Below, one piece after another: positions 1-64,000 of a stretch of 64,000 bases of DNA. Source of the stretch: Daphnia carinata. Taxonomy: Eukaryota > Arthropoda > Branchiopoda > Diplostraca > Daphniidae. The number at the start of each line of letters is the position of its first letter. Position 1 is the first letter of the stretch. The notes under the pieces were generated by a model. The model was not told the origin of the DNA, made no database searches, and saw only the letters and a program-made list of their open reading frames with translations. The DNA is taken from assembly GCF_022539665.2 (NCBI RefSeq), contig NC_081331.1, forward strand, positions 6,975,534-7,039,533. The letters are read 5' to 3'. Both the position numbers and the translations under genes were made by a program.

Positions 1-418
1 CCCGTTTCCTGTCACACTGTACACACTGTATTATAGAAAGTAGACACGCTCTGCTGGCTACTAGTGGGTGTGTCCGCGTTCGTACGCGTTGGGCCCAGCA
101 CGAATCAGCTCGTCGGTGCACGCGCATGAAGCGTATGTTTTTTAGCTGTGAGTAGAGGAGCCAGGCAGAGCAAAAATTCCTACACTTTTTCAGCCTACTC
201 ATATATAGATAAGGAAGTGGAGTTGGGAAAGAGGTAGAGCGAGCATAAAGAAAGGAGAGAGAGTGGGTGAGAGAATAGAACACGTTCAATAAATCACGAA
301 CCGAATCGAAATCAAATAAAAAAAACTTTGCAGTTCCAAAGTGTATAGAGCTGGCGCCCAGTAAAACGTCAATAACAAGGGCTCGCAGAGATGGCTGAAA
401 AACAAAAGAAACAGTTCC

Positions 419-444
419 AGAGAGAGAGAGAGAGAGAGAGAGAG
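419..444. repeat. (AG)n microsatellite
   Basis: About 13 uninterrupted AG dinucleotides. Such tracts can bind GAGA-type factors in arthropods, but nothing around this copy suggests a promoter. Confidence 0.9.
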
Positions 445-1164
445 AAACGTCAGAATTTTTGAAGGAATTTTCGAACGGCCAAAAACGAAACGTGAGAAGA
501 GTCAACAGAAGGAAGATTGACTCTTTCGCTCCCACTTGATTCACTTTTGCCCCGTTTTTCCATCGCTATCTGTTTTCGCTCTGCATCGCCTTTAAGGGCT
601 TCCCTTTTTTTTCCGGACAGCTTTTGTAGATATCACACTTAATATGTACAAAGAAAAAAGGCGATAGATACAAAAGGGCGAGAGTTGAAAAGCAAAACTA
701 TACAAAGCAAACGTTAAGGATATTCGGGAATTTTTTTTTTTTTTAAACGAAAATAGGGAAGCCACCCGGAGCGGATTACTTGCTGGCCCACTCTTCGAAA
801 ATAGTGTTAACGTATGAAAAATAGAGGAAATAGAATTTTTTTGTTTTGTTTTTGTTTTAATTCTTTTTTTTTTATACTTATTTTGTATTATGTCATTCTC
901 TTGGTCGACTTTTTATTTTCTTTCAACGTCTTTCCTTTTTTTTTTTTGCTTTTTCACGTCGTCGGGCGTTGTCCACACGGATAGGACGGTTTTCGTTGTG
1001 TTTCTTATATCCTCCATGTGCTAGTGTCGGCCTTTTCTCGTGCCGTGGCGTTAAATCCGCACGTCTACAATTGAATAGATACACGCACACACAATTCTCG
1101 AATGTCGCTTAGAAATGACGTCCTACGGCTGATGCTGTTCGATCTCGAATTTCCGCCGGCCTTG

Positions 1165-1170
1165 TTTATT
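1165..1170 (-). terminator. candidate poly(A) signal AATAAA (distal)
   Basis: A second minus-strand AATAAA, about 870 bases after the stop codon at 2035. It is an alternative 3' end to the hexamer at 1599-1604. The local base composition is more balanced here, so a chance match is somewhat less likely. Confidence 0.3.
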
Positions 1171-1598
1171 TGGCTTGGGCCTTTGGTTTAGACTTTCTCG
1201 AAAATATGGATGCATCCGACTGGAGAATGAAACTGTCGGATTGAACATGAAATTGCAAGTCAGAAGGGGACTCGGCGACCGGTGGACTATGTCGATGGTG
1301 GCGTCCCGTTCAAAATTCCTTGACACCTGCCACCATTGGGAATTTCACGCTGCGGTGGAATTTGATGGATCCATCCTCTTTTTTCTTTTTCTTCTTCTCG
1401 TTTCTTTTCACGATTATTGGTTCGATGTCTTCGTACTGGTCCGATCAAAGATTTTCTGCTGAATATTTTCTTTTTTAGACAGTTTTTATACGTAAAGTTG
1501 GTCTTTCATTTCGCTGGTGTATGCACAATTTTTCCCATCCTCCGCTTGCTTCGAGTTGTATATTCCGGCCTCATCCATTCCTGATAACCATTTTCTGA

Positions 1599-1604
1599 TT
1601 TATT
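1599..1604 (-). terminator. candidate poly(A) signal AATAAA (proximal)
   Basis: TTTATT on the plus strand is AATAAA on the minus strand, about 430 bases downstream of the stop codon of the leftward gene. It is a canonical hexamer in the expected orientation, but the region is AT-rich and chance hexamers are common. Confidence 0.3.
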
Positions 1605-2034
1605 TTGATTTTTTTCCCTGCCCCTTCTTATATATATATATATACACACACATATTATATATTTTTCTTTTGTTGGCCAGCTTTTGTTGTCGGTTTTTTG
1701 ACGTGTTTGAGTTTTGCCGCCCAATACCCGCCAGCGCTACACCAGGGCCCTGCTTTCATATTGACTATCCAATCAGCATTCCGCCAGCCAGATGATGGAT
1801 AAGAGCGTACCACCGTGCCAAAAACATTGGAACGCGGGACTCGGTGTGTTTTCATTCGTTTCTATTTGGATCGGTGTGCTATATGCTATTCTTTTTTGCT
1901 TTTTCCTACATGGACGTCACACGATTCCGCCCTCCTCGAACTCTTTTTCGTTTTCCTCTGGCAAGAATATTGCTCCCTTTTATCAAAAACGCCGAGAGTC
2001 TGCAAAAAAAAGAAGTTTGATTCCTTTTTTTTTT

Positions 2035-5000
2035 CTAGAGGCAGCCGTTGCCCCAACATCCGCACCAGGGTAACTCGTTGCTCTTGCGACTACTCCGACT
2101 ACTCCTGCTACTACTCTCGGCCGAATCGCGCCGGACGACGAGCGTCCTGACGCCTTCTTCCGGATTGGCCGCCGACGTGTTTTCGATGACCGTTTCGACG
2201 CGGACGACCGGCTTGCGCCTTTCCTTATTGACCCGAAAGGTGTCGACCAACGAGAAGCTCCTGGCCGTCTTCTTGGCCGTGGCCAGCCGGAGGCCGTTCT
2301 TGCCCTTGCCGCCCTGGCCGCCTTCCGCGGATCCGGCCGCCGAGTTGCCCCCGTCATTTCCGCTTTCAGGAGGCGGCTCCTCGCCAGAGACACTCTTCCG
2401 TAGGATCCCATTAGACGCAGTCGACGTCGATGTTTTCGTATTACTCGGACGGCCAGTTCCGGTTCCGGAGCTGACCCGACTTCCGGACGATGCGGCGGCC
2501 GTCTCGTCAAAGTTGACCGAGACGCGCGACTTTGGCGGAGATTCGCGATGCAATCGACCTTCAGCCGGTGGCACAGTGGCCGCCACAGGCGCTGGAACGC
2601 CAACCGGAGAAGATACAGCGGGAGCTTCGTGATGTCGGCATCGATGGATGACCATCGTCTGCGACGTTGAAGTTTGCGGCGGTGCTAGTTGCGGCCTTAT
2701 TTGCGGCTGCAAACCGGCTGGCGTTGACAGAGCCGGGGCGGCCTGCTGTTGTTGCTGTTCGCACAACAGGCAATTGGGCGTCGGAGGAACTCGGCTGCCT
2801 GGGGCCACAGATGCTGATGGCCCTGGTGACGACGCCCGTTCGTCATTCAAAAGAGAAGGGACAGGCACTTCAGCCGACATCCTCAAATCCACTCGTAACT
2901 GACTTCTGTACTCGAACGAGCGGCCGATTTTAGGCATGTATTTGCGTCCCATTTCCGCCGAGGCCGATTGTATAGTTCCGTAATGGCTCTCGACGGCCAT
3001 CGACGACGACGTGCCTGGTTCGGCCGCTGTCGAACTGAAAGCGAAATCCGAGTTCTCCGCATCGTTTTGCGACTCCAGTTTGACGCGTCGATTCATTCCG
3101 GTCGGATGCGAAGCGTTGCTGGAACTCGTACCGAACCCTCCGCTAGCCGAATGGTCGCGTTGCGAAGAGTTGGGCGCCGGTGACATCCGTCGGACTTGAA
3201 TCCGGCATCCACCGACGGTGATGTGTCTAGGCAACTTGGCGTGTCCTTTGAGGCGGAAGCGGACGAGCCGCTCCCCGGTGTCGACGCCGCGAAAGAAGCG
3301 GCGCTCAACGTCGCCGACGATGGTACCGAAAGCGGCCAAGAGGAGCGACACGGTGGCGTCGCTAATGTAGTGCGGGACGCCAGTGAGGGAGACGACCCAA
3401 GTCTGGGCCGAAACGTCCGTCAGCCGGACTCGATGGCCCCTGAGCCGGAACGAGTGTCGCAGCAGATACTGGAGCGAACGGGCCGAGTCGAGGCTAATGA
3501 AGAAGAGCGAGCCGGCCAACATACGGACGCCGCGGACGTGACAGCGAGTCGGATCCAGCTGCTGCTCCAATTGATCGATCACCTCCTGAACAGTGACGGA
3601 CCGGGCATTGACCGCTGTCAGCTCCTTAGTATCGAAGCTGACCGTGTGCGGATCGACGGCGTGTAGGCGGAGCAGCGAGGCGGAAGCATCGCCGTCCGGC
3701 AGAGGATAGACGCTCAGACAATTCGCATCGCCAAGGCCTCGGTTCGTTTCGTCGGCTCGTCGGCGGCTCAACGCACCGCCGAAGGAATGGCCGTGATTGG
3801 TCAGCGCCATTGGCGGTTGCAGCGCTCGAGGAACGTCGTAACTGGAAATGGGCGGCGGAGCAGGTAAGACGTGCGACGGATGAACGATGCGGATGGGTGA
3901 TGTGCTTTTGCGGGTCGATGTCACCACGATACCGTCAATGGTGGTCGTCGTCGTCGTCGAGAAACTGGACGCAGTGACGGCCATGGTCGTGTCGGGTTGA
4001 CCTTGAACGACGCCACCACGCCCCAAATACCCGCTACTTCCGGCCAATTTCTTATTGTTGTTGATGTTATTATTATTGTTGTTGTTGTTGTTGAGGAAGA
4101 CGACAGTGCTGGAATGAGTGGCCGTCGGAGAGCCGGAAGCCGACGACGAGGACGACGATGAAAAGGAATTCCGGCGTTGCGGCATCGACGACCATCCAGC
4201 AACTCTTCCGGCCTGTTGTGCGAAGGTCGACGATCCGCCGCTATCGCCAACGCCGATATCCGTCGAACACGATTCCACTATGGCTCTTGATGGACGTATT
4301 GTCCCTGACGCGACATCCATTGCCAACGGGCTGGCCGCATCTTTTTCGATGATGGCCATCTGCCGATGTCGTTGCTGCTGTTGCTGATTGATCCCAGAAA
4401 TGGGCCGGCGTTTGATTGTGGCAATTCCGCTCGTTCCAGGACTGGACGAGTAATTGCTACCCGCGTCATCCTCGGCTTCCTCCATCAAGACGTTCGGCGT
4501 CGACGGCGTCGTTGGTGAACCTGAACAGGTGGCCACGACCAGTCCGCTCTGATGGAGTTCCTGCTCCTGCTGGAAACTGCGGACAATGTTGACCAGGTGG
4601 TCTAAATTGAAATCACCATCCTCGCTGGGCGTGTCCGGTGGAATGCCCCCACCTTCGCCGATGTGAGCCGTAGGCTCATCCTCTGCTTCAACGCCGCTGC
4701 TCTCACCTTCCTCGGCCACCTCTTCCACACCTTCTCGGCCGTGCACGGGATGGTGGATGGCCGTCGTGATGATCGTGGTGGCAGCCGCGGATGGAACGGG
4801 CGGCGGAGGAGTGTTCGGAGGCATCAAACTTGTGCTCGCCTCCACTGTGAAATGATTCGCACACTCGGACGGATGATCGACAGGATGAAGGAAATCACGC
4901 AAGTCTACGCGCACTGGATGAGAACAAGCCGCGTATCCGTCTTCGTCTTCCATCCCACTCGTGCTGTACCGGCTCTTCACGGCCGAAAGGCTCTCGTAAC

Positions 5001-5811
5001 ACACCCGACTGGTGGCGTCCACTGGCGACGAAACGGCCGCTGGCTGAGACGGTACGTGCGGATGAAAGTGTTGAGTAGCCACGTAAACTTTAGCACCGGC
5101 TGAACTGCACCGCCGCGGCATTCTTCCGTAGGCTTTCTGATAATTCTCGATGTTGTCCTTGACTGGATTGCCGCACTCAACGTAAACAGCTCCTCCACCC
5201 AGGCCGACTCGATGACGGTCGCAATTAGCCGTAGCCAGCGCGGCTTCATTGCAATAACAAGTGGCATCGAGGTCGGAGTTGGAAGCTGTCGGTGCTGATG
5301 TCGAATGTCTGAAGTCACCTGTCATGGCCGATTGTGATTTGCTTCGACTTATGGCCATCGGTACTCCTTCGCCCGGCTCCTTCTCATCGGCATCTCTGTC
5401 CTCGTCGTCGCTACCTTCCGAATTGCTATGACGACCATTGATACTTGGACTAGCTCGATCATCATCATCACCGTCGTCATCATCCTCCCTCTCTGTTCCA
5501 GCTCCGCCCTCGCCGTCCGATGGATGCTGACTGTGATGATGATGCTCCGATCCGGTGCCGGCCAGATCGAGGTGCTTGATGAGCTTCTCCAGCCGCTCGT
5601 ACTCGTCGCGCAGGGCCCACATTTCCCGCCGTAGGTGGTCGTTCTCCCTGCGGAGCTTCTTAATGTCCGTCTGGCCGCGTTCCACCTCGGCGTTGATCTC
5701 GATCGTACGTAGGCGCAGCTCTTCGTTCTCGTAGAGCATGCCCCGCGAGGACCGCTTGTCCAGCTTCCGGTTGGGTTTGATGCGCACATCCTTCTTTCGG
5801 GCGCGCAACAT
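2035..5811 (-). CDS. large coiled-coil / tandem RRM-like domain protein, 1258 aa
   Basis: A single uninterrupted coding block, far longer than chance. The ATG at 5811 has a purine at -3, and the frame is closed upstream. The N-terminus is basic (begins MLRARKKDVRIK). Residues about 27-82 form a charged heptad-like coiled coil, followed by a His run and an Asp/Glu-rich stretch (about 90-150). A Cys/His patch, CYC-x10-C-x2-H, lies near residue 183. A long Ser/Thr/Gly/Pro-rich disordered middle carries short Gln runs and an Asn run. Residues about 724-803 and 804-876 look like two consecutive beta-alpha-beta modules; the second (VVSLTGVPHYISD... to ITVGGCRIQVRR) resembles RRM-like or Gag-associated nucleic-acid-binding folds in outline. 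Further on are a CLLC motif (about 1013) and HRCRHH (about 1055), possible 14-3-3 or kinase sites (ARSFSL, LRKSVS), and a Cys-rich tail ending PWCGCWGNGCL. Nucleic-acid or protein-scaffold binding is inference, and I do not recognise the family. Transcription probably starts at 7932. Confidence 0.88.
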   Translation of the reverse strand: MLRARKKDVRIKPNRKLDKRSSRGMLYENEELRLRTIEINAEVERGQTDIKKLRRENDHLRREMWALRDEYERLEKLIKHLDLAGTGSEHHHHSQHPSDGEGGAGTEREDDDDGDDDDRASPSINGRHSNSEGSDDEDRDADEKEPGEGVPMAISRSKSQSAMTGDFRHSTSAPTASNSDLDATCYCNEAALATANCDRHRVGLGGGAVYVECGNPVKDNIENYQKAYGRMPRRCSSAGAKVYVATQHFHPHVPSQPAAVSSPVDATSRVCYESLSAVKSRYSTSGMEDEDGYAACSHPVRVDLRDFLHPVDHPSECANHFTVEASTSLMPPNTPPPPVPSAAATTIITTAIHHPVHGREGVEEVAEEGESSGVEAEDEPTAHIGEGGGIPPDTPSEDGDFNLDHLVNIVRSFQQEQELHQSGLVVATCSGSPTTPSTPNVLMEEAEDDAGSNYSSSPGTSGIATIKRRPISGINQQQQQRHRQMAIIEKDAASPLAMDVASGTIRPSRAIVESCSTDIGVGDSGGSSTFAQQAGRVAGWSSMPQRRNSFSSSSSSSASGSPTATHSSTVVFLNNNNNNNNNINNNKKLAGSSGYLGRGGVVQGQPDTTMAVTASSFSTTTTTTIDGIVVTSTRKSTSPIRIVHPSHVLPAPPPISSYDVPRALQPPMALTNHGHSFGGALSRRRADETNRGLGDANCLSVYPLPDGDASASLLRLHAVDPHTVSFDTKELTAVNARSVTVQEVIDQLEQQLDPTRCHVRGVRMLAGSLFFISLDSARSLQYLLRHSFRLRGHRVRLTDVSAQTWVVSLTGVPHYISDATVSLLLAAFGTIVGDVERRFFRGVDTGERLVRFRLKGHAKLPRHITVGGCRIQVRRMSPAPNSSQRDHSASGGFGTSSSNASHPTGMNRRVKLESQNDAENSDFAFSSTAAEPGTSSSMAVESHYGTIQSASAEMGRKYMPKIGRSFEYRSQLRVDLRMSAEVPVPSLLNDERASSPGPSASVAPGSRVPPTPNCLLCEQQQQQAAPALSTPAGLQPQIRPQLAPPQTSTSQTMVIHRCRHHEAPAVSSPVGVPAPVAATVPPAEGRLHRESPPKSRVSVNFDETAAASSGSRVSSGTGTGRPSNTKTSTSTASNGILRKSVSGEEPPPESGNDGGNSAAGSAEGGQGGKGKNGLRLATAKKTARSFSLVDTFRVNKERRKPVVRVETVIENTSAANPEEGVRTLVVRRDSAESSSRSSRSSRKSNELPWCGCWGNGCL
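4051..4094 (-). repeat. coding trinucleotide repeat (poly-Asn tract)
   Basis: A TTG/TTA-type trinucleotide repeat inside the large minus-strand coding region. On the coding strand it reads AAC/AAT codons with one ATC, giving a run of nine Asn, one Ile, then more Asn. It lies in the disordered middle of the protein, about residues 572-587. Its length is likely to vary between individuals. Confidence 0.85.
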
Positions 5812-7900
5812 GGCGATTACAGTAAGCCACGAGGTTACTGATTAATGAATTTTTTTTTTTTTTTTTTTTTGGCACAAAAAGGCACGGAAGAAAAAAAAAA
5901 AACAATAAAAACGAGCAACGTCTCAAACACCTCGTCCGGTGCGGCTGAATGATGGAAGTTTGAGATGATTTCTTTTGATTTTACATTGTCACTGTCGGAT
6001 GCATCACTGTTCCCTATTGGGGCTCGTATGATGTTTGAGGAAACATGCCACTGCAATTTGAAGATATTATTCCAGTTACGGTGAAGCGTTTTTGTGTGTG
6101 GACTTGTTTTGTCGTAGATCTTCGCCCACTTGATGGATCTTGATGTATTACAACAACAGCAAAAAATAGGCGGCGATTCGGATGCCTTTGAAAGAAGAGG
6201 TCAGTGTGGCTCTTTCTCTCTCTCTCACCAGGGCGTTACTTAGGCAAAAAGGAGTAAAGGAGGCTTTTTTTGAGTATCGTTTTCACGTTCCAGGAAAGAC
6301 TGAAAGAAAACCAGAAGGGTTTTATGTTCTTCTTTGGGCTTCTCTTTTGGCTCCTTGTTCGCATCCTTTCGTCTCGGCGAAGAAAATGTTTTCACATATG
6401 CAAACGGCGTCTACTCGACATATTGCCTCGTCGGCAAATACAGCCGACGTCTTCAGAGATTTCACCTCGTTGATTATTCCTGTGAAGGCAGTCGCCTACT
6501 CATCCGAAAAAAGAACGGCGTGCGACCGCTACCTTCAAAACGAGCGCACCGGAATGAAATCACACATATGTGCGCGGGTTAAGAAGAACAAGAAAGTCAA
6601 AGAATATCGGTCATAGCCATGGGACTTAATATATGAAACACAAGAGAGTTTTTGGCCCAGCAAAAAAAAAAATTGTGTGTAGGATTGGCGCAGAGATGCG
6701 ACGAAATATCCAACTGCCACCGCCCTCCGTCAAAGATTCAAACACTTAAGCACGTTCTAAAGCTTCACGCACATGGAATGCTATTCAATCACTTTCGTGA
6801 TCGTCCATTGCGAAGCACAACTTGGTTCGATTTTTTTCTATTTATATGTATATATGTTTTATTTTGTTATCTCGGCCCAAGTTATTGTTCAGTAAAGGTG
6901 AATGGTAATTATTTCCCTGTTCGTTTTTGGAGTGGGAAGGAGACGAGTTGCAACCCTCTGGGTTCGTCTTATTATTGCTATTTTTACTTCGATGACGGTT
7001 TTTGAAAAATAGCTGAGATTGGCGTAGGATGGTGAGTGGTTGACACAGTCAACAGACAGACACAAACACTGGCAGCAACAACGCAAGCGGAAAGAGAAGA
7101 ATAACACTGGCCCTTCTTCTTTCGGATGGCGTTCGGCTTTTGATGTGGAAACTTGCGCAACCCGGTGTGTGTGGGCTGGACTTTTAAAGCTCAAAGCTTT
7201 TAGAAAACAGTGTCGAAAGAAGACCGGAATTTGAACGAGAAGAATAAACGCAGTTTTTCCCTTTTTTTTTTTCTTATTCTGTTATAAATAGACTCACGTC
7301 AAATCGATTCGCACATTGGGGAGAGAAACACACGCACGCCGCACGTTTTTTGTATACATACACACGCACTGGTAGACACAGAAAGCGTTCTGAATTCTCT
7401 ATGAACTCGAACTCGTGTGTTTGTGCGGCACACGCTCGTCGAGATGTCGAACGAATTTCGAAAGTACCGCCCTAACTATCGGTTCCACGCGATTACAGAC
7501 GACAGTTGAAAAATTCTTTTTTTTTCGTGGTCGAATTTGAACCCGTTATTATCTAGCACTCGATGCCATGTTTGTCCACACTTCACTGACACAATCCAAA
7601 TTTTGTTTCTTCAATCCTCAGCTTTTTTTGTGTGTGTGTATTCTTCGATGATTTTTACGGCAGGCCGGTTTCAAACATTGGCAATGTTTTCGTGAAGAAC
7701 AACTTCCAGCGACCTACACCCACCTACACAAAACACATTGGTTCGTTTTGTCGATGCCAGTTGTTGGTGTTTGCCCTTTCGTGAATTTTTGGCACGTCGT
7801 CTGCCTTCCCCCCCTTTCTCTTGTTTTGTTTTTTTCTTGTCCTTTTTTTTTTTTTTTGTAAGGACTACGATTTTAGTTGAGGGGATAGAGTCGCCAGACG
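5812..7900 (-). other. 5' UTR / possible 5' intron of the leftward gene
   Basis: This lies between the inferred start site (7932) and the ATG (5811), with no convincing coding frame. A possible 5' UTR intron is visible on the minus strand: a GTGAGT donor at 7297-7292, and an acceptor AG at 5839-5838 that is the first AG after a long pyrimidine-rich tract. If used, the leader would be a first exon of about 635 bases joined to an exon starting at 5837, 26 bases before the ATG. The plus strand has a 21-base T run (5850-5870). Splicing here is inference from motifs alone. Confidence 0.35.
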
Positions 7901-7934
7901 CGTCCGCCGTCCGACGAGTCGTCAGTGAAACTGA
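7901..7934 (-). promoter_or_regulatory. Inr + DPE core promoter of the leftward gene
   Basis: On the minus strand a perfect arthropod initiator, TCAGTTT, spans 7934-7928 with A+1 at 7932. A downstream promoter element, GGACG (consensus RGWYV), falls exactly at +28 to +32 (7905-7901). There is no TATA box at -30, which is typical of DPE promoters. The orientation and position suit the large minus-strand gene, 2.1 kb from its ATG. The strict spacing is what makes this convincing; a plus-strand TCAGTG overlaps the same spot. Confidence 0.55.
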
Positions 7935-8213
7935 TGCTCATTGCTGGGTGCGTGCCGAACCACATCCCGGGGTGTGAGCCAACCGAGCCAACAGAGATGG
8001 ACGACGGCAAGAAGTTGGGTGTGTTCAGATGGGAGGCACGGGGGGTGGTGGATCGTCAAGAAAGAGAGAGAGACATACATATCTAGGCACACACGCACAT
8101 AGACACACACATTCTGTTGGCCAGATCCAACGCCGACGGTAGGGGCACCTTTGGGGCGCATCACGCTCCAACGTCTATAGAGGCTTATAACAGCCTCACC
8201 TTGAGCGTACATC

Positions 8214-8226
8214 CGTCAGATGGCGA
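8214..8226 (+). promoter_or_regulatory. CTCF-like motif
   Basis: CAGATGGCGAG matches the core of the arthropod CTCF motif (AGATGGCGCT type) with changes at the 3' end. It lies just upstream of the leftward gene's promoter. A single motif match is weak evidence of binding. Confidence 0.25.
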
Positions 8227-8370
8227 GTTCGGGCAACCGCTGAGACTTGCGCACCTCTGCAATCGAAAGCTCTACATTGTTTGTTGTTCAATCAAATGCG
8301 TTTTGCCTGGCTACGGATTTTGGCCATATTGTCATTACATAACGCGCTTCCCTTCGCTTAAAAAGAAATT

Positions 8371-8388
8371 CAATTTCAATTTCAATTT
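8371..8388. repeat. short (CAATTT)3 tandem repeat
   Basis: Three exact head-to-tail hexamers in noncoding DNA. No functional reading is evident. Confidence 0.8.
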
Positions 8389-11300
8389 ATGTTCAATATG
8401 AGACAGACTGGATACATGACCGTGTAATCACGTTAGCGTACTAATAAAGACAGATATATAAGAGTTAAAAGACGTCAATATCGTTTCAAGAATGATGTGA
8501 GGACTTTTCATGAAATCTACGTTGTTCGTGTCTCCAGGCGAGCGGCGGGGGTAACATTCAGTCAATATTTAGAGCTATCCTGTTAAACGTATATGTCTAC
8601 CTCGTCCATCTGCGACTCCATTAAGATAATTGGTCTCCGATGTGGCCTGGTTCTCGTTCTCTTGATTCTTCGTCTCTTGTCGGCCCAATACGTTTTGCAG
8701 ACGTACTCTATCGCTCTGGGGGGAATTCGCTAATGAATCGAATGAGCGACGAGCGAGAACAGAGATGTAACCGCACCCCCAACTATTTCTCTGCATGTCG
8801 TATAAACGGCGTATCATCGACCCTTATTCGTTCGGTAACCGCTGCAGCCATTCAATCTAACTGATTGGGGCATCGCAATCTCTTAAAACTTAAACTCTCA
8901 GACTGGAACATTATTCAATATGTCATCGCTGATGTGCAAGTGCATGGAACTGACTGAAAAAAATTTAGCGGAATTAAGTTATCCCAATTATTTTTCTGCG
9001 AAAACTCGTTAGAAAAAATGAAGCCCTCGTTAAAGTAGAGCTATAGTTAGGTTAGTTTTTTTTTCTTTCAAATCAACAGCCGAACGTAAGGAGTAACGTT
9101 TTCGTAGGTGCGGTAACGTTAACAGGGGTATGGATCGGAATAGGATTCTAGGAAGGGGCGCTAGATTAAGAACCTCGACCGAAAGAGTCAATGCGTGTTA
9201 TGTTTTTCACTTTGGTCCTTGCTCCAGTCGCACGTTTGTCGCCATGATAATAAACAGACCCAACCCAAACCCGACAAAAGGGTGTCCCACCGTATCGTAT
9301 GCAATACGAAAGAGAGAATTCGCAGATGGTTCCGGTTCCGGATCACTCGTCTTTTTATTTTTCTCTCTCACTCTGATTCACTCAAGACAATGCAACTGGC
9401 CTGCCGCACCGATTCATTTATCCAACCCAAAACAAAGAAGAAAACAATAACCATCTAACAAAAACAAACACGACCGCTGTACATGCACACGTATATACAT
9501 ACAGCATAGCTACCTTACATATATATACATACAACAATCACCACTCCAAAATAGAAAAAAAAAAATTTAGAATTTTGTTTTTTTAAGGAATCTGGTTTGG
9601 ATTCGAACGGTATGTAGGGCCAACGCCCTTTATCACGGCAATGGTCTTTTTTTATTTATCGCTCTTCGTTTTCTTATTGTCTTTGCTTCCTTAGTCGTTG
9701 CGAATTTTGTTTCTTTGTTATTGCTGCACCTACATGTACCACCTAGCTCTATTTCTCTTGTAGCCCCTTCTCGACGGTCTTCGAAAGACACGAAAGGCAG
9801 CACTGAAGTGGGGCACGCAGAGAGAGAGAGAGAACTGAGGGAGTTGGCACGGAGGGATTCAACTGACGCGCGCGCGATTCAAATCAGTCAAAACCGTTGG
9901 AGAAGTTACAAAAGAAAAGAAAAAAAGTTTGACATCATCAAGTAATCGATTTTTCAAAGCCATCGTCTTGTGAGTTGTCAAATTCGATAATATTTGCTAC
10001 GATTGATCGATTTCTTCGATCTACCGTACGCCATGCCGGTGGATTGCGACGTGATCGAAGAATGCCGGCGAAACAGGTCGACCAAATCGCGCGCACTCGA
10101 CACATCGTTCATTCGACTTTCATTCCCCATTGTCTATATCCGTTTCAGAGAAAAAAAAAGGAAATCAGTAAACAGAAACGAAAAGGCAAAACAATAAACA
10201 ATCGAAAAGGAACCCAAAAACAAAACAGGAATTCGATCCTTTTTTTTTATTCAATAAATTGATGATTTCACTCGATGGTTCCATCGATATTCCTAATCAA
10301 CTCATCATCTCCAAATTGAAGCGATGGGTTGGCAACGATACGCAAACTATGTCCGCTTGGGAGGATCAAACTCGAAAGGATGAGCTCCTAGTAGGACTGT
10401 TCATTCACCCCCATTGCTGACTGAAACGGTTTATTGCCATATTCTTTTGTTTGTTTTCTCGTGTTATTGTTTCCCATACTTTCTTGTGTTGGCCATCGTC
10501 AAGAAGTGTTTGTTGTTTTCTTACTATGTTGGAGGAGGGTATGTGTGCTACATTATCCTCGGCCTTGTATACATTTAGAAGGGGGAGGGAGCAAAAGGGA
10601 GGGCAAAAGGAGGTAAGGTGGCCAAGATCTTCGTCCCGTTCGACTATTATTATTTATCCGTGGTAGTTATGGATGTAATGAACATGCGCAGTTTTTTTTT
10701 ATGGCCAGAAGAACCAAAAGTCTGGACTACGGAAGCTTCTGATGGCACTTTCCACTTTGAATGACGGAAGACGTAAGAGCCGCTCGTATTGTCAATCATT
10801 AAACGAGAGCAAGTCGAAGGGAAAGCGCAGGCGGGGATGAATTGCGAGTACACAGTATAACGGTTGGTCCGGCATTTGTCGTTCTCCTTCCACTCGCCAG
10901 GTTCCACGAGAACTTGGCGGCCATACCGATCCAGTCATGGGGATAATAAAAAGGGGGAAGGGAACTCTTGCACGTAACAAAGTAAAAACGGGAAGAAAGT
11001 GACGGCATTAGTGATGTAAAAGAAGCTCAACCATCCGAATGCGGTAATAAAATGGATACTTTAGATACCCTACAATAGATCGCAATTTCATAATGATTTT
11101 TTAAATAAAACTTGGCTTTGGTCGGTCTATTTTTGCTTTGTGGTCATCGAGGAGTTCATTCAATGAGACCATCTCTGCAATCGAAGAGATTTTCGATCGA
11201 TTTATTCGTGCATCTTAATTAATGAGAATAAGTTAAAGGTTGTCCACGTCACAAAACGCTTTTGGCATAATCGAAATCACAAAACCAAAAAATGCAAACC

Positions 11301-14300
11301 TTTTTTTTTTCATTTATTCCGATCGTATTGTTGTTGTTTTTCTCTCTCTTGAATGTCGATCGTATCTCATTTATTTCAGTGATAGGATTACGTCGCCACA
11401 ATTACTAAGGCCCATCGATTTGCACAGCTAGTCATCGGATTACACACACAATATTGATCGCTCATTTTTTTTGGTTTTTTTAATGCACATCCGTGGACTC
11501 TCTTGAAACACATTCCTTCTTTTTTCTCTGATATCTTTTTTTTTTCTTCTCGGGCTTTTGATTTTTGATTCTTTTCGTTTTATTATTATTTTTTTTTACT
11601 TATGCTGTGCTTCCTTTTTTTGTTGCTGTTGTTGCTCTTGGCTTCTGTCTTCCCTCCCACTCGTCCCAAGTCTCTCTATCGTGATTTTGCCGTGCAAGGC
11701 GGTATGGGCGGTCACGAGATACTGATGTGTTCGGGTGATTTTGTTGAATATTCAGTAAGAAAGCGAACGCATAGTGTAGACAGCACAGAATTCAATCTAT
11801 CTATCCATCTCTCTTCTTATTTTTTTGTTTTTGTTTTTGTTTTTTTTTTGCAGGGAAAGGGCTTGCTTTTCTATTGGCTTTCCAACATCCGATATTCTGT
11901 TTCCCTTTTTGTTTTGAACGTCGGGGAAAAAAAAAAACTCCGTGTCTGGTGCCTACATACCGGCAGATGATGCCACAGCCTATACCATATCTCCAGTAGT
12001 AGCTTAAAAAAAATAATAATAATAAATAAAAAAAAAAGCCAGCCAACTTGCGACTCCCACGTATCATTATGCTCCAATGCTTCCTATGCGCGCTACGATG
12101 ATACCTATACAGCATTGCCGTATAATTCGGTTATTCCTCTCCAGGAAACATGTGATCGCAACAAAGAGTTCCTTCTGCTCATTCTGATGTTGATAAATAG
12201 TAACAGTATGTATTTTCACAGCGCATCGGTCATGCGAGCTTTCTATTTTTTTTTACCCCGTTGTATGAATTGCATTTTTACGCAGATGTATAAATACATT
12301 GGTGCACATTTACGACCCGTCTATATGCCCGCTGATACGTGTGTGTCTGCCTGTCTACGTGTGTGTGAAAAGAAACGATACCGTTGAGCTGGATAATCTA
12401 GGCGTGAAAGATGAAAAAAAAAGGTCCCTCCTTTCTATTTTTTAAAGGAGGGGGGATACCCGCTGGTAGAAAACGTCCCGTTGCTCCCGTTAACCCTTTT
12501 CGTGTTGTTTTGTTTCATTGTTATTCGGTTGTGCATCGCGTTTGAAACAGGAACAACAAAACGTGCTATTGAAACGCGGATCCGTCATTGATTATTTAAA
12601 AGGTGACTAAGTCAACGTAGGGTATTTATCTTCCGAAATTCGAACGTGCTAATGCGCTTGATTGCTCGACCGTTAAGCTTTGCATCACCGTTGGACGCAG
12701 ACGGAGAATTACATATTCAGAATCAGGATAATTTTTTTTTTACCGACAATTTAAAGACTAGACTTGGCACAGAGGGGCTATGCTGTCGGTTAAGCAGCTG
12801 CGTGATTCAAAAGGACGTCAGATATAAAAATAAATGTTTCGAAATAAGAACGAACGAACCATGACGGCCAATGAAACGACTAGAAAAAGGTGCCCTATGC
12901 ACCGCCTGCCTTTCGGTAGGTGAAACGTCTAGTCAATTTCCTGATTAATTATTTAGCCAGTTTAAATTTTGGTTATTTCACTGACTGTTGAAAAAATCCA
13001 ACTAAAATATATTTGGCTTAATTTGTTTGTTTGTTTGTTTTTTTTTTCTAAAATTGTTTTTTTTTTGGCTCATCGCAAGTCTCTTCGGATAGTTTTCAAT
13101 TTTATAAGAAACTTCCCCCAAGCAAAAAATGGAACTGTTTTAGTTTTCTTGGGTTTCTCGTCGGTCATTCACCCCGAGTGGGATTCCAGGATTTCAAAGC
13201 TGTTGCGTTAGACGAAAAACAAATGCCGTCCACTAAAAGCAAAAAAAGGTGATGGACGAAGAAGAAGCCGACCACCAACCCAATGCCGAAAGAAGTTGGT
13301 CCGAGTGATAACCACTACATCTAAGCAACTACACGTGAGGTCTTTGAACAACATTGTTTTTGGACGCAATGAAAAAGTCAATAGCACCCAGTGCGCGCTC
13401 CCCGGTGTTGAATAAATAAACAGAAATTGAAATACAATGTATTTTGCGTTGTTGGAGCTTTCTCTTTTTCATCCCGAAATAAACTTTTCTCATTCTGTTT
13501 GACAACGTTTTCCGCACTCGTTCTCTTGCGTAAATCGTCCTTGTATATTATGGTTCGACACGAATCTCTCTCGGCTCGACGTTGTGTCATACACTCTAGC
13601 ACGGCGTGGCTACGGGAAAACGTAATGGCCTCGGCGAAGAAAAGGACCTCGCGATCGGATGAAAGAACCGACAAAGATAGTGACGATAGCGGCCTCACAT
13701 GAAATTGGCTCGGCTACAGCAATAAGCAATCGGCTGTTTGTCTGCTTCTTCGCAAGCCAACAAGAAAAAGAGCTAGAGAAAAGAAGCAGTGGTTTTCGAT
13801 AGGACCACAGCAAAGCGCTACGTCACTTTGCCAAGGCGACGAGTGAATAGGAGAATAGAACCGATACCCTCCCGTCTCTTCATTGGAACGGCTAATGACG
13901 GACGCCATAGATAATACACGGGCATCTCTATGTCGCCAAGGGTTCGAGTCTATATCCAACGCCCTATAGTGTCTTATATAAAAGACCCGCATCTCATTAG
14001 ACTTTGCGCTCTTGTGTAGTTGTTCCAAAAAAAAAAAAGCTGGCGGCCGGGCCAGTAAGATGTCGAGACCTCTTTTGCCAAAGCTATTGGAGCTGTTGGG
14101 GTGGTCTTGAAGAGACAATACTGCGAGTACAGAATGGAACATATATATATATCTTTTTCTTTTCGACCCAATCTCAACTTATTTTTCCTTCTCTGAGCTC
14201 TTTAAATTTTACGTGATTCCGATCTTGTTTAAGCCTTTAGCTAGCACTTCTTCTGCGGTGTTCCTCCGCCGGCTATATTATAATTACTAGATTCTCCCCT

Positions 14301-14508
14301 TCCCCACTAGTGGCAGCAACGTACTCATCAATTGTATCAATTGGCGCGAGACAAGTTCAACGTCGAGGAATGGCGACAATAACAAGCGAGGCGTGCTCAA
14401 TCGACATTTGAATCATTTCGAAAAAAAAAAATGTCTTGGCTTTTGTACATCTGCTCACGCATGAACATTGGAGCAAGTTTGGCCTTCCGTTGGCAGCCTC
14501 GGTACCTT

Positions 14509-14520
14509 CGCCGCCATATT
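14509..14520 (-). promoter_or_regulatory. YY1/Pho-like motif
   Basis: On the minus strand this reads AATATGGCGGCG, a near-exact match to the YY1/Pleiohomeotic consensus (AANATGGCGGC). An inverted CCAAT (ATTGG) lies a few bases downstream on the plus strand. Occupancy is unknown. Confidence 0.35.
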
Positions 14521-16014
14521 TTATTGGACAACAATACAGAAAAATTTTTTGAATTTTAATTTTGACATTTGGTTAATGAACGAATAGCCTTGGCCACAAG
14601 TTGGACAGCAGATGCATGCCATCCAACAGTCTTACACCTTGCACCGTGTGATCCAGGAAGATCGATGGCCGCATAGGTTGTGGTATATCAATAAAACTAA
14701 AATCTTTTACTTGTTCGAGTTATATGACGCTGAATATCGAAATGCATATATACGGTATGTTGTATAATGTATATTACATATACTGTCAACAGAAGATAGG
14801 AGGAAAAGACGAAGCGCAACTTTCAACGTGAGACAGTCGGCCTGTCGGGGATATGTCAAACTTGGGATAGCATTGCTGGCTATGGCGTATAGCAAACTAG
14901 AAGGTAGACAATGTACTTTTAATGAGAAAAAAAAAAGGAGAACTAGAAGAAGTAAGTTTTGTGTGGCATTCATTAACAACGTTAGCTTACATGGCGGTAC
15001 GAAGATTGGGGACAGTACAAAGTCATAACTATATCAAGAACAAATAGACAGCTGGTCACCTCTTGTCAATAATCAAGCAGCGTGAAAGTACACAGATAAA
15101 AAAAGTTTAACAAAAGGAAAAGTTTGAAGAGCCTAAACTATTGCGAGCTGAAAAAGAGCCCCTGGTGACCAGCAAGTCAACGTCGTTATTGTGTCATTCA
15201 AGGCTTTCGAACGCAATCTGATAATTCAAAGAGCCAGGGGATAACATCCCCCTTGTCCCCAATTGGATCTAAAGCTTAAACTCTAATTGAATCGCTCGAT
15301 GGGCCGAACGAATGGGCCCCATCATTTGACAACACGATGGCAGAATGTCCCACCGGTTACCTCGGACGACAAACGACTGATGATGACGACTGTGTTCTTT
15401 GCAACGCATTTCGCCTCACCTTATGACAAACGTGGATCTCTTTTCTCTTTCTCACTATCTTTCTTCGACCCTCTCAAAGTTGTAGAGGACACAAAAAGGG
15501 CACCAAAAGAAAAGGAGAAGAAAGGGCGGAAGGAACGTCCGGAACAAAGAGGCCGGATAAAAGGGCGACTCGACGGATAAAAGTGTGAGGTGGATGTGAA
15601 AGAGAGAGCCGACAAACGACGTCTCCAACGAAAAAAAAACAAAACAAAAAAAAAAACTAAACAAAAAAACAGACACACACAAAAAAAGAGAATAAAAGCA
15701 CAGGAGGGGTTCAGTGGAAGGCAAAAAAAAAATCTAGAAAGGATATAACCTCATCACCGCAGCAACACAGCTCGACCAGCTCAGCCAGCTCGGCAACATC
15801 AGACAATACGATACAAATGGAAGATTGATTTGGGCATCGAGAGGAGGAGCCCCATGACAACAGAGGGGGGAGGGTGGAGGCAAGCATACTCTCTCTTTCT
15901 CCCCATCTCTCTCTATGAGGCAGACGAACAACAAACAGAAACAGAAGAGAAGAGGAAGAAGACAACAACCAAAAACCAAATACATACACATACACACAGA
16001 GAGGGACGAAAGAG

Positions 16015-16038
16015 AAAAAAAAAAAAAAAAAAAAAAAA
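16015..16038. repeat. poly(A) homopolymer, 24 bases
   Basis: The longest A run that I noticed. It could be a nucleosome-excluding tract or an old retroposon tail, but I find no retroposed coding sequence upstream of it, so it is recorded only as a homopolymer. Confidence 0.85.
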
Positions 16039-19000
16039 CAAGCAAAAAAACTCAAGTTGGTGAGGCTGCCGCCGCTTCCAAAACATCCAGTGCGCCCTCC
16101 CAACAAAATGCCTGACTCTCCGTATATAGGCGCATAGGCGGATGATGGACGCGGGCCAACAAATGGGAGACACGGGCGAGGGAATCGTGCCAGCCCTTGC
16201 CAAAAAGTAGAGAGTTTTTAGTCCGGCATCACCAGCGACCCCGAAGTAAAGACGTGGGCAAGACGAAGAAGAAGAACAAAAACAAAAACCAAAACTTCTG
16301 GTTACTCTGTAGTATATTCTGTAATTCAGCACCATCCTGAATATTACAAAGATATATACCAGGACTCTTTTCTCTTACATTTTTCCTTTCGACCTTCAAC
16401 GAACGGAGATTCCTTACTTAACATTCGATTTTCTGAATCATACAAGCAGCGAATGGATGGGGGGTTATGGCGAGTAGCTGTCTTCTCATATCTTGGGCGA
16501 CTATTTTGACAGACTGCTTCTTCATTTCCGACCGGTTTTGGAAAAACTGTTCTCATCGAACGTCAGTAGACAAATTGGCTCTTCGTTTTGATCCTTTATG
16601 TTGTTTCAATTGGTTAAACACTGTATCGCCCAAGATCGCATGAAACGAACCATCAAGTACGATGCTCCTATAATTTCAGCGAAAACTGAAGCTCTGAACC
16701 TTAAACTGAATGTAGCTTTTCCTTCCGGTTTGAAATGGTACGTCTTGTGTTTCAACGGATGAGACTCCATCGCAGCTTGACGTCTTCGGGCCGCATTAAC
16801 CGATGTAATGGCCCGGCCTTAAGCCACTTGATTTATGGACATCGGAGATCATTTATTTACCCATTTTTGACATACTGATATTGAGGCAATATCTTTCCAC
16901 ATATTTATTGAAAGGTATTGTGAGTTACCCTTCCATGTAAGGTGAACTCATACCATCTCCCTTCCTTTGTGGGGTTTTCGTCATAAGCAAAATGTCAATC
17001 GAAGTTTCTTCGTGTCGGAGGAAACGATTCAGGAAGACGAAAAGTTATTGAATCCTATATTCCTTCAGCCGTTCTACCGTTGTTCTTTCGCCCTCCTTTT
17101 CCCCTTCCGGAAGACCATTGCCTTCGCAATTGCTTGCTGCATTATACTGTGTACGTCTTGAAGCGGGGGCGGAACTAGTGTTAAATAAAACAAACCGCAA
17201 AAGTCCAAAGTGCAACATTCGATTGGCCGGCTGGTTTAGCTAAAGCAATGTCGTCAAAAAGCCAGGCCAGGACCAAGACAAAGGTCGGCAATGTGGGCCA
17301 CTATGTATACAGGGATAGAGAGGACTGGGAAGTTGCCATAACGACCTGGATGGGCTCATTTAGATGGTGCAATAGCCATATTTCTTCTCAATCAAAATGG
17401 TCGGATTCACCCTCCTTCTTTCGTTGCCCTGTCCTTTGCTTCGTCGGTCGTCATCGGCCATCGAAGCGAACAAACCACATCGTCTCACAGCCGTTAGAAA
17501 AGGCAAAGACAAGCCGCAAAATCACGGCCCTAGAAGTGGCGAATAGTCGACCAAAACGCCAAGCATGCCAAACAACTTTTACGAGCCCGTTTCAACTGAT
17601 TAACTTGTATTTTCTCATGTCAATTGCAAAAGCCTATTCGATTTATTTCCCGTGCTTTCGTGCCACCTATTCTTTAGTCATTGCGAAAATAGTGTTCTGC
17701 CTCCTTTTTTTTCTATTTTATTTCATATATCATGAGTGGGAAAAAATACATTAAGCAACAATCGATACGAATCGTGTCACATCGCGTATTCTTGCCTATT
17801 TTTATTCTTTCTTTTTAGTCACTTCTTTCCCTGGCTCTTTCGAAAATATACACCATAGAGCGTTGTGCTGGCCTCCCGTTTGCCACGACTACATGCATTT
17901 CGTATTGGTGAAGAAAGAGGGGTCCGGCATCTACCGGGGAAAAAAAGGGGAAAAAAATCGATGAATCAATGTAGACTGCCTATATATAGTATGTACTCGG
18001 TATAACATTCTAAAAACCGCTATTCGTCCACAGATGGATATAGCCAACTGTTTGAGACCCTAGTTAAGTGGCCAGTCGTGCTGCGGTGATCGTCATTCAA
18101 ACATGCCGTCCGCGCATTTTAAATGACACGTAGAAAGCTTCTTAATTTATTTGCCTTTGAAAAGATCCTTAATGGATCCAACGGCTATTCACCGCCAGCA
18201 TTTTATGCGACGTGTATGTGCGTTTTAGGATCTTTTACCTGGAAATAAAGACTTTCATTTCAAATGCAGTTGTCGTTCGGAAAGTATTAAGCAACGCCAA
18301 ATCCCTTTTCTTTCGTCTTGATTATCGATTATATTTCTATTTGAAATTCTTTGGAATTTCACGAGAAGTCAGAGACCCAAAGGCATCGATAATCGGTAAG
18401 TTTCGTTGTTGAAGAAAAGCCAAAACAAAATCAAACTGAAGGCGCACGAAAAGGGGATAATTCCGTGTTGGCCAGACATTTTTTGGCTTGCCGCGCAGGG
18501 TTACTCTTATGGTACTACTCATCCTGTTGATAAGATAACTCGATGACACTCGGCGACAGGAGACACGTTGAGGGTTTTTCGAGCTTAAACACACACGGCA
18601 CGCGTGACCTAGCCTGGTAAGATGGGCTTAACATTGGGGCTCTTGCTCACTTCTTTTTACTTGGTTGAACTGGGCAAGGAGGAAGAATGACTTCGGAGTG
18701 CTCCCCCCCCTTTTTTTTTTGTATGATATTGGCATATTCTTGTCTTTTTGTTGTTTTTTTCTTTTACTGATTGAAAAATAAGAGATTACATGTTTTGGGG
18801 ACAGGAAGAAGAAGGGAAAAGAAGAAGAGTAACAACAGAAAGGAAAAAAAAAAAGAGAAACCTTGCGAGAAAAAGAGAGAGAGAAAAAAGAAGTCTGCTA
18901 TGGAAGCAGAAAGATAAGACCGTGACGATTCCGGCCGGATGGAGTGATTTGAAATTCCGCCGGATGAACCGACTCACTGTCGTGCATGGCCACTCGCCGC

Positions 19001-19492
19001 CGCGCTTCGGCCAATCTTCGTGCAGATCCATCTTTATATAACTGTTAAGTCTGTAGGAGACGTTCGAGTCGTGTTTTTGCAACGTGCGGATAGATAATGC
19101 AAAGCAAAATAAAAACAAAACAAAAAAAAAGTTAGACAATACCAATGGCAAAGGAAATGAGGGCGTACCTAATAGGCCTACCACCCGGAACAGTAAACAA
19201 TCAAATCAACAACAGCCCCAGTCTTTTTTCTTCTCTGCATTTTTTCCCTTGGTGGCAATCAGGCATGGGATACAAAACAGATAAGAAGAATCGACAAAAT
19301 AGACGCAAAGAGTTAGATTCCGGCCAGGGGGTAGGGTGTCCAGAGTTATTTCTGCTTTCGTCTGATTGGTCTCGATCAAATCAGTAGCAACAACACAGGA
19401 GCGTCTCCCCAACGTCTCAGTAGAAAGAAGTAGCTTACGGGCTAGCGCCGCTTCGTGTTTGCCGTAATGTCAGAGAGTGTATAATGCGCTTC

Positions 19493-19524
19493 ATTGGTCA
19501 ATCAGAGCGGCGGTTAGCTATATA
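19493..19524 (+). promoter_or_regulatory. CCAAT/TATA-like pair, possible promoter
   Basis: ATTGGTCAATC (inverted CCAAT) at 19493-19503 is followed about 15 bases later by TATATA at 19519-19524. No initiator match lies at the expected distance, and no coding exon follows, so this may be a chance pairing or the promoter of an unannotated noncoding RNA. Confidence 0.2.
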
Positions 19525-20572
19525 GAACATGCCTTTGTATCGATTGAACGGCGAAAGGAAAAAGGCAAAAAGCAAAAAGGGACGCCATGTTCATCTCGGC
19601 TGCCAACTCAAACGACAGCGTCCCCAGCACTGCCCCTGTGGCCCTCCAGGCTTTTTGGCGATGACTATTTATAAAACTCTAATTACCATAACGATATTGA
19701 TGATAATGACCCCTCCTATTCTCTCTCCTCGTCCCCCTCATCTCTAACAACTATGCCCGATCTTTTTTTTTTTTTTTTTTGCTTTCTCCTTTTGTCGCAC
19801 TCCCGCAACGCTGCAACAATAGTCGTAAAACAAAAGTGACTGGACGGCCGGTCGACGATGTTTGGAGCCCAGCGGCCTATACATAAAGAGACGGACACTG
19901 CACGCATACATACACACGCACATACAAATCCCGTACGGGGTACCAACTCCGTCCAGCTGCCAATGCCAAATGGTCTTTTTTGATGGTCATCGTAACAATA
20001 ATCATAATCATAACTATAATTTCTAAACAATGAACACATTTTTCTATTCTTGATCGAATCGATAGGAATGATTATTCTTTTTTTTTAATAACATTCGGGT
20101 TGACCTCTACATAGTACAAACTTTATCTTGTCTGTGTGCGCACATTCGAACTGTTTCGCTAAGCACAAAAGGATCTCGTACTCGGTACATTGTAGACCAA
20201 AATGTGCTGCCGAAGCTTGTCACTATTGCATGGTCCACAATTTTAATGGCTCTTTCAGTGTCCGTCAATTTAAAACCGCCTTTCGGCATAAAAAAGAAAC
20301 AAGAAGCTGCCATTCGTTTTCAATATTGTTGAACAGCGATTTTAAATATATCTGTCCATTTTTTTTTTTTACTTTCATTTTAAACGGCACTGGAGCGTTT
20401 CTGTCCGCCGGAACGCTGAATTGGCATTTGCTACGAAATATGCATGGAAAAACAGTTAACAAGACCAGCGGAAAAAAATTGGGACGAAAAAACTTGTTTC
20501 ATAAATATTTCCAAGCAATTTTCTTTAGGACAGCATGACTGGGATCAGGAATTTTGAAAAATGTTGAGCTCT

Positions 20573-20586
20573 AGCGCCATCTAGCG
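20573..20586 (-). promoter_or_regulatory. CTCF-like motif, first of a pair
   Basis: AGCGCCATCTAGCG on the plus strand reads CGCTAGATGGCGCT on the minus strand, matching the insect CTCF core YAGATGGCGCT at every core position. It lies 36 bases from a second CTCF-like site in the opposite orientation. Confidence 0.5.
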
Positions 20587-20622
20587 ATATCCAACAGACT
20601 ACAGAGACATTCGGAACACCAT

Positions 20623-20638
20623 CCATAGGTGGCTCTAG
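20623..20638 (+). promoter_or_regulatory. CTCF-like motif, second of a pair
   Basis: CCATAGGTGGCTCTAG fits the CTCF pattern CCAYAGGTGGC on the plus strand. Together with 20573-20586 it makes a back-to-back pair of opposite orientation, an arrangement seen at insulator or domain-boundary elements. Confidence 0.45.
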
Positions 20639-20639
20639 C

Positions 20640-23600
20640 GACAAGACGGTTTCGAAATTAACCTAGAATTTCTTCAGTATTATTCACCAGCATAAAAGAG
20701 CGATACATTTCGTAGCGATCGATGTAAGGAATGCTGCGTCCAATGACTCAGACGACTTGGATGGACATGCAACTTTCGAGAAAATAAATTGAACTATGCA
20801 AAGAAAAAAAAAAAAAAATTGGCCATGTCTTACAGACAGATACATGTGGAAGGATAGAAGAACTGGGAGTCATGCTGAGCTCAACCTTTTTGTAATGACA
20901 CGGCCAATCCAGCGAATTGGCATGACGAAACAATACATTCATTTCATTCTTTTCCAAGCACGTAAAACGAGCACGCGGAACAAATGGCCCATGTGAATGC
21001 CGGACCTTAGTTCTTTCTCTCTTTTCTGCGTAAAAATTACTTATGCTTAAATTATCCTTCCTCCGAATTTACAAAAAGACAAGAAAATAAATGAACGGAA
21101 AGCTTTTCCATTATTCTTGTCGACACACCTGCTTTCAGCTCCCCGGTCGATGGCAAGCGTTCGTTGTTCTTTAGCGTGTGGCAATACGTTGTGTACAACG
21201 AAACAAGTCTCGTTTTAGAAAACAAGGTCCCTAACAACTTAACATGACTCGATGGCCTCTCTCAGCTAAAACATGCGACGATCGACGAAAGCCAACCGAT
21301 GTTTTTTTTTCTTCAGACAAGGACTCGGGGGAGGGTAACGAAAGTCAAAAACTCGACTAACGAAACGGGGTCGATGGATGGGTTCTTTGCATGTCAACGC
21401 CATGTTTCACGGCGATCGTACAGCAAGCCGAGAAGTAGGTGAACAAACCTATAACACACGTCAGACGAGGCTGGGCAGAAGCACTAACGTATACACTGAT
21501 ATTCAGCGTAACCAATCGCTTTCCGAGAGTCGGTGCCTTTCTGACGGACACGGTATAGGACAACAAGTCACGCATCTGATCCAATTCAGGAACGAATACA
21601 TAACTGATGAAAACTCCCCCCTTCCAAAGAAGTGCACTGCGAGTGAGTCACTGATCAACTATGTTTTTTTCAAAGACATCCATGAATGGATATAGTTAAG
21701 GGATGCCGGTGGAATGGTGTTGATGAATTTGTTCCGAAATAAGCGGCGCCGAAATTGGCAGCGAATCAAAAGCAAAAAGAGTTGCTCTTGGAAGGCGCAA
21801 TCCGAGATGAACAATCAAACATCGTCAGCGTTCGTCATTCACGGTATGCGCTCTACAAGTCTCTTCTGAAAAGTCGGAACGAAAGAAGAACAAGAAAGAA
21901 AAGAAAGAAATGTTTTTTTGTTTTGTTTTTCGTTTGCGAGAGAGGCACTCGAAAACACCACGTTCTTTTTTATCTGAACTGCAATCAGCATCTCGAAATA
22001 GAACAACGAAGAGAGCTGGATACGGACGGTCGCCCCCGTCGTAGCAAAACAAGAAAAAGAGAAATATAAATAAAAAAATAAATAAAAAAAAAAAAAAAAC
22101 TCAGCAGCAGTTCCCGAAGGGAGACGAAAGAATTTATAGGGCAGCTTCGGCAACATTCTAATAAAAGAAAATAAAAGTCAGTGGCCCGCAAACTACCCGG
22201 CGACTTTATTTTATCGATGAGCCGTACCATTCCGGGTTTCTTCAAAAAAAAAATTGTTTGTTGTTTATTTGTTTAAATTTGACATGGGAAATGTCATATA
22301 TCAAGGCAGACGAAAGAAAAAAAACCGCATGTGAATGCGACTTTTGTTGCGTCGTATATCAACTGGATGTTACCGTATGATGTAACTAAAGAATGCAAAC
22401 CCTTGGCTTGCTCTTTGTACCTCTTGAATTCTTTTCAGTCCTCCCCCTTTTTTTAAAATATAAAATTCATTTTCGTTTTCTTTACAGCAATAAAAAGCTG
22501 ATAATGATTTGAACAATGTTGAGTAGTTTCCTTGAAACCACGTACAGCGAGGGGATAGCGAAGCTATAGATAAAGCACATACAGGTCCTATAAAACATGC
22601 GGGGCTGGGCACTCGACCAAGAATGGAAATATTAGAAGATAAAGGGTGAAGAGCCGTGACGAAATGAAATCAGAATTTATATACGAGCCATTCACACGTC
22701 TCGCCAAACCAGCCACTCGATAATGGCAATGGGTTCTTTCCACCATTCATTCGTATAGCTGACTGCTTCGAAATTGAAACTGTGCACCTAAGCAAATATT
22801 TGAGTACGAACGAAGAACATCCCTACATAAAAAAAAAATTAAATGAAAAATGAAGAACAACATTCTTCGTGCCGACTGGGTCTATCGTCTAAAGACATTT
22901 TCTATTAAAGGCGACATAAATTTCATTTGAAAAAAAAAATTAGTCACATCAAAAGGGAAGAAGACAAGTGTTGCTCTGGAAACTGTAAATAACGACAGCC
23001 GATGCTAATTCACGATGTATTTCTATTCATGGAACCGTGATGCTGTGCTTGCGTTTCTCTGCCAAAGCGGGAGGGTCTTTTCGTGATCGATCATGAGCTG
23101 TGCCACAACCAAAGTGGCAACTCCAGAGGAATTCAAAAACAACCCGGACGTCAGGTAGATACGTGAAATTCAAAAGAACTAAAGGAAATATACATGCACC
23201 AGAACAGAGCATCATGTGGTAATTATAACAGACCACTATATATGTAATAGTAGTTCGATTTTCCAAATATTCTAAACTCGTGCAAGTTACAATATTCATG
23301 GGAAACGAATAGAATTCCAAGAATAACTCAATCTTCGGGATAAGGAAGGAGTTCGAACACCATCCACATACGTACATATGCGCGTGTCGGGTTGCTTTCG
23401 TTGCGCGTAACATCTGTCTTTCATTGTAAGGATCGAAACCCAGCCGACCTTCGTGGTTTAATTTGGTCAAACGCATAAATCAAACGTTACGATGAAATGT
23501 GTAAAACTATGATCCGATTCGACGTATGTCGATGTGGGACCAAAGATATCGAAACAACCGCAATCAAGTTACGTTATTTACAAATTACAAGAAAAATACT

Positions 23601-23717
23601 TTCAAAAAATGCGCGAGGTGAATGACGAACTAGTTTAAATTCGTTGCGTGAAAAACCCAGACAGAAAAAAGAAATTATGCAGTGAATAGAAGAACTTCGA
23701 CTGACATTCACGAAAAA
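20640..23717. other. intergenic DNA, no gene seen
   Basis: AT-rich sequence with short A/T runs. Open frames such as 20128-20538 and 21755-22069 (plus) have skewed, low-complexity composition and no recognisable domain. Nothing else is supportable. Confidence 0.5.
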
Positions 23718-24005
23718 CTACTTGACGAATCCATCATTTTGAGTTTCGCCGAAACGCCACAATTTCATCGTGACGTCGGCAATTGAGCCGTTGTTGGCTT
23801 CTAACGTAATCCACTCGACCCGATTGCACTGCAACGAGACGACAGCCCCAATCAACGCGTCATCCAGTGGCTGACGTATAAACTGATGCATATCATTCTC
23901 GAATGGCCTTCTGTCTGCCATGATTTCCATCACACAACAACCATGACGAAAAACGTGGGACACGTCACCTTTGAACTGTTTGCTAAATTCGTTTGCTCCA
24001 AACAC
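23718..24005 (-). CDS. possible isolated coding exon or pseudogene fragment, about 95 aa
   Basis: This frame has balanced amino-acid composition and reads like globular protein, unlike its surroundings: it includes Phe/Gly/Trp in sensible spacing (VEWITLEANNGS, KLWRFGE). The track-style start at 24005 is a GTG, and the frame is closed by a stop only a few codons upstream. No ATG lies at the beginning; the first internal Met is well inside. Explanations are a terminal exon with its acceptor near 24005 (no strong polypyrimidine acceptor is visible), a decayed gene fragment, or chance. I do not recognise the family, and the flanks contain no matching exons that I could identify. Confidence 0.25.
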   Translation of the reverse strand: MFGANEFSKQFKGDVSHVFRHGCCVMEIMADRRPFENDMHQFIRQPLDDALIGAVVSLQCNRVEWITLEANNGSIADVTMKLWRFGETQNDGFVK

Positions 24006-25146
24006 GACGTGCCTTCACGTACAGGCGAGTTCACGCCACTCTTTCTCAAACACACTATACGTTGTGTGAACGTTTGCGATGACTCCGTTTTTCAAAATGT
24101 TTGTCCTTGTTTTGTGTCGGAAATATAAATAGAATTTTAAAAAAAAACTTACGAGCGCGAGAAAACAAAACGGAGTCTTTTAAGCATTCATTTTTCTCTA
24201 TATTTTTTAAAGGAAATGGCGAAACGTGTGTGTGTGTGTACCGTTCGTGTTTTGGGGTCTGCTAAAGCGTGACGACCAGCATAAAAGAAAAATGAAAAAG
24301 CCCGTCCCTTTTTACAAAAAAATAAAACGCAATATTCCACTGTAGACAGTGTGTTCCGAATAAATACCACTGGAATAAATAGAAGATGACCACAAACGAG
24401 CAAAAGTCAGTGCGTGCTTCATTTGGAAAAACCAGTGCTTTTCGGGGTTACTGGTCTCCCCTTCTATTATTCGGTCGCGTCGCGGTCACTTCCGAAAGAG
24501 AAAAAAAAAAGAGTAGTTTAATGAATAATTTGCCTTCATTTTATCTCTTTGTAGGAAAAAAAGCGCATCCGAAATTTGTTGCTGGGGCGTTTCGGGAGGG
24601 ATAAGATGGTTATTATTCTTTCTTAAGGAGAAGAGCGATATTACAGGCAATGATCATCAAAAATGGCTCTTAAATATATTTTTTTTTTTTTTTTTTTAAA
24701 AAGGTGTCCAAACTGTCGAGGCCTTCCGCTCGTACAAGAAGTGTGCTGCAGGGACCATCGCTGTCAGGAAACGAAGGAAGTGGTCCATTAAAATGAGAGC
24801 GTCACGCTCAATTGATGATCATTTTCGAAACGTTTGCGGCTGCCGGGGCGCGTGACTTTAACGATTGAATCACGAAACGGACACACGGGGGCAAAAACAG
24901 GGACGTTCAAAGGAGAGAGGAGGGGGCGGGCAGGAATAACGTGACAAACCACCAGGTGGCACTGCCAAAAATGTTGAGCAGCGGGAGACGAGCCGCCCGC
25001 GTGTGGCCACACACGCTCACGCAGAAAGTAGGAACAAAAAAAAAAGCCGACCGTCGTAATACATTCAAGTTAAAATGCCAATAGCGTAGGATGTGCGGCG
25101 CCATTTTAAACGGGCGTCCTAGTCTTCGCACTCCACTACAGTAAGA

Positions 25147-25240
25147 TATATACACACGTTAGGCCGTCAGTCGATGTAGCACTGCAGAGAGATGCTGTTC
25201 CACGTTGCATTTCCTTTTCTTTTTCTTGAAATGTTTTATT
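25147..25240 (+). promoter_or_regulatory. candidate TATA/Inr promoter and first exon with donor
   Basis: TATATAC at 25147-25153 is followed by a perfect TCAGTC initiator (25167-25172, A+1 at 25169), although the 22-base spacing is shorter than the usual 25-31. A consensus GTAAGT splice donor starts at 25241, making a 72-base first exon. Its second ATG (25192) opens 16 codons plus one base into the donor, so it would exit in phase 1, the phase required by exons downstream of 54822 in the plus-strand gene. It could be a distal alternative first exon, a noncoding RNA start, or coincidence. Confidence 0.3.
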
Positions 25241-28200
25241 GTAAGTTTCTCATAAGAGATAAAGCTCGACTGGGTACCTATTGCAGCCGGTGTGTTCCAG
25301 CATCACCTAGCCCATTATCCGTTGCCCATTTCTCCTATCGATTTTCCAATTCAAATAGCCATTCTTCAGTGTCAGATGTTATGGCTGTCTGGAGGATATA
25401 ACCAATCGCCGAGGACGATGTCCATTACGATTAGGATTTTTTTTTTTTTTTTACCTGTAACTATACCCTCGAGTGCCATGTTGGCTTGTCCTAAACACCA
25501 ATGAAAAACCAAAAAAATCGGAGGTTTTGTGCGGGTCAAGTTCCGGTTCATGCCCCACAAAAGAAACAGAACATGATCGTAATAATAGCTAATCATCATT
25601 GGTGTCGGGGATAATTTGAAGACCACCTATTACGAGCACACACGAAATAAAAACTACAAAAAAAATTGGGAAAATACGACGTGTTCCAGAGTTGCTGTCT
25701 CACCAAAACCGCGACATTGTCGTCTGTGCCAGTAAAAAAAGAAAAAAACACCTTTTCTTTTTATACTTGTTTTGTTGTTCTCTTGTTTTCGGTACATACT
25801 ATATAAGAGTCCTCTTTCCGGATGTTTATATACTGCGCACACACCGACACTAACAAAAGAAAAGAAAAACGATCACGGCTGCAGGCTACTCACGTTGATG
25901 GCAAGGCTGGCTTTGTTTAGGGTTGGCGTCTACGGCGCTCACGATGTCAAAACATCGAAAAAATATGACAATCAAACAATTGGGCCACTTGTAACTTCAA
26001 TTCAACTTTAAAACGCGCCCCAAAATCCTGCAATCAACGTGAATTCGGATCACAAAAAAATAAAACTTGAACACAGAAAGACATAAAAACTCAAAATAAT
26101 TCAATAAGATCTACGCGCACCTTTAAAAAAAAAAGGTCCTTAATAAATTTTTTTGTTGTATCTTTTTTTTCCAAAATAAACACGGCCTCCACTGGCCGGT
26201 TTTTTGTTTCCCCTCCACAAGTTGTGAGATACGATGCGGAGGAAATATGAGAGTTCCCGCACGGCGTGCGTGCGTTCATTGCCTCACACATTTAATATTT
26301 CACGGCTGAGAAGACCACCGGACAAGTCACGCGCGTCTTTTTTTACATCGTATTGGTAGAATTTCTACGAGTAATTTTTTGAAACCCTGTCTTCTCTATA
26401 TACTTTTAGGCCTTGTGTTGCTTAACGTTGTTTGTTGTTATTGTTGTCGGTGTGTTATTTAGTCTGCGCCGGATTGCCGGTTGCAACGGAAATCACGGGA
26501 AAACGCAGAGACCGCGCATTCTCAGGTGCATCAAAGTAGAAAGGGCGTGACTACATCCTTTTTAGACCCGAGGCAAAAGAGGAATCAAGTTCCGCTTCTG
26601 CTGCCCCATCTCTCTCACCAACCACTTGAGTCTCGTACAAAACAACAAATATCAAGTTATTCCTTTGATCGTCACGGTGTTACCTTTTGCCACCCTGTGT
26701 GACACAGACACACATAGTCAGGACAATCAAAGTTGGTCGCACAGGGTTTCAAAACATCAAACGAAATTTAGGGGAAGAAGTGAGCATATTAAGACACATT
26801 AGACGAGCCACGCTCTACTGCCCGGCTCATCTGAAAAATACAAAAATGGCCTCAAGAAAAAGGCGGTGAAATGGAACTCGATTGCAATCGAAACGAAACG
26901 GACGTAGAGCAAAGCTAGGCCCATAGGCTTACGTTTTTCTTTTTGAAAATATCATATGACTCCTTGCTGGCACCCCTAAAGGGATATCAAAAGACTTGAC
27001 GGGCGGATCTTCCAGCTGTCACGTTCCCCCTCCGTAGCCACATGAATATACACACAGTATAAAAAGATAGCCATTTTATCTTTCTCTTTTTCAAAAAAAT
27101 CCCCGTTGAGCCTTTTTTTTTTCATCCAAAACATACAGGACGCTCTTACGTTTTTTTTTTAAAAAAAAAAGGTAAAGTTTGGGGTAGGCACATAACGCCA
27201 TTCTTCCCTATCTGCGACGCTTGCTCTCCCCTCCATCATCAACGGACCATGTGATGCAATAGCAGTAAACGTGGGGGCATTAGTTGAAATCGTATGTGAT
27301 GAGACTGTGACGACCGAGACGGACATTCAGTAAGCACATTTCCGTCCCAGCCGGCATGTGTCATTCTTTTTTTTTTTTTTTAAATGCATGTGTTCCCATT
27401 CACTGTGAATTGCAATTCGAGAACATTATGGTTGCATTCGTAAGCGGTCAGCTATATGTAGGACGTTGTATTGGGTGCAAACGTTAGGTCGACAACAATG
27501 GTCGATGCGTGGCATGTTTTCACATCCCGAAATATTGGCAAATACAGGTTTCATTTCCCACTAACGTGAAGCCATTTATTGACTCGCATACCACGTCACT
27601 TTGCATTCTTCTTGGTATAGTTTGGCAGACACCACCTCGGCGTTGAACAAAGTATTAACATCGGTACCGAAATGTCCTTTTCACGGCGGTGCCAATGATC
27701 TTGTCTTTGGATAATATGACGGTATGAAAGAAGAGGTGGATACGATGCCCCGTCATTGTTGACTAATCGGATGACAAAATACACGGGACGCCCACTTGGC
27801 TCGCTATATTTATGGCTTCATTATTATTATTTTTTTCTTCATTGACATAGGACATGTTATAACGCATCTAGGCCTATTCGGTCAGGTCACAATCCAGTTA
27901 GGAACACAGCAATTTTTTGTTCTAACAAAAAAAGGCCATGGATTGGAAAACAACAGAATGTTCATTGACATTTATGGGGCCTCAAATTACGAAGAACAGG
28001 ATTAACTTGAACGATAACATTGTGCCCTTTTAATGACCTAGTTTGATTCATTCATAGAATAGCCGTAGCAAGCTTATTAGGCGCTCTTTAAATGGTCAAC
28101 GCGCATTCCAAATACTGTATGTTTGGCTCCAAATAAATAACAATATCAGTTCGAGCTACAAGGAAAATATGATCGCGGGAAAAAAAAACAGCATAAAAGA

Positions 28201-29711
28201 ACGAGAATGATGATCGCACTTTAGAACGCAATCCAATTAGGTAAATGCAGTGGACGGGCGCCTAGAGAGCGGCCAGACCACCCCCTTGTTTCCCTTTGAT
28301 CGGCCAAGCGTGAGCGACGAGGATGGGTAAGGAGAGGAATCTTGTTTGACTGGCTTCAACAATATGCTTCGGCTTTTACTCGTTGGCCAGCTCGCTCATT
28401 ATGTCGGTTTCACTAAAGGAACACCCCGATTCTAGAACACATCAGGGGTTCACTCATTTCTCTAGTATGCAAGTTGATCAAGTTGACGTGACCTGAATCT
28501 CTGAGGTATAAACTCTGCCCCGTTTAAAAATAATTTCTCTTTATGCCTAATTATAATACGCCGATTGTCGACGGTGACACATACTAATATATTATAGTTT
28601 AAACATTTCCTTCTTTTTTTGCCGAGCCATATCACATCCATTATTGAAAGAGAGCTTTGAAAACGGAAACGATAAGAGAGAAGTTAGGGAGTGAAGAAGA
28701 TCGTTTATTTTTTTTTTTTTTTTTTTGTTATAGCATCGAAACGACGAGGATAACGAGATGCACGTGTCGCAGAACCTACACCGACGATACTAAGGCGCGA
28801 CATGTGAACGTTGCCGGAATCATTAGCCAAGAATTCCGCGTCGGTGACGTGCTACACATTCTATTTATGACACGACTCAATGGAAATCGTTACTAAGGGT
28901 GTGTGCGTCTGTGTGTGGGTGTGTGTGTAAACGCGGAGCACCCACCGCTTTTATTCGAATCGAATGTCATAGTCTCATAACGAGGGGTTGTGTACACGGT
29001 TGAACTTGGATATACTGATAATTGTAACGTCATACTAACAACTGCGTCCTTTGCTTCATTCTATGCAGAGCTTTCAATGGCAAATCAATAAAACGAGTCA
29101 ATCAATTTTCCCTTCCCCTCCCCCCTCCCAACCCCCCACAAAGTCCTGTTCTCAATGGCTCCCTCTTTCATACACACATAAGCGGGTAATATCTGGTAAG
29201 TTATTAATGTCAATTGTTTAAAAAAAAAACATTTGTCAGAATTTCTTTAATAGCATAAAAATGGTCAACTATTCAGGTGCCAGTTTATGCCGTATCGCGG
29301 GATTGGCATCGTCTGAATACTTTCACGTATATGCTAATGCCCTCGTTGTTTATCACAACAATAAAACAAACAACAACACAAAAAAAATACAACGTCTGGG
29401 AAACAGGTCTGAGGCTGTTTTTCTTTTGGCTATCTCGAGTTACCCGTAGGGCGTGATGCTGAAGGAAATTTAAAAAAATTAAACAAAAAATAAAGTCGTG
29501 ATACACCATTCCGATCGTGGCACGGGCAATCGAGCATCGCTCAGTCATCCAAACTCGAACCCGCCCGGACGCGATTTACGATGCCGATTTGAGCTCACGT
29601 ACAACCAGTGGATATGGTCGGCCAACAGGTATTTTATTTAAAAAAAAAAAAGGGCGCAATCCAAAAAGAAATTAAGAGAAAGCTGTGGCTTTAAGACTAC
29701 GGATGCGGCTT

Positions 29712-29743
29712 TGGTGGTGGCCGCCATCATGGCTGCACCACCA
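29712..29743. promoter_or_regulatory. hairpin enclosing a YY1/Pho-like site
   Basis: Inverted arms TGGTGGTG (29712-29719) and CACCACCA (29736-29743) pair perfectly. The loop holds GGCCGCCATCATGG, which on the minus strand reads GATGGCGGCC, a YY1/Pho-type core, next to a second ATGGC. The arms may be chance, or may mark a palindromic binding site. Confidence 0.3.
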
Positions 29744-30493
29744 CATTTTGAAAATGAAACGCCGAAGCCAAAAGGAAGTCTCATCCATCACTTGACACGT
29801 TAGCTGTTCCTACTTCCCGAAAAAAGGTTATCAAACGCACTTTTGGTAAATAGCTATGCATGACGAATACTATCAGCCAAGCATTCACAATTTTTTGTGT
29901 TTCAAAACCGATCGTTGAATGAGTGTTGAGCAATGCCGGCCTCATCCATTCCATTGGCATTCGAATCATCGGCATTTTCAAACAAAAGAAAGCAATCAAC
30001 ATGAATGGCCAGCTTAATTATCATAGTTAGAAATAGAAACGTCGGGTTCTATGCAGCATTAGCGGGGATAAATCAAAGAGCGATGGAGTGACAGTCCATG
30101 AGCGGCAAGCAACATCGGATTGTTAATGTCAATCGTTAAAGGGGGAACAAATCCATCGTTCCGGCTGAAGTGAGGAATCTCGCAAAGGCCGTCTTACTTA
30201 GACGGCCATTTTGGCACAACAATTTCCTTTTGTTATGACGACGTACTGTATTTTCGAACGAGTGTGAAGTGAACATCTGTTGGTCCATCTGGACAGAGGC
30301 CGAAGAGAGGCCCATCGCACTCCTCCCCATCACTCCATCTCTCATTCGGCGCGTATTACCATTCGCCTTCAACAGCTTTGCTTGTCAATAGAGTGACGGC
30401 CTAACACCATCTCTCTAAGAGGGCAGGGCGTGAGTTCACTATGCACTGTACGTGGAAACAGAAATGAATACAAAAAAAAAACGTGGATGGGGA

Positions 30494-30510
30494 GGGGGGG
30501 GGGGGGGGGG
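30494..30510 (+). repeat. 17-base G run
   Basis: An unusual homopolymer in a genome window dominated by A/T runs. It is capable of G-quadruplex formation and prone to length variation and assembly error. Confidence 0.85.
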
Positions 30511-31676
30511 AGACTGCCAAATATCCTTAAGTCCAGCCGCCCCCTATGGTTCGTCAAGTCGTCCATCACAGCGTGTGAAAAGTTCCGAGCCGCGCTAAGC
30601 ATTTCTCTCCTTCGTTACAATACACAAGACCCAGCTCGTCATAGGGCTGCCCGGTGTGGCTATTTTGACTATTTAAATTTAGAATTCTTATGTATTGGCT
30701 GTAGACAGCGAACGAGAAAAATAAAAGCCGCTTCGTTTATTTTCATAAGGATTTTTTTTTTCTTGTCCGTCACGCAGGAACTTGATGTTCATTCCTTTTA
30801 TCCTTTTCTTTTTCGCCATCGAGATTTCTGTAATCAGTTGGCGATGACCTAGTGCTGATGGAACCATAGAGGCAACTTCCGCGTTCGTTACATCTAGCCA
30901 TCAACAGCTACTCATTATATAAAAACGAAAAAACCGTTACTTTGTCAAAATGGTACATCCCCCTCTACAAGACGTTAGTTGCTTATTGGGACGCACGTAT
31001 ACACAGGGGGTAATTCAAATGATTTGATTATTCAAAAAAAAAAAAAAATACGAAAGGCGATGAAACTGACACGAGCAAAGAGGAATCTCAAGTTATACGA
31101 CGTGTCCATCTTTCGACATCTCAGCCAACACCTTGTACACACAAACACGGAATAAAACGGCTAGCAAACTATAAATAATCCTCATACGAAAATCGTTAAA
31201 AGAAAGAAGAAAAACATTGCATTCTTCTTTAAATTGTGCGCTATACGGCTGTTCGTTTTCTTTAAGAATACATATTTTAAATCGCCGCCTTGCCCCCCCG
31301 TGGCAAAGCCGTTCTCTTTCTCTTTCGCAACAGTTATTTTTTTTTTCCTTCAACATTGGAAAACGAGGCCTGCGTGTTCCGTATACACATGTGTTGTTAG
31401 TCATCGTTGGAAAGTTAAAAATTCTTTTTAATTAATGATTCATTTTTCGCGTTTAAGAGTAACGTATACCACGATCATAGCAGCCGCACTCCAATAATCC
31501 AAATAAATGAAAATAAAAGCTCATCGATTATTTTCGATAAACGCTTTCAAAGTGCGGATCACATTCAGAGTTTCGAAATATGTAAAAAAAAAAAACTAAA
31601 ACGCCAATCGAAGGACATTTCTATTTCGTTGGGGGAAAGTTGAGTCAAACGCTTGGGAAATCGGTTGTGTTTCTTG

Positions 31677-31696
31677 CACACACACACACACACACA
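31677..31696. repeat. (CA)n microsatellite
   Basis: Ten CA units, nearly uninterrupted, in noncoding DNA. Confidence 0.9.
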
Positions 31697-34289
31697 TACA
31701 AAAAAGAGAAACAAAAAACGAAAATTACCAAAACCCCCAAGAGAAAAAAAAAACAAAACGGTTCACGATTCATTTATCTACACACAGTCGTGATATTACA
31801 TATTGGTTATTGGCCAGCCAGCAGCTGCGGGGTAGAAATCGCTCGCCGCTGGAAGCCATCACTGCACACACAAGCTAACCCTTTTGGTTTTTTTTCGTTT
31901 TGTTTTGTTTTTTCCATATCTTGCCCATTTCCCCCTACGATTTACCTGTATCCCATATGTATGTATGTATATAAGATGGTCTTTTTTTTTCTACGACCAT
32001 TTATAATGCATGTTAGAGAAATGCCTAGGATAGAAACCGAAAAGGGGAAAGAAAAGTTGAGGAATTTTTTTCAGAGTCGGGATGTCTTTCATCTTATCAT
32101 ACAGCCGACTGCATTGGGCTCCCGTCATCAAGACCCCCTTTTGCCTTTTAATATATACACACAAGCAAATCGAAGGGAGAAGAAGAAAAAAAGAAAGAGA
32201 TGGAGGTTCTGTTTATCTTCATATCTTTTCTTCCAAAACAGAACGGACTACCTTATGCTGGATAACTACATGTAGAGTGGGCCGATGGAGCACCTGCCAA
32301 ACAAATGTTGATCCACGAGACGTTAACAAGGTGATGGACCCTCTCCATCCCTCTAACATTCACGCAAAGACGCCACCGTTTTTTTTTTTTTTTTTTTAGC
32401 TTTGCTTGTGTTTTTCTTTTTCTTATTGGGTTGTGGAATTTTGTATATTTACAACATGATTTCTTTTCTCTGTCGCATCCAAAAAAAAAAAAAAAACGGG
32501 ATGGAACAACTTGTTACGCGGTCAATGTTAAAAACAAAACACGCTGACATAAAAAAGAAAGAATGTTCTATTCGGAAAGAACGGTGCATAAAATTCTAAG
32601 AAAAATGCAGTACATGAAATCCAAAGAGAAAATCAGTTTAATGTAATTTTCTATTTTCAATTTCACCCCCCTTCAAGTTCAAAGATGTTGCCCCTTCGTA
32701 CATACGATGAGGTGGATTGAATAATTATGCAGGTAGAGGTACAACAACAACACGGGTGGAAGAAGGTTAAAGAAAGAGGGGGAAAAAAATATAAATACTT
32801 AAAATAATAGTGAAATGACCAGTTGGGTTCCCTCCCTCTAGCGTCCACTCCTTATTAGGCAGCCCTCTTTTGTAGGTAAATGTTTGGTCGTATATACAAC
32901 AACACCATCTACAGAAAACGTTGCATGTGGATGATATACATATTTTTCTTTCCTACCTGCTTCGCTGAGCGCTCGCTCGATTGCACAAAAACACAATGCG
33001 ATCGGAACGCTTTTTTTTTTTCTCCGATCCCAAAAAAATCCAAAATCGTATTTTTTAAGGTAAACGTGATAGGTTAAGACGAGTTTTGCGGTTTCTCTCT
33101 TTTTCCTATACAGTGTCCTATTTTGGCGGTTACACGCGCAAGCGATTCAATTTGAAAATGTTTCCATTTTTTTTTTTATGTTACAAACTCAGCTATCTAA
33201 CTCTCGAAAAGCAAGAACAGCGCTATCTGATCAGACTGGCGACCTAAATAATTATACCTTTTTCAGCACTGAATTAAAATGTTCGCCTTTTTTTTTCTTT
33301 CTTACATTTCCAGACACGTATGGTGCGATGAGCCCACGCATGTAACAAGCCACGAGGGGTTGCGGAGGAGTTTACGAAAGTTGTTTCCAAACATCTTCAT
33401 CAGTAGTCGAGGATAGGGCCTAATTGTCTCACTTTCTTCCTACTCGAACTCCCCCCTCGCTCTTTTTTTTTTTATGTGAGGTGGCAATAATCATTCTTCC
33501 TTCTTCCTCTTCTACCACCACCTTCCCCCTTTCTCGAATCTGAAATCCGTGGGAACCCCACGCGCAAAAAATAAAAAGGTGGTAACGTCGGCAACAAGCT
33601 GACGAGGAGCCCCACAGAAATGAAAAGGGAAATTCAAATTACGGCATCTTCTAGTCTTATAGTAATGGGAATAAGAAGACTAGATGAGAGGGGGGGAGAA
33701 AAGAAAACGAAGCTCCAAGTCGAACCCTATAGGCTACATACACAGTGGATGATAAAACGAAACTAGAAGTTGGTATAGTCCTACGTAAACAACAATAGAG
33801 ACATCACTGACAAGTCCTTGGAAACGAAGGAAGCTAATCGGCTAAACACTGAACGAAGGAGAGGAACCAGGTAAGAAAATTAAAACGAGGCTCTTGCTGG
33901 ATGGCATTATGTGTTTTCCCATGCACGTCACACAGGATCTAAGAGACGAAACCGCAAGTTTTTTTTTTAGTTTCTTTTACCTTTTTTTTCTTAAGGCTGA
34001 CATTTAGTTCCTCTTTTTTTTTGGACCGTGATCAAGCGGTCATTATTTTTCATTTTTTATATGTTATTTTTTTTATTTAGTTTTTGTTTGTTTATTGTTT
34101 TCTTCTTCTTCCAGTACGAAAAAATTGACTGTTTTGTTCGAAATTGTTTTCCTTCCGTGTAAACAATGGAGTAATTAAGGCAACAGCAACAACAACCCGG
34201 GAGTCAGTTCATCATATTTTTTCTCTATCCCGTTTTCACGGCTTTTGTAGATAACACAAGGAGGGTGTGTTGGGGGGGGGGGGAAGAAA

Positions 34290-34299
34290 GTCACGTGAC
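34290..34299. promoter_or_regulatory. palindromic E-box GTCACGTGAC
   Basis: An exact ten-base palindrome identical to the CLEAR/TFEB-MITF and USF-type consensus. It sits seven bases after a 12-base G run (34272-34283). A TATA-like TTATATACA follows about 250 bases downstream (near 34548), but no coding exon follows. The match is exact; its use is unknown. Confidence 0.4.
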
Positions 34300-36419
34300 T
34301 CGAAGAATGAGCAACAAGCCAGCAAACACATACAACACGGGTTACAGGGCGAAAAGAGATGATGGGCAGAACGCCGGAGCGTATAGAGCACTCTATCATA
34401 CAGCCAGCGGAAGTGACGGTCAAACACACAGCCCCTCATTCTTTTTTCTCCCCGTCTCTAACAGTGCGTAGAGAGAAAAATAGAGAGAGTATGCACAGAC
34501 AGAGAGACAGACGGGCCTGGTGGCAGCTTGGAAAAACATGCGCGCTTATATACAAGATAATTGACATCCGCTTGCCAGAAATTGCTCCGTCACAATAATT
34601 AGTGGGCCCCCCCCCTTTACTTCCCCCCGCTAGCGCTAAACATATGTGTAGTCCTACACAACACCGGTCGCAATCGCATGATCATCCAAGGTAACGAAGA
34701 AATCAATCAAATGTGCCGCACAATCATGAATCACGCGTCGATAATGTCGAAGCTCTTCACATCCATTAAAGATTAGCGGTGACATGAATGTTTCTTTTAC
34801 CTATAATTTATGACCGGAGGAACCCCGCTTGAAATGTCGTTAAAAAATAAATAAAGTACCCAACAAAAGAAAACTAAAAACGGCCAATGTCAACGTTTCT
34901 TTTCAGAGCTTTAGGTGAGGATTACACAGCATCCATCAATGGTTCTCCGGTGCGCGGAAATTCGGGAAGAAAGAAAAGTGGAAGCATTCTTTATTTTTTT
35001 TTTTCTTTCTGTATAACCAAGTCTGGAATCCCGCGAGTTGTTGGGGCAGAACTTGACGTTGACAAGTGGCTGTGCAGTTTCCAGCAAGCGGCTTGTTTGG
35101 CTGACATGGAAGAATAGAATGAAAGGGCGAAGACGAACGATCGACAGAGCGGGACGGAATGTTCTGCTACTGCGTGTTTTCAGGTGTTGAGCAGCATGGC
35201 TCACTCTATCTCAATTGAAAAGAAATAAATAATCCTTATAAAGAGAGAGAAAAAAAAAAGAACCCCAAGATGGGTGGATAAGAGCAGACAGATTGAGATA
35301 AAGAGATAAAAAGAGAGAGAAAGTGGAAGAAGAAGAACTGGATGTCAGAAAGGCAACATTTTGTCACGTTCGAATCGTGAGAGCCGATTCACCTGATGGC
35401 CATGGGATAAACACAATCATCCGAACACGTTTTTTACCTTTCACCCCTGTGTAGTTTTCGTTTCTTTAAAAAAAATCCGTCTAAACTTTTTTTTGCGAAT
35501 TACTTTTTGTTTTCATCCATCTGGTTATGCAGGAATGAAATGTTGCATTCACTTGGCATCCCCTAATTCTTAGCGCCTTTTTTGGTATTCGATTGTTGAG
35601 CATTTGATATCAAGAACAAAAAAAAAAAACGCTAAAAGAAATAGCGTGTCACGTAAACCAAATAACAAATCTAATTCTCAACTAGAGCAGTGCTTTTGCG
35701 TGCCAATAAGAACGTTGATGATCGTTAAAAAAAAGAAATTAGTTTGTTCTGAAATGGGTTTTAAAAACAAAACTTGGTTCTAGGCGGAGCAACAAAACAG
35801 GCGCCAAACTGATTGCGCAGATTGATTGCTGAAGAAAAGGGAAATAACACAAGCCCAAAACAAACAGTGGTAATCAATCAGTGAACCAGCTTGCTTGGTC
35901 GGCTTTTGTCTTGGTCAGTAAAAAAACAAGAAACGGTTCAAGAAAAAACGCATTAACCCGGGCTTCACAAGAAAGCAAGAAATCCGCCATTTGAACGGAT
36001 TGATTGCATCGTTAGCAAGTCGCCTAGTACTTCAAGCCTCATTAGCATATCACCCCGTGAAGAGATGAATAATACTGAGAAGTAAGGTAGCCCAATGATG
36101 AATGATGTTGTGTGTCCTACCTGATGCGAAGAGGAGAACCACAGCTGCGTATCCGGTAATGAAATAACTGCGACTCTCCATCTCGTCACAGTTAGATTTG
36201 TTGTATTTCTTAAAATGAAATACAACTGATTGCTCACGAAACACACTTTGAAGTAAAGAAAATATACGTATATAATCCGCCGGAAGATTTCAGATGGTGA
36301 AATTCAGTGCAAGCTCACAACAACAACAGAATGATAATAGATTGCAAAAATCAATAAGTTTTCACTTTAGTCAATAATAAAGTCGATTAAGGGAAAAAAA
36401 AAAGGACGCATCGAAGAAA
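34300..36419. other. intergenic DNA, no gene seen
   Basis: No coding region that I can support. The short frames have ordinary AT-driven composition. There are purine-rich GAGA tracts around 34480-34510 and 35240-35330. Confidence 0.45.
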
Positions 36420-36422
36420 AAG

Positions 36423-36626
36423 CACGTGTCACAAGAGTCCGGTTCGGAACAGCGCGCGCGCGCGTGCGGAAACGAGAGTCGAAAGGAACGAGATCCGTCG
36501 CCTGATCCGGTCGAAACACAACTGACTGCGATACCAGTCAACGGGTGTTTCCATCCGTTTTGCCTTTCCAACCAACAACCCCTAGCGAGTCGCGGCTCTG
36601 TAAGGTAGGTAGGTAAACGCAGGGAA

Positions 36627-36660
<34 letters not shown>

Positions 36661-36913
36661 TGTTGTTTTCGGCCGGCTGGAAAAACACGTTCGCCTTGGC
36701 TCCGAGTGTATATATACACGGCGTCAAGCGCAAATCGCCGCGAATGCTAATCATCGGTGCTGTTTTGCGAGAGAGGGGAACCCTAGCGTGTACTGGGCGT
36801 TCTCGTTTTGTTTCGAGTCCAAGTGTTTAAACTTAGGCTGTTATGTTTGTTGAACCCTCTACTGCCATCTGGCGGTGTAATGTCAATTTCACACATGAGT
36901 TCCAAATGGCGGC
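36423..36913. promoter_or_regulatory. candidate regulatory hub (E-box, GC/AG repeats, TATA, CTCF- and YY1-like sites)
   Basis: Within 490 bases lie a CACGTG E-box (36423-36428), a (GC)n Z-DNA-prone tract (36452-36465), several overlapping GTAAGG/GTAGGT/GTAAAC donor-like sequences (36600-36616), an (AG)n GAGA tract (36630-36658), TATATATA (36709-36716), a CTCF-like CCGCCAGATGGCAGT on the minus strand (36861-36875) and a YY1-like CAAATGGCGGC (36903-36913). The first half is noticeably GC- and CpG-richer than its flanks. It could be a distal promoter of the rightward gene with a noncoding first exon, or an enhancer. The individual motifs are visible; their joint function is inference. Confidence 0.4.
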
Positions 36914-39900
36914 GTGTATACAGTGAACTGAACGAATGAGTCAGCTTTTTTTTTTTGTCGATTCCCTCGGTCCTATTAGAATGCTCTTAGACACTGCGTG
37001 TCATCTGAGCCTCTTCAGTCAAAGCCTTAGCAATCAGTGAATGAGTTACCAATCGGCATAAATTTTGCTGACAGTGCCTGATCAAGCCAAACACAGTGTC
37101 GTCAGAAACTCTTGGGTGATCGCTGATGAAAAGAGAGACGAGAAATTCGGGTTACAGTTATGAAAAATAAAAAACAGAATTCAGACCCACCAATGTTACG
37201 ACGTAGATGTTGATATTTCATAGGATGAGAGCGAGCCAAACTTGCTGCTTAGTCAGTCTACCAAGATAGGATGATGGCATCTCTCTTCATGGCCATTTTG
37301 GGCTGGTTTCGAACCGGCATGGGCTAATTTCATTTCCAAGAAATTATCAACAACTTGCAAAGTTTACGACAGTGCCGTAAATATTACAACGGGCCTCGTG
37401 ACACGGTTAGTCCTGAACTCGCCTTGCGTGAACGCGCGTCAAGCATATATTCTGGTCCAAAGACAGTTTCATATGAACTTTCATTCTACCTGTCAAAATG
37501 GCTGCTCGGGTAAACATAGCAGACGACGATAAAAGTAAAAAAGTATAAATGATTGCAAGTGCCCACAAGCGGTACTTAAAATGAATCATTTGCTTCCGTC
37601 TTCAAGGCAAGACACTTGAAAACCGTTATTCTTCTGCACATTTTTTTTTTCAAACAACGAACTAAGAATAAAATAGATTATCAGCAAACCGGTGGAACCA
37701 ACAAAAACAGCATACGTTTTGAACAGAATCATCGAACCCCGAATCATTGTAATGGATTTTCTTTCTTAATCATCGCAACTCGGGATTGAAGCAGCCATCT
37801 GGCCACTTTCGTCCTTCAAGAAAACCAGCTCGAGCTATTTTCCGATACTACATTTATTCCGTTTGATTTAACGTCGGCAATAATGCATTCATTTCATTGG
37901 TATAAACGGAGTGAAACCAAGTTTTAAAAAAATGAAAAAGAAAGAATTCGAAGGGAGGGAAAAAAATGATGCTATTTGAGGAGAGCGCGATGCGGATGGC
38001 TGGCCACCGCTCCATAATTATTCAAATGAGCGACAGATAACCCTTTTCACCGCAGAGCCCCATCATTTCGTACCCTTTCCGCTAAGTTTTCCTTGACATA
38101 GAATACGTAATAGGAAAAAAGGAAATAAATTAATTAAAGCTCTTTATCTCATGCAGCACATCAATAGAACCACCTATAAATTTCTATCATTTACACACAA
38201 AAAAAGGAGGAATACCAAGAGTCATTTTTTTAAACAGACATGTTAATAAAGGGATCGACAAAGACAAAGAACAGAGTCATTGCACGATATATAATAGAGG
38301 TAAACTTATATGATCAAGTCATTAGCGTCAGCCTAACAACTACGTAATAACAGCACTAACTCGCCAACCCGACTGTTCCATCCTTTACGTCCTAAACTGA
38401 AATGGAAGCATCAAAACGAAAATGAAAACCAACGAATACGAGGAAAATGTCGACAGAGCGTGATATTGCGCACGAGCAAACACGGGTGCTATACAAGCGA
38501 CCACGTCTACAACCGCTAGTTCTCTATACATATTCTTTATTGAAAAAATCAATAGGTGGACATTATAGTTGTTGTGTACACAGTGTGTCCATTGCGCGAC
38601 AATGTGTGCATCAATTGCCATTGATGACGAAACGTCAATTGCATCCCTGGGTACAAGAGCAAAATTAACCAATAACACCTGCCGGTACATTACTGATGGT
38701 CATTGGAAACGGTATCGAATTTTCCTGCACTGACGAAAACTCGTGGTTTATGAAAATAATTTGATCGTTCAGAGCAGCGTTTGAACGAAGCCATTCGTTA
38801 CGACGATTCATTAACAATGTGTTTGGACAACTGGTTGTGTCACTACATTAAGTGCAAAGGCTTTTAAGTCCACAAAAACAAAGCGCTTCAAATCTTTATA
38901 TGAAAATTTTAATTCAAATTGAGGGTTACTTAGCAACCGCCTGATGAAGGGTGGATAATAAAGGAAGATCGCTACCTTGTTACGTATCAGATACAAAGAG
39001 TTAAAATATGAGTTGCTTTTAACATGTTGGAATTTCAGTTATGAACCATATCACACAACTATGGCGATAGCGTATGCATTCATACCGTTAGGAAACGCTC
39101 TAAAACTCGTTCACGCAGTTGTCACTATCACCATCAGACGCGTGAAAGACATGGAATGCATATCTCTGGTAATGTGTAAGCAGAAATTGAGCGTACATCT
39201 TTTGAAATGTAAAAGCGGTGATGAATTTGATAGTCTCAGCGTGCTCAATTTTTAGGACGGCATTAAAACGGATAAAACATTTTCGATTACCTGAAGTTCT
39301 GATGTCAGAGAAAGTTTGGTATACTGGAAGCATTCCGCCCTTGACACGTTTAAACAAACGCACCGGCTCATTGGAACTCTGTTCTTTGCTTGCCTTCCGG
39401 TTGTAAGCAGAAATCTTCTCTTTCATTTATCGATTTGTTAATATTGCAAAGTACAATACAGGTGTAAAATGCCCCACACGTTTTGATCCAACAAGTTATA
39501 CATGGCTGTCGCGCAGCTAAATTTTGTCCACGAAATCTCGCTCCATCTGGATAACATTTTAGAAAACGATCTTTCAGATTCTACTTTACAAGCTCTAACA
39601 TATTTTTTTCCCTAATACATTTTCGGAACACTGGCGATAATGTAACTTACAATGGTAATGGGCGAATGAGAAAAGCCATTTGAACTAATTTCGATTTTGT
39701 TATTGTAAATTTGTTAAAGCAAATATAAATATTCCCGTAAATGGTTTTCAAAGTAAATACTTGGGAAAGGAAACAGAATTTTTGTTTTTTGCTTTGTTTG
39801 CTGAGAAAAAAAAATTCTTACTCACGCACAGTACGTCTCTGCACAACGTGTTTTTAAAACTCGGTAGCAGAAGAAGAGTAAAGCAAAGCCATCTAGTGCT

Positions 39901-40199
39901 GAAATGCAGAACGAAAAGAAGACAGCTTCTTGTTTTTGAACAGCTGGTGGTAGATTGAAATTTCCCCACGTGATTACTGCCCTAAAACAATGTCTAAAAT
40001 AACGGTTTGCAAATTATTGTAATGTGATATGGTGACCAATTGTAAACGTTGAGCTGAAACAACGATTCAAACAAATAGTTGAAAAAAAAAAAAATTCCAC
40101 ATCATACTAATCGATTAAGCAAGGCGAGAAGATGATCGATCTATACTAAAGTCAAAGGATGGGTGTTCTTCACACATTGAACGTCCATTTCCATTATCT
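36914..40199. other. intergenic DNA, no gene seen
   Basis: No supportable gene. A YY1/Pho-like CAAAATGGCTGC lies at 37493-37505 (plus), and a CTCF-like core (CAGCACTAGATGGC on the minus strand) at 39888-39901. The frames at 38385-38690 and 38977-39426 lie on both strands over the same bases and have no domain character. Confidence 0.4.
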
Positions 40200-40433
40200 A
40201 CCGTGAGGCGATCACAGATTACTCGTCGCGCACGGAGGGAGCCGTAGTCTGCTGTGTGGCGCTTGGTGGATTTTCAATTGTTACCCGTTGGCCGGCAGCT
40301 GCAGTCGAGTTTGTTTTTGGATCTACGCAAATTCATTTCTGGAAAAAATACTGGAAGGAAATTTTGGCAAAATTGTGAAGGAATCGCAGACTACACGAGC
40401 AAAGACAACCCCCCATTTTTTCCACGTTTCTGG
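40200..40433 (+). other. possible noncoding first exon of the rightward gene
   Basis: A locally GC-richer patch ends at a near-consensus donor, TCTG|GTAAGTCC, with the GT at 40434. There is no ATG-initiated long frame, so it would be a 5' UTR exon splicing to one of the coding first exons further right. The start boundary is arbitrary because I see no clear initiator. An alternative is a start of an independent noncoding RNA. Confidence 0.25.
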
Positions 40434-43400
40434 TAAGTCCACATTGTTACTCAATTTGCCCCTGAATATGTGAAACCATGAGTGAGGTTATGAAACCACG
40501 CGGTTTTTTTTTCTCAAGTGAATCAAAGTTAACCATGCCGTTGTCATAGTAATGGTTTGGAGATAGTCAGATCAGGAATTATCATTTGGATATTTCTTGT
40601 GATTCATTTCCATGGCGTCTTGTAAAGATTCCAATCGGTGCAACAGAAACTCCATTATTCCGTTATGGCCATCAAAAGGCCTAGAAGCAGTTTCTGCTTC
40701 TGCACAAAACGTTTGAATAATTTCATTGCTGATTTTTTAACGTTGAAGATTTTCAATCTTCGAATCCTCTTTTGATTTTGTCTTTTTTTTTAAATTATGG
40801 ATTAAACTGTCGAGATTTTTGTCCAGCTACTTCTTGTCGGTAATTTCGTCAGGACTAACTCTCGTTTGTAACCACATGACCGTTGTCAGAGAGAGCTTCT
40901 GTGTGAGAAAATAATCCAAAGTAGCATAAGGAAAGGGAAGAAAACTGAATTCTCGATACGGTACTTGAAAAGGCGTGGTAAACAGGTGGTTTGTGCGTTT
41001 GTTATTGAAATTTTATCATGATTAAGAAAATGTTCACTTAAAATGGCGGCAAAATTGAAAGTTTGTAAGAATTCCTTTGTTTTCGGCATGACGTTTAGTT
41101 TAGGATTATCAGATCAGTCCTCAAGTGCTTCGAATGTAACCTTCTTTTCCTAATGATCGGTTGCTTCCATCTTCTAGCATTTGTAAAAAAAAAAACCGTT
41201 CTTTTTTAAATTCCTCAGGCCTCTAGCAATTTTCTCCATTTATATCGAGCACGAAGAAATAATTAAAGTAGTTTTTTGCATTCTGGTTAATTTCATCGAA
41301 CCTAAGGGGAGCACGATAAATCTACTTTACAATGAACGTCATTATAGATTTTTGACTGCCTTCTTTTTTTTAATCGTCCGGATGTACTAATCACGAAGAT
41401 GCTTTCTGGGATCGTGAAAACCAAACATTTTTTTGTGTTGCTCGTTTTTTTCCATACAAACTTGCACGAAGGCTACAGGGTAGCAGATTATCACCATAGC
41501 AACCGTAGCAACATACCTGTTGATTTCTGTACCCGGCTATCACATTCAAGATGGAAAGAAAAATGATTGGATTAACCTTCGCCGTCTTGAACCGTTTTTG
41601 TTGATTGATAAGCCTAAATTCTGCAAATGTAGAACTATATTTTGCACTTTTGCCATTAAAATCAAACACAGGCCCATTGAAGAAAAAAGCATTAAAGAAA
41701 TCTAAAGTGTTGATGTCGCAAGCTGATAGCTAATTGTGTCACGTCGTCTTGTTTACGTAGTCGCAGAAAAATGCACGACTTTTTCCCGCTTGTTGATTGA
41801 TCCACGAATGCGGTAACCTTCAGAATTAGAAATGTTATCGATAGCGTGATAAAACTAGTTTATTCACGACAAGGTTATCATGCCATTTACTGTGACGAAA
41901 AATTCAACTGCATTGGATTTTGTAATAAAGCGACGTGCATTGATCAAACTAATGATTTCAAACACTTCGACCTTCCGCTATCTTTTACGTAGAAATGGTA
42001 CTTGTTGACTTATTTTGTGTGTGTCATTATTTCTCTGGCTAACCAACCGTCTTTGGTCCGTTCCAGAGAAGTTTTGCACGTTTACACAATGCACGCAGAC
42101 ACGATTGGTAGAAAAATGAGGGACAAAAAATAAGCAAACAACTATGGAATTCGAATTTGTTTGAACGTTTGAACCATTGTGAGACTGTTTTTTTTTTCGA
42201 ACATCCGTGAGTTTGTGGGGTACAACTTAAACGTGCAACGCCATACAATGTACTTATTCTGGCGTAGAAAAATCGAATTTTATTTGCCCAAATAGCAAAC
42301 GAGATAATCGAGTTTAGATGATCTCTCATCCCAGAGCAGTTATGTGTCAAATCCGCTTTATCACGACGATAACCGTTTCACACTATCTTACTCTACTAAT
42401 ACTGTTTTCGTTAAACGCATTTGAAAACCATAAATGCTTTCCGTTATCGAAAAGCTCTGACTATACAGAGTAAAAAAAAAAAAATCCGGTACATACGACA
42501 TGAAATAGTGCCGTTATCTTGAAACGAATGAGTCTGCAAGGCATTTCGGATTATTTTTTTTTTTATTGTCCTGAGAAATTTTTTTCCTTGTCATGTGATT
42601 GCAAAATGTACTAGATATACCACTAGATATCCGATCTGCTGTTTCGATTTTTTTGCAATTTTCCTTCGTGGGAGACGGCGTCTGCCGACTGCTGATGTCA
42701 GTCATAGACGCAATCCAGCATTTCTTAAAAGACAAACTGCAAGTAGACCGAACTGTCACTGCGATCTATTTGCAAGCCCGTTATGCAGGCCTCTTTTTCC
42801 CATCAATATAGACAATACTTTGGCACGGTTAGCATTTTGCGATGAGGCGAAGGTGTAGCAAAGGAAAATGATTGTCTCGCCCCCTAAATGACGAAGGGAT
42901 GGGTGGGTTTTTGCCATAGGGCGGAATTCAGCTGGCCGTTTGAGCACTCCACTTTGTTTCGGCCACACAATTCCGCACTCGACTATGGTGAATTGCGAAC
43001 AGTAGTAAAAAGATCCCATTGCTGTATGGACACAAAAGGCAGCTACTCAAATTTTGCGATACGGCCATTGGATTTTTTTAAGTGTTCACATTACTGGTAA
43101 AATAAAGCAAACGCTGCGAGGTAGTCCAATGAACAAGGTACCATTTTCTTTATATTCTGTTTTCGACATAGCATTTCAGCTAGTTAGCTTTATTACCCGC
43201 CGGGTATCATTTGCTGTACAACATTTTTTCCCCCTGTTATCGTTTAATGTTAATTTTCTAGCCACAGAAAATTGATTTTCCCAGGCCTCTTTGCTCAAGA
43301 TCATTTTTTTTTTACCGCGCTTCTAGCGATTGGCTTTTGTTTTATTGGGAACTTTGATTGTTTCGGTCGTGCAGTACTTAACCAGATATTGCTGTGATGT

Positions 43401-44551
43401 CACCCATCGGCAAATATTTAAATTGTGTTAAAATTTTCGCCCACATGCCTCGCAAAAGGCTTTTTTCTTTCTGTGTCTCTGCTGTTTTCATCTAAAATTT
43501 TTAAAAGAAAACAATTTCATTGCGATCACCAGGTGACTAATTTGACACCTAGAAATTTCAATGGTTTCTAGCAATTCGTCTACGTTGCGGGCAATACCAG
43601 GAAACTTCTCAAAGCCGTTAGAGAATTTCGGACAATCACTCGGATTTTTTTTCTCTCCGCTCCAGTCACTGCGAAATGGCTGAGTGGATGCGTTCCATTT
43701 GATTTGAAGAAAAGAGAAAAAATCTTGACCAAAATTGTTTATAATAGGAAAAATACCGTTTTCTGCATAGAACGGGCTCGTGGTAGGATGGGAGTCGATG
43801 ACTTCGACCTACTTGACTGGTCAATATTTTTTGTTGCAAGTCGATTGAACCCCGGCGAGAACCCGATAAAATATCTGTCGATGCCTAAATCCTAACGGAA
43901 GAGCTTTTCATTATCTTTCGTTTCACAGCTGTAAAATTCAATGACGAGGGCGAGCACAAGGGAAATACTTGATTTAACTTCCGTGAATTGTCAGCTCGAG
44001 CGCATCGTTACGGAGCTGCAGTTGCGGACTGATGATTGGCGTTCGGACGCGCTCTCGTTCACTCATCGGCATATAGCCATACACATTCGACAAAGTATAA
44101 AGCGCGCTCAAAGATGACGTTTAAACTGCCGCTTCAACTATGTCAAATCGTTTATTGGTTTGTCTTTTTCCAGAGCTCTGCAATAGCTCTAGATTACTAT
44201 GTGTGTTAAGGCGATTAGTGCTGTTTCAGCACGTCAAAGAACATGGGGTGTTTTCAAGCATTTACTTACATGAAATTATCGATTCAACTAATCGAGTGCA
44301 AATAATAAATAGGTAATGAGACCGTTTATTTAGTGCCTCTGCAATTGAATCGGTGCTGAGCTTGCTGTAGAGCTATGAACAGATGATCGAGGTCAATCAC
44401 GATTCGAAGCGCTATAGGATTCGATGATACAACGATTATTTCTCTTCGGGGTGATCTCCTTTTGTATTCGTCCACCCAACGGGAGTCGATTAACGGTTTA
44501 CTTACGTTCTTTTAAAGGGTTTCTTCGGCGAAGACATTCCTTCGATTCCTC
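40434..44551. other. upstream flank or 5' intron of the rightward gene
   Basis: AT-rich, no supported coding region. A YY1-like AAAATGGCGGC is at 41040-41050. A TATAAA at 44095-44100 (plus) may mark a minor start. The frames at 42595-42858 and 42888-43275 are interrupted and unremarkable. Confidence 0.4.
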
Positions 44552-44590
44552 TATAAAATGCTTATGGAAAGGCGATCAAAACCGTCAGTC
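44552..44590 (+). promoter_or_regulatory. TATA + initiator promoter for first exon A
   Basis: TATAAAA at 44552-44558 and a perfect TCAGTC initiator at 44585-44590 (A+1 at 44587). The TATA T lies 35 bases upstream, slightly beyond the usual window. The start would give a 137-base leader to the ATG at 44724. No strong DPE is present (AATCC at +28 to +32 against RGWYV). Confidence 0.45.
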
Positions 44591-44723
44591 AAATTCAAGT
44601 AACAGTCGAGGGAAATCCACCGTCTCCGTCGTTTGCGTTTAACACTTCCACTGTGATTGGCGATTTATTGAAACAGTGGGCATTTCTAGTTCATCACTCT
44701 TTATCATTTGTTCCTTGTGCGAT

Positions 44724-45086
44724 ATGGAGCAATCCTTGCTCGAGCTGTACAGCCTAGACCTGGAAGTTCATGAAGTGCCGGACAGTGAGAAGCACTACGA
44801 TGTGTGGCCTATGGAGACGGACGAGTATGTCGAATGGCTCCTCAGTTTTCAAAGTTTGTTAGACTCACTTCAACGGGAAAGCGTAGACACGATCGAACAA
44901 GAACTAGAAATCTTTGTGCTACCACTTCAGAATAGCGAGGACAACTTTGCATCTTTGACAGCGATCGAATCGAATGAAAGTTACCATCACTGGCTTTCTT
45001 CTTTGGACAATAACTCTGAGCTCGACCAACAGGTGGCCGATGGCGCATCGCTATTGTACGAATTCTTTGCAGCGGGAAATGCGGCG
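44724..45086 (+). CDS. alternative first coding exon A (acidic N-terminus, 121 aa)
   Basis: The ATG at 44724 has purine at -3 and G at +4. The 363-base frame (exactly 121 codons) is rich in Glu, Asp, Leu and Ser (MEQSLLELYSLDLEVHEV...) and stops reading like protein just where a GCG|GTAAGA donor occurs (GT at 45087). It exits in phase 0, matching the phase-0 acceptor of the common exon at 52731, 7.6 kb downstream. It carries acidic, possibly helical segments and short Trp/Tyr motifs (YDVWPMETDEYVEWL) but no domain I recognise. I chose this ATG because the frame upstream starts only with a GTG. Its negative charge contrasts with exon B. Confidence 0.7.
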
Positions 45087-47165
45087 GTAAGATTTAAACC
45101 GATTCCCCGATTCTCAATTCATTGTAACCTGCATTTTTTATCTAAAGCATCGTGTAAAACCTTGAGATTTTTAATTGAGAAGTAAGACCAAAATCGCAAT
45201 CAACGTAGATTGTGCCAGCTTTTGAAGCTTCGTTTTTAACATTTAACTAGAGACATTGGCTATCTTGTTTACTAGGGCATTAATCCTGTATAAAAGATAC
45301 GATTTCAAGAAATATTCTGAGTAGCCAATGTTGTTCAAATTTTGATACCTTCGCCTACTCTAATTCCACTTGGCAATGTATGCCAAAGATCATTACGACG
45401 AATGTAATGCCACTGGGTTTATTTTTATCGAGTTCGTTTCGCTTGCAAGTTCCAATGATTTGGAAATGCGTTTTTGTGTCAATAGTCAAAGCAATAAAAT
45501 TTTTTTCGCAGTGTTCAATGTTTGCGTAGAGCGAGAAGGGAAAAAAATCGTTTTGATTGTTTAGTACATCGGTGGGAAAGGTTCCGTGTAGAAAGCTAGC
45601 GAATGATGGTGTTACGGAGTCAGGTAAAGGCGCAATTTTTTAAAAGATGTCTCATGTTTCTAGCGTGTAACAATCTAGCCCGATTCCGCAACACCTGAGG
45701 GGGTAGAAACAAAAGAAAAAGAGGGGCGATGAATCCTGCCGTCTGTGTTTTCCTCACCCGATTTCTCCCGTCTTGCACCGTCGTCAAGGGTCAAACCGCA
45801 CATCAGGCACTTTAGATGCAAAGGGGATGTGTATACACGTTTCTTGCTTCCCGTCTGCCGGTTGAGACTGTCGATTTTCTTGTTCCTGCAACACTTCCCG
45901 CGCCCTCAATGGCATTTCCAACAAGACACACGAGATGTAAATTACGTCATTTCGCGGTCCGTAGCTGCCTCGACATTTTTTTTAAACAATGACAGAGCGG
46001 GTAGCATTGCTGTGATGACTGTTGGAGCCATTACTCGAGACCTCCTTTGGGCGACATGTTTCTCTTAATTTTGGGCCTGAAAAATAGCCGGTAGGCTTAT
46101 GATTTCTTTACATAAAATCTCAAGATAAAAACAGGCAGAAGTTATTCATTTTAAAAAATTCCTCTGCGATATTATTTTGTAGCACCGTAGTAAATGGTTG
46201 ACACCATGTCCATTTTGTATAGGAACGTTAATATTTTTTTTTCTGTGTCAGATAACGAAAGTAAATATTTCGACTGCTTCGTTGGTATTTTGAAACTGGC
46301 ATTGTATGCATTACGCGTTCCAATGTTCATGATATTTCGTCGTGTGACGTGAGTGATAATCGTTAGAAAGCGAGACAATTTCGTTGGCCGTCCTTGATTG
46401 ATAAGGCGATTCACGTATCTCTCCTATAGAGTCCACAACAACAACAACAAAAAAATAAAGGCCGTTTGATGACGACAGATTAATGGAAACATGTTCAACA
46501 ATGGAGGCCCCCTTGTTCTCGTTGAGCATTCGCTAGTCGAATTTCGACGCTGCGTATAGTTCATTGAAATATTTCTGCAGCGCCTTTCTCTTGGCTCGAT
46601 TTATGCGTCCTGACTTTTACGACCTGCAGCTGCGATGCGGACAGGTTGGGCACGCACACGGCTCATTCCTTCCTAATACTGCCCGCCGGGATGTGGAAAG
46701 AGAAGACAGTTTGATTGCATTTTCACCTCCTTTCTCTCTCATTTCTCTTTCCCTGCAGCACACCATGCTTCGCTACTCTAATCAGCTGGTAAACGTCTCT
46801 TCCCCCCGCATCTTCTCTCTGTCTTTTGTCTATTTAACTGACCCTGCATCTTTTGTATTTTAGCTCTAATGCTTTTCCCAGACATCAGCCTGGTTCTGTG
46901 GGACTTGAATGACTTGGCAGACGTTGTTCCAATGATTGGTTTTCATGCGAATCGTGTTATGTAGATGCTACCGCGAATGAGACCAGTTTTTTTTTTTTTG
47001 TTTTAAATAGCCACCGAATGCCAGTAGAATTTTTTTAAAAAAAAGATTGTCCGCTAAACCAGCAGGGAGGGGGGTCTATTTTCTTTGGCCATCTGTTGCG
47101 ACCTTCTTGGCTGGGTTCCTCTTGTTGTTTTTCCACATTTTTAAAGCGTTAGATGAAGTAGTATA

Positions 47166-47288
47166 ATGGCTGAAAAGAAACAGTGCACCTCAAAACGCAG
47201 CGAGAGCCGATACCGCACAACGGCAGCCGATGAGAATCAGGTGAACCAGCAAGACTTTGAATCTATTCTGACCGTAACATGCGACTAA
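47166..47288 (+). CDS. small ORF (40 aa) or further alternative first exon
   Basis: ATG-TAA frame with well-mixed, polar composition (starts MAEKKQCTSKRSESRYR). A CAG|GTGAAC donor-like site at 47240/47241 would cut it after exactly 25 codons in phase 0, the same phase as exons A and B. The donor is weak and no promoter stands out, so it is equally likely to be chance. Confidence 0.2.
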   Translation: MAEKKQCTSKRSESRYRTTAADENQVNQQDFESILTVTCD

Positions 47289-47424
47289 GGAAATAGGCAC
47301 TATAACGACGACACACAAAAACGTAGAAACAAACGCTACAACGACTTAAACGCAACAAGTTCTACTTGCTGGAGGTATTTAGAAAAAAAAAAAAATTTTG
47401 TCCAGCAGGTGACGTGCTGTGCGA

Positions 47425-47441
47425 ACGCGCGCGCGCGCGCG
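47425..47441. repeat. (CG)n alternating tract
   Basis: About eight CG units in an otherwise AT-rich intron. The sequence is able to adopt Z-DNA. Confidence 0.85.
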
Positions 47442-50400
47442 GATTGCGGTTACATGTGACGTCCAGCAAAAATGCTTTGCTGTTTCCTTATTTCAAATTC
47501 TGTGTTATCCTTTTTCTTTTTGAATGAAAACCAAGTATTTTTTTTTTTTTCCCTCCTTTTTTTTCGGCTTTTTTTTTTGTTGTGCGTATTTCTTTAAGTA
47601 GCGCACGCCAGATGGACCGTGAACACCCATTGAGTTGACGGTTAATTAGGAACGAGCTGAAAAGTTTTTTTTTTTACATTTGCATTTGATGTCAATATTT
47701 GCGGGCTATAAAGTGGGAAAACCAAGCAGATTGTGCGATAGAGAGGAGGGATCAAAATGCTGTTCTCATGGAAAGGACTCGCTTGTTTACCTTCTGTCAT
47801 TTTTTATCGAAAACTCTCGTCCACAGCGGGAAGTAACATTCAATATTGTCGAAAGGAAGTCGGTTAATCGGAACGGACTCGTAACGGGGAAAAGACTTTG
47901 AAATGGACGTAAAAATTCTCATACGTAACATCCCCAAGTTGAATCTGGTGAGCCCATCGAGACGATCAGTGATGCGAATAGACATACATTGTTTTTCGTT
48001 TTTGCACTATCACTAATGGAAAGCAAAGGGAAAGTTGTCTGAACAAGACCTAATGGCTGCATTTTCTATAAAGACTGTAAGTTATCCATCAGATCCAATC
48101 GGCTTCGCGGATGATTGAAACTACAGAGTACATGAAAGGCGGTGCCATCTTATTGATCATGTGTGTAGAGAAAGTCTGATCAATTTTCACGGAGGACGGT
48201 AGAAAAAAATATGATCTCGATTCGTGATGCGTTTAATGTTGATGCGTTTTCTTTTATCGTTACCTCGAGGACAACATCTTTTTTTTTTAAACCAAAGAAC
48301 TTTGACGAAATGAGACTGTGAGAACTTTAGTAACTGATGGTTCCGACAAGTTGTCTCCTACCACATGGATGATCGGACACCAAACTACATGGGCCGTCAT
48401 TGTCCTTTGAATAAATTGAAAAAAAAAAGAGGAAAAAGAAAGGCAAGAATGCTTTTAGTCTACAATTCTGCGTGTGCAGATGCTGCGCTAACGGTGGTTG
48501 GAAGTAATCAACAAAGCAATCGAAGCCATTTTTCACGGACGCCTAACCCACTTTCCTCTTTTATTCCAAATGATTTTCTCACGGAACGGCCACATCGGCT
48601 CGCTGCACTGCTTTTGTTTACAACCAACTATATACGATTGTGCTCCTTCTTTTGAATCTAAATCAGCAATTGCCAAATTTGCCTATTCTACTACGGACTT
48701 TCTTTCGTTTTCTATGCCGCTCGTCGATTATTTTATTTTATTTTTTTATGGAGATCGTATCCTCACGCCGATCGGAATTCTCCTATCCAAATAGAAAAGT
48801 TGCAACGTAGAGCGAAGAATCGTTGTCGTTACGCCGCGCCTTTCAAAATACCGATGAACGTTGAAATCACTAAAACATGATCGCTCTCTATTGATGTTTC
48901 TTTGAGTTTCATTGGCCACCTGAGGTCATTACTGTGCTACAAAACGCGGTCCACGTGCCCGTTTGAAAAAGAAAAAGAAACCCTGCCCAACAAAAAGGCA
49001 CTTTAAAATGTTTATGATGAACATTTCGCGTCTCTTTTCCGGTTTTTGTTTATTTAATTGCGCGTGTGTCGTATGAGGATGCAACCACGCAGGAAGGAAA
49101 AGAGTGGCATCTCCATTCTTTTTTGACAACAAGTTTTCCCTAACTGTCGTCACAAAACAATGGATTTTTCTTTTCGAAGCGTGTGAAACGGGTGCGTATA
49201 GTCGCTCCATTTTTCCGCTATACTAATTTTTTGTTCCTTCTGCCATTTTTTTTTTGTGTATTATTTTGAAACAAAGTGGTCGAGATTAATTACCGTAACG
49301 AACGGCATAATTTTTTTGTGTTTATTATCTGACTGATGAGAAGCACGATGACCCGTCTTCAATAAAATAATGATTATACTGGTTTATTCCAATTGACGAG
49401 AAAGCCAGCCGTAAGGTGAACGGGACGAAATGCCTTTCTCTCTTCCTTCCTGACTCGCCCCAAAGGCTATGTACAACATGTCAGACGGATGGGTCTGTCT
49501 GAACGCGCACCGTAATCGCCGAGACTAGGGTAAATACCAATCTCTCGCAATAAGCACATGCAACGCGCTTCGACGGTGGTATGGTGGCGTTTAAACTTCC
49601 GAGGAGAAAGTGCATCGCCCCGGAGGAGATCGCTGCGAAGCGACGTGAACGAAGCCTCTCTCACAAGTTGAGCGTAAACGAAGAGAAAGTTCTGCCAAAG
49701 ATATGATGGAAACAGCTGGAACAGTCAGCCCCATAACTGAGATTTATTTTTCGTTTTATTTTCTTTTCTTCCCGCTCTGCTCGTTCGCTGGCTTTTTGCG
49801 ATCGACACATTTTTATAGGCGGCCGCTTACAACCACACTGCGCCCATTCTTTTCTCTTGTATGCCTGATGATTGTTGCGTATTCACCAGTGGCTGTGTCG
49901 TTACACAGTGCCTTTCACTCGGATATACAGCCGTTTCTTTGAAGGAACTAGAGCTACTGGGCCGCACATTGACGGCAAACAACAAGTGCAGAATTATTAG
50001 GGAAGAGACTCGGTAGTGGTGCTCATTCGAAATTGAACGACCTACTTTTTTCTCTTTTGATTGGGAACTCCCGGCTGCTCCCGCCTTTTTTTTTTCTCCC
50101 TTTCTGGATGTGCATACTACTATGCACATAAAACTTCTCTAGGCCCCGCCTGCCCACTCTTTCCTACGCATAAGAATGTTTGTTCCAAAGGGGTTAAGTG
50201 GAGCTTGCCATCGGTCGGTTGTTCCAGTCACTACGGCGACGTAGAGTAGAGAAAGGCATCAGTTGTAGCGCGTCGTTCGTTCATTTCACCTGTGCATTTC
50301 CACTGTGCGCGTTTCATGCGTGTCCCGTACCGTCTCTTTTGTTAGTCTCGTTGGGCGCATATTGTTTTCTTTCTCTTTTATTTCTTTTCTTTTGGAGAGA

Positions 50401-50712
50401 GAACTCTTTTATTGCCTACTTGTCTTACTTGATTACCGCACGCGTATTGACGGGTGAGTCGATTCACACGGCCGGCATAGAAGAAACAAGATGGGCCAGG
50501 TTGGTTGTTTGTCCGCTGTGCCGTTACCATCGCAGCCCACTATCGTAGGCTCGCACTCCATTTGAAGCCGGTGCTCTGTTGAGCGAGTCGACGACCAACG
50601 ATCCAACGGGATAGTCATCTTCGTTTTCATTCTCTTTGTAGTGTGTTATGTGTCCAGTTATATCATGACATTGCGCCTAGAAAAAGTGTTTGGTTCAATA
50701 TCGATCAGCCGA

Positions 50713-50719
50713 TCAGTTT
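50713..50719 (+). promoter_or_regulatory. initiator for first exon B
   Basis: TCAGTTT with A+1 at 50715, exactly 100 bases upstream of the exon B ATG. There is no TATA at -30 and no DPE at +28, so support is the initiator match and its position only. Confidence 0.35.
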
Positions 50720-50814
50720 CGTGGATTTAGTTTTTGTTTTTTTCACGACAACCAACTTTGCTTCTCGTTGTTAACAACTTGACAATATTTACAAAAGATA
50801 ATACGATTGACATC

Positions 50815-50901
50815 ATGTCGACAAAGTCCGGCTTAAAGAAAACGTTCTCGTGGCGTTTTGGCCCGTCCAAATTTAGCCGGAAGAGCAAACCGCATTCAGA
50901 G
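50815..50901 (+). CDS. alternative first coding exon B (basic N-terminus, 29 aa)
   Basis: The ATG at 50815 has A at -3. It opens 29 codons (MSTKSGLKKTFSWRFGPSKF then more Lys/Arg) and ends GAG|GTATGA with the GT at 50902, in phase 0. It joins in frame to the common exon at 52731, 1.8 kb downstream. The peptide carries Lys/Arg with interspersed Phe/Trp and no acidic residue except the last, a composition typical of membrane-phospholipid or nuclear-targeting N-termini (inference). It is an alternative to exon A, which encodes an acidic N-terminus. It is short, but the frame, phase and position agree. Confidence 0.75.
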
Positions 50902-52730
50902 GTATGAATTGTATTGACTTTCTATATTACTGCTGTATATCTGTGGGCGACCTGGTGATCTTTGGCATCCAATTTGTTGATACTAAAAAAGACTGGCGTT
51001 GCCTCGTTCGCTAAAGTTTTTGGCTTTTTCGAATCTTTGGGAACCGGTATTTCCCACAGCACCGACACTTTAGTCATATTTAATAGTGTGTTACCTATTT
51101 TTTCCATCGCCAAAAAATGTTGGCGTTGTTTTACGAAGAACGGGAGAGAAATTGAACTATATACTGTATGTATTTTTTTCTGTGGCCCTAAAAGGAAAAC
51201 CATGGCAATAGAGTAGTCTCTCTTTTTTCTTTTTTTTTTAATCCTCTTCGGTTCCTACTTCTTTCGTGTCTTGCTGGCTTTGCTCGTGGCAATCATGCCG
51301 TGAAGTCATCGCATCTGTTCTCCAACTTTTGAATTAATTGTTCTGAATTATGTAGTCAAACTTTCTTGTGTCGAGAAGAATCATTTGCCATTCAATTTGA
51401 CGACATCTATGTCAATTTGTTGTGTAAGCATGTGACAAAGCGACAGTTGCACTCCGCTGCGTTTACGTACCGGTTTTTTCTCAATATTTATTTGGTCCAT
51501 TTTTGACCGAGAATCGTGGTCATGTTTGACGTTCAGCCAGGCCATCCATCATTCATCTCGCGTTAGGGAGGAAGAAAGCCGCGCGGATTTTGTAACGTGT
51601 CATGTTTGCATGACACTCTTACGTTTCTAACTAGAAACTTAACAATAAGCCAGTAATTGACATGCATTTCGCGCTTGCATCCAGCCTGGTGTAAAAAGAG
51701 GTAGAACCGTGTACTGACGCGAAAAGGAGGCCATGACGCGGTGTAACTCACTCACCGTCTCTGGTGGTTACGATGGGTATGGTTGTTTTCTAAGTATTTT
51801 TTTTGGAAAGCCCTTTCGACTGGCAAATTATATGATATAATATGATGCTGTAACCATTTCTTGCATCTGCCTTGTTTTTACTGTTTATTTATTTATTTTT
51901 GATATGCTTCAGATGCGCAAAACGTCCATTCTGGTTTAGCGATCCGGTCAGGTGGTTTGAGAGCTAAGGAATCGTAAATGTGAAATTGCGTCAGCAATGA
52001 TATCGTGGAAATGGTGCAATCCGTCCGTTGAAGACTTGATTTATGTTAGTTGTGACGGGTTGTGACAAGCCGACCCCATTAAGATCAACAGAAGCTGATT
52101 TCTTTCGTCTCTTTTTCAATATTCTATTTGGCATTGATTTCTTCTTGTTAGGCTGGTAGTTTTCTTTTTCCTCGTCCCGTTTCGCGTGCGCTGGTTTTAT
52201 TTCGCGAGAAAAAAAAATCAGTTTTTCTTGCCTTAAATCATCACGACAAGTTTCTTCTTTTTTATGTGCTCATTTTCAGGGCTATTTTTTTGTTAGTCGA
52301 GTTGATTGCAAAATTTTGCATCGTTTATTCCGTCCTTTATTATTATGACAATGATAGGTATCCATTACTGATATCACTGGCGGCACAGTTTTCTAAATGA
52401 ATTAACTATCATTATTAATAATTATTACGCTGTATCTATTTAGCCATATAACAAAACACGCCACCATTCCCAATTCGGCTAAAACCAGTTTCTCTCGTTT
52501 ATTAAGGAAAACAAGCTTATCACTGTCATATCCCCATTACTCGTCTTTGAGTCGAATCCGTGATTCTCTCTCAGTTTAATCTGGTTGGAAGATAAATTTG
52601 TTCAGTCGGTCAAGAGACGTCGTTCGGTTCAGTTGCTCTATTAAATGTGCTCACAAATCACAGTTTCTCATAAAACAATATCTTTTCTATTGGCCGCCAC
52701 TTCAATTCGTCAATCTTTTGAACTTTACAG
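50902..52730 (+). other. intron between exon B and the common exon
   Basis: Begins GTATGA and ends TTTACAG at 52730, preceded by a T-rich stretch. No coding frame of interest lies inside. Confidence 0.7.
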
Positions 52731-54822
52731 GCAGAGGTTGAAGAACCCGAGAGTCGAAGGCACGCTAACGCCTTTGCGTTTCACGGCCAGCTCCAGCAAT
52801 CGGGTCTCAGTTTAGACGTTGAAAGAGACTCTAACGGCGAGAGCAACAACAGTGGGCCCAACAGCTCTGTCGGCTTCATTTCGGACATCTTGGACGGTGT
52901 GGTCTTCGCGCCGGTTGGTTCGTCTGAACTACCGCGCCCATCACCCGACACTCGATCGCGATCGACTTTGTCTTCATTCCGCCCTACACCGGAATCTGAA
53001 GAGCAGCCCAATCACCCAGTAACAACACCAGCGCCGGCAATAAGCAGTGGCAACCAGTTAGAGCCGATCAAATTGATCCGAGCCAAGTCGCCGCCATTAA
53101 CGGATCTCGAAACGCTATTTCAGCGCGAGTTAGCGGCCAAGATCAAGAAGCGCTGTCAAGACACCCAGCAGCGCCAGCTAGAGAAATCTCTGATTTCTCC
53201 CGTTAGCGCGCCGACAGTTGTACGGTCGCAATCGTCCGCCTTGCCGCCCATTCCGAAAATCATCGAAGACCCAGTGCATTCAGTCGTGGCCGATGTAGTT
53301 GTGTCCGAATTTGAAAACCCGCTCTACCAGACGTTAGACGAGTGTTATTCCGGATCACCTACATTACTTCCACCTCCTCCCCCGCCTCCACCACTTCCTC
53401 CGGCGTTGCAATCTGATAACGACGAAGAGGCCACCTATGCTGTTATAGAAGAGCGCAACGCGTCTCATTATCAGGCAGTAATCCCTGCGACTTCAGCCAG
53501 CTGTAACGAGGAAGATCATAGGGTCTACGCCCAGGTCAATCATAGCGACGAAGAAGAGCGAGTCTACGCTCAAGTGGCCGACGGCCTGGTAGAAGAGAAG
53601 CTCTACGACACGGTGCAGCAATCGGAAGAGACCGGTGTTGATCCCAACGCCATCTACGAGAATTTGGAAGAACTGCAAGAACGCGAACAGACTTACGCCA
53701 ATATCTGTTCGCCTTCGGACTGTACCCCACTATCGCATCCGGCCAACGTGCTAACCGCATTAATGTTGGACGTCGAAGCCACTTCCGCTGTTACCCCGGC
53801 GTCGTCGATCAGCCGTTCAAGCGACGACAGCCGCAGCTCGGGCAATTCATCGGGCAGTCCGCAACAATCGGCTTCGTCGCCCGAACAGCTTTCGCCCACC
53901 GATTCGTTGGCCAACGGAAGCATCGGATCCGCCCGCAATATCGGCAGCCCAGATTCGGGCGTCTTTGGACTCCTCCAACCTGCCCATTTTTCATCCGACT
54001 TGTCGCCTCCTACCGACGCGCTGAACAACAACGTGAAGACGGAACTGAAATCCGGCGGTCAACAAGATTTTTTGGATCAAACTTTGAAACAGTTCGAGAG
54101 ACTGGAACAGCTGAGTTCCGGAATTTTTGAGAGCTCGCTAAAACAGTCCGATAAGATGGAAGATGACTTGCAGCCTAATGGAATGGAAGAGAAAGTTGGT
54201 GCGCCCGAGCAGACGACCCAACCTGTTTTGCTTCCTGTCGTGATGGCCGAAGATAAGATCTTGCCCGTTTCAGAGATACCCATCGAGACACTTTTGGATC
54301 TGGTCGGATCTGTTGAGCCATCTGAAGCTAAACGACCTGAATCTGAATCTGAATCGGACGAAGAACATGTCGTTCGTCCGCCGCAAATGCCGCTGTCACC
54401 GCCCCCTGGCGAACCGTTCCGCACTTACGATCCGGCTAATGAGGATGGTCTTTTCCAGGCCTCACTGGTCAGCGTTAATTCGCAAGCGTCATCTTCAATG
54501 AAAGAAAGTGACGTCAGCGACATGGAAAGTTTTTCAAAGGAGACCATTCGATCTCCCGAACCAAAAGCCAATTTGGGAGCGCAGATCGTTGAGGACGAGA
54601 TGAAAAGGATGCAGGAGCGAGACCGACTTCGCAACGAGAAACTCGGGTTGGACAATGTTGGCCAGTCATTTGATAGACTCAGCTCGAACCGCTACAACGT
54701 CATTGATGAAATGACACCCAAGACCACTAAACGCAAAAACTGGCTTTCGCCCGCAACCGTGAATGCCACTTCTTCTGACCAGTTGGAGCCTTCGCCGCTA
54801 GATGGCAACCGGCGCCTATCTT
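52731..54822 (+). CDS. common exon of the rightward gene: disordered tyrosine-motif scaffold, 697 codons plus 1 base
   Basis: The acceptor TTTACAG precedes 52731, and the donor CTATCTT|GTAAGT follows 54822; the reading frame is open throughout and enters in phase 0 and exits in phase 1. The 697-residue segment is Ser/Pro/Glu-rich and disordered. Residues count from the exon start. A short Lys/Arg-rich helix-like segment lies near 130-145. LPPPPPPPPLPP at 213-224 could bind SH3, WW or EVH1 domains. Seven Tyr-x-x-aliphatic or similar motifs fall in 236-322 (YAVI, YAQV twice, YDTV, YENL, YANI among them), the last two forming an ITAM-like YENL-x9-YANI. A Ser-rich stretch, an acidic SESESD block and a charged coiled-coil-like helix (about 610-630) follow. 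A role as a phosphotyrosine scaffold is inference. The family is not recognised. Downstream exons are outside the window or too short to see. Confidence 0.88.
53655..53705 (+). other. ITAM-like tyrosine pair
   Basis: The codons read YENL, nine residues, then YANI, which fits the ITAM pattern Y-x-x-L/I-x(6-12)-Y-x-x-L/I. It is the last pair in a run of short Tyr motifs within the common exon. Tandem SH2 binding would need phosphorylation and is only inferred. Confidence 0.5.
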
Positions 54823-57228
54823 GTAAGTTCTCAAAACCCACTCATTCATTCTGTTGTTATATTCTTTTAACGATGATTTATTCGATTACGCATAAATCAT
54901 AACGGGAAGCTTCACACTTGTCTCACCTTCTGGGAAACATGCGTAACAATACCAGGGGATACAAAAAAAAAATCTATGGAACCAGTTTTCAATAGCTCGA
55001 TTAAGAGACTATCAATCCTGTTTTTCGAAATTCTCTTGTGTAACGTCAAGTCGATTAGATGACACAACATGCTCGAGCTAGATTTTTCTCCAATTGAGTA
55101 GAAAAATATTTTTAAGATGAATTTAGACACCGCCAGTGCTAGTGTTTATAGCCCCTTAATGGTCCAGTTTGACGGAAATCTGCTAACGCCTTGACACATC
55201 GCTAAGAATGCCCGAGCCGATAGGGAGGAAAAAACATACGTCTTGCCTCGTCATTTCTAATTTCGACATTCGTAGGAGGCCGGTGACCTGATCGTGATAT
55301 CTACAACACGCTTATCATATGCCGGTTGGAATGTAGAACACTAGGTTTTACTCTTGTTTATTCACCTTAGAGGCGAAGATAAAAAGACAAGAGAACGAAT
55401 GATAGAATAGAAAAAAAAAAACTCCTAAAAGCCCTGATCCCGCTAAGCCCGTAAGCTGTTGACGTCGTACGAGGCCAAATGGAAATTCCTTTCGGGAATG
55501 ATAAAGGCGTGCGGGTTACAGGGCCTAGTTAAAACAGCTATGGCGGTACGCTGCAACAAATTTGGTTATCACTGTCAACAATCTCATAACAATTTTCACC
55601 CCCTTCTAATCTCTCTTTCCCTCTCTCTAAAAAAAACTTTCCCCAACTTTTTTTTAATGTTTCGTGAGTACAGGGTAATGCTTTTCTCTTGACTTCCAAA
55701 GGTAATTCACTAGTTTCTCTCAAATGTGACGATGTTTTCATTTCCTTTTGACAAACGGGACCATGGCTGAGTGCGCACCTAGTGACCTGGATGCGTTTTG
55801 GCTTGTCTTTGTTTCAAGCAATGCCTTAGGATTCATTGAAAAATAATGCGAAAATTTTTGTAAATTGACCCTCGTTGTTCACAGAGATTATTGAAGTCAT
55901 GTTAAACAAAAACTTTTTGGGGTCGTTTGAATCAGGACAGGGAAAATTATGTGTTGTTTTTTTTTTTTAGGGGAGGGAGGGGGTATGTTTTGCTGTTGCC
56001 CTTGTTAATGTACCGAAGCTCGAAGTTGCCAAGACTGGCATTGGCGATTGTAGGTCGTGAGGTCTCTTTGCATACGACTCGACGACCTTTCGTGAGTTGT
56101 GTGCCCACGTTCGTCCTCCTTCCCTTTCTCGAATTTTACCAGCCGACGGAAACTATCGCATGTAACCTCGCTGGCTTTATTTTTGTTTGCTTGCTAACGG
56201 TGAGCGCAATTTTGTACAGCCGCCTCGCTCTGTCGTTTAAAAAGTTGAATGACCGCCCATTTTTTTGAGGGACAATGAAATCCTCCAAAGATGCTGCGTC
56301 CGTGTGTGTTAATGGCAATAGCCTTTTCTCGTGGACTTTGATAGCCGAACGGCGCCATGCACTCGTATATTCCTGCATGGCAAATAGGAGAACTTGTCTA
56401 TAGTAAAAACAAAAAATTGGTATGACGTTTTGCATTTTTCAAGTCCCTTGTTTTTATGTTGCACATGGCCCTCCCGTATAAATCAAATCAATTTAATGTA
56501 AACACCGTTAAATCAATGTCCACTAAGGATGTTTTGATCCTGCTGGGATTTTTTTTCAGGATAATCAAAAGGTCGTAAAAAAAACAGAGGCTTGAGAACT
56601 TACAGGAAAGCCGGTTGGATAGCGTACAACATTAATTATACGTACGTTGTTTGTTTTTGTTTCTCATAAACTGGCATTCAATGGCCATCCGTAACTATCC
56701 CTGAGTCAAACGAATCACGAGACAGCAGGTACCTTTTTTTTTCTGAACATGTGATAGTATCGCCTTGGGGGCAATATACTCTTAAATCGTTCATCCGTGC
56801 ATCTGAAAATGCGTTTTGCCATCTTCAGTGGTACTGTTCTGCCTTCTTTTTCTATACATTTTTTTTTTTCCCCTCTTTTGATCCTTGTCGTGTTTACTTT
56901 GCCCACCCGCTACTAACTGCTGGCCGTCCACATATTTTAACCACCCAACCATCTACCGATCACCGCCTCTAGCGCGCAGCCGATGCCTTTGGACGCTCCG
57001 CTCCAGCAACGACGACGTGCATTGATCACGCTGAGTTGCGTCGTCTAAAGAGAAAAAAAAAGGCGCGTCGTCAAGAGTTAAGGAGCGGGCATGCTGGTGT
57101 GTATCTTGTTACAGGAGTGTGTATGCGTGCGTGTGTGTGTGTGTGTGTGTGTCGGCTAAGAGGTCTTTTAAAGCGCGGCCGGGAGAGTCGACCGCAAGTA
57201 AGGCTGTAAGAAAGAGGCAGAGCGAAAC
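54823..57228 (+). other. intron following the common exon
   Basis: Starts GTAAGT. No acceptor followed by a phase-1-compatible coding frame is evident before 57229. The open frames are short and T-rich. The next constitutive exon must be further right, probably beyond the window. Confidence 0.55.
57129..57152. repeat. (GT)n microsatellite
   Basis: About 12 GT units, about 75 bases upstream of the inferred internal start site. Polymorphic length is likely, and a regulatory influence is possible. Confidence 0.9.
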
Positions 57229-57260
57229 AGTTGAGCTGGAATCGTTCATCGAGGCGGACG
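57227..57260 (+). promoter_or_regulatory. Inr-like + DPE promoter for first exon C
   Basis: An initiator-like ACAGTT (one mismatch to TCAGTY) places A+1 at 57229. GGACG occupies exactly +28 to +32 (57256-57260), the DPE position. The same GGACG at the same spacing is used by the leftward gene's promoter at 7932. The leader to the exon C ATG would be 204 bases. Confidence 0.45.
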
Positions 57261-57432
57261 TATACTGTCATCTTTCACGTGCAAGTGCCCCGATAACAGT
57301 TGATAATTGGAAGCGTCGTACGTATACAGAACACTATTATTCGTTTTTCACCGCGCATTTGTGCAACCGACATCCGCATTTCATCAATCGATTGGAGGTG
57401 GAAACGCGTGCGGTTTTTGAGCGGCACTTCCA

Positions 57433-57568
57433 ATGACGTCTACGACGGCCGTCGTTTCGGCATCTTCTTGCTGCGACGTCTACCTATCCAATAGAGACAA
57501 GCTGTTCAACGGTTTGGCACGCATCCCTAAAGCCGCTAGCACCAGCTGCCTCTTCTACGATGGCTCTA
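57433..57568 (+). CDS. alternative first coding exon C (45 codons plus 1 base)
   Basis: The ATG at 57433 opens a well-composed frame (MTSTTAVVSASSCCDVYL... with LSNRDKLFNGLARIP) ending at a consensus donor CTCTA|GTAAGT (GT at 57569). The exit phase is 1, identical to that of the common exon (54822), so both can splice to the same downstream exon. That would make a short isoform lacking the whole 697-residue Tyr/Pro-rich segment and starting from an internal promoter. The -3 base is C, so the ATG context is weaker than for A and B. An overlapping 105-codon frame ends in a TGA that shares bases with the ATG. Confidence 0.6.
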
Positions 57569-60500
57569 GTAAGTCTTTTGTTGGCTTGCTTGTATCAGTT
57601 TCATCTTTGCGGAGCAAACAAGTCCACAGATAATCATAAGCAAACAAGCGAAGAGATAAACACCGCTAATTTTGGTTGTTCTTCGCAGCGGGCAGACAGA
57701 CAAAAGCCTGTCATGACAAGGGGGGATAGCGCGTTTCTCGTCTGTTGAATAATCAACTATGGCATCGCAAATAAGACGGATGGACAACAACAACATCAAC
57801 CAAAAATGCGCCCTTCTTTCTTTTCTTTTTTTTCCTCCTCTTCTGATTCAGGCTGCGGGCAGAGGTCCCCGACAGCAAAAGGGTTGGAACCGCTATGTTT
57901 TGAAGTTAATGTTTCAACTCCCCATCCGGCTTTCTCGTCTCCATACCTGAATTGTTGATCGTGCGCGAATCAGTATTCTCTTTGGAGCTTTTGGCATCAA
58001 ATGTCCCGGTGACGTCTTCTCTCCTTTCAAGGCATTCCTGACTCACCGTCGTCCCTCGTTTTTTGTCCTCTGCGAAATCATTTTTAAATCTCTTGAAACC
58101 GTCTGGCTCGTCCTTGAAAATCTCACGAAAAGTGTGCGTTAACAATAGCACAGAATAAAGAAAAAAATCAGGGTTGGGGATCAGAAGAAAAAGAATTTCG
58201 GACAGTGTCTATTCGAACGTGACGCGTTGCCCATGAAGTTCGATCATGCGTGCATCCACTTGTATTTTTTTTTTCTAACGGTACACGATAGGGCGAAGAA
58301 GTTCAGCCGATGAATGACAGCTCGAAGCGTGCAGCCTTTAGCCGATAGCTACTTGAAATTAAATATTTCTTACCTTTCCGGCGAAACGATTAGATTGAAA
58401 TTGTCGAGAAAATTGAACGCGTTACTTATATAATTTTTTTCTTTATTATTATTAGTTTTTTTTTTAAGCATCATTAATGTTTTTGAGACCCTGGTCGCGG
58501 GAAAATGCGAATGAAGCCATAAACAGCGGACAAATCTGACACACTCGGCTAAAGTCGAAGTCCTTCAGTTAAGAGCATCCGGCCCGTTGCGGACTGTTTG
58601 CTCGCCAGTCAGGGATTTTGAGGCGAAGCGAAACCCGTTAAATGTTGATGTCGGCCGTATTGAAGAGCGCGACGCGACATGCAACAAATAGCAAACCACG
58701 TGTCATTTCCCAATTTAGCCTACAGCTGAGAATGAAGAACAAAACAAAAACTACACGTCAGTTTTGTACCGTTACGTGTCGATGATTGCATTCTATTCCA
58801 AAGAGATCCCCCCTCAACTCCGCAGGCGACTAGTTAAAAGAAATATGAACTATACTTTATACGACGAGAGAACTTTTTATTTAGGTGAAAATAATGTGTC
58901 GAAACGGATGAACGTTAATAACCCTGTGTCAGGGAGGGACGGCACTCATTTGGCATGGCTATTATTTACTTGTTTTTATTTATTTTTTTGTGCGCAAAAC
59001 TTTTCGTGTTTGAAACCTTTTAAGGTGCATAACTAACAATCCACTAAGTTGTGTGCTAACTAATGTCATTCGAAGAATACCGTACTATTTCGGGTTGACC
59101 CTTGAATTTTCTTTTCGGTTACAACCAAAATGCTGAGCCAATAATCAAAATGTGGACGTGGTTAAAGTCACGACGCTTATCGGGACTTTTTTTTTTTGCC
59201 GACACCGATCGACTTGTCGTGCGGTTGAGGGGGTTCGCGTGGCTCATCGACTATCAGCCATTTCGACCGCACCAAATAAAGGCAAATTTATTTTCCATCG
59301 TAACGTGCGTTGTCAATTTTTCTTAGTGTCGAATTGAGAACACGCATTCGCAACGTAGCTGGAATAAAAAAATATATATATTTTTGACAAGAACAAAAAT
59401 AGAAAAGAGTTAGAAACTAGGGAATAGGTGCGGTTCATTTCCCTTTTTGAACTGACTTCCATTCACGAAAGAAAAAACAAAACAAATTCGTGCGATATGT
59501 AGGCCGCCCGTTATGCAAACTGTATCATTATGTGAAATAAAAGAACCGAATTTTATTCGCGACCCCCAACAATATCCTAATTCCAGAGCATTATTCATGC
59601 GGTGATGAGATCGATGAACGCTATAAAAAATATATAAAAAATGGATGTACATTTTTTGTTGTTGTTTGATAACGATAATTTTTGAGAGAAAAAAAATGAT
59701 GGCATTTCGAGGCGAAACGTACAAATTTTCGCTGCGCTTAACCTTTGCCTATAATCATATGCGAAAATGTAAAACTGAAGAAAAGAATGGATGGTTTACT
59801 TGCCGTTACAAGTCTCGCCACATAGACACACACACACACATAAACAATCACACAGAGACCGCCTCCTTCCTTCCATATCGACATTGTCGGAATTCATCAA
59901 AGTAGAGAAGGCCGACCCGGGTGACCCGCCATTTCCCATGCTATTAAAAGAAAAATAGATAGGGAAAAAATCAAGCCCGCAAGGAGGTTTTCGGCACATC
60001 AAACCATTTGACGTCGTTTTCCAGTGATTCTCATTCTCCTATCACGCTGAATCGTTTTTCTTTTTCTTTTTTTTTTTTATCACGTATTTTGATGTTGCCA
60101 GCCGCAATCATTCGATTTTCTCCCCGGCTTGTGAAGAACATGATGACGATGATGTACATGATGTGGGATCGAATAGCTTCTTTTGTTCTCCGTTTCTAAT
60201 CTCCGCTACGGTCGTAAAAGAAAAGGAGGAAAGAAACAAATTCCATATTCTGTTATTTCATTTCCATGGTGTTGCCCACACGTAACAATTCGTGTATATC
60301 GAGTCACATTGGCTAGCCCGTAGAAAAAGGAAAACGAGTGGTCAGACAAAAAAAAAAAAAAAAAATTTATTTCAAATCTCTTTATCTACCAAAACGGGTG
60401 CTCAGCAAGAATAATAAAATTTAAATGGCCTCGAGTCATTTCGTATACTCGCTAATACCGCTCCATTGACGCATAGAAATCCGTTTGATAAAGGAGGAAT

Positions 60501-61449
60501 TGAATCAATGCAGTGATATATAGACGCAATCATTCAGACATTTTTATTCAACTTCTAAAGGGGAAAAAACGTCATTGTAATTCTGTAGCTGGTCCGCTAG
60601 GATGTTCAACAACCTTGACTTCGTCCGCAACATCTTTTCAAGGCAATTGCCGTATGGCTATTTTATTTTAGTCTTTTTTTTTTCTTTAATTCATTTCGAG
60701 GTCGTCGAATATATGCACGCACGACAATCTAGTACATTGTACGTCTTTGATATCAGTTCAACCATAAATTTTCAAACGTTTCGCTTCTAGTACATGAATT
60801 GCTACGATAACTGGAGGCGTTGCTCCGTGCGTTTTGTTTCGTTGATTTATCCTTAACTCCCGGAGCTCCTGGCTCTGTTCTTTTTTTTTTCTTTTTAATC
60901 ATCTTTTTTGAAATTTTTCATCCTCTCCCTTCTCCGCCTTTCCTTTCATCTGATGTCTTGAGTGAAGATGAAGAGGGGTATGGCGAGAGATCATCGGACT
61001 TTATTCTATGCATACTTATATATATATGCACGCGTGCTGTATATATATATATATTTTCCTTGTCTTTTGTGTTTGTGTAAATCACGGACGGCATATCCAA
61101 GTTGTTGTTTTTGTTCACCTTGTGCCCCCCTTTTATTTTTTTGCTTTTCTTTTGTTTCGATTAAATTTTTTTTATTTTCCTTTCTTTACCGGGTTGCGAC
61201 GTCGTTGAACGACGACAACTGGAACGATCCAGCGTCAAGGGCTTGCGTGTTTAGTCCTCTGGGGCGCCATGAACACCCATGAGCGTACGGTGTGAAAAAA
61301 AAAATCGAGGGCCGAGGTGGACGACCGACCGAAAAGAGTTTTTAAAAAATGCAGAAGCAAATAGCAAAGAAATAGAAGCTCTTGGCGCTACCTTGCGTTT
61401 ATCGATGTGTGTGTGTGTGTACGCTAGTAAAGGACGTTTGCGGCGGGGG

Positions 61450-61468
61450 TTGATGATGATGATGATGT
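61450..61468. repeat. (TGA)n microsatellite
   Basis: Six TGA/ATG units in noncoding DNA. Confidence 0.85.
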
Positions 61469-61922
61469 GGAACCCTGGAAACGAGCTTTTTTTGCCCAAC
61501 GCAAAACCCGGATTCGATTCGTTTTTTTCCTACACACGATGCTCAATTAAATCAGCAGGAGGAAAAACACAGGGAAAAAAAAATGACACGAAGTGATAAT
61601 TCAAACGACCCGACCAATGCAGTAGAAGGAGGCGAAAATCAGATCACGTTCTCTGTCGTTCGGGTTAACAGTTTAGACAATGAAATACGAAAAAGAACAA
61701 TGAATAAAAATAAATATTTTTTCCTTGCTAGTGAAACGGAATGAAGAAAATAAAAATGCGTTGCTCCGACTGCAGTCAGTGCTGCGAGCGTTGACGGAGA
61801 GTGTAGGCTCTCCATAGGATTATAGACTACGTTGCATTGCTCTAAGCTCAAGTCTTGGTGCTTAGTTCTCCTTCTTTTCTTCCTCCCCTCATTCGTTTCG
61901 AACTCCCCCCCCCGCCTTTCGC

Positions 61923-61948
61923 CCTCCTCCTCCTCCTCCTCCTCCTCT
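61923..61948. repeat. (CCT)n / (AGG)n tract
   Basis: Trinucleotide pyrimidine repeat in the intron. It yields a poly-Glu frame on the minus strand and a poly-Leu frame on the plus strand, which explains the long spurious open frames here. Confidence 0.9.
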
Positions 61949-63633
61949 CTCGCTTCTTTTATGTGTACACCTGGCGGGACTTTCAGGTGAGCAGGCTCAG
62001 TAACGAAACTCCGGTCGTGCTGGACGGTCTTGTTTACTATTCCATTCCATTTCGTTTCGTATTTTTTTTGTTTTACGTATAACATTTGCATACATTTTTT
62101 CTTCGCTTTGTTATTGACGTTATTCAACAGTGAGTCACTTTTCTTGTGCCACAGCGATTGAACAACTTTACCGCGAAAAGGATCTTTTTTTTTTCCTTTG
62201 TCCGTTCAATCAAAAAATTTTTGATTGTTCGTCGAGAGTTCTTCTCACCGGGATTCTCACACGCTGTTCCAGGTGCATATATTCTCTTTTCACGTTTCCG
62301 AAATGCTCGTCACGGGCTCCGGAAGTTGTTCGGGAGGTACAAGGCTTTTTGTTTGTTTTATTTTTATTGCAAATGATTAGTTTTTCTTGTCTTGTTATTT
62401 CGAGACTTTCTTTTCGTGAAAGGTGTGGCGTGTTTTGTTTCTTTTTTTTTTTTTTTTTTTCTATGTTTTTGTGTTCGTTTATTTCACTGTGTTAGCCCGT
62501 GTGTGTCTGTAGATGTGGGCTAGGTTCAAGACAAAGATCTGTCAGTTGTTCTGACCTTCCCGTTTGCTATTTTTGCCTAATTATCTCTTTGACTAAAGAA
62601 AACGAAACAAAATGCACTAAAAATCTTTGGAAGAAGGCAGATGATAACTAGCGAAACATAGTCGGAGGAGCTGAAAAGGTTCTTGGCTTGTGGCCTTTTA
62701 CGGCATGCTTTAGGAACGGCCGATGTCGATGTACGAAAGGGGTGATGTTGCGTGTTGTTGTGTTTAGTCTGTGGGTGTGTGTGTGTGTTACCATGTCGGC
62801 GTGTCCCGGCATCACGAAGCAGATGGTTGCGCCCTACTCTTTATCGACGTAAAAGGGAAAACGGCGATGACTTTGAGTACATTCGTCTCCTGTGTTGACC
62901 CGCTCTCATCATGTCGCACTCGAATACCAGACCCGCGCGCTAAAACTTGTTTGTTTTCTTTGGTTTCTCTTTTTGAAATTGGTCCACATCCTTGTCAAAA
63001 CTAGGCAATCCTCAATCTACCAGTTTACCCACGACCTGAAAACGATGGAGATTCACTCCATTTGCGCTAACCTTTTCCAGTTTCGTTTTCGGGATTTCGC
63101 CCTTCTCCCATTGAGGTTAAACATAAGAGATAATGCGGATTTCCTTAGTCTAATTCCAAAGAGGTCGCATGTGCCATTTTTTTTTATTTGTCGCCCCTTT
63201 TTCGCTACCAGGGATTTGGTGTCTGTCGGTCAAAGGAAACAATTTCCGCTTGTCTCCTGCTTGACGATGAATCGTCCTCACCCCCACACCCCTCTGTTAA
63301 ATAAGTTAAAATAATCGTTCCTCCATCTCCCCCTGAAAAATAAAATAATACGCCCTATGCTCATCCGCACTTGAACTAGGGTCCTCCCCCCCACTTTCTG
63401 GTATCCGTTAGTTCCCTTACCACATGTGTTACCTTCTGTAACAAACAACAAAAAAAAACAAGAGCAACTGCTAGAGACATGGGCTAACATGGGACAAACC
63501 AGGTGTTGCTCTCCCCCCCGACTTCACAGAAACCGTCTGGTTCCGGTCCACAAAGCGAAATAAATAACGACAATTTTTTTTTTTGAAGCTGGAACAATCA
63601 GCCCACCTGTTTATTGTAACCCTCTATTTATTT

Positions 63634-63654
63634 GGGGGGTGGGGGGAGAAGGGG
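63634..63654 (+). repeat. G-rich segment, possible quadruplex
   Basis: G6-T-G6-AGAA-G4. There are three long G tracts close together; a quadruplex would need one tract to be split, so this is only a possibility. Confidence 0.4.
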
Positions 63655-64000
63655 AAAACGCGTGCTACCCTTTCAGGTGTTTCATCTGTCGATCCAGTTT
63701 CTCAATGACCCGTGGGCCACATTTGAAGGTTGCCGTCTGTTTCTTTATCGCGCCCTTGATTCTCCTGTCAGGCCCAGTGCTTTTCCTTGTCCATAACGCC
63801 ATTCACGAAAGATTTCGATTTCGTGTTTTTTTTAGGGGGGTTTCATTTCCCTTTTTTTTCTCCCTCCCTATTTCCGGTCCTTCGCCTTGGCGTCATACGT
63901 TTCCGCAGCCGAGAGAACAAAGGCAGATCGCCCTTGTAAGCCGTTTGTGACATCTGCTACTGTCTTTAGACGAATCTGTTTCCCAGCAGATAGTGTACTA

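Follow-up and report, generated by a model that had tools for sequence, protein, structure and literature searches.

Three alternative first coding exons in a single-copy AKAP2_C gene of Daphnia carinata predict two long proteins and one short protein

A 64,000-nucleotide stretch of the Daphnia carinata genome (contig NC_081331.1, positions 6,975,534 to 7,039,533; hereafter the window) contains three open frames, each running from an ATG to a splice donor, and the question raised by this locus is whether they are alternative first exons of one gene and which proteins would follow from their use. The initial annotation had proposed that exons A and B exchange the N-termini of two long isoforms, while exon C opens a short isoform that dispenses with 697 residues. 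This structural claim is correct, and the support for it is better than the argument originally offered. One gene with three alternative first exons, in which A and B lead to long proteins and C to a short protein, is well supported: each first exon has its own start codon and joins in frame to a shared acceptor, as judged from frames and phases, from the annotated B form and from an A form in D. sinensis. Genes with alternative promoters or first exons in general provide each exon with its own ATG, shared acceptors and compatible phases, and no categorical difference from them is seen in the D. carinata gene; the architecture is of an ordinary, already known kind, of which this locus is a fresh instance.

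The gene is NCBI D. carinata LOC130691352, which encodes an uncharacterized protein, and its isoform X3 (P0001) is the top protein match with 100% identity. The coordinates, ATGs, donors and phases of exons A, B and C and of the common exon all proved exact on recheck (Table 1). Each of the three first-exon frames is closed by an upstream in-frame stop, and its ATG is the first one thereafter. In the splice model, the predicted products comprise 1651 aa (A), 1559 aa (B) and 878 aa (C), the two long proteins differing only in a tip of 121 versus 29 residues.

Table 1. Features of the locus; coordinates above 64000 continue the window numbering beyond its last position.
Feature	Position	Strand	Details
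Possible TATA element (TATAAA) of the exon A core promoter	44552-44557	+	35 bp upstream of proposed start 44587
Initiator-like TCAGT before exon A	44585-44589	+	proposed start 44587
Exon A (alternative first coding exon)	44724-45086	+	363 nt, 121 codons; exit phase 0; donor GTAAGA
Initiator-like TCAGT before exon B	50713-50717	+	proposed start 50715
Exon B (alternative first coding exon)	50815-50901	+	87 nt, 29 codons; exit phase 0; donor GTATGA
Exon common to both long isoforms	52731-54822	+	2092 nt, 697 codons + 1 nt; acceptor TTTACAG; donor GTAAGT; exit phase 1
Tyrosine cluster with polyproline run inside	53325-53696	+	residues 199-322 of common exon, 124 residues
CAGT only, upstream of exon C	57229	+	proposed start 57229
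Exon C (alternative first coding exon), predicted short isoform	57433-57568	+	136 nt, 45 codons + 1 nt; exit phase 1; donor GTAAGT
Window end	63900-64000	+	still within last intron of window
Shared phase-1 acceptor	65718	+	after TTGCAG; contig position 7041251; 1.7 kb past window end
Downstream exon 1	65718-66747	+	splice model
Downstream exon 2	67031-67270	+	splice model
Downstream exon 3	67753-67879	+	splice model
Downstream exon 4	67973-68143	+	splice model
Downstream exon 5	68212-68766	+	splice model
Downstream exon 6	68834-68946	+	splice model
Downstream exon 7	69019-69283	+	splice model

The two long isoforms with exchanged N-termini are borne out by protein matches. Residues 1-29 of isoform X3 reproduce exon B letter for letter, residue 30 opens the common exon, and residues 30-726 are identical to it. 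The N-terminal part of the D. sinensis protein GHT06_008708 (P0002, 1647 aa) is homologous to exon A (75.6% identity over 119 columns) and runs straight into the common exon, which is 92% identical in this protein. The exon A protein is found once in the genome search; a single-sequence AlphaFold2 prediction of its structure is helical, with a mean pLDDT of 48, and is not usable. The D. sinensis protein lacks the residues GNA that close exon A (45075-45086), immediately ahead of the junction; this reflects either an in-frame deletion or the use of a different donor. Exon B was also considered as a cassette exon following A, a reading that was rejected, since only one AG lies between its upstream stop and its ATG, and that AG does not fit the phase.

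Both the common exon and exon C were expected to share a downstream acceptor, and the phase-1 acceptor at 65718 fits both in the splice model, opening an exon that is in frame with either of them. From this acceptor, seven modeled exons lead to a single stop at 69281-69283 for A, B and C alike. The junction between the common exon and 65718 is crossed by P0001, P0002 and P0003, the last of which derives from 4.9-kb contigs; the corresponding junction of exon C, 57568-65718, is predicted from the shared phase-1 acceptor. A tandem AG acceptor (AGCAG) occurs at 67748-67753, 3.7 kb past the window end, and the extra serine that it can add is present in NCBI isoform X3 and P0003 and missing from the D. 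sinensis model. The NCBI model takes the upstream AG of this pair, and its B form therefore comprises 1560 aa rather than 1559.

The case for the short isoform, which omits the 697 residues, depends on this shared acceptor, on an open gene model and on the fact that exon C is conserved as far as its donor. A query of 70 residues, made up of exon C and 24 residues of the next exon, returned three candidates, each of which matched (P0040, P0041 and P0042; E 1.7e-17 to 9.4e-15); these are short ORFs from contigs of 6.7 to 16.5 kb. Within the 45 residues of exon C they are identical to D. carinata at 38/45, 37/45 and 36/45 positions, respectively, and past the donor at 1/18, 1/18 and 3/13. Among themselves, the three ORFs share 36-41 of 45 residues before the donor and 2-3 of 13-20 after it. 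The residues SSKS span the donor in all four frames, as translation of a GTAAGT-type donor in that frame would give; for the relatives, this comparison was made on protein. Conservation thus collapses at the exon C donor, as is expected where a coding exon ends at a conserved donor. The DNA of exon C was found once in the genome search.

It could be argued that only the long isoforms are real and that exon C is a conserved frame belonging to another small gene or an upstream frame. In keeping with this, the exon C isoform is pointed to here and was not seen as annotated in the protein searches, which returned no annotation joining 57568 to 65718. The 878-aa query found no annotated exon C isoform among 37 proteins, where one could hide in a cluster, since proteins were clustered at 90% (P0001 represents three members); P0003, which is a long form, is the sole Daphnia-like protein among the 37 listed. 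This explanation nevertheless appears quite improbable, since the likeness of the four exon C frames ends at the GTAAGT donor as a spliced exon predicts, the phase of exon C suits the acceptor at 65718, and the short forms of other arthropods, described below, begin just before the same exon.

A very improbable alternative is that exon C is a 147-nt cassette exon (57422-57568) inserted between the common exon and 65718. The frame permits this reading, given that an AG at 57420-57421 yields a stop-free, frame-preserving exon of 49 codons that passes from phase 1 to phase 1; the acceptor does not, and the reading was rejected. That acceptor reads GAG and stands without a proper pyrimidine tract; its score of -4.3 compares with 5.1 to 12.0 for the eight acceptors of the gene and is reached by 81% of the 1846 AGs in 30001-65717. 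Moreover, the ATG and the residues MTS are identical in all three exon C relatives, followed by variable residues 4-12, and P0001, P0002 and P0003 join the common exon straight to the 65718 exon.

The initial annotation had relied on the low joint probability that three independently found exons would agree in phase. This argument is weak because the exons were picked by those same criteria, and simulation in first-order Markov sequences, one exon type at a time, upholds it only in part. A-like frames (at least 121 codons, phase 0, permissive donor, 30001-52730) arose in 3% of 200 sequences, and C-like frames (at least 45 codons, phase 1, GTAAGT, 54823-65717) in 4% of 400, so that A and C with its GTAAGT donor are rare; however, B-like frames (at least 29 codons, phase 0, 45087-52730) arose in 70% of 400 sequences, so that sequence alone cannot separate exon B from chance, and C-like frames become frequent (57%) once a permissive donor is admitted. 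That all three are chance ATG-to-donor frames selected for matching phases, as the latter frequencies might suggest, is nonetheless hardly credible, being contradicted by the matches of B in isoform X3, A in D. sinensis and C in three ORFs.

Coding potential and donor strength were scored with models built largely on the gene itself. A codon model was built from 2800 codons of this gene and of the long minus-strand window ORF 2035-5841. Under it, exons A and C score positive in their own frames and negative in the other two; exon B is slightly negative in all three. Exon C has the best codon score among six ATG-to-donor frames of at least 45 codons in 54823-65717. By a small donor matrix, for which seven further donors of this gene served as the training set, the donor of exon A is matched or beaten by 3.2% of the 2012 GTs in 30001-65717, that of exon B equalled by 0.2%, and that of exon C by 1.2%. 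A scan of 6001-52730 for phase-0 frames of at least 20 codons found 19 donors, none convincing besides A and B, and a scan of 54823-65717 for phase-1 frames with GTRAG donors found three frames, with a positive score for C only. The region 6001-44551, about 38 kb, is poor in long frames. It includes an ATG-to-donor frame of 43 codons in phase 0 at 10262-10390, whose codon score is slightly positive and above that of exon B; this frame could be unrelated to the gene or a candidate for a further first exon.

We infer separate putative promoters for A, B and C because every first exon carries an ATG of its own and none showed a usable acceptor. The initiator-like strings listed in Table 1 are poor promoter evidence: judged from the density in 30001-65717, TCAGT has a probability of 0.18 and CAGT of 0.48 of occurring in any 200 bp. 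Within 400 bp upstream of the ATG, TATAAA occurs for exon A only, and once there. Upstream of the three exons, GC content and CpG ratio range from unremarkable to moderately high, with percentiles for A, B and C, respectively, of 0.59, 0.81 and 0.93 (GC) and of 0.96, 0.48 and 0.74 (CpG).

The choice between long and short forms would determine the presence of the 697-residue exon, and with it a cluster of tyrosines. The tyrosine cluster holds 9 of the 11 tyrosines of the common exon, eight in YxxV/L/I and one in NPxY. In the whole common exon, YxxV/L/I occurs nine times, a number reached by none of 1000 shuffles (mean 2.1). Compared with shuffles, the single proline run has a P of 0.007, the one NPxY a P of 0.07 and the two YxN a P of 0.09; YxxP is absent from the exon. 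A-kinase anchoring proteins bind the RII subunit of PKA through an amphipathic helix; a loose RII-like pattern, scanned in the common exon only, occurs twice, which is no excess over shuffles (P 0.17). Pfam returned nothing above the cut-off for exon A or for the common exon (best for the latter VWC2L_2nd, E 0.14, 12.9 bits versus 27), and no solved structure in the PDB matched it at E 1. In an alignment of six long forms, the NPxY block (FENPLYQTLDECYSG vs FSNPVYQTLSECLSG) and several nearby tyrosines of Daphnia are also found in Artemia, and the decapod rows do not align at this block; the tyrosine region is thus alike in branchiopods.

The C-terminal part of the protein contains the Pfam domain AKAP2_C (PF15304), with 54.2 bits against a cut-off of 27 at residues 521-875 of isoform C. 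A genome search for this domain yielded one match from two candidates, located in the last exons of this gene, and none in 14 control genomes. The gene is single-copy in D. carinata and belongs to an AKAP2/MISP-like family. Its insect and crustacean relatives have the AKAP2_C region above the cut-off in 6/6 proteins scanned and share the motif SILxxKxxTKxYWE, which lies at the start of the 65718 exon in D. carinata. Outside Daphnia, the relatives show no more than weak similarity to the 697-residue exon (Artemia, 21% over 539 columns) and no clear match to the peptides of exons A, B and C. One Macrobrachium entry of the family carries the NCBI name mdu, presumably short for 'meduse'; a paper search on 'meduse' brought up no work on a Drosophila gene.

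Both long and short forms occur among these arthropod proteins, and they differ upstream of the one conserved motif. Scored as S(I/L)..K..T...W on 39 proteins, and counted per protein rather than paired within species, the motif is present in 28/39 and missing as written from 11/39; it lies at least 150 residues from the N-terminus in 15 relatives and fewer than 60 in 13. Eight of the latter 13 are named short forms (Cloeon, Neocloeon X2, Homarus X1, Scylla X5, Polyplax, Bemisia X2, Amphibalanus X2 and Trinorchestia), and the remaining five are contig ORFs that may be truncated. Since the motif starts six residues into the 65718 exon, the exon C short form shares the layout of the short relatives.

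Taken as a whole, the locus is very probably a single-copy AKAP2_C gene with three first exons, of which A and B splice to 52731 and C, like the common exon, to 65718. Three promoters would yield two long proteins, with a 121- or a 29-residue tip, and one short protein: the phase-0 exons A and B would splice to the same large exon, and the phase-1 exon C, situated downstream of that exon, would use the acceptor that also serves it. Promoter choice would then probably provide the conserved C-terminal half with or without a putative docking region consisting of nine YxxV/L/I tyrosines, one NPxY and a polyproline run. In vertebrate relatives, the C-terminal half acts with actin; the long form would add phosphotyrosine docking to this scaffold, the short form would lack it, and the A and B tips may direct the long forms to different places.

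MISP, which we take to be a vertebrate relative with a C-terminal family akin to AKAP2_C, is the sole functional model used here for the D. carinata protein. The likeness is by family only; MISP is described as a protein that binds actin and, at the cell cortex, guides how the spindle is oriented (PMC5910412). AKAP2 is reported to have an RII-binding site around LVQNAIQ and to be produced also in fused form together with paralemmin, whose gene lies upstream (PMC3405040). Vertebrate PALM2-AKAP2, as presented there, resembles the D. carinata gene in that an AKAP2-type C-terminal half receives varied N-terminal parts via alternative upstream exons, and differs from it in that the N-terminal part is paralemmin, a separate upstream gene (PMC3405040). 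No paralemmin match above the Pfam cut-off was found in exon A or the common exon, and a genome search with PF03285, run without a positive control, gave no match.

Whether the exon C promoter represents one case of an old long/short switch in arthropod AKAP2_C genes is a tentative suggestion that we regard as somewhat doubtful. If true, promoter choice at one conserved intron position would set the presence of the tyrosine docking region, an arthropod counterpart of the N-terminal swapping in vertebrate PALM2-AKAP2, and the tyrosine region would be an optional module that could be traced by promoter, tissue or sex. Independently of this, the locus yields a gene model, open to testing, of a so far uncharacterised scaffold protein of arthropods in Daphnia, a standard ecological model animal. 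It also illustrates that a reading of raw sequence can call alternative first exons but fails for promoters and for small exons such as B.

Regarding neighbouring features, Rfam (gathering threshold) and ARAGORN found nothing in the window. A minus-strand stop-to-stop frame at 2035-5841 encodes 1268 residues rich in glutamine and serine; it has no Pfam match above the cut-off (best DivIC, E 0.0035, below its cut-off) and probably belongs, as a large exon, to an unrelated gene. Past the window, minus-strand frames at 104845-117879 resemble, by eye, what we take to be several innexin genes in a row.
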